A stretch of DNA of 64,000 nucleotides from Tsukamurella sp. TY48 (GTDB taxonomy: Bacteria; Actinomycetota; Actinomycetes; Mycobacteriales; Mycobacteriaceae), in assembly GCF_019656655.1 (NCBI RefSeq), contig NZ_BPMV01000002.1, positions 682,001 through 746,000 on the forward strand, written 5' to 3'. Within the stretch, counting starts at the first letter, position 1. Every line of letters begins with the position of its first letter. Below the pieces are notes generated by a model, which saw only the letters and a list, made by a program, of their open reading frames with translations, searched no databases and was not told the origin of the DNA. The position numbers were made by a program, and so were the translations under genes. Positions 1 through 64,000 of this stretch are shown here, piece by piece.

Positions 1-438
1 GGGACCGCTGCGGAATCGGTAGTAGTAATCGGTGGCCGAACGCAGGCCCCGCACGTCGACGTGCACGCTGTGGCCGTCCTGCGGCACGGCGGCGGTCTCG
101 CCGCGCTGGATCACCGAGCGGAAACCGCGGTCCGCGGCGATCTCCCACTGGACGGCGACCGGCCGGTCGGGCATGCCGCCACCGGGCTGCAACGGACTGC
201 GTGCGAGTCGTGTCCACAGCACCACGCCGTCGGGCAGCGGATCGCCCGAGGCGACCCCCAGCGTGAACGGGTCACCCGACTCGAGCGGCTGCGCTGCGGC
301 GATGGGCCCGCCCATCAGCTGCGGGGTGAAGGCGACTCCGCCCACCAGGCCCATCCAGGTCATGAACCGGCGGCGGGAGGTACCCGCGGCGAGGCTGCGG
401 TCGGGCAGGACATCGAACGTGGCTGATCGTTGCGACAT
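1..438 (-). CDS. phoD: PhoD-family alkaline phosphatase, N-terminal part (runs off the window)
   Basis: The gene enters from beyond position 1, so only the first 146 residues are visible. The ATG is at 436-438. An SRRRF twin-arginine motif near residues 21-25 is followed by a hydrophobic stretch and AAA-type cleavage region, so the enzyme is predicted to be Tat-exported. The mature start matches the PhoD N-terminal (fibronectin-like) domain: a GVASGDP segment, VVLWTRL, and ATDYYYRFR near the edge. PhoD enzymes are Ca/Fe-dependent phosphomono/diesterases that release phosphate outside the membrane. The metallophosphatase core is not in view. It lies downstream of rpsO on the same strand, separated by a terminator hairpin. 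Confidence 0.85.
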   Translation of the reverse strand, partial: MSQRSATFDVLPDRSLAAGTSRRRFMTWMGLVGGVAFTPQLMGGPIAAAQPLESGDPFTLGVASGDPLPDGVVLWTRLARSPLQPGGGMPDRPVAVQWEIAADRGFRSVIQRGETAAVPQDGHSVHVDVRGLRSATDYYYRFRSGP

Positions 439-542
439 GGGTACTGGTGTTACCGGGCCAATGTGACCCGGGCGACACCCCGAGGTGGCCGCCGCGACCC
501 GGGGAGGTGAAGGACCGATGAACCGCACCCGGAGGTCAAACG

Positions 543-581
543 CCGACGGCCCGCCCCCGAGTTCCGGGAGCGGGCCGTCGG
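543..581 (-). terminator. Hairpin terminator after rpsO
   Basis: A perfect 12-bp GC-rich stem (543-554 with 570-581) with a 15-nt loop sits 10 nt after the rpsO stop codon. The minus-strand sequence after the stem has only a short T-run, so it is a stem-dominated terminator, common in high-GC actinobacteria. It separates rpsO from the PhoD gene. Confidence 0.75.
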
Positions 582-591
582 TGAAGAACTC

Positions 592-861
592 TTAGCGGCG
601 CAGGCCGAGACGCTCGATGAGCGTGCGGTAGCGGTTGATGTCGACCGAGGCGACGTACTTCAGCAGACGGCGACGACGGCCGACGAGCAGCAGCAGGCCG
701 CGACGGCTGTGGTGATCGTGCTTGTGGGTCTTGAGGTGCTCGGTGAGGTCGACGATGCGCTTGGTCAGCATCGCGACCTGGGCCTCGGGAGAACCGGTGT
801 CGGTCTCGTGCAGGCCGTACTCGGCGAGGATGGACTTCTTCTGCTCAGTGGTGAGCGCCAT
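592..861 (-). CDS. rpsO: 30S ribosomal protein S15
   Basis: This 89-residue protein has the length and sequence of bacterial S15, a primary 16S rRNA-binding protein of the small-subunit platform. It starts MALTTEQKK and contains the conserved DTGSPEAQ segment and the [12 protein letters not shown] rRNA-binding region. A strong AAGGAG ribosome-binding site lies 7 nt upstream of the ATG. It is 88 nt downstream of ribF and on the same strand, as in mycobacteria, where ribF-rpsO-gpsI are neighbours. The hairpin at 543-581 ends the transcript. Confidence 0.98.
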
Positions 862-949
862 GGATCGGCTCCTTGTTTCAGTATCGCGTCGCTACATCCG
901 TGCCGCCGCCGCGAACCACAGCAGGCACGATCAACCAACTTACCAGAGG

Positions 950-1912
950 TCAGGCGATTCCCAGAATCGTCCGGGTCCTGTCGACATCGCCGCTCATGGC
1001 TTCGAGCAGCTCGTCGATCGAATCGAAGCGCACCATGCCGCGCACGCGCTCCACGAAGTCGACCGCCACGTGCTGGCCGTAGAGGTCGGCGGAGGTGTCG
1101 AGCACGAAAGCCTCGACGGTGCGCGTGCGCCCCGAGAAGGTGGGGTTGCTGCCCACCGACACGGCGGCGGGGTACCGCTCCCCCGGCGTCACCTGGCCCA
1201 CGACCGGGCCGGCGCCGAGCACCGTGAACCACGCCGCGTACACGCCGTCCGCGGGGATCGCGGCGAACATCGGCGGCGCGACATTGGCGGTCGGGAAACC
1301 CAGCTCCCGGCCGCGGCCGTCGCCGCGCACGACGACGCCCTCGACGCGGTGCGGGCGCCCGAGCGCCTCCGCGGCGGCGGCCACATCGCCCGCGTCGACA
1401 CAGGACCGGATGTAGGTCGACGAGAAGGTCACGGCGTGCTCGGTGAGCAGCGGCACCGAATCCACTGAGAAGCCGAATTTGCGGCCCAGCGTGGTGAGCA
1501 TCTCGACGTTGCCGAGGGCGCGGTATCCGAAGGTGAAGTTGTCGCCCACCACCACGGCGGCGGCGTGCAGGCGCTCGACCAGAACGGAATGCACGAAATC
1601 CTCGGCCGGCTGCGCCATGACGGTGGCGGTGAAGGGCATCACGCAGAAGACGTCGATGCCGAGCTCCTCGGCGAGTTCGGCGCGCCGCGTGAGCGTGGTC
1701 AGTTGCGGCGGATGCGATCCGGGCCGCACCACTTCGGCGGGATGGGGGTCGAAGGTCATGAGCACGGCCGGCAGGCCGCGGGCATGCGCCTCCGCGGTCG
1801 CCCGTGCGATCAATTGGGCGTGTCCGCGGTGTACACCGTCGAACACGCCGATCGTCACCACACAGCGTCCCCAGTCCGCGGGAACGTCATCGAGCCCTCG
1901 CCAGCGAAGCAC
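950..1912 (-). CDS. ribF: Bifunctional riboflavin kinase / FAD synthetase
   Basis: A 320-residue RibF that phosphorylates riboflavin to FMN and adenylates it to FAD in the cytoplasm. The N-terminal nucleotidyltransferase domain carries GVFDGVHRGH (residues 22-31) and FDPHP (54-58). The C-terminal kinase domain carries the RGDGRGRELGFPTAN flavin/ATP-binding motif near residue 205. The start is GTG at 1912. A TAGGGT box (1919-1924, minus strand) ends 6 nt upstream and no Shine-Dalgarno is visible, so the mRNA is probably leaderless. It is divergent from the SirR-like regulator, with 34 nt between starts. Confidence 0.97.
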   Translation of the reverse strand: MLRWRGLDDVPADWGRCVVTIGVFDGVHRGHAQLIARATAEAHARGLPAVLMTFDPHPAEVVRPGSHPPQLTTLTRRAELAEELGIDVFCVMPFTATVMAQPAEDFVHSVLVERLHAAAVVVGDNFTFGYRALGNVEMLTTLGRKFGFSVDSVPLLTEHAVTFSSTYIRSCVDAGDVAAAAEALGRPHRVEGVVVRGDGRGRELGFPTANVAPPMFAAIPADGVYAAWFTVLGAGPVVGQVTPGERYPAAVSVGSNPTFSGRTRTVEAFVLDTSADLYGQHVAVDFVERVRGMVRFDSIDELLEAMSGDVDRTRTILGIA

Positions 1913-1946
1913 GCACTCACCCTATCGGACCGCCTATGGTGGACGC

Positions 1947-2657
1947 GTGAGTAAGCCTCCCCTGTCTGATTCGCGGCCCGCCCCCGCCCGGCCCGTGAGC
2001 GAGCTGTCCGCGGTCACACAGGACTACCTGAAGCAGATCTGGACCGCTCAGGAGTGGTCCGATGTGAAGGTCAGCACGAAGTCGCTCTCCGATGCGCTCG
2101 GCGTCTCCGCCTCCACCGCGTCCGAGGCCATCCGCAAACTCGCCGATCAAGGTCTGGTCAATCACGCCAAGTACGGCGCGGTGACCCTGACCGATGCCGG
2201 CCGGGCGGCGGCCACCGCGATGGTGCGGCGCCACCGGCTCCTGGAGACCTTCCTGGTGTCGGAACTGGGCTACGGCTGGGACGAGGTGCACGACGAGGCC
2301 GAGGTCCTCGAGCACGCCGTCTCCGAGCGGTTCCTGGCCCGGCTCGACGAGCGGCTCGGCTTCCCCGAGCGCGATCCGCACGGCGATCCGATCCCCCAAC
2401 CCGACGGCACCGTCCCCACGCCCGACGCCCGGCTGCTCTCGGAGCTCGGCGCGGGGCAGACGTGCACCGTGGCCCGGATCTCCGACGCCGACCCGGAGAT
2501 GCTGCGCTACTTCCAAGAGGTGGGCATCGCGCCCGACGCACGCATCGACGTGGTGGAACTACGCAAGTTCCTCGGGACGATCGCGGTTACCGTCAACGAC
2601 GGTGCGCCCCTCGACCTGGGAGATGTGGCCGCCCAGTCGATCTGGGTCCGGGACTGA
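1947..2657 (+). CDS. sirR: DtxR/MntR-family metal-dependent regulator (SirR type)
   Basis: A 236-residue repressor of the DtxR/IdeR/MntR superfamily, the positional homologue of M. tuberculosis Rv2788 (sirR). The N-terminal winged helix (about residues 22-85) is followed by a helical dimerisation/metal-binding domain with the RHRLLETFL and DEVHDEAEVLEH segments, whose His/Glu residues are the usual metal ligands. A C-terminal FeoA/SH3-like domain covers roughly residues 165-236. It probably senses Mn2+ or Fe2+ and controls metal uptake genes. I chose GTG 1947 because a TATGGT -10-like box (1935-1940) ends 6 nt before it. An in-frame GTG at 1995 would still keep the whole HTH. Confidence 0.88.
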   Translation: MSKPPLSDSRPAPARPVSELSAVTQDYLKQIWTAQEWSDVKVSTKSLSDALGVSASTASEAIRKLADQGLVNHAKYGAVTLTDAGRAAATAMVRRHRLLETFLVSELGYGWDEVHDEAEVLEHAVSERFLARLDERLGFPERDPHGDPIPQPDGTVPTPDARLLSELGAGQTCTVARISDADPEMLRYFQEVGIAPDARIDVVELRKFLGTIAVTVNDGAPLDLGDVAAQSIWVRD

Positions 2658-2786
2658 CCAGGCGCCGCGCCGGGCGTACGCCCAGCCGGCGGCGCGCAGC
2701 ACCATGAGGAGCGTGACCGCGTTGTGCGCGTACTTCGGCGCGGCACGGTGCGCATGCCTCCACCATGAAATCAACTGACCCGACAA

Positions 2787-3389
2787 TCAATCGTTGATTC
2801 GTTCCCACACGCCGCGGGCGATCGCGGCGACCGCCTCCAACTCCACCAGCGGGACGCCCTCGCGGGCCGCCTCGGCGAGCCCGTTGAGCGAACTCATCGT
2901 GAATCGGGCCAACGCCTGCGGATCGACATCGGCGGGCAACTCGCCGGCGGCGACGTCGCGCCGGATGCGGTCCGTCAGTCGCGCGACGTTGGCCGATCGC
3001 ATCGCGATCATCCATCCGGCGACACCCTCGTCCGCGGTTCCCGCGTCGCCACTGACGACCAGACAGCCCCGCGGCAGCCCGTCGCGGGTGTACCGCGCCG
3101 GCCCCTCGGTGAGCAGCCGGATCGCGGCGTCCCGCGCCGTCGCCCCCTCCGCGAGCGCGAGGTCGATGAATCCGCCGTACCGACGGTCGTACTCCCCGAC
3201 CGCCTCCTCGAACAGGCTGCGCTTGTCACCGAAGGCGCGATACAGGCTGGGCGCCTCCACCCCCAGCCGCTCCGTGAGGTCGCGCACCGAGGTCGCCTCG
3301 TAGCCGCGTTCCCAGAACAGCTTCGCGGCCGCATCCAGCGCCGCATCCCGATCGAAGGAACGCGGTCGCCCGCGGGTCGAGGTAGCCAT
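2787..3389 (-). CDS. TetR-family transcriptional repressor
   Basis: A 200-residue TetR-type regulator. The N-terminal HTH is clear (residues about 10-55): DAAAKLFWERGYEATSVRDL followed by an APSLYRAFGDKRSLF recognition helix. The helical C-terminal ligand domain includes GCLVVSGDAGTAD, typical of the TetR_C group linked to SDR/MFS cassettes. It is divergent from an SDR-MFS pair, and two copies of an 18-bp near-palindromic sequence lie between them, so it most likely represses both directions. ATG 3389 is preferred over 3398 because a TAGAAT box ends 7 nt upstream. The inducer cannot be read from the sequence. Confidence 0.9.
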   Translation of the reverse strand: MATSTRGRPRSFDRDAALDAAAKLFWERGYEATSVRDLTERLGVEAPSLYRAFGDKRSLFEEAVGEYDRRYGGFIDLALAEGATARDAAIRLLTEGPARYTRDGLPRGCLVVSGDAGTADEGVAGWMIAMRSANVARLTDRIRRDVAAGELPADVDPQALARFTMSSLNGLAEAAREGVPLVELEAVAAIARGVWERIND

Positions 3390-3402
3390 GCAAGACATTC
3401 TA

Positions 3403-3420
3403 TAGCGATCGCTACGTAAT
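3403..3420. promoter_or_regulatory. Candidate TetR operator, copy 1
   Basis: The 18-mer TAGCGATCGCTACGTAAT includes the perfect 12-bp palindrome TAGCGATCGCTA. It abuts the -10-like box of the tetR gene (3397-3402), so occupancy should block tetR transcription. The same sequence with three changes recurs at 3438-3455. Confidence 0.7.
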
Positions 3421-3437
3421 CTGCTACGGTACTTCCG

Positions 3438-3455
3438 TAACGATCACTACGTTAT
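3438..3455. promoter_or_regulatory. Candidate TetR operator, copy 2
   Basis: TAACGATCACTACGTTAT matches copy 1 at 15 of 18 positions and lies 35 bp from it (start to start), just ahead of the GGAGGAG ribosome-binding site of the SDR gene. Two equally oriented copies in a divergent promoter region are a classic TetR autoregulation layout. Confidence 0.68.
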
Positions 3456-3467
3456 TGGAGGAGCGAC

Positions 3468-4223
3468 ATGGAACAGGACCTGACCGGCAAGTCAGCGCTG
3501 GTCACCGGCGGCGGGCGCGGGATCGGCAGGGCGATCGCGGAGAACCTCGGCGCCCGCGGCGCGCGGGTCGCCGTGCACTACGGCAGCAACGCCGACGCCG
3601 CCCGGGAGACCGTGGAGCGGATCGAGGCCGGGGGCGGCGCCGCGGTGGCCATCGCGGCCGAACTGGGAACGACGGGAGACGCCGAGACGCTGTGGACCGA
3701 GTACGACGCCCACTTCGACGGCGTCGACATCCTGATCAACAACGCCGGCATCCTCGGCGGGCGGCTCCCGTTCCAGGACGTCACGGTGGACGCCTTCGAT
3801 CTGGTGCACGCGGTGAATGCCCGCGCCCCCTTCTTCGTGACGCAGCGCGGCCTCCCGCGCCTGCGCGACGGCGGCCGGATCGTGAACATCTCCACGCGCT
3901 TCACCCACGGCTCGTACAACCCCTCCCTCCTGCCCTACGCGATGTCGAAGGCCGCGGTCGACGCACTCACCTACGCCCTGGCCAAAGAACTCGCTCCCCG
4001 ATCGATCACCGTCAACGCCGTGGGTCCGGGCGGCACCGCGACCGAGATGAACGCCGCCCGGCTCGCCACCGAGGAGGGACGCGCCGCCATGGCAGCCGAC
4101 TCACCCCTCGGCCGAATCGGACAGCCCGCGGACGTGGCGGGCATCGTCGGCTTCCTGGTATCCGACGCCGCCGCCTGGGTGACGGGACAGTGGATCGACG
4201 CCAGCGGAGGGTCGCTGCTCTGA
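3468..4223 (+). CDS. SDR-family NAD(P)-dependent oxidoreductase
   Basis: A 251-residue classical short-chain dehydrogenase/reductase. The TGGGRGIG cofactor loop (residues 13-20), the NNAG motif and the catalytic PYAMSK Tyr-x-x-x-Lys are present. It ends with the family-typical WVTGQWIDASGG. A GGAGGAG ribosome-binding site precedes the ATG. The stop codon overlaps the start of the MFS exporter (TGATG), so the two are translationally coupled and form one operon under the divergent TetR repressor. The substrate is unknown; cassettes of this shape often respond to a toxic carbonyl or drug (inference). Confidence 0.9.
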   Translation: MEQDLTGKSALVTGGGRGIGRAIAENLGARGARVAVHYGSNADAARETVERIEAGGGAAVAIAAELGTTGDAETLWTEYDAHFDGVDILINNAGILGGRLPFQDVTVDAFDLVHAVNARAPFFVTQRGLPRLRDGGRIVNISTRFTHGSYNPSLLPYAMSKAAVDALTYALAKELAPRSITVNAVGPGGTATEMNAARLATEEGRAAMAADSPLGRIGQPADVAGIVGFLVSDAAAWVTGQWIDASGGSLL

Positions 4224-5428
4224 TGCCCCTCGCCATCGTGATCCTCGGATTCGGCATCTTCGCCCAGGGAACCTCGGAGATGATGCTCGCCGGGCTGCTG
4301 CCCGAGCTCGCCGTCGACCTCGGAATATCCATTCCCCGTGCGGGACTCCTGATCTCGGGCTTCGCCGTCGGCATGATGGTGGGCGCACCGGTGCTGGCGC
4401 TGGCCACCCTGCGCTGGCCCAAGCGGCGCGCGCTGCTGGTGTTCACCGCGGTCTTCGCCGTCACCCACCTGATCAGCGCCGCCACGGACTCGTTCGCGGT
4501 GCTCCTCGCGATGCGCTTCGCGGGCGCCTTCGTCTACGCGGGCTTCTGGGCGGTGGCCGCCACCACCGCGATGGCGCTGGTCCCCGCGGACCGGCGCGGG
4601 CGGGCGATGAGCGTGATCGCGGGCGGGCTCACCGTGGCCACCGTGATCGGCCTGCCCGCGGGAACCGTGCTCGGACAGCACGCGGGATGGCGGGCGACCT
4701 TCCTGGCCGTCGCGGTCGCCACCGCGGTGGCGGGAATCGCGGTGGCCGTGACGGTGCCGCGGGACGTCGGCGGTGGCGCGTCGGCGCGCCCCCGGGAGGA
4801 GATCCGGGGACTGCGCGTCCCCCGGCTGTGGCTCTCCTACGCCATCACTGCGACGTCCGTGGCGGCACTGTTGATCTCGTTCGGCTACCTCGGCGCGATG
4901 CTCATCGACACCACCCGGCTCGCACCGAGCACCGTCCCGCTGGTGCTGGCGCTGTACGGGGTCGGTGCGGTCGGGGGCATCGCGCTCGGCGGACGCATCG
5001 CGGACCGGCACCCGATGTCGACCCTGGTCGCGGGTACCGCGGCCCTGGCGATCGTCTCGCTAGTCCTGGCGGCGGCTCTCCCCCAGGCGATTCCGACTGC
5101 GATCGCGGCCGGGGCGCTCGGCGCCGCGGGCTTCGTGACCAACCCGGTGTTGAACTCGAGGATCTTCGGATTGGCTCCCGGCGCACCGGCCCTGGCGCCC
5201 GCCTTCACCGCCGCCGCCTTCAACGTGGGCATCGCCTTCGGTCCCTGGTTCGGTGGCGCCCTACTCGATCAGGGACTGGGCTACCGCGCACTGCCGGTCG
5301 CCGGTGCCGTCCTCGCGGCGGTTGCCGTGGCGCTGGTCCTGGCGGATGCGCGGATGCAGCGTCAGAGGTTCTTGAGCGCCTCGCGTGTGGACAGCCCGCT
5401 CAGCACGTCCTCGTGTTCGGCCACGTAA
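4223..5428 (+). CDS. MFS transporter, DHA1-type 12-TM exporter
   Basis: A 401-residue integral membrane protein with about twelve hydrophobic segments. It resembles the AraJ/YdhP/Cml drug and sugar efflux branch of the major facilitator superfamily, including a GFAVGMMVGAP segment in TM2 and a GRIADRHP loop in the second half. The start ATG overlaps the SDR stop. The last 67 bp overlap the 3' end of the convergent AlkD-like gene, so the C-terminal tail (about 22 polar residues) is encoded antisense to that gene. It probably exports the SDR substrate or product, or the ligand of the TetR repressor (inference). Confidence 0.85.
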   Translation: MPLAIVILGFGIFAQGTSEMMLAGLLPELAVDLGISIPRAGLLISGFAVGMMVGAPVLALATLRWPKRRALLVFTAVFAVTHLISAATDSFAVLLAMRFAGAFVYAGFWAVAATTAMALVPADRRGRAMSVIAGGLTVATVIGLPAGTVLGQHAGWRATFLAVAVATAVAGIAVAVTVPRDVGGGASARPREEIRGLRVPRLWLSYAITATSVAALLISFGYLGAMLIDTTRLAPSTVPLVLALYGVGAVGGIALGGRIADRHPMSTLVAGTAALAIVSLVLAAALPQAIPTAIAAGALGAAGFVTNPVLNSRIFGLAPGAPALAPAFTAAAFNVGIAFGPWFGGALLDQGLGYRALPVAGAVLAAVAVALVLADARMQRQRFLSASRVDSPLSTSSCSAT

Positions 5429-6033
5429 TCGCGGACCCATGCGGGATCGGTCTTGGCGTGCTCACGCAGCGCCCACCCGATCGCCTTGCGGAGGAAGAAC
5501 TCCGATTCGGACAGGGCCGGTTCGATCACCTCGGTCAGCAGCGCGGTGTCGAGCCGGTCCTTGCGGCCGAGCTGCGAGATGATCGCCAGCCGGCGCAGCC
5601 ACAGGTTCTCGCCCCGGCTCCACAACCGCACGGCATCGGCGGTCCGGTCGGGGTACTCGTCGTGCAGATCAGCGATGTGGCGGGCCACCTCGTCCACGTG
5701 ATCCCACCAGGCCCCGGTGACCGCGATGTGCTCGTGCAGCGGCAGCAGATCGAACCGGCCCTTGGTGAGCCGCCCACGGAGCAGGTGCTGAGCGGCGTAG
5801 CGCTCCTCGCGGTAGGCGGCGCCGTCCCACAGGTCGTTCACGGTGCCGAGCAGATCGTCGAGATCGGTCGGTGTGTGCTCGCGCCGGGCCGCGGAGGTGA
5901 TCGAGCGTGCCAGCGGCGCCGGAACACCGAGGAAGGGCATCGTCGATTTCATGTAGGCCTGCATCTTCGGCGCCCGTTCGGGATCGGCGGCGGCGCGCAG
6001 GTCCGCCCGGATCGCCTCGGCCAGTGCGGTCAT
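5362..6033 (-). CDS. DNA alkylation repair protein (AlkD-like HEAT-repeat glycosylase)
   Basis: A 223-residue all-helical protein of the AlkD/AlkC superfamily, which removes positively charged alkylated bases (such as 7-methylguanine or 3-methyladenine) from DNA without base flipping. The AWWDHVDEVA segment corresponds to the conserved catalytic Trp/Asp region of AlkD, and WLRRLAIISQL to the conserved Arg helix. I chose ATG 6033 rather than an upstream in-frame start because it overlaps the previous stop (ATGA) and has a GGGGGAG ribosome-binding site 5-6 nt upstream. It is coupled to the HTH-citrate synthase gene, and its 3' end overlaps the convergent MFS gene. Confidence 0.85.
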   Translation of the reverse strand: MTALAEAIRADLRAAADPERAPKMQAYMKSTMPFLGVPAPLARSITSAARREHTPTDLDDLLGTVNDLWDGAAYREERYAAQHLLRGRLTKGRFDLLPLHEHIAVTGAWWDHVDEVARHIADLHDEYPDRTADAVRLWSRGENLWLRRLAIISQLGRKDRLDTALLTEVIEPALSESEFFLRKAIGWALREHAKTDPAWVRDYVAEHEDVLSGLSTREALKNL

Positions 6034-7103
6034 CGCTCTCCCCCGCTGTTCGATCCGCGCCACCGCAGCGGCGCCTCGTCGTACTCCTCGGCGATGTGCG
6101 CGGCCATCCCCACGGTGCGACCGTACTGGAACAGCACCTCGCCCGTCTGCGGCGGCAGTTCCAGCGTCAACGCGACGACCGCACCCGCGAGATCGATGTT
6201 GATGCGGCGGTCCACCCGCTCCGCCACCGCGGCGAGCGCCGCGAGCGCGGGTGCCTCCGGCCGCTGGGCGCGCACCAGGTCGAGCACCACGGTCGCCCGC
6301 GGATCGTGATCGGTGTACACGATGTGCCCGAACCCGGGGACGGCTCCGCCACCGGCCGATTCGGCGATCACCTCGTCCACGTCGTCACCACGCAGCACCC
6401 TCTCCAGCAGCCGGTACGCCGCGAGCGGGGCACCGCCGTGCAGCGGTCCGGACATGGCGCCGTAGCCGGCCACGAGGGCGTCGAGCAGGCCGGCCCGGGC
6501 GGAGGCCGCGACCCGGGCCGCCGTGGTGGAGGCGGCGAGACCGTTGTCGATGAGACAGGTCGCGAGTGCATCGATCCACGGATGATCGAGCCGCACCTCC
6601 GGGACCAGGTCCGCGAGTACGGGGAGCAACCCCAGCGCCCGCTCAGCCACCGAGGAGCGGTCCGCCCGCAGCGGATCGTGTGCGGCGAGTAGCGCCACGG
6701 CGAGTGGGATGCGCCGCTCCAGGCTCACGGCCCGCGCGACGTCGAGCGCCACGTCCGGCGGTGGGTGCGCCACCGCGGTCTGCAGCACGAAGCGGGAGGC
6801 GCCGCCGAAATCCATCGCCGTGCACACGGATTCGATCGACCGTCCGCGCAGGAACAACCGATCGTCGCGCAACGCCGAGACCCGGGTGGTCACGGCCCGG
6901 AACCGCAGTAGCCGCTCGGCCTCGCGCCGGCCGTCGTGTTTGGCGGCGGCCAGCGAATCGATCTGCGTCCGATCGAACAGCGACTCCGCCTGCCCCGGCA
7001 TCCGGCGCGAGACGAGCACGCCGCGGCTCACGTAGGAGTACAGCGTGCCGCGCTTCACCCCGAGCCGCTGCGCGGCCTCCGTCGTGGTGATCCAGGTGTC
7101 CAC
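6030..7103 (-). CDS. Citrate synthase-like protein with N-terminal MerR/excisionase-type HTH
   Basis: A 357-residue fusion. Residues about 5-50 form a MerR/Xis-like DNA-binding helix-turn-helix (TTTEAAQRLGVKRGTLYSYV) and residues about 60-357 a shortened citrate-synthase fold. The active-site triad appears intact: His222 in GPLHGGAP, His260 in GFGH and Asp304 in NIDLAG. The protein may be a true citrate or methylcitrate synthase, a metabolite-sensing regulator, or both. It starts with GTG 7103, divergent from a normal citrate synthase; a perfect 15-bp palindrome lies 3 nt upstream of that GTG. The stop overlaps the alkD-like start. Confidence 0.85.
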   Translation of the reverse strand: MDTWITTTEAAQRLGVKRGTLYSYVSRGVLVSRRMPGQAESLFDRTQIDSLAAAKHDGRREAERLLRFRAVTTRVSALRDDRLFLRGRSIESVCTAMDFGGASRFVLQTAVAHPPPDVALDVARAVSLERRIPLAVALLAAHDPLRADRSSVAERALGLLPVLADLVPEVRLDHPWIDALATCLIDNGLAASTTAARVAASARAGLLDALVAGYGAMSGPLHGGAPLAAYRLLERVLRGDDVDEVIAESAGGGAVPGFGHIVYTDHDPRATVVLDLVRAQRPEAPALAALAAVAERVDRRINIDLAGAVVALTLELPPQTGEVLFQYGRTVGMAAHIAEEYDEAPLRWRGSNSGGER

Positions 7104-7106
7104 AGG

Positions 7107-7139
7107 GTTGATTCAATCAACATTGCAGACATTGATCAA
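7107..7139. promoter_or_regulatory. Palindromic operator between the two citrate synthase genes
   Basis: GTTGATTCAATCAAC (7107-7121) is a perfect 7+1+7 palindrome and TTGATCAA (7132-7139) a second, partial copy of the same half-site. They fill the 54-bp divergent space, upstream of a CAGACT -10-like box (7146-7151) for the plus-strand citrate synthase. The neighbouring HTH-citrate synthase is the obvious candidate ligand (inference). Confidence 0.7.
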
Positions 7140-7157
7140 CATCGCCAGACTCGGGGC

Positions 7158-8279
7158 ATGACCAGTGCGATCACCGCCCCGCGCGGACTCAAGAACGTCG
7201 TCGTGGCCGACACCGAACTCGGTGACGTCCGCGGTGAACAGGGCTTCTTCCACTACCGCGACCGCGACGCCACCGTGCTCGCCCGCACCCGCCCGTTCGA
7301 GGACGTCTGGCAGCTCATGCTCGACGGCGCACTCCCCACCCCCGAGCAGTCCGCCGTCTTCGCCCGCCGCATCGGCGAGCTGCGTGCGATCCCCGGCGGC
7401 ACCGTGGACCTGCTGCGCGCCACGGTCACCGAGGGCGCCGACCCGCTGCGCGCCCTGCGGATCGCCCTCTCCGCGCTCGGCCTCGACGATCGCCCGATGC
7501 TCGACCTCCCGGAGGAGGCCCGGCGGGAGGCGGCGCTGCGCTACGCGGCGGCCTTCCCCACCATCCTGGCGGCGGCGCACCGTCTGGCGAACGGACTGGA
7601 CGTGCTCGACCCCGATCCGGAGGCGGCACACGCGGCCGACTACCTGCGGATGGCCACCGGCGCAGCGAATCCGAGGGATGTGGCCGCCGTGCAGACCTAT
7701 CTCGTGGCCACGATCGACCACGGCTTCAACGCCTCGACCTTCGCCGGACGCGTGATCGCCTCCGCCGGATCGGATATGGCCTCCTGCCTACTGGGGGCGG
7801 TCGGCGCCTTCCTCGGCCCCCTGCACGGCGGCGCGCCGAGCCGCGCTCTCGCCGCACTCGACGCGATCGGCGACCCGTCGAACACCCGCGCCTGGGTGCG
7901 CGAACGGATCGCGAACGAGGAGAAGATCATGGGTTTCGGGCACGCCGTGTACCGCACGCACGACCCGCGCTCGGAACTGCTCAAGCAGGTCGCGATGGGT
8001 TACGACAGCGCGCTGGTGCGGCGGGCCACCGCGGTGGAGCGCGAGATCGAATCGGCCATCAACGAACTCAAGCCGGGCCGCAGGCTATACGCGAACGTCG
8101 AGTACTACGCGGGGGTCGTGATGAGCGAGGCCGGCCTGCCGCCGTCGATGTTCACCCCCACCTTCGCAGTGGCCCGCGTGGTCGGCTGGACCGCGAACAT
8201 CCTCGAACAGGCCCGCGACGGCAAGATCATCCGGCCGTCCGCGCGCTACGTGGGCCCCGCACCGATCCCGGGCGTGTGA
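7158..8279 (+). CDS. citA: Citrate synthase 2 (CitA-like)
   Basis: A 373-residue citrate synthase of the short bacterial/archaeal type, condensing acetyl-CoA (or propionyl-CoA) with oxaloacetate. Motifs: GPLHGGAP (His223), MGFGHAVYRTHDPR (His262), the C-terminal RPSARYVGP that binds oxaloacetate, and YANVEYYAG, where Glu315 takes the place of the usual catalytic Asp. The ATG at 7158 is preceded by CAGACT ending 6 nt upstream and lacks a clear ribosome-binding site, so it is probably leaderless. It is divergent from the HTH-fused paralogue. Citrate versus methylcitrate synthase cannot be decided here. Confidence 0.9.
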   Translation: MTSAITAPRGLKNVVVADTELGDVRGEQGFFHYRDRDATVLARTRPFEDVWQLMLDGALPTPEQSAVFARRIGELRAIPGGTVDLLRATVTEGADPLRALRIALSALGLDDRPMLDLPEEARREAALRYAAAFPTILAAAHRLANGLDVLDPDPEAAHAADYLRMATGAANPRDVAAVQTYLVATIDHGFNASTFAGRVIASAGSDMASCLLGAVGAFLGPLHGGAPSRALAALDAIGDPSNTRAWVRERIANEEKIMGFGHAVYRTHDPRSELLKQVAMGYDSALVRRATAVEREIESAINELKPGRRLYANVEYYAGVVMSEAGLPPSMFTPTFAVARVVGWTANILEQARDGKIIRPSARYVGPAPIPGV

Positions 8280-8280
8280 T

Positions 8281-9174
8281 TCAGGCGGCGGGCCGCACCA
8301 CGAAGACCGAGCTCGCCCGCTTGCCGGACTCCTCGAGCAGTGCGATGGCCCGTCCGCCGGGCGCCACGGCGGCGTACACGCCGGGCATCCCGATCGGTTC
8401 GAGCCACCGCCCCAGCGAGAGGTCGACGGCCTGCTCCTCGGTGATCTCACGCACCGCGAAACCCGTTGCCACGGCGGCGTCGATGTCGTACGACAGGCGC
8501 GGCTGCTCGAAGAGATCGTCGATCGTGATCGCCTGGTCCAGCCCGAAGGGCCCGACGCGGGTGCGGCGCAGCGCGGTCAGGTGGCCACCCACGCCGAGCG
8601 CCGCGCCGAGGTCCCGGGCCAGCGCCCGCACGTAGGTGCCCGATGAGCACTCCACGTGCACATCGACATCGAGGAAATCGCCGTCGCGCCGGAAGGCCGA
8701 CGCCGAGAACTCGTCGACCCGCACCGGGCGCGCCTTGAGCTGCACGTCCGCTCCCTCCCGGACCAACTGGTGCGCCCGCTTACCGTCGACCTTGATGGCG
8801 CTCACGGAGGACGGCACCTGCTCGATATCGCCGGTGAGCGGCACCATGGCGGCCAGGACCTCGGCCTCCGAGATCCCGGACGCCGCGGCGCCGCCGGTGA
8901 TCTCGCCCTCGGCGTCGTCGGTCGAGGTACTGGCCCCGAGCCGGACGGTGGCGGAGTAGGCCTTGGTGGTGAGCGCGAGGTGGCCGAGCAGTTTCGTGGC
9001 ACGTTCGATGCCGATCACCAGCACGCCCGTCGCCATCGGATCGAGTGTGCCCGCGTGGCCCACCTTCCGGGTGCCCATTGCGCGGCGGCAGCGCGCAACC
9101 ACGTCGTGACTGGTGAGGCCCGCCGGCTTGTCGACGATGATCAGTCCGGCGCCGTCCGGTTCGAGATAGGCCAC
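8281..9174 (-). CDS. truB: tRNA pseudouridine(55) synthase
   Basis: A 297-residue TruB that isomerises U55 in the T-loop of tRNAs. The diagnostic HAGTLDPMATGVL motif carries the catalytic Asp45. KPAGLTSHDVV, the YSATVRLG segment and a C-terminal PUA-like region are present. The ATG is 1 nt downstream of the pptT stop, so the two are co-transcribed, and the order phosphoesterase-pptT-truB matches Rv2795c-Rv2794c-Rv2793c. Its 3' end meets the citA stop with a 1-nt gap. Confidence 0.97.
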   Translation of the reverse strand: MAYLEPDGAGLIIVDKPAGLTSHDVVARCRRAMGTRKVGHAGTLDPMATGVLVIGIERATKLLGHLALTTKAYSATVRLGASTSTDDAEGEITGGAAASGISEAEVLAAMVPLTGDIEQVPSSVSAIKVDGKRAHQLVREGADVQLKARPVRVDEFSASAFRRDGDFLDVDVHVECSSGTYVRALARDLGAALGVGGHLTALRRTRVGPFGLDQAITIDDLFEQPRLSYDIDAAVATGFAVREITEEQAVDLSLGRWLEPIGMPGVYAAVAPGGRAIALLEESGKRASSVFVVRPAA

Positions 9175-9175
9175 C

Positions 9176-9847
9176 TCACACCACCGCGATCGAGGTCACG
9201 ATGAGGCCGTCGACGATGCGCCACCGGCCGTCGAAGGAGGCGACCGGAGCCCCGCCGTCCGTCGCCTTCCCGTCGATCAGGATCCGCGAGTGGAACGTTC
9301 CCTCGGCGGCGTCGTCGGTCCGCGCACCGAGCTCGAAGGTGATCTCCGCGTCCTCGAAACCCAGCCACCGGCCCGTGATCGGGTTCCAGGCCTTGTACGT
9401 GGCCTCCTTGGCGCAGAACAGGAGCCGGTCCCAGTGCAGGCCGTCCTCGGGGCGGGCGGCGAGCACCTCGCGCTCGGACTCGACCGACACCGAGGGCAGC
9501 ACCTTGTCCGGGAGCGGTAGGTGCGGCTCAGCGTCGATCCCGATGGTGCGCACCCCCATCCGGTAGCCCACCACCGCGCCGCGGTAGCCGTCGCAATGGG
9601 TGAGCGCGCCGACCACATTGCGCGGCCAGTCGACACCGCCGCCCTCGCCCTTGACCAGCACGGCATCGCCGATGCCCAACTCGCCCAGCGCGTCCCGCGC
9701 CAGATAACGCACCGTCGCGTACTCGGCCTGACGCTTGGGGACCGCCTTGGCGATCTGCGCGGCCTCCCGCGGATGCAGCGGGGCGTCCACATCGGAGTGG
9801 GACTCCCGTGCCACCACTCCCCGCGGCATCATCGACTGCAGGATCAC
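9176..9847 (-). CDS. pptT: 4'-phosphopantetheinyl transferase (PptT type)
   Basis: A 223-residue Sfp-like transferase that moves phosphopantetheine from CoA onto acyl- and peptidyl-carrier domains of PKS, NRPS and mycolate enzymes. The Mg/CoA-binding GIDAEPH and FCAKEATYKAW motifs are present, as is SLTHC-like ALTHCDGYRGAVVG. The similarity to M. tuberculosis PptT (Rv2794c) is strong along the whole length. GTG 9847 overlaps the phosphoesterase stop (GTGA), which favours it. ATG 9832 or 9829 are possible alternatives with a slightly shorter N-terminus. It is essential in mycobacteria. Confidence 0.95.
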   Translation of the reverse strand: MILQSMMPRGVVARESHSDVDAPLHPREAAQIAKAVPKRQAEYATVRYLARDALGELGIGDAVLVKGEGGGVDWPRNVVGALTHCDGYRGAVVGYRMGVRTIGIDAEPHLPLPDKVLPSVSVESEREVLAARPEDGLHWDRLLFCAKEATYKAWNPITGRWLGFEDAEITFELGARTDDAAEGTFHSRILIDGKATDGGAPVASFDGRWRIVDGLIVTSIAVV

Positions 9848-10830
9848 TTCTTCCCCTCCCGGGCCTCGCGCGCCGCCCGGCGCTCCGCCACGCGCTGCCG
9901 CGCCGCATCGCGCATGTTCGCCACTCGTTCCCGTGCCTTCGCCGCCTCCGCCGGATCCACGGTGAAGTGCACGCCGTACTCGCCCAGCGATTCCTCGGTG
10001 TAACCGGGGGCGGGCAAAATCTGCCGCAGGAAGGGCTCGGGCAGCCCGCGCTGCTTCCACTCCCGCGGATAGCCCACCGACACCTCCTCGAACCGCACCC
10101 CGTCGTACCAGGTGGTGCGCGGAATGTGCAGGTGCCCGTACACCGCCGCCTCGGCGTTGTACCGCACGTGCCAATCCGCGGTCTCGACCGTGCCGCACCA
10201 CAGCGCGAAGTCCGGATAGAACAGCACCTCGGTGGGCTCGCGGCGCAGCGGCCAGTGGTTGATCAGCACCGTCTTCGTGTCCGCGGGCAGCGCGGCCAGC
10301 CGGCGACGCGTGTACTCCAGTCGCGCCCGGCACCAGGCGTCGCGGGTGGCGTAGGGCTCGGCCGAGAGCAGGAACTCGTCGGTGGCCACCACGTTGTTCT
10401 CGCGCGCCGCGGCCAGCGCCTGCAGCGCGGTCTTATCGGCGTCGCGGAAGGTGTAGTCGTAGAGCAAGAACATCGGCACCAGCGTCACGGGTCCGAGCTC
10501 GGGATCGTCGAAAACGGGGTACGGGTCCTCCGGCGTGAGCACGCCGTGGCTGCGGCACAGGTCCACGAGATGGTCGTAGCGGGCCTCGCCGAAGACCTGC
10601 ATAGGGTCCTTCGCGGTGGTGTAGAGCTCGTGGTTGCCGGGCACCCAGATGACCTTCGCGAACCGCGGGGCCACGGCGGCCAGCACCTCGTCGAGCGCAT
10701 CCGTGCGCTCGCAGATGTCACCCGCCAGGATCAGCCAGTCGTCCGGCGACTCCGGCTGGATCCGCTCGACGATCACCTCGTTGCCGCGATGCCCGACGTG
10801 CAGGTCACTGATCGCAAAGAGCTTCGCCAC
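9844..10830 (-). CDS. Metallophosphoesterase (Rv2795c-like, calcineurin-like)
   Basis: A 328-residue cytoplasmic protein with the calcineurin-like metal-ligand series: ISDLHVGH near the N-terminus, LAGDICERTD, VPGNHELY, LINHWPL and YGHLHIPRT. In mycobacteria the orthologue has been reported as a phosphopantetheinyl hydrolase (PptH) that opposes PptT, which fits the GTGA overlap with pptT here. I recognise the family from sequence; the hydrolase role is by homology and position. The start is GTG at 10830, with TAGCGT ending 6 nt before it. The C-terminus is a basic Ala/Arg/Glu-rich helix. Confidence 0.9.
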   Translation of the reverse strand: MAKLFAISDLHVGHRGNEVIVERIQPESPDDWLILAGDICERTDALDEVLAAVAPRFAKVIWVPGNHELYTTAKDPMQVFGEARYDHLVDLCRSHGVLTPEDPYPVFDDPELGPVTLVPMFLLYDYTFRDADKTALQALAAARENNVVATDEFLLSAEPYATRDAWCRARLEYTRRRLAALPADTKTVLINHWPLRREPTEVLFYPDFALWCGTVETADWHVRYNAEAAVYGHLHIPRTTWYDGVRFEEVSVGYPREWKQRGLPEPFLRQILPAPGYTEESLGEYGVHFTVDPAEAAKARERVANMRDAARQRVAERRAAREAREGKK

Positions 10831-10894
10831 CCCTCCACGCTACCGGCCGGTGCGTCGCGCCACCGACGCCGCACGGCGATGCGATCCCAAGAAT

Positions 10895-10913
10895 TTAGGC
10901 AAGGTAACCCTAA
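10895..10913 (+). promoter_or_regulatory. IdeR/DtxR iron box
   Basis: TTAGGCAAGGTAACCCTAA is an imperfect 19-bp palindrome that matches the DtxR/IdeR consensus at the outer TTAGG and CCTAA arms. It lies 26 nt before the ATG of the siderophore-binding lipoprotein and 12 nt upstream of its TAGGGT box (10925-10930), so iron-loaded IdeR should repress that gene. Confidence 0.85.
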
Positions 10914-10938
10914 TGTCCGAATGCTAGGGTCTCGATCC

Positions 10939-11874
10939 ATGACCACCGCACCGCGGCCCACGCGCCGCCGTTTCCTCGCCGCCTCGCTCGCCGTCGCGAC
11001 CGCCGCCACCCTCGTCGCCTGCGGCTCGAGCGATACCGGCACAGCGGCGCCCACACGCACCGTCGACCACGCGATGGGCCGGACGAAGGTGCCCGAGAAC
11101 CCCACGCGGATCGTGGTCATCGACTCACCGCACCTGGACGCGCTGGTCTCGCTCGGCATCAAGCCCGTGGGCGCCTCGGAGTCCGCCGCGAAGGCGGGCT
11201 TCCCCGGCTACCTCCGCGACAAGCTCGACGGCACCGAATCCGTGGGCCTGACCACGAGCCCCGATCTCGAGGCCATCGCCAAGCTCAAGCCCGATCTGAT
11301 CATCGGCTCGAAGGTGCGCCACGAGAAGATCTACCCGCAGCTCAGCGCCATCGCCCCCACCGTCTACTCGGTGGACACCGGGACGAACTGGAAGGAGCAG
11401 GCCACCATCACCGCACTCGCGGTGAACCGGACGGACCAGATGAACACGCAGCTGGCCGACCTCGACGCCCGCGCCGCGGAGGTGGGCAAGCAGGTGGGCG
11501 CCCCCGGCACCTCCGTCTCCATCGTCCGGTTCCGCGCCTCCGGATTCCGGCTCTACGGTCCCGACACGTTCTCGGGCTCCGTGCTCACCTCGATGGGCTT
11601 CACCATCCCGCCGAAGCAGTGGAACGAGTACTCGATGATCGAGACCTCGCTGGAGAACTTCGGGGAGATCAACGGCGATTCGATCTTCTACACCCTCGGC
11701 GCCAACGCCGCACCGTCCGCGCAGACCGTCACCCAGCGCTGGGGCGCCCTGCCCGCCGTGGCCGCGAACCGCGCGCACGCGGTCGAGGACGAGACGTGGA
11801 TGGTGGGCATCGGCGTGATCGGCGCCGGCCGGATCATCGACGACGTGCAGCGCGTCGCCACACCGAAGGCGTGA
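10939..11874 (+). CDS. Iron-siderophore ABC transporter substrate-binding lipoprotein (FecB/FepB type)
   Basis: A 311-residue periplasmic-binding-type lipoprotein. The N-terminus has a twin-arginine RRRF motif, a hydrophobic core and the lipobox LVAC, so it is exported and lipid-anchored. The body is a class III (TroA/BtuF) fold with PTRIVVIDSPHLDALVSLGIKPVG, LKPDLIIG and a C-terminal helix of the ferric-siderophore group. Permease and ATPase genes are not adjacent. An iron box sits upstream, so expression should rise under iron limitation. TAGGGT ends 8 nt before the ATG, pointing to a leaderless message. An in-frame ATG at 10921 lies inside that promoter and was rejected. Confidence 0.92.
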   Translation: MTTAPRPTRRRFLAASLAVATAATLVACGSSDTGTAAPTRTVDHAMGRTKVPENPTRIVVIDSPHLDALVSLGIKPVGASESAAKAGFPGYLRDKLDGTESVGLTTSPDLEAIAKLKPDLIIGSKVRHEKIYPQLSAIAPTVYSVDTGTNWKEQATITALAVNRTDQMNTQLADLDARAAEVGKQVGAPGTSVSIVRFRASGFRLYGPDTFSGSVLTSMGFTIPPKQWNEYSMIETSLENFGEINGDSIFYTLGANAAPSAQTVTQRWGALPAVAANRAHAVEDETWMVGIGVIGAGRIIDDVQRVATPKA

Positions 11875-11908
11875 CCACCCGCCGCGCCGCTCAGTAGTCT
11901 CGGAGGCG

Positions 11909-12781
11909 ATGACCGCTACCGCAACCGAAGAACTCGGCGCGTACCCGCGCAAACCGCCCGTCCTGTGGACCGATTGGGCCATGGTCGGCCTCGCCGTCGT
12001 CTCCGTCGCCCTGATCGCGTGGATCAGCTTCTTCGACGTGGCGAAATCCACCGAGACCACCATCTTCATCGTCGACGGCGTGATCTGCGCGATCTTCGCC
12101 GCCGAGTTCCTGTGGCGGTGGCGGCGCGTGGGCTGGCACCACAAGTTCCTGCTCCACAACTGGTACGAGGTGCTCGGCATGGTGCCGGCGTTCGTGCTCA
12201 CGGCGCCGTGGTTCCGCGCCTTCCGCCTGCTGCGCATCATCGTGGCGCTGGCCCGGCTGGCCCGCGCGATCGACCGGGTCTACGGCGACCGGATCACCGC
12301 CGCCGTGGTCAACCGCGCCACGGGCACCGTGGTGGAGGCGGTGAAGCGCCCGATCACCGTCGCGGTGCTCGACGAGGTGGCCGACGTGCTGCGGACCGGC
12401 AACTACACCGCCAACATCGCCGCGGCCCTCGAGGAGAACCGCGGCGAGATGGACGAGATGATCCTGGAGACGGTCAAGAACGACCCGCAGACCAAGCGGG
12501 TCAAGTACATCCCGTTCCACGACGACATCATCCGGCTGATCACCGACACCGTCTTCCGGATGGTCTTCCAGGTGCTCAAGGATCCGCGCACCGACGAGCT
12601 GGTCTCCGACGTGCTTCGGGAGAACATCGACCAGATGCGGGCGGCGGTGCAGCGCAAAGACGATCAGGACAAGCGGGCCGCGGCGACGGCGCAGCTCACT
12701 GCCGGAGCCGGTACAGGATCTCCGCATGCCCCTGCAGGAAGGCCTTCTCGTCCAGGCGCTTCCGGCGCATCCACCCCGTGA
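11909..12781 (+). CDS. Voltage-sensor-like membrane protein (ion transporter family) without a visible pore domain
   Basis: A 290-residue protein with four N-terminal hydrophobic segments resembling S1-S4 of voltage-gated channels: about 22-42, 50-70 (with Asp56 and Glu66), 83-100 (HNWYEVLGMVP) and 101-123, where Arg103, 106, 109, 116, 119 and 123 follow mostly three-residue spacing. No pore helix or selectivity filter follows. Instead there is a roughly 130-residue amphipathic cytoplasmic region (AAALEENRGEMDEMI and onward), then a Pro/Gly/Ala-rich tail. It could be a proton-conducting or signalling voltage-sensor protein (inference). TAGTCT ends 8 nt before the ATG. The last 86 bp overlap the convergent HNH gene. 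Confidence 0.8.
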   Translation: MTATATEELGAYPRKPPVLWTDWAMVGLAVVSVALIAWISFFDVAKSTETTIFIVDGVICAIFAAEFLWRWRRVGWHHKFLLHNWYEVLGMVPAFVLTAPWFRAFRLLRIIVALARLARAIDRVYGDRITAAVVNRATGTVVEAVKRPITVAVLDEVADVLRTGNYTANIAAALEENRGEMDEMILETVKNDPQTKRVKYIPFHDDIIRLITDTVFRMVFQVLKDPRTDELVSDVLRENIDQMRAAVQRKDDQDKRAAATAQLTAGAGTGSPHAPAGRPSRPGASGASTP

Positions 12782-13037
12782 CCTCGGAATTGCACTTGCT
12801 GGCGTTGCACGAGCGGCACGCGGGCACCACGTTCTCGCGGGTGTAGCGGCCCCCGCGGGAGATGGGCAGTACGCAGTCCTTCTGGAAGGGCCCCGGCGCC
12901 CCGCAGTAGGCGCAGGCACCCCACAGTTCGACGAGCAGACTCCAGTCCTGCGGGGTCAGATCGTTGTCGGCGGCGGCCACGCGGCGCGCTCGGCGCCGCG
13001 CGATCACGGCCTTGCGGCTGCGGCTCTTGGGTGGCAT
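12696..13037 (-). CDS. HNH-family nuclease-like protein (first His replaced by Cys)
   Basis: A 113-residue basic protein with an HNH/zinc fold: two CxxC pairs (Cys42/45 and Cys74/77), the LPISRGGRYTRENVVPAC core and CNASK. In a usual HNH site the core begins Asp-His; here it reads Asp54-Cys55, so the general-base His is missing. It may be a conserved variant with an altered or lost nuclease activity. The N-terminus is strongly basic (KSRSRKAVIARRRARR), consistent with nucleic-acid binding. It overlaps the 3' end of the voltage-sensor-like gene on the opposite strand. Confidence 0.82.
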   Translation of the reverse strand: MPPKSRSRKAVIARRRARRVAAADNDLTPQDWSLLVELWGACAYCGAPGPFQKDCVLPISRGGRYTRENVVPACRSCNASKCNSEVTGWMRRKRLDEKAFLQGHAEILYRLRQ

Positions 13038-13108
13038 CGGCGGTAACGCTACCCCCGGACCTGATGGAAAACCTGCACGGATCGGGTAGCACCGATACGG
13101 TACTAAAC

Positions 13109-13384
13109 ATGCCGACCTACGAATTCCGGTGCCGCAGTTGCGGACCGTTCGACGCGGTCTTCTCGATGCGCGATGTCCCCGATGCCACGGCGTGTCGCTG
13201 CGGCGAACAGTCGCCCCGCGGCATCACCGCACCACGACTGGGCGCGGGCGCCTCGGGCGCGATGCGCCTGCTCGACGCCACCAAGGCCACCGCCGAACGG
13301 CCCGCAGTGGTCAGCAGCCCGGGCCCGCGGTCCGGCGGCGGCGCACCGTCGAACCCGCGGCACGCAGCGCTCCCCCGTCCCTGA
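13109..13384 (+). CDS. fmdB: FmdB-family zinc-ribbon regulatory protein
   Basis: A 91-residue protein with the FmdB/CxxC_CxxC_SSSS signature: MPTYEFRC start, CRSCG and CRCG zinc-ribbon cysteines, then a low-complexity Ala/Pro/Gly tail. In methylotrophs FmdB is linked to formamidase expression, and here it lies 27 nt upstream of a formamidase gene, so the pair forms an operon. The ATG at 13109 follows a TACGGT box that ends 7 nt upstream; no ribosome-binding site is seen, so translation is probably leaderless. Confidence 0.88.
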   Translation: MPTYEFRCRSCGPFDAVFSMRDVPDATACRCGEQSPRGITAPRLGAGASGAMRLLDATKATAERPAVVSSPGPRSGGGAPSNPRHAALPRP

Positions 13385-13411
13385 AACACCCACCGAAGAG
13401 AGGCTCGTCCC

Positions 13412-14668
13412 ATGCCAGAGGTCGTCTTCCCGCTCGATTCCTCGAAGAAGTTCACCGACCAGGAGAAGGTGGGCCACAACCGGTGGCACTACGCCATCCC
13501 GCCCGCCGTGACCGTGAAGCCGGGAGACACCTTCCGGGTGCACTGCCGGGAGTGGTTCGACGGTGCCATTCACAACGACGACTCCGCCGAGGACATCCTC
13601 AACGCGCCGCTGTCGACCGTGCACACACTGTCGGGGCCGATCGCCGTGGAGGGCGCGAAGCCGGGTGACCTGCTGATCGTGGACATCGTGGACGTGGGCC
13701 CGATCCCGCAGGAGGACAGCGGCCCGCTGGCCGGCCAGGGCTGGGGCTACACCGGCATCTTCGCCAAGGAGAACGGCGGCGGCTTCCTCACCGATCAGTT
13801 CCCCGACGCCTACAAGGCCGTCTGGGACTTCACCGGCCACACCGCCACCTCGCGGCACATCCCGCACGTGAGCTTCACCGGGATCGTCCATCCCGGTCTG
13901 ATGGGCACCGCACCGTCGAAGGACCTCCTGGCCCGCTGGAACGCCCGTGAGGCCGCGCTGATCGCGACCGACCCCGACCGCGTGCCGCCGCTCGCGCTCC
14001 CGCCCGAGCCGAACGACGCGATCCTCGGCACCCTCACCGGCGACGCCTTCACCGCGGCCGCCGCGGAGGGCGCGCGCACCGCGCCGCCGCGCGAGAACGG
14101 CGGCAACCAGGACATCAAGAACCTCACCCGCGGCACCCGCGTCTTCTACCCGGTGTTCGTGGACGGCGCGAACCTCTCGGTGGGCGATCTGCACTTCAGC
14201 CAGGGCGACGGCGAGATCACCTTCTGCGGCGCCATCGAGATGGGCGGTTTCATCGACCTGCACGTCGACATCATCTCCGGCGGCATGGAGACCTACGGCG
14301 TCAGCGAGAACGCGATCTTCCTGCCCGGCGGCGACGTGGGCCCGCGGTACGAGCAGTTCCTCGCCTTCTCCGGCACCTCGGTGACCCTGGACGGCGAGCA
14401 GCGCTACCTGGACTCGCACCTGTCGTACCAGCGCGCCTGCCTGCACGCGATCGACTACCTCACCAAGTTCGGCTACAGCCCGGAGCAGGCCTACCTACTG
14501 CTGGGAGCGGCACCGATCGAGGGACGCCTCTCCGGCGTCGTCGACATCCCGAACTCCTGTGCCACCGTGTACATCCCGACGTCGATCTTCGACTTCGACG
14601 TGACCCCCGGCAAGGACGGCCCCACCCGGATCGATCCGGGCCAGGGCGCCCCCCGCGCCTCCCGCTAG
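13412..14668 (+). CDS. fmdA: Formamidase (acetamidase/formamidase family)
   Basis: A 418-residue FmdA-type amidase, close to the length of Methylophilus formamidase, hydrolysing formamide (or short amides) to ammonia and formate. The family features NRWHYAIPP, HNDDSAEDI, VHTLSGPIAVEGAKPGD, HPGLMGTAPS and GGNQDIKNL are all present. A GAAGAGAGG ribosome-binding site precedes the ATG. It follows fmdB by 27 nt. Its TAG stop shares the bases CTAG with the stop of the convergent lipoprotein gene. The likely role is nitrogen acquisition from amides. Confidence 0.94.
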   Translation: MPEVVFPLDSSKKFTDQEKVGHNRWHYAIPPAVTVKPGDTFRVHCREWFDGAIHNDDSAEDILNAPLSTVHTLSGPIAVEGAKPGDLLIVDIVDVGPIPQEDSGPLAGQGWGYTGIFAKENGGGFLTDQFPDAYKAVWDFTGHTATSRHIPHVSFTGIVHPGLMGTAPSKDLLARWNAREAALIATDPDRVPPLALPPEPNDAILGTLTGDAFTAAAAEGARTAPPRENGGNQDIKNLTRGTRVFYPVFVDGANLSVGDLHFSQGDGEITFCGAIEMGGFIDLHVDIISGGMETYGVSENAIFLPGGDVGPRYEQFLAFSGTSVTLDGEQRYLDSHLSYQRACLHAIDYLTKFGYSPEQAYLLLGAAPIEGRLSGVVDIPNSCATVYIPTSIFDFDVTPGKDGPTRIDPGQGAPRASR

Positions 14669-15120
14669 CGCGGGAGCTGCGTGGGGAACCCGGGCGGCAG
14701 CGTGATCGTGGGCGGCACGCCCGGGGGCAGCTGGATCCCCGACGGCAGCACGATGGTGCGCGGGATCGTGGGCTGCTGCGGCTGCGTGGTCTGCGGCACC
14801 GGGGTCTGGGTGGTCTCCGTGGCCGTCGGGTACGGCGTCTGCGGATAGGTCGTCTGCCACGGCGTGCTGCCGCCCTGCGTGGGTGCCGGCGCAGGGGCGG
14901 CGGTCGTCGTGGTCGCGGAGGCCGACGACGACCCGGACGCGGACGACGAGGCCGAGACGGTGGCCGGCGCCGACGGGTTGACGGTGAAGGACGGCATCGA
15001 CCCGCCGTCCGAGGGGGAACAGGCCACCACGGCACCCGCTCCGGCCACCGCGGCCGCGACGGCGAGCAGCCGGCGGACGCCGGACGTGCCGAAGTTCACA
15101 GTGTTCATCATGTGTGACAT
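14665..15120 (-). CDS. Ser/Thr/Pro-rich putative lipoprotein
   Basis: A 151-residue protein of unknown function. The N-terminus has a basic RR, a hydrophobic Ala-rich core and the lipobox AVVAC, so export and lipid anchoring are predicted. The rest is low complexity: Ser/Ala/Thr-rich linker, then TPxP/QTP and PPG repeats ending LPPGFPTQLPR. It is probably disordered and cell-wall spanning. There is no recognisable enzymatic domain. Two other ATG codons lie within the first five codons, so the exact start is uncertain. It converges on fmdA. Confidence 0.7.
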   Translation of the reverse strand: MSHMMNTVNFGTSGVRRLLAVAAAVAGAGAVVACSPSDGGSMPSFTVNPSAPATVSASSSASGSSSASATTTTAAPAPAPTQGGSTPWQTTYPQTPYPTATETTQTPVPQTTQPQQPTIPRTIVLPSGIQLPPGVPPTITLPPGFPTQLPR

Positions 15121-15156
15121 ACGAACGTATTTCCGGCGTCATTGCAAGCCAGCCGC

Positions 15157-16488
15157 TCAGGCCGGTGCGCCCACCCGCTCCCACGCGGTCCCGGAGAACC
15201 GGACCACCACCGTCAGGCAGCGCAGGGCCATGAAGGCCGCGAGCCCCGACCAGATGCCCGCCAGGCCCCACCCGAAGGCGTACGACAGCCAGATCAGCGG
15301 CAGGAAGCCGATCAGCGCCGAGGCCATCGTGGCGGTGCGCAGGAAGGCCGCGTCCGACGCACCGAGCAGCACACCGTCGAGGGCGAACACCACCCCCGCC
15401 ACCGGGATCATCGCCACCAGGAACCACCACGGCACCCGCAGCGCGTCCAGCACCGCCGGATCGGTCGTGAAGACCCGCGGCAGCACCCCGCTCGACGCCG
15501 CCAGTGCCGCCGCGATGACCACCGCGAACCCCGTGGACCACACCGTGACCCGCCACCCGAGCCGTCGCGCACCGATCCGGTCCTTCGCACCCAGCGCCGC
15601 ACCGACGAGGGTCTGCGCCGCGATCGCCAGCGAATCCAGCACCAGCGCCACGAAATTCCACAGCTGCATCGCGATCTGGTGCGCACCCACGTACTGCGCA
15701 CCCGCGCGGGCCGCCACGGCGCCCGCCGAGATGAAGCAGATCTGGAACGAGAGGCTGCGCACGATCAGGTCGCGGCCCAGCACCAACTGCGCGCGCACGA
15801 TCGCCGGCCGCAGCCGCAGGGACGGCGCGGCACGCGCCACCGCCCCGAGGAAGAGAACTCCGCTCACCGTCTGTCCCGCCAGGTTGGCCCACGCGGAGCC
15901 CACCAGTCCCAGCTCCGGAGCGCCCGCGAGGCCGTGCACCAGCACCGGGCACAGCACCGTCGACAGCCCGAGCCCCACCAGCACGAAGACCAACGGCGGC
16001 CGGGGCCGTTGCACGCCGCGGAGCCACCCGTTGCCCGCCATGGTCAAAAGGATCAAGGGGATGCCGAAGGAGGCCACCCGCAGCCAGGACTCCGCGGCCG
16101 CGGCGATGTCCTCGCGGCCGGCGATCGCCCGCGTCACCGGTCCGGCGAAGATCTGCACGGCCAGCAGCAGCAGGCCGCCGACCGTGAGCGCCAGCCACGT
16201 GGCCTGCACTCCCTCGGTGACGGCACCGTCGGTGTCGCCGGCGCCGTACCGCCGCGCCGACCGCGAGGTGGTGCCGTAGGACAGGAAGGTGAGCTGGGTG
16301 GACACCGTGGCCAGGATCAGTCCGCCCACGGCGAGTCCGGCGAGCGGCAACGCGCCGAGGCGCCCGATGATGGCGGTGTCCCACAACAGGTACAGGGGCT
16401 CGGCGGCCAGCACGCCGAGCGCGGGCAGGGCCTGGCCGACGATGCGTCGCCCGAGACCGCGGGTCGAGGTGGTGGCGGCCTCGGTCAC
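15157..16488 (-). CDS. dinF: MATE-family efflux transporter (DinF-like)
   Basis: A 443-residue polytopic membrane protein with about twelve hydrophobic segments. It belongs to the MATE/DinF branch of Na+/H+-coupled multidrug exporters and is the positional homologue of Rv2836c. The WDTAIIGRLGALPLAGLAVGG start corresponds to TM1-TM2 of the family. GTG 16488 overlaps the stop of the DHH phosphoesterase gene (GTGA), so the two are translationally coupled. Substrate unknown. Confidence 0.93.
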   Translation of the reverse strand: MTEAATTSTRGLGRRIVGQALPALGVLAAEPLYLLWDTAIIGRLGALPLAGLAVGGLILATVSTQLTFLSYGTTSRSARRYGAGDTDGAVTEGVQATWLALTVGGLLLLAVQIFAGPVTRAIAGREDIAAAAESWLRVASFGIPLILLTMAGNGWLRGVQRPRPPLVFVLVGLGLSTVLCPVLVHGLAGAPELGLVGSAWANLAGQTVSGVLFLGAVARAAPSLRLRPAIVRAQLVLGRDLIVRSLSFQICFISAGAVAARAGAQYVGAHQIAMQLWNFVALVLDSLAIAAQTLVGAALGAKDRIGARRLGWRVTVWSTGFAVVIAAALAASSGVLPRVFTTDPAVLDALRVPWWFLVAMIPVAGVVFALDGVLLGASDAAFLRTATMASALIGFLPLIWLSYAFGWGLAGIWSGLAAFMALRCLTVVVRFSGTAWERVGAPA

Positions 16489-17426
16489 ACGCGCTCGAGG
16501 AAGGCGCGCACCACCTCGTCGGCCGTGCCGCGAGTGGTGTATCCGGCGGCCAGACGGTGCCCGCCACCGCCGACCTCGCGGGCGAAGGCGGAGACGTCGA
16601 CGAGGCTGCGGGCGCGGAGCGAGGCCGACCACACGCCCGGCTCCCCCTCCTTGAACAGCGCGGCGACCTCGCAGTCGTCGGCGGTGCGCAGCAGGTCGAT
16701 GAGGGATTCGGCGGCATCCCAGCGCAGGTCGCCGCGGTCGGCGGCCGAACACACCGCGTACACCGCGCCGAGCCCGCCGAAGGCGTCGAGTGCGGCCCGT
16801 GCCGAACCGAGCACCGCCGCCGCCATCGTGAACCAGGCGCGGGGGTGGGTGTCGAGCAGCTCGCGGGCCAGCTCGCGGCCCTCCGCCCCCGCCTCGAGGA
16901 GTCGGGCGGCCATGACGTGCCCGGTGTGCGTGGACCAGCGGAACGAGCCGGTGTCCGTCACCAGGCCGGCGTACAGGCAGTCGGCGGTCGGCGCGTCGAT
17001 CGGCACGCCCAGCGCGTCGGCCACGGCGAGCACCAGCTCGGTGGTGCTGTTCGCCGCGGGGTCCACCAGGTTCACAGTCCCGAAGCCGTTGTTGGTGGCG
17101 TGATGGTCGATCACCACGCGGACCGGTGCCGCGAGGAAGGACTCCTCCAGATCGCCGAGCCGCTCGGAGCTGGCGCAGTCGACCGCCACGGCCACCTCGG
17201 CATCGAGCGGGGCACGGAAGGCGTCGTCGGTGATCAGCCGGGTGATCCCCGACGGCAGCGACGGGCCGGGGTGGGTCACGGAGACCTCGGCGCCGAGCGC
17301 CCGCAGGATCCGGGCCAGTCCCAGTCCGGATCCGATGGTGTCCGCGTCGGGCCGGACGTGGCAGTACACGGCCACCCGGCGCGCACCATCGAGCGCGGCA
17401 GCGACGGCCGCGAGGCCCGAAGTCAC
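16485..17426 (-). CDS. DHH/DHHA1 phosphoesterase (NrnA-like oligoribonuclease / pAp phosphatase)
   Basis: A 313-residue two-domain phosphoesterase. The DHH domain carries [28 protein letters not shown] and GLVTDTGSF, which supply the Mn ligands. The DHHA1 domain ends in the [10 protein letters not shown] substrate-binding loop. NrnA homologues degrade nano-RNA and dephosphorylate 3'-phosphoadenosine 5'-phosphate; the mycobacterial orthologue (Rv2837c) has also been reported to cleave cyclic di-AMP and pApA. It overlaps rbfA upstream (ATGA) and dinF downstream (GTGA), continuing the infB-rbfA gene block. Confidence 0.94.
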
Positions 17427-17893
17427 CTGTCCGCCTCGTCCTCGTCCGCCGGGAGATCGGCGTCGTCGTCGTGCTTGTAGGGATCGGCCTCGCCGGCCGG
17501 CGTCGCGTTCGCGGCCGCAGCGGCCACCCGCTCGTCCTGCTCGCGGGCCTTGGCGAGCAGCGCCTCCATGGTGGCCACGGCCTCCGGGACGGTGTCCGGT
17601 TCGAACCGCAGCGTGGGGGTGAACCGCACGCCGGTGCCGGCCCCGACCTTGGTGCGCAGCTGGCCGCGGGCCTTCTCCAGGCCGGCCGCCGCGGACTCGT
17701 AATCGGGTTCGGTATCGAGGGTCGGACCCATCACCGTGTAGTACACGGTGGCGTCGTGCAGATCGTTCGTCACCCGCGCGTCGGTCACGGTGACGAAGTC
17801 CAGGCGCGGGTCCTTGATGTCGTGTTCGATGGCGGTCGCGACGATCGTCGCGATCCGCTTGGCGAGCCTCGCCGCCCGGGCCGGATCAGCCAT
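17423..17893 (-). CDS. rbfA: 30S ribosome-binding factor A
   Basis: A 156-residue RbfA, a KH-fold factor that binds the 16S 5' region during late 30S maturation and cold adaptation. Recognisable segments are [20 protein letters not shown] and [20 protein letters not shown]. The C-terminal 40 residues are an acidic/Ala-rich extension rich in Asp, common in actinobacteria. It lies 90 nt downstream of the DUF503 gene and overlaps the DHH gene. Confidence 0.96.
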
Positions 17894-17983
17894 CGATCAA
17901 TCCCTCACTCTCTCGAACTTGCATGCTGCGCGATTGAGCGAGCATATACACACCTTGTTACACGACTGAGACACAGTGCATCC

Positions 17984-18274
17984 TCAGTCCTCCGGACCGA
18001 ACAACCGGCGGCGCACCGACAGCAGCTCCACTTCGGGATGCCCCGCGGCGGAGCGCTCACACCGGTCCAGGATCTCGACGACGTGCGCGTGATCGGGGCC
18101 GACGACGCCGACCCCGATCACCGCACGGCGGTGCAGGTCGTGGTGGCCCACCTCGGCCGCGCTGACGGAGAATCTCCGCAGCTCGGCGAGGATGGGCTTG
18201 ACCACCGACCGCTTCTGCTTGAGCGAGTGCACGTCCCCGAGCAGCAGATCTATCTCGAGGGCGCCGATGAACAC
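17984..18274 (-). CDS. DUF503 family protein
   Basis: A 96-residue protein of the DUF503 (YlxP-like) family, commonly found between infB and rbfA. The family signature is clear: FIGALEIDLLLGDVHSLKQKRSVVKPILAEL. The start is GTG 18274, chosen because the family begins at this residue; it is 11 nt downstream of the infB stop. The function is unknown. The operon position suggests a role near ribosome assembly (inference). Confidence 0.9.
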   Translation of the reverse strand: MFIGALEIDLLLGDVHSLKQKRSVVKPILAELRRFSVSAAEVGHHDLHRRAVIGVGVVGPDHAHVVEILDRCERSAAGHPEVELLSVRRRLFGPED

Positions 18275-18285
18275 CGCGGTACCCG

Positions 18286-21100
18286 TCAGGCGCGCGGCTT
18301 CTCGACCAGCTCGTAGGTCTCGATCACGTCGCCGACCTTGATGTCGGAGTACGAGAGCGTCAGACCGCATTCGTAGCCCTCGCGGACCTCCGTCGCATCG
18401 TCCTTCTCGCGCTTGAGCGAGGTGACGATGAGGTTCTCGGCCACCACGGTCGAGTCACGCAGCAGGCGTGCCTTCGCGTTGCGGCGCATGATCCCGGACT
18501 GCACCAGGCAGCCCGCGATGTTGCCCACCTTGGACGACTTGAAGATGGCGCGGATCTCGGCCTGGCCGAGCTCCTTCTCCTCGTAGACCGGCTTGAGCAT
18601 GCCCTTGAGCGCGGCCTCGACCTCGTCGATCGCCTGGTAGATCACCGAGTAGTACCGGATCTCCACGCCCTCGCGGTTGGCGAGCTCGGTGGCCTTGCCC
18701 TCGGCACGCACGTTGAAGGCGATGATGATCGCGTTCGACGCCGACGCCAGGTTGACGTTGGTCTCGGTGACGCCACCGACGCCGCGGTCGATGACGCGCA
18801 GCTGCACCTCGTCGTCGATCTCGATGCCGAGGAGGGCCTCTTCGAGGGCCTCGACGGTGCCGGAGTTGTCGCCCTTGAGGATGAGGTTGAGCTGGCTCGT
18901 CTCCTTGAGCGCGGCATCCAGATCCTCGAGCGAGACGCGCTTGCGCGACTTCGCGGCCAGCGCGTTGCGCTTGCGCGCCGCACGCCGGTCGGCGATCTGC
19001 CGGGCGATCCGGTCCTCGTCGACCACGAGCAGATTGTCACCTGCGCCGGGCACCGACGTGAAGCCGATGACCTGGGCCGGACGCGACGGGGTCGCCTCCG
19101 TGATGTCGTCGCCGTTCTCGTCGACCATGCGCCGGACGCGACCGTAGGCGTCGCCCGCCACGATCGAATCGCCGACCCGCAGGGTGCCGCGCTGGATGAG
19201 CACGGTGGCCACGGGGCCACGGCCGCGGTCGAGGTGGGCCTCGATGGCCACACCCTGCGCGTCCATGTCCGGGTTCGCCCGCAGGTCCAGCGAGGCATCG
19301 GCGGTCAGCAGCACTGCTTCGAGCAGCGCCTCGACGTTCGTACCCTGCTTGGCCGAGATGTCGACGAACATGGTGTCGCCGCCGTACTCCTCGGGAATGA
19401 GGCCGTACTCGGTGAGCTGTCCGCGGATCTTCTCGGGCTGCGCGCCCTCCTTGTCGATCTTGTTCACCGCCACCACGATCGGCACATCGGCCGCCTGCGC
19501 GTGGTTGATGGCCTCCACCGTCTGCGGCATGACGCCGTCGTCGGCCGCGACCACGAGGATCGCGAGGTCGGTGGCCTTGGCACCGCGGGCACGCATGGCG
19601 GTGAACGCCTCGTGACCCGGGGTATCGATGAACGTGATCAGACGCTCGTTGCCGTCGAGCTCGGTGAGCACCTGGTAGGCACCGATGTGCTGCGTGATGC
19701 CGCCGGCCTCGCCCTCGCGGACGTTCGCCTTGCGGATCGTGTCGAGCAGTCGGGTCTTACCGTGATCGACGTGGCCCATGACGGTGACCACCGGCGGACG
19801 CTGCTCGAGATCGTCCTCGTCGCCCTCGTCCTCGCCGTAGGTGAGGTCGAAGCTGTCGAGCAGCTCGCGATCCTCGTCCTCGGGGCTGACGACCTGGACG
19901 ACGTAGTTCATCTCCTCGCCCAGCAGCACGAGGGTCTCCTCGTTCACCGACTGGGTCGCGGTGACCATCTCGCCCAGGTTGAACAGCGCCTGGACCAGCG
20001 ATGCGGGGTTCGCGTCGATCTTCTCGGCGAAGTCGCTCAGCGAGGCGCCGCGAGCGAGACGGATGGTCTCGCCCTGACCACGCGGAAGCCGAACGCCACC
20101 GGCGATCGGAGCCTGCATGTTCTCGTATTCGGCGCGTTTCGCGCGCTTGCTCTTCCGGCCACGACGCGGTGCGCCACCGGGACGGCCGAAGGCACCGGCG
20201 GTCCCGCCGGGACGGCCACGACCGCCACCACCGGGACGTCCCCGGAATCCACCCGCGGGTGCACCGGTTCCGGTACCACCGCCGGGTCCACCGCGGTAGC
20301 CGCCGCCACCGCCGCCGGGACGACCGCCGGGCCCACCACGACCACCGGGGCCGGGACGGCCCTGAGCGGCCGGACGCGCAGCGCGCGAGGGCATGGCGCC
20401 GGGGTTCGGACGGGGAGGCATGCTGCCGGGGGTGGGACGGGGCCCACCGGGACCGGCCGCCGGGCGACCACCCTGGGGACGGGGGCCACCCTGGCCGGGA
20501 GCCGGACGCGCGCCACCCTGAGGACGCGGACCACCCTGGCCGGGAGCCGGACGGGCGCCGCCCTGCGGACGCGGACCACCGGGGCCCGGCTGCGGACGCG
20601 GCGCACGCTCGACGGGAGCCTGCGACGAGAAGGGGTTGTTGCCGACGCGCGGGGTGCGCGGGCCGGGCTTCGGGCCCGCCGGACGCGGACCGGGACGCGA
20701 CGGCGCGGCCGGACGATCCTCGGTCGACGGTGCGGGCGCGCTCGCAGCGGGGGGCCGCGGGTGCGGCCGGTGCTGCGGGCTCGGGTGCCGGCTCCGCCGC
20801 AGGTGCGGCGGGGCGGGGACCCGGACGGGCCGACGCGGGCTTGGGGGCCGCATCGGACGACGGGGCGGGGGTGCTCGCGGCCGCGGGGCCGGGCTTCTTC
20901 GCCGGGGCCGCGGGCCCCGGCTTCGCGGCGCCGTCGGACTTGGATCCGTACGACTCGCGCAGGCGTCGCGCGACGGGTGCTTCCACCGTCGACGACGCGG
21001 ACTTCACGAACTCGCCCTGCTCACTGAGCCGTGCGAGAACTTCCTTGCTGGTGACACCGAGCTCTTTAGCCAACTCGTGCACACGGGCCTTGCCTGCCAC
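18286..21100 (-). CDS. infB: Translation initiation factor IF-2, reading frame interrupted by a one-base shift
   Basis: Encodes IF-2, the GTPase that brings fMet-tRNA to the 30S subunit. GTG 21100 follows AGGAG; the N-terminal domain begins with [20 protein letters not shown] Pro/Ala/Gly-rich linker spans about 20100-20900. The G domain has [16 protein letters not shown] and NKID, then domains II-IV. The N-terminal 115 codons and the rest lie in different frames. The shift maps to six G's at 20749-20754 (C6 on the coding strand); removing one base restores a continuous product of about 937 residues. Since infB is essential, a homopolymer sequencing error is most likely. Alternatively, translation could restart internally. 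Confidence 0.93.
20749..20754. other. Homopolymer G6 at the infB frameshift
   Basis: With six G's the upstream frame reads [10 protein letters not shown] and runs out of the IF-2 frame. With five it reads [17 protein letters not shown], joining the two halves in the low-complexity linker style seen on both sides. This is the only place where both frames give linker-like composition. Confidence 0.8.
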
Positions 21101-21278
21101 TACTCTCCTCATCTGCGAGGTCGAGGGCACTGGAAAGGTCCCGCCGACCTCGGTTAGTTACACCGATTGCCGTTCATCGCTGGTGCTTCACGGTTTGCTC
21201 ATGTCTTCAGCTCGATTCCTTCGATTCTTCCGTACGGCGGTCACTGCAAGACCTGCCGTCTTCAGACCGTTGTCAATA
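21101..21278 (-). promoter_or_regulatory. infB leader between glycerate kinase and IF-2
   Basis: This 178-nt non-coding stretch separates the last gene of the catabolic operon from infB. On the minus strand it begins with TAGTAT (21276-21281), whose TAG is also the glycerate kinase stop codon, followed by TTGACA. It ends with the AGGAG ribosome-binding site of infB. A promoter here would give a leader of about 170 nt. I cannot tell whether infB has its own promoter or depends on read-through. Confidence 0.4.
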
Positions 21279-22391
21279 CTAGCGCGTCGGGGCAAATCGT
21301 TTCGCCGCGCGGTCGCCGGCGGCCCGCAACCAGCGCGCCGGATCGGCGAGTGACTCCTCCGCGGTACCCGCGAGATCCGTCAACGAAAGCGTGTGAACTG
21401 GCGTTATCCCGGTCTGCGGGGCGATCGCGACCTGCCCGGCGACCACGACGACGGGGGTAGCCGCGGCCCGGCACCGGTCGACGATCCGCCCGACGACCTT
21501 GCCGGTGAGGGAGGTGGCGTCGAATCTCCCCTCCCCGGTCACCACGATGTCGGCGGTCGGCAGGTTCTGTGCGAGCCCGGTCAGCTCGGCGATCCGGTCC
21601 GCCCCCGACGTCGCGGTGGCGCCCCAGCACAGGAGACCGAACCCGACTCCACCGGCAGCGCCGGCGCCCTGGGCACCGACGAGCGCGGGATCGCATCCCG
21701 CGGCGGCGAGCGCGGCCGCCCAGGAGCGGAGCCCGTCGTCGAGCTCGCGCACCTGGGTGGAATCCGCGCCCTTCTGCGGTCCGTAGACCTGCGCGGCCCC
21801 GTCGGGGCCGTACAGCGGGATGTCCGTGTCGACGAGGAGTTCGACGCCGCCCGGAGGCAGGGAACGCAGATGGGTCAGATCGACGGCGGCGACGTCGCGC
21901 ACCGTCGCCCCCGTCCCGAGCGCACAGCCGCACCGGTCGAAGGCACGCAACCCGAGGGCGCGCAGCGCCCCGAAACCGCCGTCCGTGCTCGCCGATCCGC
22001 CCAGCCCGATGCGGATGCGGGTGGCGCCCTCGTCGAGTGCGGCGGCGATGACCTCGCCCAGGCCGTCGGTGGTCGCGGTCATCGGCATGAGCTGCTGGAC
22101 GAGGGCGATCCCCGAGGATTCGGCCAGCTCGATCACCGTGTCACCGCCGCGCGCACGGGTCCAGCGCGCCCGCACGGGACGCCCATCGGGGCCGGTGACC
22201 TCGGAGGATCGGTTCAGCCACTGCGGGGCCGCGGCGATGGTGGCGACGGTCCCCTCGCCACCATCGGCCTGCGGCAGGGCGATCACCTCGTCATCCGGCC
22301 GGACGCCGAGCCAGCCGTCGCGAAGGGCCGACGCCGCCTGCTCGGCATCGATGGATCCCTTGAACGAGTCCGGCGCGATGACGACTCTCAC
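21279..22391 (-). CDS. glxK: Glycerate kinase (GlxK/GK-I family)
   Basis: A 370-residue glycerate kinase, phosphorylating D-glycerate (typically to 2-phosphoglycerate, feeding glycolysis). The family starts RVVIAPDSFKGSIDAEQAA and has ADGGEGTV, GLGGSASTDGG and VTGEGRFDATSLTGKVVG motifs. GTG 22391 overlaps the stop of the isomerase-like gene (GTGA), so it is the last gene of a four-gene operon. Its presence indicates that the upstream enzymes release glycerate or a precursor such as tartronate semialdehyde or hydroxypyruvate (inference). Confidence 0.93.
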   Translation of the reverse strand: MRVVIAPDSFKGSIDAEQAASALRDGWLGVRPDDEVIALPQADGGEGTVATIAAAPQWLNRSSEVTGPDGRPVRARWTRARGGDTVIELAESSGIALVQQLMPMTATTDGLGEVIAAALDEGATRIRIGLGGSASTDGGFGALRALGLRAFDRCGCALGTGATVRDVAAVDLTHLRSLPPGGVELLVDTDIPLYGPDGAAQVYGPQKGADSTQVRELDDGLRSWAAALAAAGCDPALVGAQGAGAAGGVGFGLLCWGATATSGADRIAELTGLAQNLPTADIVVTGEGRFDATSLTGKVVGRIVDRCRAAATPVVVVAGQVAIAPQTGITPVHTLSLTDLAGTAEESLADPARWLRAAGDRAAKRFAPTR

Positions 22392-23221
22392 GCGCCGACG
22401 GCGAGACCCGGCAGCACCAGGTCGCGGTAGCGTCGCTTCATCGTCTCGACCACGGTGGCGGGGTCGGCGTCCCAGATCTCCCGATTGAAGATCTCGACCT
22501 CGATGTCGCCGCGATATCCCGCCGCCGTCACCTGCTCGGTGAGCGGGCCGAAGTCGATCACACCGTCGCCCATCATCCCGCGTGAGAGCAGCGGATCGGC
22601 GGCGATCGGTACGAGCCAATCGCACACCTGGTAACTGCTGATCCGTCCCTGCCGTCCCGCTTCGGCGATCTGATCGGCGACATCCGGATCCCACCACACG
22701 TGGAAGGCGTCCACGACGACGCCGACGTTCGCGGCCGGATGCGGTGCCGCGAGGGCGAGCGCCTGGCCGAGCGTCGAGATCACCGCCCGATCGGCGCAGT
22801 ACATGGGGTGCAGGGGTTCGAGCGCGAGGCGCACGCCGCGCTCGGCCGCATGCGGCACGAGCTCGGCGATGCGGTCCGCGAGGCGCTGTCTCGCCGAACG
22901 GAGATCGCGGTCGGGCATACCGCCCGCCACGATGATCAGTTCGGGAGCGCCGACCGCGGCCGCCTCGTCGAGGGCGCGCCGATTGTCGTCGAGCGCGGCA
23001 TCGTCGTGGTCGGTGAGGAACCCGCCGCGACACAGGCTGGAGACGCGTATCGCGTTGTCGTGCAGGATCTTCACCGCCTCGTCGATGCCGGCCTCCGCGA
23101 GCCGGTCCCGCCACAGTCCCACCGCGGGGAGTCCGGCGGCGGCCGCGCCCTCCACCGCTTCGCGCAGGGTCCAGGATTCGGTGGTCCGGGTGTTCAACGA
23201 CAACCGATCGAAATCCGTCAT
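22388..23221 (-). CDS. Sugar phosphate isomerase/epimerase-like TIM-barrel protein
   Basis: A 277-residue protein of the AP-endonuclease-2/xylose-isomerase-like superfamily (IolE/Hyi type). Conserved metal-site segments are visible: LALEPLHPMYC (Glu), VGVVVDAFHVWWDP (Asp/His) and a C-terminal GDIEVEIFNREIW (Glu). The reaction is probably an aldose-ketose or epimerase step on a sugar acid or keto-sugar (inference). ATG 23221 overlaps the DUF993 stop (ATGA) and its own stop overlaps the glycerate kinase start, so all are made from one mRNA. Confidence 0.85.
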   Translation of the reverse strand: MTDFDRLSLNTRTTESWTLREAVEGAAAAGLPAVGLWRDRLAEAGIDEAVKILHDNAIRVSSLCRGGFLTDHDDAALDDNRRALDEAAAVGAPELIIVAGGMPDRDLRSARQRLADRIAELVPHAAERGVRLALEPLHPMYCADRAVISTLGQALALAAPHPAANVGVVVDAFHVWWDPDVADQIAEAGRQGRISSYQVCDWLVPIAADPLLSRGMMGDGVIDFGPLTEQVTAAGYRGDIEVEIFNREIWDADPATVVETMKRRYRDLVLPGLAVGA

Positions 23222-24411
23222 GCCGAGACTCCGTTCAGATCGAGGTAGCCGCGCATTCGGTGCGCCGCGAGACCCGGGTCCCGCAGGAGTCCGGCCCGGT
23301 CCGCGAGCACGAAGACCTTCGACAGATGCTCCACCGACCGGCCGCTGGCCAGCCCGTTGACCATGGCGAAGCCCGGCTGCTGGCCGTTGAGCCAGGACAG
23401 GAACGCGATCCCGGTCTTGTAGTAGTAGGTGGGCGCTTCGAACACCACCCGCCCGAGCTCGCGAGTGGATTCCAGGATCGCGCCGGCGCGGTCCACGTCC
23501 CCCGCATCGAGCGCCTGCAGAGCGGTGGATGCGGCGGGATAGATCGCCGCGAAGATCCCGAGCAGCGCGTCGGAGTGTCCGCGCTCGTCGCCCACGATCA
23601 GTTCCGGGTAGTTGAAATCGTCTCCCGTGTAGAGCCGAACGCCCGGCGGGAGCGCACGGCGGAGGGCGATCTCGTGCTGCGCGTCGAGGAGGGACACCTT
23701 GACGCCGTCGATCACCGCGGCGTGCTCGCCGATCAATTGCAGGAAGGTATCGGTGGCGGTGCCGAGATCGGTACTGCCCCAGTAGCCCCTGAGGGCGGGG
23801 TCGAAGACGTCGCCCAGCCAGTGCAGGATCACGGGGCGATCCACCTCGCGGAGCACGGTCCGGTACACCGCCAGGTAGTCCTCGGCGGACCGGGCGACGG
23901 CCGCGAGCGCACGAGATGCCATGAGCACCACCTGCGCTCCCGCGCCGGCCACCACATCGACCTGCTCCCGATAGGCGTCGCCGATCGCGCTGAGGCCGGC
24001 CGCGCCCGATGGGAGGACGCCGAGATCGAGCTGATCGGTGCCGGCGCCGCAGGCGATCCGCCCGCCCGCCGCATTCGCCTCGGCGGCGCTGCGCCGGACG
24101 AGTTCGGCGGTGGCGGTCCAGCTCATCCCCATACCGCGCTGCGCGGTGTCCATCGCGTCCGCCACCCCGAGTCCGTACGACCACAGTTCACGCCGGTAGG
24201 CCAGCGTGGCGTCCCAATCCAGATCGGCCGGGGCACCGGGGGTGTTATCGGCGGTGACACGCGGGATGACGTGTGCCGCAGCGAAGGCGATCCGTGAGGT
24301 GATCGGAGCGGTCGGACGATGCCACGGCCCGGGCTCCCCCAGGCGGTGCGCGTGCAGTCGACCGTCGATGGGGAGGACCAGATCAGCGCCGGGCCCCGCC
24401 GTGACGCTCAC
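23218..24411 (-). CDS. DUF993 family protein (DapA-like TIM barrel, predicted lyase)
   Basis: A 397-residue DUF993 protein. The family is annotated as related to dihydrodipicolinate synthase/aldolase barrels. Visible features: VILHWLGDVFDPALRGYWG, GVKVSLLDAQHEIALR (the Lys is the candidate Schiff-base residue) and RLYTGDDFNYPELIVGD. GTG 24411 overlaps the dehydrogenase stop (GTGA). In its operon it lies between an oxidoreductase and an isomerase-like gene, so a retro-aldol or dehydratase step on an oxidised sugar is plausible (inference). No member's activity is known to me. Confidence 0.82.
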   Translation of the reverse strand: MSVTAGPGADLVLPIDGRLHAHRLGEPGPWHRPTAPITSRIAFAAAHVIPRVTADNTPGAPADLDWDATLAYRRELWSYGLGVADAMDTAQRGMGMSWTATAELVRRSAAEANAAGGRIACGAGTDQLDLGVLPSGAAGLSAIGDAYREQVDVVAGAGAQVVLMASRALAAVARSAEDYLAVYRTVLREVDRPVILHWLGDVFDPALRGYWGSTDLGTATDTFLQLIGEHAAVIDGVKVSLLDAQHEIALRRALPPGVRLYTGDDFNYPELIVGDERGHSDALLGIFAAIYPAASTALQALDAGDVDRAGAILESTRELGRVVFEAPTYYYKTGIAFLSWLNGQQPGFAMVNGLASGRSVEHLSKVFVLADRAGLLRDPGLAAHRMRGYLDLNGVSA

Positions 24412-25574
24412 AGCGCGATCTCCGGCACCTCGAGGCGCATCCCGCACTCGGAACTCTGCAAGCCGAGTTCGGCGAGTTGCACCCCGCGTGCGGCCGACAA
24501 CAGGCCGAAACGGTGGGGCCGCTCGGCGATCACATCGCGCAGGAACTCCTCCCACTGCAGCTTGAAGCCGTTGTCCAGGTCCGCGTTCGCCGGAACGTCG
24601 AGCCATTGATCGCGGAACGGTTCGGTGACCGGCAGATCGGGATTCCACACCGGTTTCGGGGTGCTCGACCGGTGTTGCGCGACGCAGTTGCGCAGTCCCG
24701 CGACCGCGGAGCCGTGCGTCCCGTCGACCTGGAACTCGACGAGCTCGTCGCGACGGACGCGCACCGTCCACGCCGAGTTGATCTGCGCGATGATCCCGCC
24801 ATCGATCTCGAAGATGCCGTAGGCGGCGTCGTCGGCGGTGGCGGCGTACTCGCGACCGTTCTCATCCCATCGCACCGGGATCTGCGTGACCGCTTTCGCC
24901 GTGACCGATCGGACCGGACCGAGAATGCCCTCCATCACGTAGTTCCAGTGACAGAACATGTCCACGGTGATGCCACCGCCGTCCTCGGCGCGGTAGTTCC
25001 AGCTCGGCCGTTGCGCGGGCTGCCCGTCGCCCTCGAACACCCAGTAGCCGAAGTCGCCCCTCATCGAAAGGATGCGGCCGAAGAACCCCTCGTCGACGAG
25101 GCGGCGGAGCTTCACCAGGCCGGGCAGATAGAGCTTGTCGTGCACCACGCCCGCGACGACGCCGGCGTTCTGCGCCAGTCGGGCGAGCTCGATCGCCTCC
25201 TCCAGCGTCTCGGCGGTGGGCTTCTCCGTGTAGATGTGCTTGCCCGCCTTGATCGCCGCGGTCAGCGCGGCGGCGCGCCGCGAGGTGACCTGGGCGTCGA
25301 AGTACACGTCGATGGCGGGGTCGGCGATCACGGCCGCGGCATCGGTGGTCCAGGTCGGAACCTCGTGCAGCGCGGCGAGCTCGGCCAGCCGGTCGGCGTT
25401 GCGTCCCACCAGGATCGGTTCGACGTCGACCAGCGTGCCATCGTCGAGCCGCAGCCCGGTCTCCCGGAGCGGCAGGATCGATCGGACCAGATGCTGCCGG
25501 TACCCCATGCGGCCCGTGACGCCGTTCATGGCGATCCGGAGCGTGCGGCGCGGTGCGGTGGACTTGTTCGTCAT
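24408..25574 (-). CDS. Gfo/Idh/MocA-family oxidoreductase
   Basis: A 388-residue NAD(P)-dependent dehydrogenase of the glucose-fructose oxidoreductase/inositol dehydrogenase family. The Rossmann start reads IAMNGVTGRMGYRQH (GxxGxxG variant). The conserved YTEKPTAETLEEA carries the EKP catalytic Lys, and GGITVDMFCHWNYVMEGILG corresponds to the usual GGGxxxDxGxH region. It is the first gene of the catabolic operon and is divergent from the LacI gene; a LacI-type operator (25637-25655) lies 62 bp upstream. Its probable job is oxidation of a sugar or polyol hydroxyl group. Confidence 0.9.
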   Translation of the reverse strand: MTNKSTAPRRTLRIAMNGVTGRMGYRQHLVRSILPLRETGLRLDDGTLVDVEPILVGRNADRLAELAALHEVPTWTTDAAAVIADPAIDVYFDAQVTSRRAAALTAAIKAGKHIYTEKPTAETLEEAIELARLAQNAGVVAGVVHDKLYLPGLVKLRRLVDEGFFGRILSMRGDFGYWVFEGDGQPAQRPSWNYRAEDGGGITVDMFCHWNYVMEGILGPVRSVTAKAVTQIPVRWDENGREYAATADDAAYGIFEIDGGIIAQINSAWTVRVRRDELVEFQVDGTHGSAVAGLRNCVAQHRSSTPKPVWNPDLPVTEPFRDQWLDVPANADLDNGFKLQWEEFLRDVIAERPHRFGLLSAARGVQLAELGLQSSECGMRLEVPEIAL

Positions 25575-25636
25575 ATGGGTGTGCCCCGTCTTCGGGCGCG
25601 GTCGTCACAGGACGCCGCGCGTGCGTTCGGTTGCAC

Positions 25637-25655
25637 TTCGGAATGCGCTTTCCCA
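25637..25655. promoter_or_regulatory. LacI-type operator O1
   Basis: TTCGGAATGCGCTTTCCCA contains the near-palindrome GGAA-T-GCGC-T-TTCC with the central CG usual for LacI/GalR sites. It lies between the dehydrogenase operon and the lacI-like gene, so it can serve both. A 17-of-19 match recurs at 26822-26840. Confidence 0.82.
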
Positions 25656-25724
25656 GCGTATGGTAGAACCGCCGCGGGAGTCAAGCGGCACAATCGACCA
25701 GGCACTAACCGAGACGGAGGCGAG

Positions 25725-26756
25725 ATGGCGGTCACCCTGCAGCACGTCGCAGATCGCGCCGGCGTCTCCCAGGCGACCGCCTCCAGGGTGCTCAACGGCT
25801 CGAGTCGCACACCGCGCGAGGACGTCGCCGACCGCGTCCGCACCGCAGCGCGAGAACTCGGCTACGTCGCCAACGCCCAGGCCCAGGCCCTGGCCCGATC
25901 ATCGACCGGACTGCTCGGGCTCATCGTGCACGACATCGCCGACCCGTACTTCTCGTCGATCGCACAGGGCGTGCAGCGCGCCTCCCGGACAGCGGCCAAA
26001 GAGGTGCTCCTCGCGAGCACCGACCGGGACTTCACCATCGAACGCGACGCCGTGAGCACACTCATCGCACACCGCGCGGATGCGATCATCCTCGCCGGCT
26101 CCCGCCAGAGCGGCGACCTGGACCGCGATCTCGAGGAACTGTTCGCCCAGTATCAGGCGAACGGCGGGAGGGTCGTGGTGATCGGCCAGCCGCTCGCATC
26201 GGGAGGGGCCGTCGAGCCCGAGAACAGGCTCGGAGCAAGCGAACTGGCCGACGCCCTGGTCGAGGCGGGACATCGCGACTTCGCCGTGATCGGTGGCCCC
26301 GCGGCCATCCGCACCGCGGTCGACCGGCGGAACGGATTCGTGGAGACCCTCGGCAACCACGCGATCACCCCGCTCGTCGAGGTCTCGGGCGACTTCACCC
26401 GCGACGGCGGCTACTCGGCCGCACGCCGCCTCGCCGATGCCCTGCACCTCGAACCGGATTCGGGCCGCGCACCGATCTGCGTCTTCGCCGTGACCGACGT
26501 CATGGCGATCGGGGCCATCGCGGCGTGGCGAGAACAGGGACTCCGCGTTCCCGACGACATCTGCATCGCGGGCTTCGACGACATCCCCACGCTGCGCGAC
26601 CACACCCCGAGCCTGAGCACCGTCGCCCTCCCCCTGGAGCAGATCGGTTACCGCGCCGTCGAACTCGCGCTGCGAACGGACACGAACGACGGCGACCTCC
26701 GGGAACGTTTCACCGGATCCGTGGTCCTGCGGGACAGCACACGACTCCCTCGCTGA
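25725..26756 (+). CDS. LacI-family transcriptional regulator
   Basis: A 343-residue LacI/GalR repressor. The N-terminal HTH is standard (VTLQHVADRAGVSQATASRVLNG, residues 3-25) followed by a hinge with ALARSSTG. The periplasmic-binding-like effector domain includes GLIVHDIADPYFSSIAQG and the dimer-region ICIAGFDDIPTLRDHTPSLSTV. ATG 25725 has a CGGAGG ribosome-binding site. The gene separates two divergent target units, each headed by a copy of the same 19-bp operator. The effector is probably the imported compound or its first metabolite. Confidence 0.95.
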   Translation: MAVTLQHVADRAGVSQATASRVLNGSSRTPREDVADRVRTAARELGYVANAQAQALARSSTGLLGLIVHDIADPYFSSIAQGVQRASRTAAKEVLLASTDRDFTIERDAVSTLIAHRADAIILAGSRQSGDLDRDLEELFAQYQANGGRVVVIGQPLASGGAVEPENRLGASELADALVEAGHRDFAVIGGPAAIRTAVDRRNGFVETLGNHAITPLVEVSGDFTRDGGYSAARRLADALHLEPDSGRAPICVFAVTDVMAIGAIAAWREQGLRVPDDICIAGFDDIPTLRDHTPSLSTVALPLEQIGYRAVELALRTDTNDGDLRERFTGSVVLRDSTRLPR

Positions 26757-26821
26757 GCGAACGGGCCCGATTCGCCCAATTCGTTGACAGTGTGGGCTAC
26801 GTCACGTTATCGTCGAGACGC

Positions 26822-26840
26822 TTCGGAAAGCGCATTCCCA
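26822..26840. promoter_or_regulatory. LacI-type operator O2
   Basis: TTCGGAAAGCGCATTCCCA differs from O1 at two positions, and its core GGAAAGCGCATTCC is the exact reverse complement of the O1 core. It lies 57 bp before the ATG of the ABC permease. TTGACA (26783-26788) and TTATCG (26806-26811), 17 bp apart, form a good promoter just upstream, so a bound repressor would sit just downstream of the -10. Confidence 0.85.
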
Positions 26841-26897
26841 CACGGGCGATGATCCCCGGATGATCGTTCCCGGCACTTCGAACAAGAGGAACTGCCC

Positions 26898-27758
26898 ATG
26901 GCCGTATCCGCGCCGGCAGAACCGCTTCGCACCGCGAAACCGGTTCCCCATCGATCGAGACCCTCCTTCATCCAGCGTTCGACCATCGCCACCCTCTGGC
27001 GTCCGCTGGCACTGATCGTCGGCCTCCTCATCGCCTGGTGGGCCGTCACCAAGGCCGAACTGGTCGCGCCGTACATCCTCCCCTCGCCCGCGGATACCTG
27101 GCGCGTCGCACGCGACAATGCCTCCTACCTGGCCGAGAACACGTGGGTGACGACGTGGGAGACGGTGATCGGCTTCATCATCGCCGCGATCGTCGGCGTG
27201 ACCGTCGCGGTGGTCATGGTCTACTCACCGAACATCGAGAAGACCCTGTACCCGCTCATCCTCTTCGCACAGGTGGTCCCGAAGATCGCCATCGCCCCCC
27301 TGTTCATCGTGTGGCTCGGTTTCGGCCCCACGCCCAAGATCCTGGTCGCCGTCCTCATGGCCTTCTTCCCCATCGCGATATCCGGTCTCGCCGGCCTGCG
27401 ATCCGTCGACCCGGAGATCCTGGAGCTCACCTCCACGATGGGCGCGAGCCGCCTGAAGACCTTCGCGAAGGTCCGGTTCCCCGCCTCGCTCCCCCAGCTC
27501 ATGTCCGGCCTCAAGGTCGCGGCGACCCTCGCCGTGACCGGCGCCGTCGTCGGCGAGTTCGTGGGATCCAACGAAGGCCTGGGGTACGTGATCCTCCAGG
27601 CGAACGGAAACGTCGACACCGCAATGCTGTTCGCGGCTCTCATCATCATGTCCGGCCTCGGCATCGTGCTCTTCGCGATCATCGAGATCGCCGAGAAGAT
27701 GCTCATCCCGTGGCATTCCTCGCGCCGCGCGGCCTCATCGACAACCCCCGGCGTCTGA
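26898..27758 (+). CDS. ABC transporter permease, NitT/TauT (SsuC/TauC) type
   Basis: A 286-residue integral membrane protein with about six hydrophobic segments. It has the EAA-loop signature of importer permeases (ELTSTMGASRLKTFAKVRFPASLPQLMSGLKVAATLAVTG region) and the LPSPADTW start typical of the taurine/nitrate/sulfonate/thiamine-precursor group. It is first in a three-gene importer operon (permease, binding protein, ATPase) driven from the promoter at 26783-26811 under operator O2. Confidence 0.93.
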   Translation: MAVSAPAEPLRTAKPVPHRSRPSFIQRSTIATLWRPLALIVGLLIAWWAVTKAELVAPYILPSPADTWRVARDNASYLAENTWVTTWETVIGFIIAAIVGVTVAVVMVYSPNIEKTLYPLILFAQVVPKIAIAPLFIVWLGFGPTPKILVAVLMAFFPIAISGLAGLRSVDPEILELTSTMGASRLKTFAKVRFPASLPQLMSGLKVAATLAVTGAVVGEFVGSNEGLGYVILQANGNVDTAMLFAALIIMSGLGIVLFAIIEIAEKMLIPWHSSRRAASSTTPGV

Positions 27759-27783
27759 CGCGCCCACCATCCCAGGAGACACC

Positions 27784-28818
27784 ATGAACCTCAACCGCCG
27801 GACGATGGCAGCAATCGCGGCCGCCGGAACCATCGCCATGACCCTGACCGCCTGTGGCGGATCCGGAGACGGAGCGAAGTCCGCTCCCGACTCGAAGGGG
27901 AACAAGGCGGCCACCCTGATGCTCAACTGGTATCCGTACGGTGAGCACGCCCCGTTCTACTACGGCGTACAGAAGGGGATCTTCGCCAAGCACGGCATCG
28001 ATCTCACGATCGACGCCGGGCAGGGATCGACGAAGACCGCACAGGCCGTCGGCGCGAAACAGGCCGAATTCGGCTGGGCCGACACCCCCGCCGTGCTGAG
28101 CAACATCGACAAGGGGGTCAAGATCAAGAGCGTCTCGGTCTTCCTCCAGACCACGCCGTCGGCAGTACAGGTCTTCGCGGACTCGGGCATCAACACCCCC
28201 AAGGACCTGATCGGCAAGACCATCGCAGTCTCCGCCGGTGACGCACCGACCACGACCTTCCCGATCTACCTCGACAAGGTGGGGATCGCCAAGGATCAGG
28301 TGACCCAGCAGAGCCTCGACGCGGCCGGCAAGATGTCCGCGATGCTGTCCGGCCGGGTCGACGGTCTCATCGGCTTCGCCCACGACCAGGGCCCCACCAT
28401 CGCCGCCAAGAGCGGACGAGAGGTGCGGTACCTCAAGTACTCCGACGCGGGCCTGAACTACTACAGCAACGGACTGATCACCGCCACCGACACCATCAGC
28501 GGCTCGCGTGAACTGGTGCAGTCGATGGTGGACGCCGTCCGCGAGTCCTTCTCCGCCGCGATCGCCGAACCCGATGCGGCCGTCGATTCGATGGCGGGCA
28601 AGGATCCGCAACTCCCGGCCCGCGACGTCCTGCTCGCACAGTGGCGCCAGACCGTGCCGCTCCTGAACACGCCCGCTACCGCGGGCAAGGGCCCCGGCCT
28701 CAACGCCGAGGAGGATTGGAAGACCACGCTGTCCACGCTCAACCAGGCGGGTCTGCTGAAGTCCGCGAACGCCCCGGATACCTACTGGGACTCGTCGTTC
28801 ACCCCGAAGGACAAGTAG
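27784..28818 (+). CDS. ABC transporter substrate-binding lipoprotein, NMT1/THI5-like
   Basis: A 344-residue exported lipoprotein with a TLTAC lipobox after a hydrophobic signal. The fold is the NMT1/SsuA/ThiY class: LMLNWYPYGEHAPFYYGVQKGIFAKHGIDL, then AGQGSTKTAQAVGAKQAEFGWAD. Members bind hydroxymethylpyrimidine, riboflavin, taurine, nitrate, sulfonates or aromatic acids; the ligand here is not evident. The GEHAP/YYG region resembles the pyrimidine- and riboflavin-binding subgroup more than the sulfonate one (weak inference). It is 25 nt downstream of the permease gene. Confidence 0.92.
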   Translation: MNLNRRTMAAIAAAGTIAMTLTACGGSGDGAKSAPDSKGNKAATLMLNWYPYGEHAPFYYGVQKGIFAKHGIDLTIDAGQGSTKTAQAVGAKQAEFGWADTPAVLSNIDKGVKIKSVSVFLQTTPSAVQVFADSGINTPKDLIGKTIAVSAGDAPTTTFPIYLDKVGIAKDQVTQQSLDAAGKMSAMLSGRVDGLIGFAHDQGPTIAAKSGREVRYLKYSDAGLNYYSNGLITATDTISGSRELVQSMVDAVRESFSAAIAEPDAAVDSMAGKDPQLPARDVLLAQWRQTVPLLNTPATAGKGPGLNAEEDWKTTLSTLNQAGLLKSANAPDTYWDSSFTPKDK

Positions 28819-28826
28819 GAGAAGCG

Positions 28827-29636
28827 ATGTCGATGTCCCTTGCACAGGAACGCACGGAGATGGCGCCCGCAGCCATCTCCGTCTCCGACCTCACCGTCAC
28901 CTTCTCCTCCAAGCGCGGAACCACCACCGCCCTCGAAGGCATCGACATGACCGTGGCCGACGGCGAGTTCGTCACCATCGCCGGACCCTCCGGCTGCGGA
29001 AAGTCGACGCTGCTGAAGGTGATCGCGGGGCTCACCGACTCGTCGCAGGGCGAGGTCCGGCTGCGCGGCAAGGTGGTCTCCGGTCCACAACGCGAGATCG
29101 GCTACGTCTTCCAGCGCGCGGCATTGCTCGAATGGCGCAACGTCCGGAAGAACATCCTGCTGCAGGCCGAGATGCGGGGTATGCCGAAGCAGGACGCCGC
29201 GCAGCGATGCGACCATCTCCTCGAGATGACCGGGCTCACCGGCTTCGCCAACGCCATGCCCTACGAACTGTCGGGCGGTATGCAGCAGCGGGTCTCGCTG
29301 TGCCGGGCGCTGATGCACGAGCCCAAGGTCCTGCTCATGGACGAGCCCTTCGGCGCTCTCGACGCCCTGACCAGGGAGAAGATGAACGTCGAATTGCACC
29401 GGATCTGGCGCGAGACCGGGACCACCGTGGTGCTGGTGACGCACTCGGTCGCTGAAGCGGTGTATCTGGCCAATCGCGTCGTCGTGATGAGCCCGCGGCC
29501 GGGACGCATCGTCGAGGAGCTCGCAGTGGATCTCCCGGCCGAACGCGACTACTCCGAGACGATGGAACGTTCCGAGTTCATCCACATCGCGAACCGGGTC
29601 CGCGAGCTACTGGGCAGCAGCTCCGCCGCCGACTGA
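28827..29636 (+). CDS. ABC transporter ATP-binding protein, NitT/TauT (SsuB/TauB) type
   Basis: A 269-residue ATPase. Walker A is GPSGCGKST, the Q-loop is in GYVFQRAALLEW, the signature is LSGGMQQRV, Walker B is VLLMDEPFGALDA and the switch His is in VLVTHSVAEA. ATG 28827 follows a TAGGAGA ribosome-binding site, 8 nt after the binding-protein stop. The last 30 bp overlap the 3' end of ylxR on the other strand, marking the right-hand junction of the locus with the nusA operon. Confidence 0.94.
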   Translation: MSMSLAQERTEMAPAAISVSDLTVTFSSKRGTTTALEGIDMTVADGEFVTIAGPSGCGKSTLLKVIAGLTDSSQGEVRLRGKVVSGPQREIGYVFQRAALLEWRNVRKNILLQAEMRGMPKQDAAQRCDHLLEMTGLTGFANAMPYELSGGMQQRVSLCRALMHEPKVLLMDEPFGALDALTREKMNVELHRIWRETGTTVVLVTHSVAEAVYLANRVVVMSPRPGRIVEELAVDLPAERDYSETMERSEFIHIANRVRELLGSSSAAD

Positions 29637-29879
29637 CAGCATCGAGTCGTCGAGCGGGCCGGATACCCGCAGCGCCCGCCGGAACGCGTTCCGGCGGCGC
29701 GCCTGCTCGACGCACTCGGGCGCATCGTGCAGCCAGGCACCGCGCCCCGGCAGCCGCCGCGCACCGTCGACCACGACCCGCAGCGCACCGTCGTCCCCCG
29801 CGACCGCGACCGTGCGGATCAACTCCGCGGCGGGCGCCCTGCGGCGGCACCCGATGCAGGTGCGGACCGGTTCACTCAC
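29607..29879 (-). CDS. ylxR: YlxR family RNA-binding protein
   Basis: A 90-residue YlxR (DUF448) protein, positional homologue of Rv2840c. The family core is present: [17 protein letters not shown], then [27 protein letters not shown]. YlxR normally sits between nusA and infB; recent work on homologues ties it to RNA binding or RNase P. GTG 29879 overlaps the nusA stop (GTGA). Its last ten codons overlap the convergent ABC ATPase gene, so its C-terminal SVGGGAAAQ may have been shaped by the adjacent insertion. Confidence 0.92.
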
Positions 29880-30877
29880 TCGGGGCTGCCAGTCTCCGCA
29901 TCCGAACGGATGTCGATCCGCCAGCCGGTGAGCCGGGCGGCGAGGCGGGCGTTCTGCCCCTCCTTGCCGATGGCGAGCGAGAGCTTGAAGTCGGGGACCA
30001 CCACGCGGGCGGCCTTCTCCTTCGGGTCGACGATGGTGACGGACACCACCGACGACGGGGACAGCGCGTTGCCCACGAAGACCGCGGGATCGTCGTCGTA
30101 GGCGATGATGTCGATCTTCTCGCCGTCGAGATCGCTCATCACGTTCCGCACGCGCTGCCCCATCGGGCCGATGCAGGCGCCCTTGGCGTTGAGTCCCGGC
30201 ACCGAGGTGCGCACGGCGATCTTCGACCGGTGGCCGGCCTCGCGGGCCACGGAGGTGATCTCGACGCTGCCGTCGGCGATCTCCGGGACCTCCAGCGCGA
30301 ACAGCTTCTTCACCAGGTTCGGGTGCGTCCGCGACAGGGTGATCTGGGTGCCGCGCTGACCGCGGCTCACGCCCACGACGTAGAACTTCATCCGGTCGCC
30401 GTGCTCGTAGGTCTCGCCGGGCACCTGCTCGGCGGGCGGGAGCAGGCCCTCGTGGCCCTCGCGCTCGCTGCCGATCCGCACCACCACGAAGCCGCGGGCC
30501 GCGGCGCGGGCGTCCGCCTGCACCACACCGGAGACGACCTCACCCTCGTACACGGCGAATTCACCGAACGTGCGGTCGTTCTCCGCGTCGCGCAGACGCT
30601 GGGTGATCAACTGGCGCGCGGAATCGGCGGCGATGCGGCCGAATCCCTCAGGGGTGTCGTCCCATTCGGTGATGATGTTGCCGTCGGCGTCGAGCTCCTG
30701 CGCGAGCACCTTCACCTCGCCCGTGCGCCGGTCCACATCGATCCGCGCGTGCGGCTGGTGGCCGTCGGTGTGCTTGTACGCCGTGAGCAGTGCCACCTGG
30801 ATCGCATCGATCACGGTGTCGACGGAGATGTCCTTCTCCGCCTCGATGGCCCGCAGGGTCGCCATGTCGATGTTCAT
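29876..30877 (-). CDS. nusA: Transcription termination/antitermination protein NusA
   Basis: A 333-residue NusA: N-terminal RNAP-binding domain ([26 protein letters not shown]), S1 domain ([26 protein letters not shown]), then two KH domains ([26 protein letters not shown] and [26 protein letters not shown]). It lacks the acidic C-terminal repeats found in E. coli, as usual for actinobacteria. It follows rimP immediately and overlaps ylxR. Confidence 0.97.
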
Positions 30878-31471
30878 TTAGCCCTCTTCTCCGGCGTCGT
30901 GCCCGGTCTCATCTGTTGTCAGGTCGGTCGGCTCGGCACCGGGAATCACGCGGCCCGGGGTGATTCCGGACAGCTCCAGCTCCCGCGGATTCGGCTTGCG
31001 GAACTCCACCCGTGCCGCGGCGGCGGCCACCTCGTCCAGCGCGATATCGCGTGTGGTCGGTTCCGACTTCCGCTCCCCCGGAACGACGACGGTCACCGTC
31101 GACTCGTCGTCGGAGAGCGCGCCGATCCGGACCAGAAGGTTGGTGCCGTCGGTGAGCTCGATCGCCGCCTGCCGCCCGCGGGCGCGCCGCCAGTGCCGCG
31201 GCTGCGTGAGCGGGCGCTCGGCACCGGGCGTGGTGACCTCCAGGGTGAAGGCCTGTCCGCCGAAGACATCGTCGGCGCCGTCGACCGCCTCCGACAGGGT
31301 GCGCGCGACATCCGCGAGGAGATCGAGGGTGGGTCCGGAGTCGTTGTCGACCACCACGGCGATGACCGATTTGGGGCCGGCGTTGGTGATGCGGAGATTC
31401 TCGAGATCGAGTCCCGCCTCGTCCAGGTGAGGTGCGATGACGGTGCGGACCGCCGATTCGTCGTATGCCAT
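30878..31471 (-). CDS. rimP: Ribosome maturation factor RimP
   Basis: A 197-residue RimP, needed for 30S maturation. Recognisable segments include VIAPHLDEAGLDLENLRITNAG, VVVDNDSGPTLDLLADVARTLSEAVD and LEVTTPGAERPLTQPRHWRRARGR. The C-terminus carries an Asp/Glu-rich actinobacterial extension. It is the first gene of the rimP-nusA-ylxR unit; the stop TAA abuts the nusA ATG. An AGGGAGG ribosome-binding site precedes its ATG. Confidence 0.96.
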   Translation of the reverse strand: MAYDESAVRTVIAPHLDEAGLDLENLRITNAGPKSVIAVVVDNDSGPTLDLLADVARTLSEAVDGADDVFGGQAFTLEVTTPGAERPLTQPRHWRRARGRQAAIELTDGTNLLVRIGALSDDESTVTVVVPGERKSEPTTRDIALDEVAAAAARVEFRKPNPRELELSGITPGRVIPGAEPTDLTTDETGHDAGEEG

Positions 31472-31592
31472 ACGCGCCTCCCTGTGAAATTGTCACGGGG
31501 CACATCGCCCCGTGCCGAACGCTCCGATCAGTGTACCCGCGTTACGACGCGCCGCGACCACGGTCCGGCCGGTCCCCTTAGACTCGTGCACC

Positions 31593-32105
31593 GTGCGTCC
31601 CGAACCCGAGCAACCCCTTCGCGGCACCGTCGACCGGCGGACCGCACTGACGTCCGCGCTCCTCGCCGGCGGCGCCCTGCTGGGTGCATCGGCCCTCGCC
31701 GGCTGCGCGCCCGAGGAGAAGGCCGACGACCCGCAGGCGACGCGCCTGGAGGCGGCCGCCCTCGCCGCGCAGGCCGACGCCGACGCCGCCCGCGGGCTGG
31801 CGGTACTCGACGGTGCGGTGGGTCCGCAGATGCGGCTCATCGCCGATCAGCGCTCGCAGCACGCCACCGCACTGTCCGACGAGCTGTCGCGCTACCTGCG
31901 GCGGCCCACCTCGGTGTCCCCGCCCACCTCGTCCGCGGCGCCCGCCCCCGGCGGCACCCTGAACCGGCAGACCTTCGCCGCACAGCTCGCCCGCTCGGCG
32001 AAGGACGCCGGCGATGCCGCGGTCGCCGCATCGGGCTACCAGGCCGCACTCCTGGGTTCGGTGGCCGCCGCGACCCGCGTGCACGCGGAGGTGGTGCTCG
32101 GATGA
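31593..32105 (+). CDS. Ala-rich Tat-like lipoprotein (Rv2843-like)
   Basis: A 170-residue exported protein: RRTALTSALLAGGALLGASALAGC is a twin-arginine-like signal with lipobox LAGC. The mature part is Ala-rich and helical with no known catalytic motif. By position (next to rimP, upstream of the DUF4439 gene) it corresponds to M. tuberculosis Rv2843. TAGACT (31579-31584) ends 8 nt before the GTG start, so the mRNA is probably leaderless. The stop overlaps the DUF4439 start (ATGA). Function unknown. Confidence 0.8.
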   Translation: MRPEPEQPLRGTVDRRTALTSALLAGGALLGASALAGCAPEEKADDPQATRLEAAALAAQADADAARGLAVLDGAVGPQMRLIADQRSQHATALSDELSRYLRRPTSVSPPTSSAAPAPGGTLNRQTFAAQLARSAKDAGDAAVAASGYQAALLGSVAAATRVHAEVVLG

Positions 32106-32536
32106 CCCCCGCGCAGGAAGCGGCCGTCGCCGCCCTCCAGGCCGAATACGCGGCCGTGTACCTGTACGGCGTGGTGGACGCCTACGCCTCCCCCGCCCGT
32201 CGCGGCGAGATCGCCAAGTACGCCGCGGAGCACCGCGCGCAGCGCGATTCGCTGGTCAGCGCGCTCGGCGGTGCCGGCGTGCAAGTCCCCGTCGCCGCTC
32301 CCGCGTACACGCCGCCGGAGCCCGTGACCGATCCCGTGAGTGCCGCGAAGGTGGCCGCCGCCGTCGAGGACGACAGTGCGGCCGCCTACCGCAGCCTGCT
32401 CTCCAAGGGCGACAGCGACGGCCTGCGGCACCTGGGTGTGACGGGGCTGGGTGCCGCGGCGGTCCGCGGCGCACGGTGGCGGGTGGCGCTCGGCGTGACA
32501 CCGGTGACGGGGCCGTTCCCGGGCATCCGCAGCTAG
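32102..32536 (+). CDS. DUF4439 ferritin-like protein (Rv2844-like)
   Basis: A 144-residue helical protein matching the DUF4439 ferritin-like family: AAVAALQAEYAAVYLYGVV with a Glu, then KYAAEHRAQRDSLVSAL (E/H pair). These residues could form half of a di-metal site, but the fold assignment is by resemblance. It is translationally coupled (ATGA) to the lipoprotein gene, so the two may act together at the membrane. There is no signal peptide of its own. Confidence 0.78.
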   Translation: MTPAQEAAVAALQAEYAAVYLYGVVDAYASPARRGEIAKYAAEHRAQRDSLVSALGGAGVQVPVAAPAYTPPEPVTDPVSAAKVAAAVEDDSAAAYRSLLSKGDSDGLRHLGVTGLGAAAVRGARWRVALGVTPVTGPFPGIRS

Positions 32537-32563
32537 TCGGGGGCGACCTTTACACTTGCGGAC

Positions 32564-33328
32564 ATGACTTCTAACGATCCGCAACAGCCCGGCACGGGGG
32601 AGAACGATCCGACGGTGATCGCGCCGCAGGCCGACGGGTCGGCGGGTGCCTCGCCGGCAGGCGATGCCGACGCCCCCACCACCGCGTATCCGACGCAGCC
32701 GGACCCGTACCCGTACTCGGCCCCGGCCGATCCGTACGCACTGCCCGACCCCTACGCCGCGCAGCCGAACCCGTACCAGGCGCAGCCGAACCCGTACGCG
32801 CCGCAGGGCGAGCCGTACGCCGCGCAGAACCCGTACCAGGCTCCCGCGGACCCGTACGGCGCGCAGCACCCGTACCAGGCCCCCACGGACCCGTACGCCG
32901 CGCAGAACCCCTACCAGGCCCCCGCGGATCCGTACGCGCAGCCGGGGCAGCAGTACGGCGCGCTCCCCCAGTACCCCGCCTACCCGGGCCCGAACGGCCC
33001 GGGCGTGGGTTACCCCGCCTACGGCCAGCCCGCCCAGAGCGGCACGAACGGCCTGGCCATCGCCTCGCTGGTCTGCGGCATCCTGTCGATCCCGTCGGCC
33101 TGCGTGTGGGGGCTCGGCATCCTGTTCGGCATCGCCGCGATCATCATGGGCATCATCGCCATGAAGCAGACGAAGCAGACCGGTCAGGACGGCAACGGCA
33201 TGGCCCTCGCCGGCCTCATCACCGGTGTGGTCGGGCTGCTGCTGAGCATCGTGCTCCTGGTGCTGATCATCATCGGCCTGTCGATCGATCCCTCGTCGAG
33301 CGATTACCTGCTCAGCCTCCTGCGCTGA
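32564..33328 (+). CDS. DUF4190 membrane protein with Pro/Tyr-rich repeat domain
   Basis: A 254-residue protein. Residues about 45-150 are repeats of the type PYQAPADPYAAQN (several near-identical copies, some differing only at one residue), predicted to be disordered. Residues about 160-240 are a DUF4190 domain: NGLAIASLVCGILSIP, two hydrophobic helices joined by a KQTKQTGQDGNGMALAGLITG loop. TACACT (32551-32556) ends 7 nt before the ATG, suggesting a leaderless start. Proteins of this type are common in actinobacteria; the role is unknown. Confidence 0.85.
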   Translation: MTSNDPQQPGTGENDPTVIAPQADGSAGASPAGDADAPTTAYPTQPDPYPYSAPADPYALPDPYAAQPNPYQAQPNPYAPQGEPYAAQNPYQAPADPYGAQHPYQAPTDPYAAQNPYQAPADPYAQPGQQYGALPQYPAYPGPNGPGVGYPAYGQPAQSGTNGLAIASLVCGILSIPSACVWGLGILFGIAAIIMGIIAMKQTKQTGQDGNGMALAGLITGVVGLLLSIVLLVLIIIGLSIDPSSSDYLLSLLR

Positions 33329-33336
33329 CACCGACC

Positions 33337-33374
33337 GACGAAGGCCCGCACCGTTCCCGGTGCGGGCCTTCGTC
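33337..33374 (+). terminator. Strong hairpin terminator after the DUF4190 gene
   Basis: A perfect 17-bp stem (33337-33353 with 33358-33374) closed by a TTCC tetraloop begins 8 nt after the stop codon. There is no T-run, but the stem is very stable. It should work from both sides and insulates the neighbouring minus-strand gene ending at 33419. Confidence 0.85.
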
Positions 33375-33418
33375 GTCCGAGGTTCGGCACGGGGACACCC
33401 CGCGAGCACATCGTCCGG

Positions 33419-34531
33419 CTATTCCAGTGCCGTGCCGTCCCCTATTCCGGGGTGCCCCTTGTCCGTGGGCGGCACGGGGTCCGGCTCGTCGGAGTGACCG
33501 ACGACGGTGATTTCGATGAGTCCGAGTTCCGGCTCTCCTTCCCCTTCGGGAAGTGAAGCGACACCGTCGACGACGACCCACCCCCGACCTCCACTGGCTC
33601 GCAGTCGCACGTTGTCGACGCGACCTTGGCGCGCTTCACCGCCCAGCACCCGTGCTGCGACGGCGAAGATCCGCTGCACATCATCGGGATGCGGAGTGTC
33701 GCGGTCATCGACCTGCCCTTTCCATTGCACCCCGGTCAGTGGGTGCGTAATCCACTGAAGGACACGAACCTTGCGAACGTCGACGAGGAGAAGGTGACGG
33801 TTCGGGGCGATCGCCCGCAGTGTGCGCAGCGCTGCATTTCCCGCGACCTGCATGGATACATCGTCTCGAGCGGTTTCGAAGACGATTCCCCGCCACAGAT
33901 CGCGGCGTGCACCATCCGCGACGAGGACGATGCGGCCGGCACGGTCGGTCTCGGTGAATCGACACGCACCAGCCCACCGACCGGTGGTCGGCGAGATGAG
34001 GACCTCTTTGATCAGCGACAGATCATTCTCGACCTGAACGTATTCGAAGATCTCAGCGGAGGTGATCGGCCGCCGGGGGACGTCCTCACCGGCCAGAACG
34101 GTGTCTCCGCGCGCCCAGAGCTTCCGCTCGGTGTTGTCCCATTCGAATCCGATGGTCGCCGGCGGACCTTCACCGGAGGCCACGTGAGAAGCCGGTCGAA
34201 CTGTGACCCAGACGCCCAGGAGGCGGTGCCGCGGGCCGATGACCGGGATCGCCACCAGCCGGCTACCGGGGTTGCCGGCCAGTTCGCGCACCGTCGGGCC
34301 GCTGGCCCGCGGCTCGCCGGTGAGGGCGGCTTCGCGGATCTCTTCGATGACCGCCAGGACCTGCGCCCACGCTTGGCGGGTTCCTGCCGCACCGGCGAAC
34401 GCACGTTCGCCCGATATCCACGCGCGCGGCACGGGCCCTTCTGCGATCACCGTCGGAGCGGCGTGCAGCAATTCGATCAGGTACCACGGGGTCGGCCTCT
34501 GGCGCCGTCGGCCCACATCCGGTCCAGACAT
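33419..34531 (-). CDS. Rv3651-like PAS/GAF-type protein (tentative)
   Basis: A 370-residue cytoplasmic protein with no catalytic motif I can name. The WYLIELLHAAPTVIAEG start, the HRLLGVWV-x-V strand and GFEWDNTERKLW followed by EIFEYVQVENDLSLIKEVL resemble mycobacterial Rv3651-like proteins, which have PAS/GAF-like folds; this is a weak match from memory. A strong AGGAGG ribosome-binding site lies 9 nt before the ATG. Base composition looks less GC-rich than the neighbours, and the gene lies between blocks that are adjacent in M. tuberculosis, so it may be a later insertion. Confidence 0.7.
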   Translation of the reverse strand: MSGPDVGRRRQRPTPWYLIELLHAAPTVIAEGPVPRAWISGERAFAGAAGTRQAWAQVLAVIEEIREAALTGEPRASGPTVRELAGNPGSRLVAIPVIGPRHRLLGVWVTVRPASHVASGEGPPATIGFEWDNTERKLWARGDTVLAGEDVPRRPITSAEIFEYVQVENDLSLIKEVLISPTTGRWAGACRFTETDRAGRIVLVADGARRDLWRGIVFETARDDVSMQVAGNAALRTLRAIAPNRHLLLVDVRKVRVLQWITHPLTGVQWKGQVDDRDTPHPDDVQRIFAVAARVLGGEARQGRVDNVRLRASGGRGWVVVDGVASLPEGEGEPELGLIEITVVGHSDEPDPVPPTDKGHPGIGDGTALE

Positions 34532-34690
34532 GGCGATGGGACCTCCTGTGCACCGCGGACTGGTCCTTGTCTGTGCGTCATACTAACCATGTCGCCAGCG
34601 ACGGCTTGATGGATCGGCGAACGCTTGTGGCCACGCCACCAGCGCGGTCGATGGGCTCCACAAACCCTGGGAGGAACGATCAAGAGCGGG

Positions 34691-35575
34691 GTGAACAAGG
34701 CCGGTACTGTTGCCGCACTCGCTGCAGTCGCGGGTGCAACCTGGGTTCTGCTCGGCTCCCGCGCCCCCCGGCCCGCAGGCACTCTCACCGGCCGTGTCAC
34801 GCGCAGCAGTGCGAAGGTCGCAGGGCGCCGTCGACGCTGGCTCGTGTATCGGCCCGCATCGTATGCGGCGGGCGCCCCTGTGCTTCTGGTCTTACACGGG
34901 TCCGGCGAGACGGGTACGACCTTTCGGCGAGCAACCGGGCGACGATTCGATGAACTCGCCGATCGACAGGGCTTCATCGTCGTCTATCCGGATGGCTGGC
35001 GCAGAAACTGGAACGAGACGCGGCTGGCGGGTCGATTCGCAGCGAAGAAGAAGCACATCGACGACACCCGATTCCTCACCGAGCTCGCCGACTCGGTCGC
35101 CGGGACCGGCGCGCCCATATGGATCACGGGCTTCAGCAGCGGTGCCGCGGCCGCGCTGCGGGTCGCGCTCGAAGCCAGCGACCGTATCGAGGCGATCGCC
35201 CCAGTGGGTGCCAGTGTCCCCACCGCCGACAACTGGCAGACCGACCTGGAGGTTCCCGCGACCCTCGCCCGTCGGGTTCGAGCTCTGTTGGTGCTCGGGG
35301 ACCGGGACCCCGTCAACCCACTCAACGGCGGAAGCGCCGGCCTCTTCGACGGCAAGGTCGGCAACCGCGGGTCAGTACTGTCCGGAGTCGACAGCGCGGC
35401 ATGGCTCGCCGCGCACGACTTCGACGCCATCCTCCACGTCGTCCAGGGGAACGGTCACCACTACACGGTGCCGGGCCGTCGCGGCCCCCGACTGTTCGGT
35501 CCGACGGCGTCGGGCGTCGACATCGCCGCGGACGTCGTCGCCTACTTCCGCGGGGATGCTTCGCCTCGGCAGTGA
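34691..35575 (+). CDS. Exported esterase, PHB-depolymerase/LpqC-like alpha/beta hydrolase
   Basis: A 294-residue hydrolase with an N-terminal hydrophobic segment (AGTVAALAAVAGATWVLLGS) that acts as a signal or membrane anchor. The alpha/beta-hydrolase core has VLLVLHGSGETG (oxyanion), WITGFSSGAAAALR (nucleophile Ser), LVLGDRDPVNP (acid) and QGNGHHY (His). It resembles poly(3-hydroxybutyrate) depolymerase-like and feruloyl-esterase-like secreted enzymes. GTG 34691 is preferred since it starts just before the signal; ATG 34625 would add 22 non-signal residues. It is divergent from the Rv3651-like gene. Confidence 0.82.
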   Translation: MNKAGTVAALAAVAGATWVLLGSRAPRPAGTLTGRVTRSSAKVAGRRRRWLVYRPASYAAGAPVLLVLHGSGETGTTFRRATGRRFDELADRQGFIVVYPDGWRRNWNETRLAGRFAAKKKHIDDTRFLTELADSVAGTGAPIWITGFSSGAAAALRVALEASDRIEAIAPVGASVPTADNWQTDLEVPATLARRVRALLVLGDRDPVNPLNGGSAGLFDGKVGNRGSVLSGVDSAAWLAAHDFDAILHVVQGNGHHYTVPGRRGPRLFGPTASGVDIAADVVAYFRGDASPRQ

Positions 35576-35701
35576 CGGCGCGATTCGCGGCGCCCGCCGG
35601 TGGACGGTCACTTCGCATGCGCAAGCATTTGCTACGGTGGGGTCGGCGCTCCCCTCGGGGAGGACGTTCCCGCATTCTGAGTTCTTCGGGTGTGGTCGCT
35701 C

Positions 35702-35728
35702 AGGTCTTATCGGATTCGGATAAGACCT
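35702..35728. repeat. Inverted repeat, 10-bp arms
   Basis: AGGTCTTATC (35702-35711) and GATAAGACCT (35719-35728) are perfect inverted arms around a 7-nt loop. The arms are AT-rich relative to the surroundings. It lies about 125 bp after the esterase stop and 42 bp before the small reading frame, so it could be a regulator site or a weak terminator. Confidence 0.55.
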
Positions 35729-35770
35729 CACACGAGTGACCGCACAACCGAACGGGAACAGGATCAACGA

Positions 35771-36043
35771 ATGCGCCACCCAGCTCAGCGTCTCTCGACC
35801 GACCACCACACACAGGTCACCAGCCCCTCGCAGATGCATCGATCGCACTGTTCGGCGCTACCGACGCGAGCCTCGACCGGTTCCTCCAGCAGCGGCGTCC
35901 TCGCGGCAGTGGTCATGCCCTTCGCAGCCGGAGTGGCTTCAGGCGTGATCACGGACGATGGATCCGCACCGAATACCTGTGCTCCGCGCGGTGGGGGCGA
36001 CGCAGCGGCACGGGGCAGCGGCGGCAGGTTGCAGAGCGGGTAA
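35771..36043 (+). CDS. Possible small membrane protein (low confidence)
   Basis: A 90-codon frame with AGGA 7 nt before its ATG. It encodes a polar N-terminus rich in His/Ser/Gln, one hydrophobic segment (GVLAAVVMPFAAGVASGVI, about residues 44-62) and a Gly/Ala-rich tail. Codon third positions are moderately GC-rich, not decisively coding. There is no homologue I recognise. It may be spurious. Confidence 0.22.
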   Translation: MRHPAQRLSTDHHTQVTSPSQMHRSHCSALPTRASTGSSSSGVLAAVVMPFAAGVASGVITDDGSAPNTCAPRGGGDAAARGSGGRLQSG

Positions 36044-36077
36044 CCCTGCGCTCCCTGCCGCCGGCTGCGCCGCACGA

Positions 36078-37835
36078 TCAGCGCGCAGCGGCGGCGATCT
36101 CCGCGGCGGCGTCGGCGACGGGGATCTCGCGGGCCTCGCCGGTCAGACGATCCCGGAGCTCGACGACACCGTCGGCCCAGCCCCGGCCGACCACGACGAC
36201 CGTCGGGACGCCGAGCAGCTCGGAGTCCTTGAACTTGATACCGGGCGAGGCCTTGCGGTCGTCGAGCAGCACCTGCAGCCCCTGCGCGTCGAGAGCACCG
36301 GCCAGTTCCTCGGCACCCGCCCAGGCGCCCTCGTCCTTGTTCGCGATCACCACGTGCACGTCGAACGGGGCGACGCCCTTGGGCCAGCGCAGGCCCTTGT
36401 CGTCGTGCTGCTGCTCGGCGATCACGGCGACGAGCCGCGAGACGCCGACGCCGTAGGAGCCCTGGGTGAGGCGCACGGGCTTGCCGTTCTCGCCGAGGAC
36501 GTCGACCTCGAAGGCGTCGGTGTACTTGCGGCCCAGCTGGAAGATGTGGCCGATCTCGATGCCGCGCGCCGAGACCAGCGTGCCCTTGCCGTCGGGCGAG
36601 GCGTCGCCGTCGCGGACCTCGGCGGCCTCGATGGTGCCGTCCGGCGTGAAATCGCGTCCCGCGGTGAGGTTCACCACGTGCCGCCCCTTCGCATCGGCGC
36701 CGGTGATCCAGGCGGTACCGGTCACCACCCGCGGATCAACGAGGTAGCGGACCTCGTTCTCCAGCAGCGCCTTCGGGCCGATGTAGCCCTTCACCAGGAA
36801 CGGGTACTTCGCGAAGTCGCCCTCTTCCAGCAGCGCCACTTCGGTGGGCTCCAGCGAGGCCTCGAGGCGCTTGAAGTCCACCTCGCGGTCGCCGGGCACA
36901 CCGATGCCGAGCAGCTCCCAATCGCCACCGGGAGCGCGCGTCTTGACCATGACGTTCTTCAGCGTGTCGCCGGCGGTCACCTCACGACCGAGCACGGACG
37001 CACCGTCGGCACCGGCGTTGGCCCAGGCGACGAGCGTGTCGATGGTGGGCGCGTCCGGGGTGTCGTAGACCTGCGCGGCGGGGAGCCCGTCGAGCGGGAT
37101 CGCCGCCGGCGCGGGCGTCACGACGGCCTCGACGTTGGCGGCGTAGTCCGACTCGGTCGAGTGCACGTAGGTGTCCTCGCCGACGGGGCTGACCGCCAGG
37201 AACTCCTCGGAGGCGCTGCCGCCCATGGCGCCGGACGTGGCGGAGACGATCACGTGCTCGACGTCGAGCCGGGCGAAGATCTTCTGGTACGCGGCGCGGT
37301 GCTTGGCGTACGCCTCGGACAGCCCCTCGTCGGTGGTGTCGAAGCTGTAGCTGTCCTTCATCACGAACTCGCGGCCGCGCAGGATGCCCGCGCGGGGCCG
37401 CTCCTCGTCGCGGTACTTGGTCTGGATCTGGTACAGGATGACCGGCAGGTCCTTGTACGAGTTGTACTCGCCCTTCACGGTGAGGGCGAAGATCTCCTCG
37501 TGGGTGGGGCCGAGCATCATGTCGGCGCCCTTGCGGTCCTTGAGGCGGAACAGTCCGTCGCCGTACTCGGTCCACCGGTTGGTGGTCTCGTAGGGCTCGC
37601 GGGGCAGCAGCGCGGGCAGCAGGATCTCCTGGCCGCCGATCGCGTTCATCTCCTCACGCACCACCTGCTCGACGTTGCGCAGCACCTTCAGGCCCAGCGG
37701 CAGCCACGAGTAGACACCGGGCGCGATGCGGCGCACGTATCCGGCGCGCACGAGCAGCTTGTGGCTGGGGACCTCGGCGTCGGCCGGGTCGTCGCGGAGG
37801 GTGCGCAGGAAGAGCTGGGAGAATCGGGTGATCAC
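36078..37835 (-). CDS. proS: Prolyl-tRNA synthetase, bacterial type with editing domain
   Basis: A 585-residue class II aminoacyl-tRNA synthetase charging tRNA-Pro. Motif 1 region ([24 protein letters not shown]), motif 2 ([25 protein letters not shown]), the inserted YbaK-like editing domain (about residues 225-380) and motif 3 ([18 protein letters not shown]) are all visible, followed by the anticodon-binding domain. GTG 37835 is chosen because the family starts [12 protein letters not shown] here; TAAGCT (37844-37849, minus strand) ends 8 nt upstream, so it is probably leaderless. It is divergent from yaaA with overlapping -10 boxes. Confidence 0.97.
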
Positions 37836-37860
37836 GAGGGCACAGCTTAGTGTGTCCGGT

Positions 37861-38607
37861 GTGTTGATCCTGCTTCCCCCATCGGAAACCAAGGCCGGCG
37901 GCGGCACGGGCTCGCCGCTCGACCTGGGCGTGCTGGCCTTCCCGTCGCTCACGCCGACCCGCGAGCGCCTCGTCGACGCCCTCGCCGCGGTCTCGCAGGA
38001 CGACGATGCGGCCCGCGCCGCGCTGGGCCTGTCCCCCGGTCAGACCGATGAGCTCGAGCGCAACCGCACGCTGCGCACCGCGGCCACCCGCCCGGCGATC
38101 GAGCAGTACACCGGCGTGCTCTACGACGCGCTGGACGTGCGCGGGCTGACGAAGGCGCAGCGCGCGAACGCCGACGCCCGGCTGGCCGTGGGGTCCGCCC
38201 TGTTCGGCGTGGTCGGCGCGGTCGATCCCATCCCGGCGTACCGGCTCTCGTCCGGCTCGAAGCTGCCGGGCCTCGGCACGCTCGCCGCGCAGTGGAAGCC
38301 CGACCTCGCCGACGCGCTCGCGGCGGCCGACCGCGGGCTGGTGATCGATCTGCGTTCGGGCGGGTACGCGGCGCTCGGCAAGGTGCCGGGGGCCGTCACG
38401 GCCACGGTGGTCACGGAGCGGGCCGACGGCTCGCGGTCCGTGGTCTCGCACTTCAACAAGCACCACAAGGGCCTGCTCGCGCGGGCGCTCGTGATCAGCC
38501 GCAGTGAGCCCGGCGATGCCAAGGGCGTGGTGAAGGTGGCCGAGAAGGCGGGCCTGCGCGCCGAGCTCTCGGCGCCCACCGAGGTCACGATCGTCACCGC
38601 CGGCTGA
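37861..38607 (+). CDS. yaaA: Peroxide stress protein YaaA family
   Basis: A 248-residue YaaA/DUF328 protein. The family begins [14 protein letters not shown] and contains [42 protein letters not shown] and [15 protein letters not shown]. In E. coli YaaA limits free iron and DNA damage under H2O2, and has a DNA-binding fold. GTG 37861 has TAGTGT (37848-37853) ending 7 nt before it; this box overlaps the proS -10 on the other strand, so the two promoters may compete. Confidence 0.92.
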
Positions 38608-38611
38608 GTCG

Positions 38612-40843
38612 CTACTCGTCGTCGTCGCGGCGGTGCCGGCGAGCACGCCGGATCCGGTCCGCCTGGGGCGACGGTGCGGGGCGGTGCATCCCGTCGTCGG
38701 GCAGCGAGTGCTTCCCGCCGTCCTGCGGCGGGGCGGGTGGCGGCTGCGGCGGACGCGGCATCGGGCGGCTGGGACGCTGCACGGGCCCGCTGGGGCGCTG
38801 CGGCGGCGGAACGGGCCGGTTCATCGGCTGGCTCGGTCGCGGTCCGACGGGGCGCTGCGGCGGAGCGGGCGGACGCTGCGGAGTGGGCGGACGCTGCGGA
38901 GCGGGCGGGCGGGGCAGATCGGCACTGTCCCGCTGGATCGGCCCGGACGGGCGCGCCAGCCCGGCGAGATCGTTCCCCGGCTGCGGCGGGCCGGACACCG
39001 GTCCGCTCGGGCGTGCGACCGGTCCGCTCGGGCGCGGCTGCTGCGCCGGGCGGCGCGGCGGGGCTGCCGGACGGGGCGGCGCCACCTGGACGGCCTGCGT
39101 GGGTGGCTCCGGGGTGTGCGGACGCTTGATCGCGCGGAAGCGATCGGTGAAGTACACGGGCTCGGGGTCGCCGGGCCGCTCGTTGTACGCCCGGTCGAAG
39201 TCCTCCCGCCGGATCGCGGCGAACGAGCCCGAGGTGACATCGCCCTCCAGCGGCTCCCAATCGTCGTCGGTGTCCTCGGTCTCGTCGAAGGCCTGCGCCG
39301 GGAACGAGGTGGAGTGGACCACACCGCCGGATTTGCTGGACGCCTCGGCCATCTGGCCCTCGGCGATCTCCGCGGGGGTGAACCGCATGAAGGGCACCAC
39401 CACCAGGCCCGCGATGATCAGGATCACGGCGCACGAGATGAACGCCAGCCCGTAGCCCGAGGCCAGCGCACTGATCTGGTCCGAGGTGAGGTCGCTGTGC
39501 TTGAGATGTCCGGTGGTGGGGCCGCCCTCGGCCATGATCCGGGACGTGACGGCCACCTGCACCGAGGCGAGGCCCACGATGCCGCCGATGTTCTGTCCGA
39601 CCTCGACCAGCGCCGACATGGGGCCGATCTCGGTGGGCCGGACACCGGCCAGCGCGCACAGGGGCAGCGGGACGATGGCGAAACCGACACCGATGCCGAT
39701 GAGGAACACCGGGATCGCGATCTGCGGGAAGTAGGCGACGGTTTCCGGCGCCTTGCTCATGAGGGTGGGCACGTACAGGCACGGGAAGAAGACGACGAGC
39801 CCGCCGAAGGCCACCAGCCAGCGGGCCTGGATGTACTGCACGAGTTTCGTGCTGGCGGTGATCGAGATGCCCATGCCGAGCGCGAAGGGCAGGAGCGCGA
39901 GGCCGGACTGCAGCGGTGAGTAGCCGAGCACCAGCTGGAAGGTGAGCGAGACGTAGAAGCCCAGCGTGGGGATCAGGGCGCCGCACACCAGGATGCCGAT
40001 CATCGCTGCGACGCGGTTGCGGTTGTTGAACAGCGAGAAGGGCAGGATCGGGTTCTTGGCGGTGCGTTCGACGATGAGGAAGGCGATCAGGCACACCGCG
40101 CTGAACCCGAGGGCCGCGTAGACCAGTGGGCTCTGCCAGTGCAGTTCGGGACCGGCGGTGAGGGCGTAGACGCCCGCGACGCAGCCCGCCACGGCCAGGA
40201 TCGCGCCTTTGACGTCGAGGGCGTGCCGGCGTTCCGAGGTGGCCTCGTCGAGCGCGAAGTAGCCGCCGATCGCGCAGGCGAGGCCCACCGGCACGTTGAT
40301 CCAGAAGACCAGTCGCCAGTCCCAGGTGGCCAGGAGGCCACCGGCCACGAGACCGGCCACCGATCCGAGGCCGGCCATGCCGCCGAAGATGCCGAAGGCC
40401 TGGTTGCGCGCCTTACCGGGAGCGAAGGTGGTCGCGATCAGCGCCAGCGCCGTCGGGCTCGCGATGGCCGCGAAGAAGCCCTGGCTGGCGCGCGCGGCGA
40501 GCAGGAAGGCCTCGCTGGTGGCGAATCCGGCCAGTCCCGACGCCACGGTGAAGCCGAGCACGCCGAGGATGAACATCTTCTTGCGGCCGAAGGTGTCGCC
40601 CAGACGCCCGCCGAGCAGCATGAACCCACCGAACGTGAGGGCGTAGGCGCCGAACACCCACACCTTCATCGCGTCGGTGAGGTTCAGCGCCTCCTGGATG
40701 ACGGGCATCGCGACGAAGACGACCGTGCCGTCGAGGACGGCGAGGAAGTACATGCCCGAGAGGACGAAGATGGCGAGGCCGATGGCGCTGCCCTTGACGC
40801 GGTACGTCTGCGCCTGGGCACCGGGGGCCATCATCGAGGTCAT
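38612..40843 (-). CDS. EfpA-like 14-TM MFS exporter with long disordered tail, copy 1
   Basis: A 743-residue DHA2/QacA-type exporter. Residues about 1-500 match EfpA (Rv2846c): VLDGTVVFVAMPVIQ in TM1, motif A GGRLGDTFGRKK, 14 hydrophobic segments. A cytoplasmic tail of about 240 residues follows: a DWEPLEGDVTSGSFAAIRREDFDRAYNERPGDPEPVYFTDRFRAIKRP block, then Pro/Arg/Gln-rich repeats (PQRPxxP, RPSGP) ending HRRDDDE. EfpA itself is about 530 residues. TAGCCT (40852-40857) ends 8 nt before the ATG. It is the downstream member of a tandem pair. Confidence 0.92.
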   Translation of the reverse strand: MTSMMAPGAQAQTYRVKGSAIGLAIFVLSGMYFLAVLDGTVVFVAMPVIQEALNLTDAMKVWVFGAYALTFGGFMLLGGRLGDTFGRKKMFILGVLGFTVASGLAGFATSEAFLLAARASQGFFAAIASPTALALIATTFAPGKARNQAFGIFGGMAGLGSVAGLVAGGLLATWDWRLVFWINVPVGLACAIGGYFALDEATSERRHALDVKGAILAVAGCVAGVYALTAGPELHWQSPLVYAALGFSAVCLIAFLIVERTAKNPILPFSLFNNRNRVAAMIGILVCGALIPTLGFYVSLTFQLVLGYSPLQSGLALLPFALGMGISITASTKLVQYIQARWLVAFGGLVVFFPCLYVPTLMSKAPETVAYFPQIAIPVFLIGIGVGFAIVPLPLCALAGVRPTEIGPMSALVEVGQNIGGIVGLASVQVAVTSRIMAEGGPTTGHLKHSDLTSDQISALASGYGLAFISCAVILIIAGLVVVPFMRFTPAEIAEGQMAEASSKSGGVVHSTSFPAQAFDETEDTDDDWEPLEGDVTSGSFAAIRREDFDRAYNERPGDPEPVYFTDRFRAIKRPHTPEPPTQAVQVAPPRPAAPPRRPAQQPRPSGPVARPSGPVSGPPQPGNDLAGLARPSGPIQRDSADLPRPPAPQRPPTPQRPPAPPQRPVGPRPSQPMNRPVPPPQRPSGPVQRPSRPMPRPPQPPPAPPQDGGKHSLPDDGMHRPAPSPQADRIRRARRHRRDDDE

Positions 40844-40901
40844 GGGTTCCGAGGCTACCGGGTGATAGCAGGTGTGCGGAATGCAATCAGAGTGACGATT
40901 G

Positions 40902-40915
40902 GGTCACGAGTGACC
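40902..40915. promoter_or_regulatory. Palindrome upstream of exporter copy 1
   Basis: GGTCACGAGTGACC has perfect 6-bp arms around a 2-bp centre, 45 bp upstream of the TAGCCT box of exporter copy 1. A related GTGAC-GTCAC palindrome precedes copy 2 (43412-43429). A shared repressor site is possible. Confidence 0.4.
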
Positions 40916-40925
40916 AGCGGCCGCG

Positions 40926-43250
40926 TCAGTCGTCCTCGCGGCGATGCCGGCGAGCGCGGCTGACGCGATCCGCCTGCGCCGACGGCGCCGAATGGTGCAT
41001 ACCGTCCTCGGGCATCGCGTGCCGTCCCCCCTGCCGGGGTGCCGGCGGCACGAACTGGGGCTCGGGTGCCGGCGGCACGAACTGGGGCTCGGGTGCCGGG
41101 GCCTGCGGCGGACGCGCCATCGGCTGGCTCGGGCGCTGCACCGGGGCACTCGGTCGGTTCATCTGGCCGCTCGGGCGCCGGATCGGGGCGCTCGGGTGCT
41201 GCGGGGCCGACCCCGGGCGAGCGATCGGCCGACTCTGCCGGGGTGCGCCCGGGCGCTGCTGCTGCGGGTCCACCGGGTACTGCGCGCTCGGCGCGGGCCG
41301 CGGTGCGGGCGCCGGCCGCGGCGGGACGGCGGGACGCTGCAGATCGGCGCTTTCGCGGCGGATCGGGCCCGACGGTCGCGCGACTCCCGCGAGATCGTCG
41401 CCCGGCTGCGAGGTGCGGCGCGGCAGCGGATCACTCGGGTGCGAGTAGGCCTGCTGCGGCTGCGAGGGCCCGACGGGGCGCTGCGGCGGTGCCACGGGCA
41501 CCTGTGCGGTCGGCGGCTGCGGCTCCTGCGGGCGCTTGATCGCGCGGAAGCGGTCGGTGAAGTACACCGGCTCGGGATCGCCCGGCTGCTCGTTGTAGGC
41601 GCGATCGAAGTCCTCGCGCCGGATCGCGGCGAACGATCCGGAGGTGACATCGCCCTCGAGCGGCTCCCAGTCGTCGTCGACGTCGTCCTCTTCGAAGGCC
41701 TGCGCCGGGAACGAGGTGGACGGGATCGAGCCGCCGGACTTGTTGGACTCCTGCGCCGCTTGCCCCTCGGCCACCTCTTCGGGGGTGAACCGCATGAAGG
41801 GCACCACCACCAGGCCGGCGAGGATGAGGATCGCCGCGCAGGCGATGAACGCCAGGCCGTACCCCGAGGCCAGCGCCTGGCGCTGCGACTCGGTGAGCAG
41901 GTCGTGGGTGATCTCACCGGTGGTGGGACCGCCCTCCTTCATGATCCGCGAGGTCACCAGCACCTGCACCGAGGCCAGGCCGATGATGCCGCCCAGGTTC
42001 TGGCACACCTCGACCAGCGCCGACATCGGACCGGTCTCGGAGGGACGCACGCCGGCGAGGGCGCAGACGGGCAGCGGGATCATGGCGAAGCCGACGCCGA
42101 GGCCGATGATGAAGACCGGGATGCCGATGTACGGGAAGTAGTCGACCGTGGCCGGGTCCCTGGTCATCAGCGTGGGCACGTACAGGCACGGCAGGAAGAC
42201 GATGAGGCCGCCGATGGCCACCAGCCAGCGGGGCTGGAACTTCAGGGCCAGCTTGCCGGAGATCGGCGCGGAGATGCCCATGCCCACGGCGAACGGGACC
42301 AGCGCGAGGCCGGACTGCAGCGGCGTGTAGCCGAGCACCTGCTGGAAGGTCTGCGCCACGTAGAAGCCCAGGGTGGGGATCAGGGCGCCGCACACCAGGA
42401 TGGCCACCATCGCGGCGACGCGGTTCTTGTTGCGGAACAGCGAGAAGGGCAGGATCGGGTTCTTCGCGGTGCGCTCGACCTGCAGGAAGACCGCAAGGCT
42501 CACCACGCAGACGACGGCGGCGATGTACACCGACGGGGACTGCCAGTGCACCTCCGGGCCCATCGTCAGCGCGTACACGCCGGCGACGCAGCCGGTGACG
42601 GCGAGAATCGCACCCTTGACGTCGAGCGCGTGCCGGCGCTCGGAGGTGGACTCCTCCAGCGAGACGATCGCGCCGATCACGCAGACGATGCCGATCGGGA
42701 TGTTGATCCAGAAGACCAGGCGCCAGTCGATGGTGGCGAGCAGGCCGCCGGCGACGAGGCCCGCGACCGAGCCCAGTCCGGCCATGGCGCCGAAGATCGC
42801 GAAGGCCTGGTTGCGGGCCTTACCGGGGGCGAAGGTGGTGGCGATCAGCGCGAGCGCGGTGGGACAGGCGATGGCGGCGAAGAAGCCCTGTCCCGCGCGC
42901 GCGGCGAGCAGGAGGGCCTCGTTCGGTGCGAAGCCCGTGAGCAGGGAGGCGATGGTGAATCCGGAGACGCCGAAGATGAACATCTTCTTGCGGCCGAAGG
43001 TGTCGCCGAGCCTGCCGCCCAGCAGCATGAACCCGCCGAAGGTGAGGACGTAGGCCCCGAACACCCAGATCTTCGCGGCGTCCGAGAGGTGCATCGCGTC
43101 CTGGATGCTGGGCATCGCGATGAACACCACGGTGCCGTCCAGCACGGCGAGGAACATCATGCCGGACAGGACCACGATGGCGAGACCGAGAGCGCTTCCC
43201 TTGACGCGATACGTCTGCGCCGGGGCCCCGGGGGCCATCGTTGAGGTCAT
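40926..43250 (-). CDS. EfpA-like 14-TM MFS exporter with long disordered tail, copy 2
   Basis: A 774-residue paralogue of the adjacent exporter, very similar from the first residue (MTSTMAPGAPAQTYRVKGSA) through all 14 TM segments and into the tail block that ends FRAIKRP. The Pro-rich part of the tail then diverges, with PQFVPPAPE repeated. Both copies end in a basic RRARRHRR-DD motif. The sequence just before both ATGs is nearly identical (GGTAGCCTCGGAMCCC), so the duplication included the promoter. In M. tuberculosis only one efpA lies between proS and cysG. Confidence 0.92.
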   Translation of the reverse strand: MTSTMAPGAPAQTYRVKGSALGLAIVVLSGMMFLAVLDGTVVFIAMPSIQDAMHLSDAAKIWVFGAYVLTFGGFMLLGGRLGDTFGRKKMFIFGVSGFTIASLLTGFAPNEALLLAARAGQGFFAAIACPTALALIATTFAPGKARNQAFAIFGAMAGLGSVAGLVAGGLLATIDWRLVFWINIPIGIVCVIGAIVSLEESTSERRHALDVKGAILAVTGCVAGVYALTMGPEVHWQSPSVYIAAVVCVVSLAVFLQVERTAKNPILPFSLFRNKNRVAAMVAILVCGALIPTLGFYVAQTFQQVLGYTPLQSGLALVPFAVGMGISAPISGKLALKFQPRWLVAIGGLIVFLPCLYVPTLMTRDPATVDYFPYIGIPVFIIGLGVGFAMIPLPVCALAGVRPSETGPMSALVEVCQNLGGIIGLASVQVLVTSRIMKEGGPTTGEITHDLLTESQRQALASGYGLAFIACAAILILAGLVVVPFMRFTPEEVAEGQAAQESNKSGGSIPSTSFPAQAFEEDDVDDDWEPLEGDVTSGSFAAIRREDFDRAYNEQPGDPEPVYFTDRFRAIKRPQEPQPPTAQVPVAPPQRPVGPSQPQQAYSHPSDPLPRRTSQPGDDLAGVARPSGPIRRESADLQRPAVPPRPAPAPRPAPSAQYPVDPQQQRPGAPRQSRPIARPGSAPQHPSAPIRRPSGQMNRPSAPVQRPSQPMARPPQAPAPEPQFVPPAPEPQFVPPAPRQGGRHAMPEDGMHHSAPSAQADRVSRARRHRREDD

Positions 43251-43411
43251 GGGGTCCGAGGCTACCGGTTGGTAGAACTCCGTCGGAAATCAATCATGGT
43301 GCTGTTTGAGGCTCATGTTGCGGAAGTGATAGCAATTGCGTGCGGTCTGCACCCATCATCCGCGCCTGTTTTCCCAGTCCAGGGGTCCGATCCGCGGGGC
43401 GATCCGGGAGC

Positions 43412-43429
43412 GTGACCGGCGCCCGTCAC
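43412..43429. promoter_or_regulatory. Imperfect palindrome between cysG and exporter copy 2
   Basis: GTGACCGGCGCCCGTCAC is an 18-bp palindrome with one mismatched pair. It sits 24 nt after the cysG stop and 162 bp before the exporter start. It could be an operator or part of a terminator; the outer GTGAC/GTCAC arms recur before exporter copy 1. Confidence 0.35.
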
Positions 43430-43452
43430 AATTGCGGCGACACGCCCGAAAG

Positions 43453-44688
43453 CTACCCGGCGGCTGGGTTTTCGGACGCGTCCGGTGCCGTGAAACCGGC
43501 GACGGGACCCACCACGAGCACGGCGGGCGGCTTCACTTCGGCGGCCGCGGCGTCGGCGGCGATCGTCGCGAGCGTGCCGCGCACGGTCCGTTGCCCGCCG
43601 GTGGTGGCGTTCTCGACCACGGCGGCGGGGGTGTCGGCGGACCGTCCGCCCGCGATCAGCGCGTCGGCGATCACGCCGAGCCGCTCGACCGCCATGAGCA
43701 CCACGACGGTGCCGCGCAGCCGCCCCAGTGCGTCCCAGTCCACCAGGCTGTCGGGGTGGCCGGGCGGCACGTGGCCCGAGACCACGACGAACTCGTGCGT
43801 CACGCCACGGTGGGTCACCGGGATCCCGGCGGCCGACGGTGCGGCGATCGAGCTGGTGATGCCCGGAACCACGGTGACGGGGATGCCCTCGGCGGCGAGC
43901 GCCTCCAGTTCCTCGTAGCCGCGGCCGAAGACATAGGGGTCGCCGCCCTTGAGCCGCACCACGAACTTGCCCTCCCGGGCGCGGTCGATGAGCACCTGGT
44001 TGATCGCCTGCTGCGCCATCGCCCGGCCGTAGGGCACCTTGGCGGCGTCGATCACCTCGACGTTCGGGGCGAGTTCGGCCAGCAGCCGCGGCGGCGCGAG
44101 CCGGTCGGCGACCACCACATCGGCCACGGCCAGCAGCGCGCGCCCGCGCACGGTGATGAGGTCGGGATCGCCCGGTCCCCCGCCAACGAGGGCCACGCCC
44201 TCGGGTTTGCGGCTCGGGCGCGCGGCCTCGGTGCCGGTGAGGACGGCGCCGAGCGCGTTGCGCACGGCCGCGGACCGTCGGTGATCGCCGGCGGCCAGCA
44301 CGCCCACCTGCAGCCCGTCGGTCGCCACGGTGGCGGGCGTGACGGCGGTGCCCTCCCGGGCCAGATCGGCGCGGACGCAGAAGGTGCGCTGCGCCTCGGC
44401 CTCGGCCACCACCCGGGCGTTGACGTCCGGATCGTCGGTGGCGGCGAGCGCGTACCAGGCGCCGGCCAGGTCGCCGGCGGCGTACTCGCGGCGGTGCCAC
44501 GTGATGCCGGGCGTGGATTCCACGGCCGGGGTGGCCTCGGGCGCCACCACATGCACGTCTGCCCCCGCTGCGAGCAGCGGGGGCAGACGACGCTGAACCA
44601 CGGTTCCGGCTCCGATCAGCACCACCTTGCGGCCACGCAGATCCAGTCCGACCAGGTAGGGATCGCGCGCGGGCGTGGCACTCGTCAT
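43453..44688 (-). CDS. cysG: Siroheme synthase-type fusion: precorrin-2 dehydrogenase plus uroporphyrinogen-III C-methyltransferase
   Basis: A 411-residue two-domain enzyme. The N-terminal Rossmann domain (GRKVVLIGAGTVVQRRL, residues about 19-35) resembles the CysG/Met8p dehydrogenase-ferrochelatase. The C-terminal SUMT domain carries VGGGPGDPDLITVRG, RLKGGDPYVFGRG and PGITSSIAAPSAAGIPVTHRG. It makes precorrin-2, shared by siroheme and cobalamin synthesis, and is the homologue of Rv2847c. TAGGCT (44696-44701) ends 7 nt before the ATG. It lies next to cobB-cobO, consistent with supplying the corrin branch. Confidence 0.94.
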   Translation of the reverse strand: MTSATPARDPYLVGLDLRGRKVVLIGAGTVVQRRLPPLLAAGADVHVVAPEATPAVESTPGITWHRREYAAGDLAGAWYALAATDDPDVNARVVAEAEAQRTFCVRADLAREGTAVTPATVATDGLQVGVLAAGDHRRSAAVRNALGAVLTGTEAARPSRKPEGVALVGGGPGDPDLITVRGRALLAVADVVVADRLAPPRLLAELAPNVEVIDAAKVPYGRAMAQQAINQVLIDRAREGKFVVRLKGGDPYVFGRGYEELEALAAEGIPVTVVPGITSSIAAPSAAGIPVTHRGVTHEFVVVSGHVPPGHPDSLVDWDALGRLRGTVVVLMAVERLGVIADALIAGGRSADTPAAVVENATTGGQRTVRGTLATIAADAAAAEVKPPAVLVVGPVAGFTAPDASENPAAG

Positions 44689-44718
44689 TCCGGAAAGCCT
44701 AGCGAGCGGCTCCGGGAG

Positions 44719-45324
44719 TTACGCGCGGGGCTCGGCGTGCTTGGTGGGGGTGTGCACGATGTCGTAGTACACGGCCTTGTTGGAGGCGTCCGGGTACACG
44801 CGGTAGGTGAACTCGGAGTCGGTGAGCTTCACGATGTCGACCACGCGGCGGTACTGGACCTTGCCCGACTTGTCCTTGGCCACGATGGTGCGGGTCTTGC
44901 CGTCGGGCGAGACCGACCAGTCGCCCTGGCCCTTGGCGGTGTCGTCGAGGTTGTAGAGGGTGAAGGTGCCGTCCTTCTTGAAGTAGGCCCACCCGACGTA
45001 GTTCTTGACGTTGGCGTCGGTGAGCGCCACCTTCTCGCCCTGGGCGTTCTTCGCGCCGGTGGTCTCCCACGCGGTGGCGGCGAGGGTGGCGGCGGGGGTG
45101 CCGGCCTGGACCGGGGTGGGGCGGCTGGACGACGGTGCCGCACTGGGCTTGACCGACGCGCTCGGCTTGACCGACGCGCTGGGCTTGGCGGAGGCGCTGG
45201 GCTTGGCGGAGGAGGACGACGATCCGGCACCGGGCGCGGCGTAGGAACCGGCGGCGCAGGCGGAGGTGGTGACGAGGGCGGCGGCGACGGCGGTCACGGC
45301 GAGGGTCTTCACGGTCTTGTGCAT
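44719..45324 (-). CDS. DUF4822 domain lipoprotein
   Basis: A 201-residue exported lipoprotein: hydrophobic signal with TTSAC lipobox, then a KPSAS/KPSAS/VKPSAS repeat linker (about residues 35-65), then a DUF4822 domain (AATAWETTGAKNAQGEKVALTD, GDWSVSPDGKTRTIVAKD, YDIVHTPTKH). DUF4822 proteins are secreted beta-rich proteins of unknown role. ATG 45324 is preferred to an in-frame start at 45342, since the basic HKTVK directly precedes the signal core. It sits between cysG and cobB, which are adjacent in M. tuberculosis. Confidence 0.85.
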   Translation of the reverse strand: MHKTVKTLAVTAVAAALVTTSACAAGSYAAPGAGSSSSSAKPSASAKPSASVKPSASVKPSAAPSSSRPTPVQAGTPAATLAATAWETTGAKNAQGEKVALTDANVKNYVGWAYFKKDGTFTLYNLDDTAKGQGDWSVSPDGKTRTIVAKDKSGKVQYRRVVDIVKLTDSEFTYRVYPDASNKAVYYDIVHTPTKHAEPRA

Positions 45325-45387
45325 GCACAGTTCATACCGCACCGGCCGGGCCGAGTCAGCATTGCCGATCGTGGTGAGACGAACTCC

Positions 45388-46728
45388 TCAGACCACGGCT
45401 CTGACCAGGCGTTCGGCGACCTCGGGGTATCCGGCAGGGTGCACGTGCAGATACGAGGAGTGCACGCCCGGTGCCACATGGCCGTCGACCGCGGCGGCGC
45501 CGTCACCGTCGCGCCAACCCCAGGCCGGCGTGCTCGACGCGGCGAGGTGCGTGCGGTGGAATTCGTGCCCGGTGACGCGCTCCCCCACCGTGAACAGCGG
45601 GCCGGCGGTGAGCGCGACGGCGTCGCGGTAGCCCAGCCGCAGCCGCGGGGTGAAGGTGGCGGCGCCCGGGACCACACCGCACATCGGCACGCCGTCGAGC
45701 GTCTCGGCCAGGTACAGCAGGCCCGCGCACTCGGCGTGCACCAGGCCACCGCCCGCGACCAGCGCGCGGATCTGCCCGCGCAACTCCGCGTTGGCGGCCA
45801 GTTTCTCGGCGTACACCTCGGGGAAGCCGCCGGGCAGGACGACCGCGGCGGTGGCCTCGGGTAGCGGATCGGTGAGTGGGTCGAACCGGCGGACGACCGC
45901 TCCCGCCGCGGCGAGCAGTTCCTCGTGTTCGGCGTAGCCGAAGCTGAACGCCGGACCGCCGGCGAGCGCCACCGTCGGGCTTCCGGCGCGGGTCACCTCG
46001 TCGGCCGGGTCCCAGGCGGGACCGTCGGGCACCCGCCGTGCGATCGCCCGGACCAGCGCGACGTCCACGTGCTGCGCGACGAGGTCGGTCATCGCGGCGA
46101 CGGCGTCGAGCGCGGCGGCGCCGCGTTCGGCGGCGGGGATCAGCCCGAGGTGCCGAGATGGGACATCGAGTTCGGCGGCGCTGGGCACGGCGCCGACGGC
46201 CTCGATCCCCGCGTGCGCGCACGCGTCGCGGAGCACGCGCTCGTGGCGGGCGCTGGACACCCGGTTGAGGATCACGCCGGCCACGGACACCCCTGGCCGG
46301 TAGGTGGCGAAACCGGCGAGCAGCGCGGCGAGCGACTGGGAGTGGCCGCGCACGTCCACCACGAGGATCACCGGTGCGCCGAGTGATTCGGCGACATCGG
46401 CGGTCGAGCCGATGCCCTCGGCACGACCGTCGCCGGTGATGCGGCCGTCGAACAGCCCCATCACGCCCTCGATCACCGCGATATCGGCGTCCGCGGCGCC
46501 ATGCCGGTACAGGGGCGCCACGCGGTGCTCGCCGCACAGCACGGGATCGAGGTTGCGGCCGGGGCGGCCGGTGGCGAGGGCGTGGTAGCCGGGGTCGATG
46601 TAGTCGGGCCCCACCTTGAACGGGGCGACGGTGCCGGTGCGGGCCAGCGCGCCCATCAGCCCGGTGGCGATGGTGGTCTTGCCGCTGCCCGAGGCCGGTG
46701 CCGCGATCACGACCGCGGGGGTCACCAC
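45388..46728 (-). CDS. cobB: Cobyrinate / hydrogenobyrinate a,c-diamide synthase
   Basis: A 446-residue ATP- and glutamine-dependent amidase of the aerobic cobalamin pathway. The N-terminal dethiobiotin-synthetase-like domain has the P-loop ASGSGKTT and VEGVMGLFDG. The C-terminal class I glutamine amidotransferase domain has VLPGGFPEVYAE, GGLVHAECAGLLYLAE (nucleophile Cys) and HPAGYPEVAERL at the end. Homologue of Rv2848c. It begins 4 nt after the cobO stop, so they share a transcript. Confidence 0.95.
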   Translation of the reverse strand: MVTPAVVIAAPASGSGKTTIATGLMGALARTGTVAPFKVGPDYIDPGYHALATGRPGRNLDPVLCGEHRVAPLYRHGAADADIAVIEGVMGLFDGRITGDGRAEGIGSTADVAESLGAPVILVVDVRGHSQSLAALLAGFATYRPGVSVAGVILNRVSSARHERVLRDACAHAGIEAVGAVPSAAELDVPSRHLGLIPAAERGAAALDAVAAMTDLVAQHVDVALVRAIARRVPDGPAWDPADEVTRAGSPTVALAGGPAFSFGYAEHEELLAAAGAVVRRFDPLTDPLPEATAAVVLPGGFPEVYAEKLAANAELRGQIRALVAGGGLVHAECAGLLYLAETLDGVPMCGVVPGAATFTPRLRLGYRDAVALTAGPLFTVGERVTGHEFHRTHLAASSTPAWGWRDGDGAAAVDGHVAPGVHSSYLHVHPAGYPEVAERLVRAVV

Positions 46729-46732
46729 ACGG

Positions 46733-47350
46733 TCACCATTCGATGCCCCGCTGGCCCTTACGTCCCGCGTCCATGGGGTGCTTGATCTTGGTCATCTCGG
46801 TCACCAGGTCGGCGGCGTCGATGAGCGCCTGCGGTGCGTCGCGGCCGGTGATCACCACGTGCTGGTTGCCAGGGCGGTCGAGCAGGGTGGCGACGACCTC
46901 CTCGGTGTCGATCCAGCCCCACTTGAGCGGGTAGGTGAACTCGTCGAGCACGTAGAACCGGTGCTGCTGCGCCGAGAGCCGGCGGGAGATCTCCGCCCAT
47001 CCGGCGCGGGCGGCCTCGGCGTGGTCCTGTTCGGCGTCGTCGTCGCGGCGCAGCCAGGACCAGCCCTGGCCCATCTTGTGCCATTCGACGGGGCCGCCGG
47101 CTCCGGTGCGCTCGTGCAGCTCGTTCAGCGCGAGCATGGTGGCCTCTTCGCCGACCTTCCACTTCGCGCTCTTGACGAACTGGAAGACGCCGATCGGAAA
47201 GCCCTGGTTCCAGGCGCGCATGGCCATGCCGAAGGCGGCCGTCGACTTCCCCTTGCCGGGGCCGGTGTGCACGGCGAGCACCGGCTGATTCCGACGCTGA
47301 CGGGTGGTGAGGCCGTCCTGCGGCACCGATTCGACCTTGCCCTGGGGCAC
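46733..47350 (-). CDS. cobO: Cob(I)yrinic acid a,c-diamide adenosyltransferase (CobA/CobO/BtuR type)
   Basis: A 205-residue ATP:corrinoid adenosyltransferase. The P-loop GPGKGKSTAAFGMAMRA, LDEFTYPLKWGW and VVITGRDAP motifs define the BtuR/CobO family. It adds the 5'-deoxyadenosyl group to the reduced corrin. A GAAGGAGA ribosome-binding site precedes the GTG start (47350). It sits between the chelatase gene (17 nt upstream) and cobB, all on one strand. Confidence 0.96.
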   Translation of the reverse strand: MPQGKVESVPQDGLTTRQRRNQPVLAVHTGPGKGKSTAAFGMAMRAWNQGFPIGVFQFVKSAKWKVGEEATMLALNELHERTGAGGPVEWHKMGQGWSWLRRDDDAEQDHAEAARAGWAEISRRLSAQQHRFYVLDEFTYPLKWGWIDTEEVVATLLDRPGNQHVVITGRDAPQALIDAADLVTEMTKIKHPMDAGRKGQRGIEW

Positions 47351-47367
47351 GAGGCGTCTCCTTCGAT

Positions 47368-49230
47368 TCAGGCTGCGCGGGTGGCGTGCGCGAGACCGCG
47401 CGGGCCGAGTCCGTCAAGCGGGATCAGTTCTGCGCCTGCGGCGTTCGCTATGCGCGCGGCGAGTCCGAGGCGGACCATCGAGGTCTCGCAGTCCACCACG
47501 ACGCTCGCGTGCCCGTCCGCGTGCAGGCCGGCGGCGGCGGCCACCGCGCGGGGCAGCGGATCGCGGCCGGCGGTGGCGCGGCCGTCGGTGAGGAGCACCA
47601 CGAGCGGCCGGCGGGCGTCCGGTCGCAACGCCTCCCGGCGGAGCAGACGTCGCGCCTCGACGATGCCCTCGGCGAGCGGGGTCCGTCCGCCGGTGCGGGC
47701 GCGGGCCAGGCGGCCCACCGCCACGTCGACGGACCGGGTGGGCGGCACGAGCAGCGTGGCCTCGGCGCCGCGGAAGCCGATCACGGCCACCTTGTCGCGG
47801 CGCTGATAGGCATCCCGCAGGAGCGAGACGGCGGCCTCGCCGACCAGGGCGAGCCGGTCGCGGGCGGCCATCGAGCCGGACAGGTCCACGACGAAGACCA
47901 CCAGGTTGCCCTCGGTGGCCTCGCGGATCGGCGAGCGCAGGTCGTCGCCGGCCAGGCGGAGCGGTCCGGTGGTGCGGCCGCGCGCGCCCTGCCGCAGGGC
48001 GGCGGCGCGCAGGGTGGCCACGAGATGCAGGCCGGTCCCGGTGCCGGCGGGTGCCGCCCGCACCACGCTGCCGCGGTCGGATCGCGCCTTGGAACGGCGA
48101 CCGGTGGCGCCGCCGGTGCCGAGCCCCGGCACGGTGAGCTTGCCGACGGTGCGGTGCCGGCCGGTGGGGATCGGGGCGCCCTGCGGGGTTCCCCCGTCCG
48201 CATCGCCGACCGAATCGGCTGCCGGCGGAGGTGGATCCGAGGGCTCGCCACCGCCGTCGGGGCCGTCGGGATCGGGGTCCGGATCGGGGTCGCTGTCGGC
48301 GTCCTGGCGGGCGTCGTCGAAGGCCTGGTCGAGCTCGTGATCGTCGAGGCCCGGCTCGTCGAAGGGATCGCGGCGCTTGCGGTGCGGCAGGGCCAGCGCC
48401 GCGGCGATCCGCACGTCGTCCTCGGTGACCTCGTCGGCCCCGCGCCAGGCGGCGTGCGCTGTGGCGGCGCGGGCGATCACGAGGTCGGCGCGCATGCCGT
48501 CCACATCGAAGGCGGCGCAGACGGCGGCGATCCGGCGCAGTTCGGCATCGGGGAGCACCACCCGCGGGAGCCGGTCCCGGGCCGCGGAGATCCGTTGCGC
48601 GAGTGCGGCATCGTCGGCGGCGTACCGGGCGGCGAACTCCTCGGGATCGGCCTCGAAGGCGAGCCGGCGGCGCATCACCTCGACGCGGGTGTCCACCTCG
48701 CGGCTGGCGTGCACGTCCACGGCGAGCCCGAAGCGGTCCAGCAGCTGCGGCCGCAGCTCCCCCTCCTCCGGGTTCATGGTGCCCACCAGGACGAATCGCG
48801 CCGGGTACGACCGGGAGACGGCATCGCGCTCCACGCTGACCCTCCCCATCGCGGCTGCGTCGAGCAGGACGTCCACCAGGTGGTCCGAGAGCAGGTTCAC
48901 CTCGTCCACGTAGAGGATGCCGCCGTCGGCGTCGGCCAGCAGGCCCGGCGTGAAGTCGACGGCGCCCTCACCGAGGGCGCGGTGCAGGTCCAGCGAGCCC
49001 ACCACGCGGTCCTCGGTGGCGCCGATCGGCAGTTCCACCAGTCGGGCCGGCGATCCGTCTGGGCGGGGCGGCAGCAGCGGTGCGAGCGCCCGCGCCGCAG
49101 TGGATTTCGCGGTGCCCTTCTCGCCGCGCACGAGCACGCCGCCGACGGCGGGGGCGATGGCGCACAGGGCGAGAGCGAGGCGCAGCTCGTCGTGCCCCAC
49201 GATCGCGCTGAACGGGTAGCGGTCAGACAT
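47368..49230 (-). CDS. Magnesium/cobalt chelatase, fused ChlI-ChlD AAA+ and VWA subunit
   Basis: A 620-residue fusion. The N-terminal AAA+ domain has Walker [10 protein letters not shown], Walker [11 protein letters not shown] and [18 protein letters not shown] middle acidic Asp/Pro-rich linker ([13 protein letters not shown]) follows, and a C-terminal von Willebrand A domain with [13 protein letters not shown] and TDGRAT. Homologue of Rv2850c. Placed directly upstream of cobO-cobB, it most likely helps insert cobalt into the corrin; without a CobN large subunit in view this remains inference. The stop of the ElaA-like gene lies inside its start region (8-nt overlap). Confidence 0.92.
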
Positions 49231-49654
49231 CGGCGGCCCTCCTCATGGGGACGTGCGGGACGCCGTCCTCGACGAACTCGTCCCCGCACACGGCGAAGCC
49301 GTACTTGGCGTACATCGGCTCCAGGTGGGTCTGCGCATCGAGCAGTGCTGCGCGAGCGCCGGTCTCGGCGAGAGCGGCCGCCATGAGTCCGCCGATCAGG
49401 CCGCGTCCGCGGTGCGACGGTGCCGCGCACACCCGGCCGATCCGCACCACGCCGTTGCCCTCGTCGGTGACCCGGACGGTGGCGACCGCCGCATCGTCCT
49501 GCGCGAGCCACAGGTGCACGGTCGACGGGGCGAGGTCCCGGCCGTCCACGTCGAGCCACGGGCTCTGCTGTTCGGCGATGAAGACCTCGGCACGCAGCTT
49601 CAGCAACGCGTACAGGGTGCGCGCATCGAGCTCATCGCCGGTGGCGCGGAGCAC
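49223..49654 (-). CDS. ElaA-like GNAT N-acetyltransferase
   Basis: A 143-residue acetyltransferase (positional homologue of Rv2851c). The ElaA-type start [21 protein letters not shown] is followed by [34 protein letters not shown], the acetyl-CoA binding loop being SHRGRGL. Substrate unknown. It begins 3 nt after the mqo stop and ends 8 nt inside the chelatase gene, so mqo-elaA-chelatase-cobO-cobB-type reading is continuous on the minus strand. Confidence 0.88.
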
Positions 49655-49657
49655 GGA

Positions 49658-51154
49658 TCAGCCCTGGGAATCTGCCCCGACGCCGGGCGCCAGCTGCAGC
49701 GTGCGGTCGGTCCAGTCCCACACCTGCTGGAACAGCGGCTTGTTGTCGTTGAGGGTGGTGCCGTAGGAGGGGATCATCTCCTGCAGCAAGGGCTTCCAGG
49801 CCTGCATGTGCTTGGGGAAGCACTTACCGAGCACGTCCAGCATGGCCGGCACGGCGGTCGATGCGCCCGGGGATGCACCCAGCAGGCCGGCGATCGACTC
49901 GTCCTTGGCGGCGATAACGGCGGTGCCGAATTCGAGGTTGCCGCCGCCGGGACCCTTGCGGATCACCTGGACGCGCTGGCCGGCGGTGATCAGGTCCCAA
50001 TCACTGCCCTCGGCGCGGGGCACGAACTCCGAGAGCGTCTTCACGCGGTCGGCGGGCGACTGGGTCAGCTCGCCGATGAGGTACTTGGTCAGGCCCATCT
50101 CCTTCATGCCCACGGCGAGCATGGGGATGAGGTTGTTCGGCTTCACCGACATCGGGAGGTCGGTGTACTTGCCGGCCTTGAGGAACTTGGGCGAGAAGCC
50201 GGCGTAGGGACCGAACAGCAGGCCCTTGTTCCCGTCGATGACGCGGGTGTCCAGGTGCGGCACCGACATCGGCGGAGCGCCGACCGCGGCCTTGCCGTAC
50301 ACCTTGGCGGCGTGGTTGTCGATGAGCTCGGGGTTGTGGCAGCGGAAGAACTGTCCGGACACGGGGAAGCCGCCGAAGCCCTTGGCCTCCTTGATGCCCG
50401 ACTTCTGCAGCAGCGGCAGCGCGCCGCCGCCGGCGCCGACGAAGACGAAACGCGCGTCGACGTGGGTGATCTCGAGGGTGCGCTGGTTCTTGACGGTGAG
50501 CCGCCAGCCGTCCTTGGTGCGCTTGAGGTTGGTGACCTTGGTGCCGAAGTGCACCGAGCCGCCCTTGCCGATGAAGTTGACCAGCTTCTTGGTGAGCGAG
50601 CCGAAGTCGACGTCGGTGCCGCCCTCGTACCAGTTCACGGCGACCGGATCGCCGAAGTTGCGGCCGGCGGCCATGATCGGGAGCCGCTCGCTGAAGGTGG
50701 CGGGGTCGGTGAAGTACTCCATGCCCTCGAACAGCGTCTGGCCGGACAGCGCGTCGTAGCGCTTGCGGAGGTACTCGACGTTGTCGGCGCCGTGCACGAA
50801 GCTGGCGTGCGGGATCGGGTTGATGAACTCGGAGGGCTTCTCGAGGATGCCGGCGTCCACGGCGTACGCCCAGAACTGGCGCGAGACCTGGAACTGCTCG
50901 TTGATCGCGATGGCCTTGCTGATGTCCACGGAGCCGTCGGCGGCCTGCGGCGTGTAGTTCAGCTCGCACAGCGCGGAGTGGCCGGTGCCCGCGTTGTTCC
51001 ACGGATCGGACGACTCGGCGGCCGCGGCGTCGAGCGCCTCGAAGACCGAGACCGACCAGCTGGGCTCCAGCTTGCGGATCAGGGTGCCGAGCGTGGCGCT
51101 CATGATCCCGGCTCCCACGAGCGCGACGTCCGTGGTGATCACGTTACGGGCCAT
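49658..51154 (-). CDS. mqo: Malate:quinone oxidoreductase
   Basis: A 498-residue FAD-dependent membrane-associated enzyme that oxidises malate to oxaloacetate and passes electrons to menaquinone. The FAD-binding [20 protein letters not shown], the [18 protein letters not shown] block, [19 protein letters not shown] and GSPGASTAV are typical of Mqo. It is the homologue of Rv2852c. ATG 51154 has GAGGAG 11 nt upstream; an in-frame GTG at 51166 directly abuts that ribosome-binding site and is less likely. Confidence 0.96.
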
Positions 51155-51288
51155 CAGGCTATTCACTCCTCGAGGTGTTTCGCATTCGAGGCCGGGTTGC
51201 CAGACCTCGCGTCTGGGCCAGAACCTTACTCCGCGGCGGCGGGCCCACGCGCGGCACGTCGGGTGGCCGCGCTCACTACAGTGATGGC

Positions 51289-52281
51289 GTGGCGACCACT
51301 GAGCTGACCTACTCCCCCGACATCCTCGGCGACGACTACGTCGCGCACACCTTCGACCTGGGGCCCGACCCGGACGGCGAGCCCGGTGGTGACATCGTGG
51401 CGACCCTGGTCAAGCATGTTGCAGGCCCGAAGGACCCACAACGCGCTGTGCTGTGGGTGCACGGCTTCTCGGACTACTTCTTCCAGACCGCGGTCGCCGA
51501 GTTCTTCGCCGATCGCGGTTACGCCTTCTACGCGCTCGACCTCCGCAAGTGCGGCAGGTCGCTGCGGGACGGGCAGTCGGCGCACTACGCCACCGACTTC
51601 AGCGTCTACGACACCGAGCTCGATCTGGCGGTGGCCGCGATCGAGGCCGAGCACCCGGGCCTGGGCGTCGTGGTGGCCGCGCACTCCACCGGCGGGCTCA
51701 TCACCCCGCTGTGGCTCGATCGCCGCCGCCGCGCGGGACGCACCTCCCCGGTCATCGGCCTGGTGCTCGACAGCCCGTGGTTCGACCTGCAGGGCTCGGC
51801 GGTGCTGCGCGAGGTCGCGACACCGGTGGTCAAGCTCATCGGCAAGGCGGTGGGCACCCGCATCGTGCCGGTCGAGGCGGTGGGCGTCTACGGGCAGACC
51901 ATCCACGCGAGCGAGCACGGCGAGTTCGACTTCGATGTGCGGATCAAGCCGATCGAGGGATTCCCCGTGCGGTTCGGGTGGCTGCGCGCGGTCCGGGTGG
52001 CGCACAGCCTGTTGCACCGCGGCCTCGATGTGGGCGTCCCGTCGCTCGTGCTGCGGTCCACGAAGAGCTTCGCGCCCAAGGAGTACAGCCCCGAGGCGGC
52101 CCGCGCCGATATCGTGCTGGACACCCGGCAGATCGCGAAGTGGTCGGGCGCCCTGGGTAATCGGCTGACCGTGGTGCCGATCCCCGAGGCCAAGCACGAC
52201 GTCTTCCTGTCCGAGCAGCCGGCGCGCGATCTGGCGTATGCGGAGCTGCGCGGGTGGCTGGCGCGCGAGATCGAGGCGTGA
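51289..52281 (+). CDS. Alpha/beta hydrolase (Rv2854-like, monoglyceride-lipase-like)
   Basis: A 330-residue soluble hydrolase. [13 protein letters not shown] gives the oxyanion region, [16 protein letters not shown] the nucleophile Ser elbow (AHSTGG) and [10 protein letters not shown] the catalytic His near the C-terminus. The closest family is the serine aminopeptidase S33/monoacylglycerol lipase group. TACAGT (51277-51282) ends 6 nt before GTG 51289, consistent with a leaderless message. The stop lies 2 nt before the mtr ATG. Substrate unknown. Confidence 0.87.
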
Positions 52282-52283
52282 CG

Positions 52284-53693
52284 ATGGGCGAGCAGATCTT
52301 CGACCTGGTGATCGTGGGGTCGGGCGCCGGGAACACGATTCCCGACGAGCGCTTCGACGACCGCTCGATCGCCATCGTCGACAAGGGCATGGATTACAAC
52401 GGCGCCTACGGCGGCACCTGCCTCAACGTGGGCTGCATCCCCACCAAGATGTTCGTGTGGCCCGCCGATGTGGCCGACGAGGCGCGCGACGCGGGGCCCG
52501 TGGGCGTGGACGCCGAGATCACCGCGACGCACTGGCCGGCGATCCGCGACCGCGTCTTCGGCCGGATCGACCGGTACGCGGCGGGCGGGCTGCGGTACCG
52601 GGTGGACAAGTGCCCCAACATCACCGTCTTCCAGCAGGAGGCGTGGTTCCTGCCCGACTCGGGCGACGGCGTGCACCGCCTGGAGTTGGCGGACGGCACG
52701 GTGGTCGCGGGCCGGGAGGTGGTGCTCGCAGCCGGCTCACGCCCGGTGATCCCGCCGGTCTTCGCCGAGGGCACGGCCCCGTTCCACACCAACGACTCGA
52801 TCATGCGGCTCGACGCGCTGCCGGGACGGGTGATCATCGTGGGCGGCGGCTACATCGCCGCGGAGTTCGCGCACGTCTTCGCCGGACTCGGCGCGGAGGT
52901 CACGGTGATCGCGCGCGGTCCGCGCCTGCTGCGCTCGCAGGACGAGTCGATCGCGGAGCTCTTCACCGAGGAGGTCTCGCAGCGCTGGGACGTGCGACTG
53001 TCGACCGAGGTGACGGCCACCCGCGCCGTGGGTGACGGCGTGGAGGTCGATCTCACCGACGGTTCGACGGTGGCGGGTGACGTCCTGCTGGTGGCCACCG
53101 GCCGCACCCCGAACGGGGACACGCTGGCCACATCGGCCATCGGGCTGGAGCTCGACGACGTGGGCCGCATCCCGGTGGACGAGCATCAGCGCACCCCGGT
53201 GCGCGGGGTGTGGGCGCTGGGCGATGTGAGCACGCCCTTCCCACTGCGACACGTGGCCAATCACGAGGCCCGGGTGGTCGCCGAGAACCTGTTGTCCGGG
53301 TGGGATGCTCCGGCCGCCACCACTGATCACCGGTTCGTGCCGGGCGCCGTCTTCAGCCGCCCGCAGGTGGCCTCGGTGGGCCTCACCGAGGCCGTGGCCC
53401 GGGACCGGGGCATCGATGTGGCGGTGGCGGAGCAGAAGTACTCCGATATCGCCTACGGCTGGGCCATGGGCGATCCCGAGGGCATGTGCAAGCTGATCGC
53501 CGACCGCTCGACCGGGTTGTTGGTCGGCGCGCACATCGTGGGGCACCAGGCCTCGGCGCTGATCCAGTCCGCGATCACGGCGATGTCGTTCTCGATCCCC
53601 GCGAAGGAGTTCGCGCGCGGCCAGTACTGGATCCATCCGGCGCTGCCGGAACTGGTGGAGAACGCCTTGCTCGGCCTGCACACCGAGCGATAG
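52284..53693 (+). CDS. mtr: Mycothione reductase
   Basis: A 469-residue FAD-containing pyridine nucleotide-disulfide oxidoreductase that reduces mycothiol disulfide with NADPH. The redox-active [13 protein letters not shown], the NADPH motif [20 protein letters not shown], the second FAD motif [10 protein letters not shown] and the C-terminal [15 protein letters not shown] (His-Pro/Glu pair) are all present. It matches Rv2855 in kind and place. GTG 52278, which overlaps the upstream stop, is an alternative start adding two residues. Mycothiol use confirms an actinobacterial host. Confidence 0.95.
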
Positions 53694-53703
53694 AGTCATA
53701 TGC

Positions 53704-53805
53704 ATGAATCACGATGATTTGAATGCACCCGGTTGTTCCAACCCCAACTGCACCTGTGAGAACTGTTCCTGCGGCGACAGCTGCAGCTGCGGCTCCGACA
53801 AGTAG
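53704..53805 (+). CDS. 33-residue Cys-rich metallothionein-like protein
   Basis: A tiny gene encoding 33 residues with seven cysteines (Cys11, 16, 18, 21, 23, 27, 29) in CxxxxCxCxxCxCxxxCxC spacing, no aromatic residues, and an acidic N-terminus (MNHDDLN). This is the composition of a bacterial metallothionein binding Zn, Cu or Cd in a thiolate cluster. TAGAGT (53691-53696), whose TAG is the mtr stop codon, ends 7 nt before the ATG: the same leaderless pattern as neighbouring genes. There is no ribosome-binding site. Its stop lies 1 nt from the stop of the convergent hydrolase gene. The family match is by pattern, not by a search. Confidence 0.82.
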   Translation: MNHDDLNAPGCSNPNCTCENCSCGDSCSCGSDK

Positions 53806-53806
53806 G

Positions 53807-54640
53807 TCAGTTCCGTAGCGTCCGCAGCGCGATCTCCGAGGCCAGGGCCGAGGGGGCGCGCAGCGGAAGCCAATGGTCGCCGTCGGGTACCTCGCTGAGC
53901 CGGTAATCGGCCCGCAGGTACCGGGCGGTGCCCCTGGCCTGCGCCTGTCCCGCGATCGCATCGCGGGTGCCCCACACCAGCGTGGTGGGCACCTCGATCA
54001 CCGGACAGTCCAGGCCCTCGCCACCGGGCACCATGTTCGCCCGGTACCAGTTCAATCCCGCGGTCAGCGTGGCGTTGTTCGCCACCGCGTCGATACCGCC
54101 TCCCGGCGCCGTCGCCAGCAGCGTGCGCGCATTGTTGTCGAGCAGCTGCTTCTCCGCCTCCCCCTCGGTGAGGAACAGCTCCAGGTATCGCGACCGCTGC
54201 CGCTGGTCCGGATCCGAGGCCATCGCCTCGCCGAAGGCCGACGGGTGCCCGAAGGAGACCGCCGTGAGGCTCATCGCCCGCAACGGGTACGCGGCGGCGA
54301 AGTGCCACGCCACGGTGGCGCCCAGCCCGTGCCCCACGAGGTGCGCGTACGGGATCTCCAGCGCATCGAGCACGCCCGCGGCGTCCTCGGCGAGCTGTTT
54401 CATCGTGTAGTTGTCGACGCCCTCGGGTCGCGCGCCGGCGCTGTACCCGCGTTGCCGCGGGGCGACGGTGCGCAATCCGGCCTCGTGCAGGCGCTCACGC
54501 ACCTGGTCGAAGCACTCCTCGGTCTGCGGAAACCCGTGCAAGAGCAGCACGGGAACCCCGTGCTCAGGTCCCCCGACCGAGACGTCGAAGGTCCACGACC
54601 CCACGGGAACCTGCACCGTGCTCGGAGTATCGATCGGCAT
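53807..54640 (-). CDS. Alpha/beta hydrolase-fold protein lacking the nucleophile
   Basis: A 277-residue protein resembling epoxide-hydrolase/haloalkane-dehalogenase-like hydrolases: LLLHGFPQTEECF (oxyanion), TVAPRQRGYSAGARP, LVWGTRDAI (acid Asp227) and PDGDHWLPL (His256). At the nucleophile elbow the sequence is LVGHGLGATVAW, so the Ser or Asp expected at position 105 is Gly. Either it is a non-hydrolytic member (carrier, lyase or cofactor-free oxygenase-like) or it uses another residue. TAGCGT ends 8 nt before the ATG. Confidence 0.85.
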   Translation of the reverse strand: MPIDTPSTVQVPVGSWTFDVSVGGPEHGVPVLLLHGFPQTEECFDQVRERLHEAGLRTVAPRQRGYSAGARPEGVDNYTMKQLAEDAAGVLDALEIPYAHLVGHGLGATVAWHFAAAYPLRAMSLTAVSFGHPSAFGEAMASDPDQRQRSRYLELFLTEGEAEKQLLDNNARTLLATAPGGGIDAVANNATLTAGLNWYRANMVPGGEGLDCPVIEVPTTLVWGTRDAIAGQAQARGTARYLRADYRLSEVPDGDHWLPLRAPSALASEIALRTLRN

Positions 54641-54651
54641 GGTGGATAACG

Positions 54652-56181
54652 CTAGTCACTGACGATGCGAAGCGGCGGCAGGATGGCCGAAAACACGCCA
54701 GACCGTTGCAAAGGTGCGACGATCGCGTCCACATCGCAGTGCTCCTCGATCGCGTCCGCCAGCCGGTCGAGCTGGGCCGATCGCGCACCGTCGTAGCTGG
54801 ATTCCGGGCCGAGGTCCGTACCGGGGAAGGTGCGGCGCAGGTAGGCACGCCGGAATTCGTCGGCGCCGAACAGCCCGTGCCAGTGGGTGCCGAGGACGGC
54901 GCCGTGCAGTGCCCCCTCGGGACCGTCGGGTCCGTCGAGGAGCGGTGCCTCGCCGGTCCGGACGACGGCGCCGTGGTGGATCTCGTAGCCCGTGGCCGGT
55001 ACGCCGAGGCCGGTGCCCGCCACCGTCCGCACGCACTTGCGGGCGCCGAACTCGATGTCGAGGTCGAGCAGGCCGAGGCCCTCGACGCGGCTGCCCGGCG
55101 CGGCCTCGACGCCCGTGGGATCGGTGATGCTGCGGCCGAGCATCTGGTACCCGCCGCAGATCCCGACCACGGGGCGTCCGGCGGCGGCGCGGGCCGCGAG
55201 AGCCGCGGCGAGCCCGCGCTCACGCAGCCAGGCGAGGTCGGAGACGGTGGCCTTGGTGCCGGGCAGCACCACGAGGTCGGCGGCGGCCACATCGGCGGGA
55301 CGGGTGGTCCAGCGGACGGTCACGGCGGGCTCACAGGCGAGCGCCTCGACGTCGGTGGTGTTGGACACCCGGGGCAGGGCGATGGCGGCCACCTGCAGGG
55401 CGTCGGCGCGGCGCGATCCGGGGCCCACGAGGTCGGTGCCGAGTGCGGCGAGCGAATCCTCGGCGTCGAGCCACAGGTCGGGCAGGTGCGGCAGCACGCC
55501 GAGCGTGGGGCGCTTGGTGATCTCCGCGAGCTGGTCCAGGCCGGGCTCGAGGATCGACGGATCGCCGCGGAACCGGTTGATCAGGAACCCGTAGATGCGG
55601 GCCTGATCGGCGGGCGAGAGCACGGCGACGGTGCCGGCCAGGTGCGCCAGGACGCCCCCTCGGTCGATGTCGCCCACCACCAGCACGGGGAGGTCCGCCG
55701 CCTGGGCGAGTCCCATGTTGGCGATGTCGGTGGCGCGCAGGTTGATCTCGGCGGGGCTCCCGGCGCCCTCGCAGAGCACCACGTCGAAGTCCTCGCGGAG
55801 CGCGGTCAGGGTGGCGGTCACCTCGTCGAGCAGCCAGCGGCGGCGGGTGACGTAGTCCTTCGCGCCGACATCGCCCACGGCGCGGCCGTGCAGCACGAGC
55901 TGGGAGCGGCGGTCGCTGCCGGGTTTGAGCAGTACGGGGTTGTACCGGACCGACGGTGCCAGACCGCAGGCGAGCGCCTGCGTCGCCTGCGCGCGGCCGA
56001 TCTCGCCCGAGGTCCCATCGGGTTCGACAGTGGCCACGGAGTTGTTGGACATGTTCTGCGCCTTGAACGGCGCCACCCGCACACCGTTGCGGGCGAGCAG
56101 CCGGCACAGGCCCGCGGTCACGGTGGACTTGCCGGCGTCGCTGGTGGCGCCGGCGATCAGCAGTGCGCCGTGGAGATCCAC
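54652..56181 (-). CDS. cobQ: Cobyric acid synthase
   Basis: A 509-residue CobQ that amidates the b, d, e and g side chains of adenosylcobyrinic acid a,c-diamide using glutamine and ATP. The start [25 protein letters not shown] has the P-loop. [21 protein letters not shown] and VGDIDRGGV are conserved, as is the amidotransferase [10 protein letters not shown] (Cys) and GYEIHHG. GTG 56181 starts 2 nt after the map stop. In M. tuberculosis cobQ is elsewhere, so its presence between mtr and map extends the cobalamin theme here. Confidence 0.95.
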
Positions 56182-56183
56182 GC

Positions 56184-57044
56184 CTACGCGCTGGGCAGCG
56201 TGAGGATCTCGGCACCGTCGTCGGTGACGACGAGGGTGTGCTCGAACTGCGCGGTCCACTTCTTGTCGGTGGTGGCCACGGTCCAGCCGTCGGGCCAGAT
56301 CTCGTAGTCGAGGCCGCCGAGGTTGATCATGGGCTCGATGGTGAAGACCATGCCGGGTTCGAGCACGGTGTCCACGTTCGGCTCGTCGTAGTGCAGCACC
56401 ACGAGGCCGTTGTGGAAGGTCTCGCCGATGCCGTGGCCGGTGAAGTCACGGACCACGGTGTAGCCGAACCGATTCGCGTAGGCCTCGATCACGCGGCCGA
56501 CCACGTTGAGCTCGCGCCCGGGCTTGACGGCCTTGATGGCGCGTTCGGTGGCGATGCGGGTGCGCTCGACCAGCAGGCGGTGCTCCTCGGAGACGTCGCC
56601 GGCGAGGAAGGTGGCGTTGGTGTCGCCGTGCACGCCGTCGATGTAGGCGGTCACGTCGATGTTGACGATGTCGCCGTCCTGGATCACGGTCGAGTCCGGG
56701 ATGCCGTGGCAGATGACCTCGTTGAGGCTCGTGCAGCACGATTTCGGGAAGCCGCGGTAGCCCAGGGTCGACGGGTACGCGCCGTGGTCGATCATGTACT
56801 GGTGGGCCACCCGGTCGAGGTGGTCGGTGGTGACGCCGGGCGCCACCTCCGCGCCCGCGGCCTGCAGCGCGTCGGCGGCGATCCGCGAGGCCAGCCGCAT
56901 CTTCTCGATGGTCTCCGGTGTCTGCACCCAGGGCTCGTTGCCCTCGTTCGCCGACTTCTTGTCGACGTACTCGGGGCGCGCGATCTGGGACGGGACGGCC
57001 AGCCGCGGCGAGACGGTGCCGGGGACGAGTGCAGCGCGGGTCAT
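56184..57044 (-). CDS. map: Methionine aminopeptidase type I
   Basis: A 286-residue enzyme removing N-terminal Met from nascent proteins, the same length as MapB (Rv2861c), with an N-terminal SH3-binding-type extension (about residues 1-40). The five metal ligands are in [19 protein letters not shown] (two Asp), FTGHGIG (His), FTIEPMIN (Glu) and QFEHTLVV (Glu). TAGGCT ends 6 nt before the ATG, with GGAGGG between, so both leaderless and weak SD readings are possible. Confidence 0.96.
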
Positions 57045-57144
57045 CCCTCCAGCCTAATCGTCCCCGCCGCCCCGTCGCCCCGCCTCCCCATCCCCCTCCC
57101 ATCCCCTCCACTTCCCCCTCCCACCCCTCTTCTTCCGCCCCCAA

Positions 57145-57213
57145 CCTGACTTAACTGCGTTAGCCCACACGACGTCCTGGGCGGATGCCTACACATATCG
57201 CTGTTAAGTCAGG
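57145..57213. repeat. 69-bp element with 15-bp terminal inverted repeats
   Basis: CCTGACTTAACTGCG (57145-57159) is the inverted copy, with one mismatch, of 57199-57213. The outer 11 bp match perfectly. The 39-bp interior is less GC-rich than the flanks. It lies between the starts of map and the ends of a GNAT gene, in a C-rich non-coding spacer. It could be a REP/MITE-like element or a structured RNA; copies elsewhere in the genome would distinguish these. Confidence 0.6.
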
Positions 57214-57222
57214 AGGGGCTAG

Positions 57223-57250
57223 GTCAGAGGAGGAGCGTCAGAGGAGGAGC
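57223..57250. repeat. Tandem duplication of 14 bp at a gene end
   Basis: GTCAGAGGAGGAGC occurs twice head to tail (57223-57236 and 57237-57250). The second copy contains the stop codon and last codons (LTLLLL) of the adjacent GNAT gene, so the duplication may have created a spare copy of its 3' end. Confidence 0.6.
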
Positions 57251-57810
57251 AAGGTCAGGGAGGTCGGGATCCAGTAGTGGCACAGAGGCGCGGTGAAGCC
57301 GTGCGCGCGGGCGTAATCGTCGACGGGCCGGATTCGTGCGAGGACGCCGCCGGCCGATTCGACGGTGCGGCGCGAGCCGATGTTGTCGTCGTCGCAGGTG
57401 ACGAGCACCTCGGGCAGGCCGAGGCGGGCGGCCTCGGCGAGCATCAGTGCGAGCGCAGCGCCGGCGACGCCCTTCCGGCGCTCCGAGGGACGCACGTGGT
57501 AGCCGATGTGGCCGCCCAGTTCGGCGAGCATCTCGGTGAGTTCGTGGCGGAGCTGAATCGCTCCCAGGTAGCGATCGCCCCGAACGATCCAGCGATTGGT
57601 CGCGGGCACCACGGTGTCGGTCCGCTCGACCGTGGCGTTCGCGGCGAGCCGGTCCACCCAGGCGGCGAATCCGGCCGGATCACGACGATCGAGACCGCGG
57701 GCCAGCGCGCTGCCCGCCCCCGGATGATGCGCGGTATCGCCCCACTCGGCGACATTGCGCAACCACTCCTCGTGCAGGTCTGCGCGCGGCGCGATCAGTT
57801 CGATGCCCAT
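57238..57810 (-). CDS. GNAT-family N-acetyltransferase
   Basis: A 190-residue acetyltransferase. The acetyl-CoA loop is GYHVRPSERRKGVAGAALALML, and VTCDDDNIGSRRTVESAGG is the typical C-terminal motif of the RimI/YnaD-like group. The ending CHYWIPTSL with a Leu run is unusual. A purine-rich GGGGAAGGG lies before the ATG. Substrate unknown; not coupled to other genes. Confidence 0.88.
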   Translation of the reverse strand: MGIELIAPRADLHEEWLRNVAEWGDTAHHPGAGSALARGLDRRDPAGFAAWVDRLAANATVERTDTVVPATNRWIVRGDRYLGAIQLRHELTEMLAELGGHIGYHVRPSERRKGVAGAALALMLAEAARLGLPEVLVTCDDDNIGSRRTVESAGGVLARIRPVDDYARAHGFTAPLCHYWIPTSLTLLLL

Positions 57811-57865
57811 GCCGCCACCCTTCCCCGGCCTTCGGGGCGGGGCAACCGAATTCCGTGGGACCCGG

Positions 57866-59704
57866 TCAGTTCGGGACGGCGCCGACCGGGGCGTCGAACC
57901 GGTCGAAGAACTCCTTGGTCACCGCGACGGCGTTGTCGGAGCTGCCACCGAGCACCACCATCGTCGCGAAGGCGAGATCGCCGCGGTAGCCCACGAACCA
58001 GGCGTGCGAGCCGCCCTCGACCTCGGCCTCACCGGTCTTGCCCAGGATGTCGCCGGACCCGCGGATCAGCTCGGCGGTACCGGAGGCGACCACCTCGCGC
58101 ATCATGGCCCGCACCCCGTCGACCGCCCGGGGATCCAGCGGCGGGCGGTCACCGTCGACCTTGGTCGGCTTGCCCAGCAGCAGCTGCGGAGTGACCGCGC
58201 CGCCCTTGGCCACTGCCGCGGCGACCAGCGCCATGGAGAACGGGCTCACCAGCACCTCGCCCTGGCCGAAGCTGTCCTCGACCTGGTTCACCATGGCCTT
58301 GGGCGTGGGGTACTGGCCGGAGGCCACCGGCAGCCCCTGGATGTCGTACTCGGGTCCGACGCCGAGTTCCGCGGCGGCCGTGGGCAGTGCGTCGAAGGCC
58401 ATCTTCGATCCGAGGTAGGCGAAGCTGGTGTTGCAGGACCGGGCGAAGGCGCGCTGCATGGTGACGTCGCCGAGCGCGAACCGGTTGTAGTTGGGCACCT
58501 CGCGCTCGCCGATGGTGAGTGTTCCGGGGCACGGCACGATCGTGTCGGGCGTCGCGGTGCCGGTGGAGATCGCAGCGGTGGCGGTGACGATCTTCCCCGT
58601 AGACCCCGGCGGATACAGGCCGGAGGTGGCCAGCGACCCGAGCTTGTCGGCCTCCGGATTCTGCGCCACGGCCAGTACGTTCCCCGTGGACGGCTGGATC
58701 ACCACCATCATCGACTGCCGGTCGCGCCGGGTGTTCACCGCGGCCTGCGCCGCGGCCTGCGCGATCGGCGAGATGCTCACCGTGGCGGAGGCGGCGGTCT
58801 TCGGCGGCGTGCTGGTGAGGGTGACCACCTGGGCTCCGGTATCGGCCTGCACCACCACTTCCCAGCCGTCGGTGCCGCCGAGATCGCCCTCCACGTTCTT
58901 CTTGATCGACGACATGAGCGCGGGCGCGAAGGTGCGGTCCGTGGACACCAGATCTGCCTGCTCGACGAGCGTGACGCCGGGCAGCGCGGTCACATCGCCC
59001 GCCAGCTTGCGCAGATCGTCCTGGTTCACGGTGGCCACCACGTAGGGCCCCTGGAACGAGGTGGCCTGCTCGGTGAGCTGCACGGGGTCGAGCCCCGGGA
59101 CGATGGGTTGCAGTGCGCGCGTGAGCTGTCCGGCCACGTCGAGCACCGTGGTGGGCGCGGTGACCTTCGAGGCCTCCAGGCGGATCCGGGTCACCACACC
59201 GGGCACCAGCACCGACCCACCCGATGCCGAGTTCACCGGCGCCTTGGGCGCGGCGAGGGCCTTGAGCACCATCGTCTGATTGGCGCCGAGCCGGGGGTGC
59301 AGCACCGTCGGGTCCCAGCGCACCTTCCACTGGCCGTTCTCCTGCACCGCGGTGAACGTGCCCTGGTAGCTCCACGTGCGGTTCGACCTACCGCGGTCGG
59401 CGGGCAGATCCCACACGTACTCGTAGTCCACGGCGCTGGTGGAGCCTTGCGTACGCACCTGTCCCACTTTGAGTTTCACGCCCCGCGCCTGCAAACCCTC
59501 GAAGGTGCCCTGCAGCATCTTCTTGGCGGCGGAGGGCGTGGTGGTGAGGTTCGCGGCGCCGTCGAGATCCTTGTCCGCGAGGGCGGCACCGAAGCGCACG
59601 GCCACCGGACCGGGACCGTTGGTGTTCGCGGTTGCGCAGCCGCCCGACACGACCATCGCCACGAGGGCGACGATCACGACGACACGGGTGCGCAGGTTCT
59701 TCAC
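57866..59704 (-). CDS. Penicillin-binding lipoprotein (class B-like transpeptidase)
   Basis: A 612-residue lipoprotein, homologue of Rv2864c. The lipobox is VSGGC (Cys23). An NTF2-like MecA N-terminal domain (about 30-150) and a dimerisation region precede the transpeptidase domain, whose motifs are STGK (368-371), SCN (423-425) and KTG (556-558). It cross-links peptidoglycan outside the membrane and is a beta-lactam target. TACCCT ends 6 nt before GTG 59704, so the mRNA is probably leaderless. It is divergent from the thiolase gene. Confidence 0.95.
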   Translation of the reverse strand: MKNLRTRVVVIVALVAMVVSGGCATANTNGPGPVAVRFGAALADKDLDGAANLTTTPSAAKKMLQGTFEGLQARGVKLKVGQVRTQGSTSAVDYEYVWDLPADRGRSNRTWSYQGTFTAVQENGQWKVRWDPTVLHPRLGANQTMVLKALAAPKAPVNSASGGSVLVPGVVTRIRLEASKVTAPTTVLDVAGQLTRALQPIVPGLDPVQLTEQATSFQGPYVVATVNQDDLRKLAGDVTALPGVTLVEQADLVSTDRTFAPALMSSIKKNVEGDLGGTDGWEVVVQADTGAQVVTLTSTPPKTAASATVSISPIAQAAAQAAVNTRRDRQSMMVVIQPSTGNVLAVAQNPEADKLGSLATSGLYPPGSTGKIVTATAAISTGTATPDTIVPCPGTLTIGEREVPNYNRFALGDVTMQRAFARSCNTSFAYLGSKMAFDALPTAAAELGVGPEYDIQGLPVASGQYPTPKAMVNQVEDSFGQGEVLVSPFSMALVAAAVAKGGAVTPQLLLGKPTKVDGDRPPLDPRAVDGVRAMMREVVASGTAELIRGSGDILGKTGEAEVEGGSHAWFVGYRGDLAFATMVVLGGSSDNAVAVTKEFFDRFDAPVGAVPN

Positions 59705-59807
59705 CGGGACAGGGTATGACGGTGCGCGGACCGGGCCGGGTTGCCGCGCGGGCCTGTGAAGACTGAGACGCAAGTGACCTCACCACGGTGCGCCCCACAC
59801 CGAACTG

Positions 59808-59817
59808 ACTCATGAGT
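59808..59817. promoter_or_regulatory. Palindrome over the thiolase -10 region
   Basis: ACTCATGAGT is a perfect 10-bp palindrome whose last T begins the TAAGAT -10 box (59817-59822) that ends 6 nt before the thiolase ATG. A bound regulator would block transcription. No matching regulator gene is nearby. Confidence 0.45.
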
Positions 59818-59828
59818 AAGATAGCGCC

Positions 59829-61124
59829 ATGTCCACTCCCACGAGCCGGCGCGCCGTGATCGTCTCCGGCGCCCGCACCCCCTTCGTCCGCGCCTTCGGC
59901 GACTTCGCCCAACTCGACACCATCGCCCTCGCCGGCCGCGCCGTCGAGGGCCTGCTGGACCGCGTCCCGGCCGTCGCGGACCGGATCGAGGCCATCGTCT
60001 GGGGCGGCGTGATCCTGCCCGCCGGTGCCCCCAACATCGCGCGCGAGGTGGCCATCGACCTGGGCCTGGGCCACGGCGTCGAGGGCCACACCGTGACCCG
60101 CGCCTGCGCCTCCGGCCTACAGGCCGTCACGACCGCGGCCGCCGCGATCGAGCGCGGTGAGTACGACATCATGATCGCGGGCGGCTCCGATTCGGTGTCG
60201 AACGCCTCGGTCAACCTGCCGAACAAGCTGGTCCAGGCAGCGGCACCGCTGGCCCTGGGCAAGCCCTCGATCCGCGACTACGTGGGTGCCGCGCTGGGGC
60301 TCGCCCCGTTCACCGGTCTCCTGCCGAGCCGCCCGAAGATCTCCGAGCGCACCACCGGAGAGGTGATGGGCGAATCGGCCGACAAGATGGCGAAGATCCA
60401 CGGCATCTCCCGCGAGGCGCAGGACGCCTACGCCGCGCGGTCGCACGCCCGGGCCGCCGCCGCCATCGCCTCGGGCCGCTTCGACGACGAGGTGGTCCCG
60501 GTGACCACGCCCGACGGCACCACCGTGACCCGCGACGGCCTGGTCCGCGACAACACCAGCGCCGAGAAGCTGGCCTCCCTCCGCCCCGTCTTCAACCGCG
60601 ACGGCACGGTGACCGCGGGCAACGCCAGCCCGCTGACCGACGGTGCCGCGGCCGTGCTCGTGATGAGCGAGGACAAGGCCCGCGAACTCGGCCTGACCCC
60701 GCTGGCCGCGATCCGCTCCTGGAGCTACGTGAGCGTCGACCCCGCCGACGAGGTGCTCATCGGCCCGGCCATCTCGATGCCGCGTGCGCTGGACAAAGCC
60801 GGCCTGGAACTGGACGACGTCGACCTCGTCGACATCCACGAGGCCTTCGCGGCCCAGACTCTGTCGGTCCTCGATGCGCTGGCGAGCCCGGAGTGGGCGG
60901 CGGAGCGACTCGACCGCGACACCCCGGTGGGCGAGATCGACCCGGACAAGCTGAACGTGCACGGCGGCTCGGTATCGATCGGACATCCCTTCGGCGCCAC
61001 CGGTGCCCGCATGGTGACCACGATGGCCAACGAGCTCGCCCGCACCGGCAAGCAGACCGCGCTGCTCGGGATCTGCGCTGCCGGTGGGCACGGCGCGAGC
61101 GTGGTGCTGGAACGGGTCGAATGA
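59829..61124 (+). CDS. fadI: Acetyl-CoA C-acyltransferase (FadI-type thiolase)
   Basis: A 431-residue thiolase that cleaves 3-ketoacyl-CoA in fatty-acid beta-oxidation. The nucleophile is Cys93 in TRACASGLQ. DIHEAFAAQTL, NVHGGSVSIGHPFGATGAR and the second Cys in GICAAGGHG complete the active site. The length and the long loop domain fit the FadI/trifunctional beta-subunit group rather than the 390-residue thiolases. TAAGAT ends 6 nt before the ATG, implying a leaderless mRNA. Its stop directly abuts the stop of a convergent SDR gene. No FadJ partner is adjacent. Confidence 0.93.
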   Translation: MSTPTSRRAVIVSGARTPFVRAFGDFAQLDTIALAGRAVEGLLDRVPAVADRIEAIVWGGVILPAGAPNIAREVAIDLGLGHGVEGHTVTRACASGLQAVTTAAAAIERGEYDIMIAGGSDSVSNASVNLPNKLVQAAAPLALGKPSIRDYVGAALGLAPFTGLLPSRPKISERTTGEVMGESADKMAKIHGISREAQDAYAARSHARAAAAIASGRFDDEVVPVTTPDGTTVTRDGLVRDNTSAEKLASLRPVFNRDGTVTAGNASPLTDGAAAVLVMSEDKARELGLTPLAAIRSWSYVSVDPADEVLIGPAISMPRALDKAGLELDDVDLVDIHEAFAAQTLSVLDALASPEWAAERLDRDTPVGEIDPDKLNVHGGSVSIGHPFGATGARMVTTMANELARTGKQTALLGICAAGGHGASVVLERVE

Positions 61125-61856
61125 TCAGGTGACCGAGAGGCCACCGTCGACGCACAGGTTCTGGCCGGTGACGAACCGCGAGCCCTCCCCCGCCAGGAAG
61201 ACCGCGGCCGCCGCGAAGTCCGACGGTGCGCCGAGCGTCCCGGTGTGGGCGCGCCGCCGGAAGTACTCGGCGCGTTCGGGATCGGCGAGGACGGCAGTGG
61301 TCATCGGTGTCGCGATCAGGCCGGGGGTCAGCGAATTGGCGGTCACGCCGCGGGCGGCCCAGGCCTCCGACTGGGAACGGGTAAGTCCGGCGATCCCCGC
61401 CTTCGCGACCCCGTAGGCCCCGCTGTTGCCGAAGGCGCGGTGCGCCTGCGTCGAGGCGACGTTGATGATGCGGCCCCAGCCGCGGGCGGCCATCCGCGGA
61501 CCGTAGTGCTGCCCCAGCCGGAAGGGTGCGTCGAGGTTCACCGCGAGGATCTCGCGGTAGAGGACATCGTCGATCTCGGCGAGCGGCGGGCGGGGATTGG
61601 TCCCGGCGCAGTTGATCAGGATGTCGACGGCATCGGCACGCGCGTCGACCGCCGCGATGAGATCGTCGACCCCGTCGGCGAGGTCGGCGCTGATGCCCTC
61701 GGGACCGAGCCGGTCACGGTCCCGGCCGGTGCGCAGGACGCGGGCCCCGGCACCGTCGAGCGCCTCCGCGATGGCCGCGCCGATCCCCGAGCTGGCCCCC
61801 GTGACCAGAGCGGTGCGTCCGGTGAGATCGAACAGTCCCGCCACCTCGGATCGCAT
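61125..61856 (-). CDS. SDR-family oxidoreductase (gluconate 5-dehydrogenase-like)
   Basis: A 243-residue classical SDR: TGASSGIG cofactor loop, NCAG, catalytic Ser in NVASTQAHR, Tyr-x-x-x-Lys in AYGVAK, and a C-terminal TGQNLCVDGG. It most resembles gluconate/3-oxoacyl reductase-like SDRs; the substrate is not determined. TAGGGT (61863-61868) ends 6 nt before the ATG, consistent with a leaderless message. It is divergent from the channel gene by 38 nt. Confidence 0.92.
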   Translation of the reverse strand: MRSEVAGLFDLTGRTALVTGASSGIGAAIAEALDGAGARVLRTGRDRDRLGPEGISADLADGVDDLIAAVDARADAVDILINCAGTNPRPPLAEIDDVLYREILAVNLDAPFRLGQHYGPRMAARGWGRIINVASTQAHRAFGNSGAYGVAKAGIAGLTRSQSEAWAARGVTANSLTPGLIATPMTTAVLADPERAEYFRRRAHTGTLGAPSDFAAAAVFLAGEGSRFVTGQNLCVDGGLSVT

Positions 61857-61894
61857 GCCGACACCCTACGCGGGGGCCTCGTTAGGCTGGGGTG

Positions 61895-62269
61895 ATGTTG
61901 GGCCTGACACTGATGTTCAAGCGGTTCTTCGGCGCGGTGCGCACCAGCTGGCGGGACCCGTCGATGCGCGGCGCGGTGCTCAGCCTGATCATCATCGTGA
62001 CCGCGGCGACGATCTTCTACACCCTCGCCGAGAAGTGGTCGGTGATCGATTCACTGTTCTACGCCGTATCCGTGGGGCTCCCGATGGGCAACGGCGATCT
62101 CAACCCCACGACGACCCTGTCGAAGATCTTCACGCTGGTCTACGCCGTGCTGGTGGTGGGGCTGTTCGTGACGGTGGGCGGTTCCCTCGCGAGCTCGATC
62201 GTGCAGAACAACACCGAGAAGGTCAGTCGGCTCAACAAGCGCGGCCAGGGCGATGAGCCGCAGGGCTGA
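61895..62269 (+). CDS. Two-TM ion channel with non-canonical selectivity filter
   Basis: A 124-residue protein with TM1 (about 26-45), a pore helix (VIDSLFYAVSV) and TM2 (about 77-97), the minimal K+-channel layout. The filter region reads PMGNGD (63-68) where K+ channels have TVGYGD; the flanking FYAVSV and LNPTT match the family. The change of Thr-Val to Pro-Met and of Tyr to Asn should alter ion selectivity (inference). TAGGCT (61883-61888) ends 6 nt before the ATG; the GTG at 61892 falls between box and start. The stop abuts that of the DUF456 gene. Confidence 0.85.
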   Translation: MLGLTLMFKRFFGAVRTSWRDPSMRGAVLSLIIIVTAATIFYTLAEKWSVIDSLFYAVSVGLPMGNGDLNPTTTLSKIFTLVYAVLVVGLFVTVGGSLASSIVQNNTEKVSRLNKRGQGDEPQG

Positions 62270-62746
62270 TCAGTTCAGCACGGCGAGCAACCAGATCCCC
62301 ACGGCGCACAGCGCGCCGGCCAGTTCGATCAGGATGAGCAGTCCCGCGGCCTTGGTCGCGGCGATCGCCCCGGTCCAGCCCGCCCGAACGTCCTTGAGGC
62401 GCACCGCTTCGGCGATGAAGGTGCCACCGATGAAGCCGATCAGCAGCCCGATCACGGGGATCACGAAGAACAGCACGATCCCACAGACGCCGCCCGCCAC
62501 GAGCGACCACTTCCCCACCCCGGCCTTGGCCATGGTGCGGTGTCCCACGAAGTACTTGACCACCCACGCGATCACCATGCAGCCGAGCGCCGCGGCGAAG
62601 ACGCCCCAGGCCGACCCGCCGGTGAAGATCGCCCAGATCAGGATGCCCAGCGCCACCAGGGTGGAACCCGGCAGCACCGGGATCACGATCCCCAACAGGC
62701 CGACCACCATCAGCGCGACGACCGCGACGTACCCCCACGTATTCAC
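62270..62746 (-). CDS. DUF456 family membrane protein
   Basis: A 158-residue, four-to-five-TM protein of the DUF456 family. The signature LLGIVIPVLPGSTLVALGILIWA at the N-terminus and the glycine-rich VIPVIGLLIGFIGGTFIAE are characteristic. Function unknown. The start is GTG 62746; TACTAT ends 6 nt upstream, suggesting a leaderless message. It converges with the channel gene and lies downstream of a GNAT gene on the same strand. Confidence 0.9.
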   Translation of the reverse strand: MNTWGYVAVVALMVVGLLGIVIPVLPGSTLVALGILIWAIFTGGSAWGVFAAALGCMVIAWVVKYFVGHRTMAKAGVGKWSLVAGGVCGIVLFFVIPVIGLLIGFIGGTFIAEAVRLKDVRAGWTGAIAATKAAGLLILIELAGALCAVGIWLLAVLN

Positions 62747-62796
62747 GCACGAATAGTAAGGGCAAGGCGTTCTCTTACACGAGTGCCGTGACGCAC

Positions 62797-63630
62797 TCAG
62801 GTCAACAGGACCGTGGCGAAGGTCGCGACCTGCTCGAATCCCACCCGCTCATAGGCGCGACGGGCCGGGGTGTTGAAGCTGTTGACGTACAGGCTGGGCA
62901 CCCGCCCGGTGCGCCGCACCGCGTCGGCGACGGCCGCCGTTCCGGCACCGCCGAGACCCTGCCCCCGCAGGTCGGGCCGCACCCATACGCCCTGGATCTG
63001 TCCGACGGTGCGCGAAACGGCCCCGACCTCGGCCTTGAAGGCGACCTCGGGACCGTCGAAGAGCACGTACGCGCGGCCGCTGAGGATCGTGTTGGCGACG
63101 CGGCGGCGGTAGGCGCGGCCCCCGTCGCCCATGCGCGGGTCGATGCCGACCTCGGCGGTGAACATCGCGATCGACGCATCGAGGTAGCGGTCGAGCTCCG
63201 CCATCCGGGCGGGCCGGACACCGGTGTGCGGCGCGCGCGAAGGACCGGCCATGACCATCAACGGCTGCTCCTCGCGAACCTCCCGCGCCGGGCCCCACGA
63301 CGATTCGAGGTCCGACCACAGGGGCAGCACCAGCTCGGCGCGACCGACCACCGATGCGGCGGTGCGCGCACCGCGGCCCGCGCGGCCGGCGAAGTACCGC
63401 ATCGCATCGAGATCGCCGCGCAGCGGCATGAGGTTCGCCCCGGCGAAGCACAGGGCGGAGGAGGAATCGCGGTGCGACCACAGCTCGCCGCCGAGCGAAC
63501 CGGGATCGGTGCCGTACTCCTGGACGCGCCCGGCCACCATGCAGGCGGCCACCGGATCCGCATCGAGGACGGCCAGCACCTTGGGCAGATCCCGCGGCGG
63601 GACCGGCCTCTCGTGCAGCATCCTCAACAC
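62797..63630 (-). CDS. DUF4081-GNAT acetyltransferase (Rv2867c-like)
   Basis: A 277-residue protein with an N-terminal DUF4081 domain (about 1-125; ACMVAGRVQEYG, LCFAGANLMPL) and a C-terminal GNAT domain (about 135-277) whose acetyl-CoA loop is WVRPDLRGQGLGGAG and which ends NSFNTPARRAYERVGFEQVATFATVLL. It is the homologue of Rv2867c, the gene next to ispG in mycobacteria. GTG 63630 follows GAGGAG by 6 nt. It is 33 nt downstream of ispG. Substrate unknown. Confidence 0.91.
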   Translation of the reverse strand: MLRMLHERPVPPRDLPKVLAVLDADPVAACMVAGRVQEYGTDPGSLGGELWSHRDSSSALCFAGANLMPLRGDLDAMRYFAGRAGRGARTAASVVGRAELVLPLWSDLESSWGPAREVREEQPLMVMAGPSRAPHTGVRPARMAELDRYLDASIAMFTAEVGIDPRMGDGGRAYRRRVANTILSGRAYVLFDGPEVAFKAEVGAVSRTVGQIQGVWVRPDLRGQGLGGAGTAAVADAVRRTGRVPSLYVNSFNTPARRAYERVGFEQVATFATVLLT

Positions 63631-63663
63631 GGGCGACTCCTCACGCTCTTCGCGACGGCCTAC

Positions 63664-64000
63664 CTAGGACACGGTGACCACGGGGGTACCGCTCCCCTCA
63701 CTATCCCCCGATTCCTCGGCGATCCGCAGGGCTTCCTCGATCAGGGTCTCCACGATCTGCGCCTCGGGCACCGTCTTGATCACCTCGCCCTTGACGAAGA
63801 TCTGGCCCTTGCCGTTGCCGGAGGCCACACCGAGGTCGGCCTCGCGGGCCTCGCCCGGACCGTTCACGACGCAGCCCATGACGGCCACGCGCAGCGGCAC
63901 CTCCATGCCCTCGAGCCCCGCGGAGACCTCGTTCGCGAGCTTGTAGACATCGACCTGGGCACGGCCGCAGGACGGGCAGGAGACGATCTCCAGCTTGCGG
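63664..64000 (-). CDS. ispG: 4-hydroxy-3-methylbut-2-enyl diphosphate synthase, C-terminal part (runs off the window)
   Basis: Only the last 111 residues are present. They contain the iron-sulfur cysteines in [19 protein letters not shown] and in [21 protein letters not shown], which with a third Cys bind the [4Fe-4S] cluster of IspG (GcpE), the penultimate enzyme of the MEP isoprenoid pathway. [15 protein letters not shown] is also typical. It ends with a short acidic/Ser-rich tail. The gene continues beyond position 64000. Confidence 0.95.

Follow-up and report, generated by a model that had tools for sequence, protein, structure and literature searches.

We found that a block of eight genes interrupts nusA-ylxR-infB in the window, a 64,000-nucleotide stretch of the genome of Tsukamurella sp. 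TY48 (Table 1). We read this block, with a probability of roughly 0.7, as a laterally acquired and self-regulated catabolic cassette for the uptake and breakdown of a sugar-like compound.

Table 1. Features of the cassette and its flanks, in coordinates of the window.
Feature	Position	Strand	Basis or remark
infB	18286..21100	-	GTG at 21100
Conserved stem GAGGTCG/CGACCTC	21117..21151	-	21145-21151 with 21117-21123; ahead of Shine-Dalgarno
infB leader mini-ORFs, three overlapping	21154..21202	-	21188-21202, 21174-21191, 21154-21177
Candidate infB -10, TAGTAT	21276..21281	-	conserved; its bases 1-3 form the glyK stop
glyK, glycerate kinase family	21279..22391	-	PF02595, TIGR00045
Inserted cassette	21300..29643	.	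edges +/- ~5 nt, read by eye
AP_endonuc_2 TIM-barrel isomerase/epimerase-like	22388..23221	-	PF01261
DUF993, DHDPS-superfamily barrel	23218..24411	-	K238 at Schiff-base lysine position
Gfo/Idh/MocA dehydrogenase	24408..25574	-	PF22725/PF02894/PF01408; PDB 3oqb
Putative LacI operator GGAATGCGCTTTCC	25640..25653	.	palindrome, conserved
Catabolic-operon promoter-like TTGACT-18-TACGCT	25655..25684	-	by eye
lacI-family regulator	25725..26756	+	PF00356, PF13377
Importer-operon promoter-like TTGACA-18-TATCGT	26784..26813	+	automatic scan
Putative LacI operator GGAAAGCGCATTCC	26825..26838	.	11 nt past importer -10
NitT/TauT-type ABC permease	26898..27758	+	PF00528; listed NCBIfam matches below cut-offs
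NMT1/THI5-like substrate-binding lipoprotein	27784..28818	+	PF09084; nearest solved 3ix1, E 2.4e-14
NitT/TauT-type ATPase	28827..29636	+	PF00005
ylxR	29607..29879	-	end runs into insert

An initial annotation of this DNA had proposed an 8.3 kb interruption of the operon, and both the gene positions and the interval lengths bear it out. The eight genes fill a gap of ~8.34 kb between ylxR and infB (near 21300-29643), and sequence like that of relatives with an empty site picks up again from 21299 downward and from 29644 upward, as read by eye. The distance from the end of NusA to the start of infB is long only in the window (8779 nt) and in one congener, G004 (8895 nt), whose joints are equivalent to those of the window; of the 38 other genomes, 37 have 443-733 nt here and a single one has 1384 nt. 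Each of the 14 congeners without the cassette has 99-463 nt between the end of ylxR and infB, and their stretches, three of them short, matched none of the cassette proteins at E 1e-8. At one joint the 3' end of ylxR is altered and shares 30 nt with the ATPase gene, an overlap that the initial annotation does not mention; at the other, the last six codons and the TAG stop of glyK are host DNA. At 68.8% GC the insert differs little from its flanks (71.2 and 70.2%), so composition gives no foreign mark, and Pfam annotation identified no integrase or transposase among the eight inserted genes.

The LacI-family regulator has both a helix-turn-helix (HTH) and a sugar-binding domain. A repeat search of 25560-26930 returned a conserved palindrome, GGAAWGCGCWTTCC, at both cassette promoter regions, and the genome holds only two sites within one mismatch of it, both in the cassette. 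The importer promoter was found by an automatic scan (1 found vs a shuffle mean of 0.1); the same kind of scan did not report the catabolic promoter at 25655-25684. We surveyed related loci for the operator, allowing up to 2 mismatches within 260 nt and dropping protein matches below 150 bits, and found that it precedes Gfo in 85/105 loci and the permease in 27/27 loci with a permease match. The proposal of a LacI-controlled locus is thus well supported by a palindrome that stands at both promoters and is conserved across the loci of relatives, and control of both operons through these predicted operators is the reading we adopt. When substrate is lacking, LacI would sit on GGAAWGCGCWTTCC at both divergent promoters, and an inducer from the pathway would release it.

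Neighbouring genes among the four on the left share 4 nt at all three joints, as had been described (starts were read by eye, and the frames agree), which supports a translationally coupled operon of glyK, isomerase, DUF993, and Gfo. The Gfo/Idh protein retains the EKP and D-x3-H motifs; its best NCBIfam match, levoglucosan dehydrogenase NF052479, scored 66.6 bits and did not reach the cut-off of 650. The isomerase-like protein has PDB relatives 7vpf, 3qc0, and 3ju2, and its residues E135, D171, H174, and E243, which we take to be the metal site, are invariant in 8 sequences. GlyK scored 338 bits for PF02595 (cut-off 23.3) and 288 bits for TIGR00045 (cut-off 168), with PDB relatives 3cwc and 1to6; a second glycerate kinase is encoded elsewhere in the genome, a point that counts against our main reading.

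This operon runs toward infB on the same strand, and the reported gap of 178 nt between glyK and infB is correct. The further suggestion, that read-through from glyK couples catabolic induction to IF-2 supply, fares less well, and we consider it unlikely. Strand and distance would permit it, and an automatic scan of 21090-21420 reported neither a terminator nor a two-hexamer sigma-70-type promoter, a null result at the candidate -10 that leaves room for read-through. Against this, TANNNT stands at the aligned place in 13/16 genus genomes (by eye), and a conserved leader lies between glyK and infB. The insert ends at this conserved candidate -10, which weakens the link to IF-2, and there is no sign that any read-through would be useful rather than incidental. 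We infer that the candidate -10 belongs to a promoter of infB itself; given the null scan, conservation is what argues for it. On this account infB, whose reading frame shifts at a run of C near 20746 in the assembly as given, would be transcribed mainly from its own promoter, with the candidate -10 spared by the insertion.

The infB leader drew our attention in its own right. Three overlapping mini-ORFs precede infB in 31/35 genomes; a strict DNA pattern for the chain matched 7 of the 249 genomes searched in the order, and no genus g30 genome in that set, so its exact sequence is not shared across the order. Over 24 of the 32 leaders found, the 7 bp stem pairs in 98.8% of 168 cells. Only one pair varies on both sides, which 356/500 shuffles do as well, and the covariation score was reached by 14/500 shuffles. 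The leader folded no better than its shuffles (z 0.17), 17500-32000 matched no Rfam family at E up to 1, and the matches listed in our literature searches included no title on the infB leader. We tentatively propose, as a possibility that we rate below even odds, that in Mycobacteriales this leader is an initiation-sensing switch on IF-2 that combines the mini-ORF chain with alternative stem pairing. Each mini-ORF start would overlap the preceding stop, and the 3' arm of the stem (CCTC) could pair with either the 5' arm or the infB Shine-Dalgarno. When initiation is good, ribosomes would pass along the whole mini-ORF chain and cover the 5' arm, and the Shine-Dalgarno would be masked; when it is poor, the stem would form and IF-2 would be made. 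If true, transcripts that read through from the LacI-controlled operon would meet this leader checkpoint too.

DUF993 has a DHDPS-type TIM barrel: in structural comparisons with VIA-align, YagE and other DHDPS-type enzymes were among its nearest folds. K238 is invariant in 26/26 sequences and lines up with the lysine in the DHDPS proteins that the genome itself encodes. The profile match to DHDPS is modest (probability 75%), and DUF993 did not match PF00701, the dihydrodipicolinate synthase family, at E up to 0.001; the three PF00701 places in the genome lie away from the cassette. In DHDPS the GTTGE motif binds the keto acid and a tyrosine is catalytic. At these places the profile alignment puts MDTAQ and H197 of DUF993, both invariant in 26 sequences, which indicates an altered keto-acid pocket. 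The evidence supports a DHDPS-superfamily barrel with K238 as its predicted Schiff-base lysine and makes lyase chemistry that feeds the glycerate kinase plausible. Structures of the DUF993 family have been solved; the matches listed in our literature searches on DUF993 and the module gave no reaction or substrate.

DUF993 and its partner genes are widespread, in at least 526 confirmed stretches, and DUF993 occurs on 147 plasmid records, many of them from Pseudomonadota. We viewed 19 of the plasmid records. Eight of the 19 have a glycerate kinase in the region around DUF993; 11 lack a same-strand Gfo within three genes of DUF993, and two of these 11 have one on the other strand. Several records have acyl-CoA or CoA-transferase genes at that distance from DUF993 and on the strand of DUF993. 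A simple sugar-to-glycerate route leaves these neighbours, and the absence of Gfo, unexplained.

The NMT1 binding protein, permease, and ATPase together identify the importer as NitT/TauT-type. Among the matches listed, no substrate-naming NCBIfam model reached its cut-off, and the ATPase fell below the cut-offs of the SaoA, taurine, and ntrCD models (best 25 of 187 NCBIfam matches). The importer would take in a small polar compound, probably anionic or sugar-like. The importers encoded next to DUF993 are of several kinds (NitT ABC, tripartite tricarboxylate, MFS, and sugar ABC) and therefore indicate no single compound; the neighbours compared with Pfam include 20 proteins picked with a rough GC3 gene prediction that served no other purpose. 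The remark that this importer class is unusual beside sugar-type enzymes did not hold, since 19/80 loci contain both and the operator precedes every permease surveyed; the pairing is nothing unusual, as the cassette is one of many copies of an actinobacterial module.

We propose that the four enzymes act in sequence. Gfo/Idh would oxidize a hydroxyl, giving a ketone, and the TIM-barrel enzyme would isomerise or epimerise this product. DUF993 would use K238 to form a Schiff base and so cleave or dehydrate the keto compound; a three-carbon product would become glycerate, which the glycerate kinase would phosphorylate for entry into glycolysis. Such a pathway (oxidation, isomerisation, cleavage, glycerate) was part of the initial annotation, and the lyase-type fold, the lysine, and the glycerate-kinase-family end agree with it; the order of the steps and their chemistry are our conjecture.

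Two other routes deserve consideration. The first is an oxidative pentose route, with a sugar dehydrogenase, DUF993 as a 2-keto-3-deoxy aldolase, an aldehyde dehydrogenase, and glycerate kinase, as reportedly proposed for the pAO1 plasmid of Paenarthrobacter. In its favor, Gfo is 74% identical over 382 aa and DUF993 64.7% identical to pAO1 proteins, the pAO1 stretch encodes a sugar ABC importer, aldH (D-xylose catabolic process), Gfo, DUF993, and glycerate kinase, and DUF993 has YagE and other DHDPS-type enzymes as near folds. However, the importer of the window is NitT-type, Pfam and NCBIfam found no aldehyde dehydrogenase or sugar-acid dehydratase among the eight cassette genes, the TIM-barrel isomerase has no annotated counterpart in the pAO1 stretch, and the passages of PMC10494377 and PMC6214936 searched contain nothing on the pAO1 operon. 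We judge this route improbable. The second, to which we give somewhat less credence still, is a glycoside route, in which C3 oxidation of an anionic glycoside (e.g., glucosylglycerate) and elimination would yield glycerate for the kinase. Gfo and AP_endonuc_2 enzymes act on levoglucosan and C-glycosides in this way, levoglucosan dehydrogenase is the best NCBIfam match of Gfo, though at 66.6 of 650 bits, and some DUF993 clusters have carboxylate-type importers; against it, a glycerate kinase is present in only 16/80 named loci.

The distribution of the cassette bears on its origin. Orthologous Gfo occurs in 2/16 genus genomes (the window and G004) and DUF993 in 23/121 relatives. Besides the window and G004, we examined 20/21 carriers, leaving out G083 (a partial match), and none has NusA, YlxR, or IF-2 near DUF993; nor are these beside the module in any of 80 named loci. 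Those loci, from which matches covering <40% of the query were dropped and some of which are cut by contig ends, contain DUF993 (80), Gfo (79), the isomerase (79), and the LacI gene (76). Permease and binding protein accompany the Gfo/DUF993/isomerase trio in 19, and some of the 16 glycerate kinases are paralogues on the other strand. By gene content, the cassette is one copy of an actinobacterial module that is widespread and combines Gfo/Idh, DUF993, a TIM-barrel isomerase, and LacI, sometimes with a NitT importer.

Concatenated trees (31 and 25 loci) unite the window and G004 copies in one clade (support 1.000) that adjoins the Mycobacterium/Mycolicibacterium loci L105 and L106 (0.981 and 1.000), and in locus trees rooted on distant loci the two copies fall among Mycobacterium loci. 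The trees point to a mycobacterial-type source and a common origin of both copies. The ylxR side of G004 is nearest to G005, G011, or G015, and the first 120 nt of its infB leader beside the insert are nearest to the window genome (G000) and G010 (88%, then 98%). As the two flanks are closest to different genomes, we propose spread by flank recombination. Insert DNA is 74-86% identical between G000 and G004, below the adjoining leader, which counts against recent transfer between the two lineages; nusA and infB are 91.7% and 93.9% identical, and host gene trees conflict on the placement of G000 and G004. That the cassette was ancestral at ylxR-infB and lost in most relatives is largely refuted and in our estimate very improbable: the insert genes are more diverged than nusA and infB and hence not recent, but 37/38 other genomes have a compact nusA-infB interval, the 14 non-carrier congeners keep ylxR close to infB with no cassette-protein match, and the rooted trees place both copies among Mycobacterium loci. 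Carrier counts, joints, and compact intervals together favor insertion over ancestral order, as first suggested.

A laterally acquired cassette matters for two reasons: (i) it links DUF993 to one repressor, one importer, and one glycerate kinase, so that a ligand screen and assays can be directed; and (ii) the insertion is a natural experiment on the tolerance of an essential operon for 8 kb of regulated DNA. The candidate infB -10 and the entire infB leader are left intact at the joint, and if the leader is regulatory, it would bear on how bacteria set the level of IF-2. The leader is possibly the most novel feature here.

We compared the cassette with its closest known systems. DUF993 is 12-19% identical to members of the DHDPS/N-acetylneuraminate lyase superfamily (DapA, YagE, MosA) and differs from them by N- and C-terminal additions and by MDTAQ for GTTGE and H197 for tyrosine. 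In Sinorhizobium meliloti, SMc04132 (4dnh) is 50% identical to the window DUF993 over 381 aligned residues, and SMc04130 (3ju2) is a homologue of the isomerase (E 1.1e-70). The neighbourhood there is inferred from locus tags alone; in a passage of PMC12542648, SMc04133 is a putative oxidoreductase and SMc04135, a point of difference, carries an annotation as the binding protein of a peptide or amino-acid ABC system. The pAO1 operon of Paenarthrobacter nicotinovorans (NZ_CP089294) resembles the cassette in its Gfo/Idh (74%), its DUF993 (64.7%), and the glycerate kinase (39%) that follows DUF993; it differs in the sugar ABC importer, GMC oxidoreductase, aldehyde dehydrogenase, and GntR regulator nearby, and in having no TIM-barrel isomerase annotated. 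Copies in Mycobacterium, Nocardia, and Rhodococcus (e.g., L105, L107, L112) differ in standing apart from NusA, YlxR, and IF-2, but share with the window the arrangement of LacI, NitT importer, Gfo, DUF993, and isomerase, the same operator, and, in some, the glycerate kinase.

The initial annotation described a LacI-controlled catabolic locus inserted between ylxR and infB, and our comparison of this interval across genomes agrees. The end of NusA lies 8779 nt from the start of infB in the window and 8895 nt in G004, a congener carrying the same insert. Of the 38 other genomes examined, 37 have a distance of 443-733 nt; the one left (locus L204, genome G027) has 1384 nt, more than any of the 37 other non-carriers measured. 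Orthologous Gfo is present in two of 16 genus genomes, and DUF993 in the same two. At the empty site, inspected in all 14 non-carrier congeners, ylxR ends 99-463 nt before infB. The window ylxR matches the empty form as far as GACGACTC (29644), and host sequence on the infB side picks up again at CGATTTGCC (21299), with roughly a dozen host bases absent between the two joints as judged by eye. The joints of the G004 insert are equivalent. Because of the joint at 21299, the last six codons and TAG stop of glyK are host DNA. At the other edge, ylxR no longer has a stop codon of its own and terminates within the ATPase gene of the other strand (30 nt overlap; 29607-29643). The insertion is real and well bounded, and family matches revealed no mobility gene among its eight genes. 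Smaller changes were seen at L057 (G014) and L061 (G012), where 463 and 433 nt separate ylxR from infB; in ten other non-carrier congeners this gap is 173-200 nt. The site may therefore tolerate insertions.

Gene reading and family matches also bore out the eight genes and their order as first annotated. Along the four genes of the minus strand, neighbours share 4 nt at every one of the three joints, and the lacI-importer operon has the opposite orientation. Among the matches listed (for the ATPase, 25 of 187), no substrate-naming NCBIfam model reached its cut-off for the importer or Gfo.

Features of the cassette and of the infB leader
Feature	Position	Strand or orientation	Match or evidence
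Glycerate kinase (glyK)		minus	PF02595, 338 bits
Isomerase-like gene		minus	AP_endonuc_2, PF01261
DUF993		minus	PF06187, 590 bits
Gfo		minus	Gfo/Idh/MocA family
Regulator gene lacI		opposite to the four minus-strand genes	LacI family
Importer genes		same direction as lacI	BPD_transp_1, NMT1, ABC_tran
Three overlapping mini-ORFs, infB leader	21154-21202	minus	stop-start design in 31/35 leaders
7 bp stem and Shine-Dalgarno, infB leader	21105-21151	minus	conservation

A local LacI circuit with putative binding sites is convincing at the level of sequence. GGAATGCGCTTTCC occurs at 25640-25653 and its exact reverse complement at 26825-26838; these are the only two sites in the window with at most two mismatches (0.51 expected on average by chance; at least two sites in 8 of 100 shuffles) and the only two in the genome with at most one, so that the regulon looks like this locus alone. 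A promoter-like TTGACA-18-TATCGT for the importer ends 11 nt before its putative operator, and a weaker TTGACT-18-TACGCT, which we picked out by eye and which is absent from the automatic scan, precedes the other. With matches below 150 bits dropped and up to two mismatches allowed, the motif lies upstream of the permease in 27/27 loci and of Gfo in 85/105; many of the 20 Gfo loci without it are proteobacterial plasmid loci.

In the best-supported model, a pathway compound would induce the operons, the NitT/TauT-type importer would take up the substrate, Gfo (which retains its EKP and D-x3-H motifs) would oxidise it, the TIM-barrel enzyme would rearrange the product, DUF993 would cleave it via a Schiff base, and the three-carbon acid would be recovered as phosphoglycerate. 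The matches establish the family of each enzyme; the step order, reaction and compound are our inference. The genome encodes another glycerate kinase at a different site, which fits a glyK dedicated to the locus without proving it.

We built trees of Gfo+DUF993+isomerase (31 loci) and of LacI+importer (25 loci). In both, the window and G004 copies form one clade (support 1.000) adjoining the Mycolicibacterium and Mycobacterium copies L105/L106 (0.981 and 1.000); rooting on distant loci places both copies inside a Mycobacterium group, with some weak inner branches (0.249 to 0.609). The host gene trees disagree, since nusA places the window's genome, G000, with G010 (0.948) and G004 in another clade, and infB places G004 with G014 (0.986). 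In G004 the ylxR side is closest to G005, G011 or G015, the 120 nt of leader beside the insert to G000/G010, and sequence deeper into infB to G006, G005, G013 and others. DNA identity between the inserts is only 74-86%, which disfavours recent exchange. The simplest reading would be a single old capture, then spread between species via homologous flanks.

It had also been proposed that read-through could couple the cassette to IF-2 supply. That idea is weakened by what the glyK-infB interval contains, namely a candidate -10 and a conserved leader; it is still possible, as no terminator-like site was found between glyK and infB, but the link is unneeded. The TAG of the glyK stop begins the hexamer TAGTAT (21276-21281), which we take as the candidate infB -10: by eye, 13 of 16 genus genomes have TANNNT at the corresponding alignment position (TATGAT, TACTAT, TATTAT and alike). 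The automatic scan reported no two-hexamer promoter there. Of 40 sequences tried, five gave no recognisable infB start; 31 of the other 35 carry chains of at least three mini-ORFs (such as MSTP, MKHQR and MNGNRSN), each start overlapping the preceding stop, and the remaining four appear similar by eye. When the 64 kb was cut into 2552 overlapping 200-nt windows, 3 held a chain of this kind, and these 3 may be the leader itself; of 5000 mononucleotide shuffles of the leader, 9 held one. The chain is followed by the stem and then the Shine-Dalgarno, for which the 3' arm of the stem is a possible pairing partner. The leader folds no better than its shuffles (z 0.17), which speaks against a strong structure. 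The peptides differ in sequence between genomes although their starts and stops are kept, which suggests that re-initiation, not the peptide, matters. Within infB itself, the frame shifts in a C run near 20746 (minus strand) in this assembly, for which a miscalled length of the GC-rich run in sequencing is the likeliest cause; infB is open for 934-936 codons in three of four congeners checked and stops at 276 in G009.

The combination of genes, initially considered unusual, proved to be a common module, of which the cassette is a copy; we found no description of its reaction. Among the best 80 of at least 526 confirmed loci, some cut by contig ends, Gfo and the isomerase are each present in 79, LacI in 76 and glycerate kinase in 16 (both counts may include paralogues), and 19 have the NitT permease together with its binding protein. 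Of 147 matched plasmid records, 19 were viewed: 15 have the isomerase no more than two genes away from DUF993, 8 a same-strand Gfo gene within three genes (on the other strand in 2 more), and 8 glycerate kinase within the DUF993 stretch; nearby transporters vary (tripartite tricarboxylate, MFS, sugar ABC). A second type of cluster, in nine of these records, contains at least some of the genes for acyl-CoA dehydrogenase, SDR, CoA-transferase and enoyl-CoA hydratase. Six of the nine are Gfo-less clusters of DUF993 plus isomerase, and in these ETF also figures among the possible neighbours. The core chemistry may therefore lie with DUF993, in most cases together with the isomerase, with the first oxidation perhaps performed by differing enzymes across clusters.
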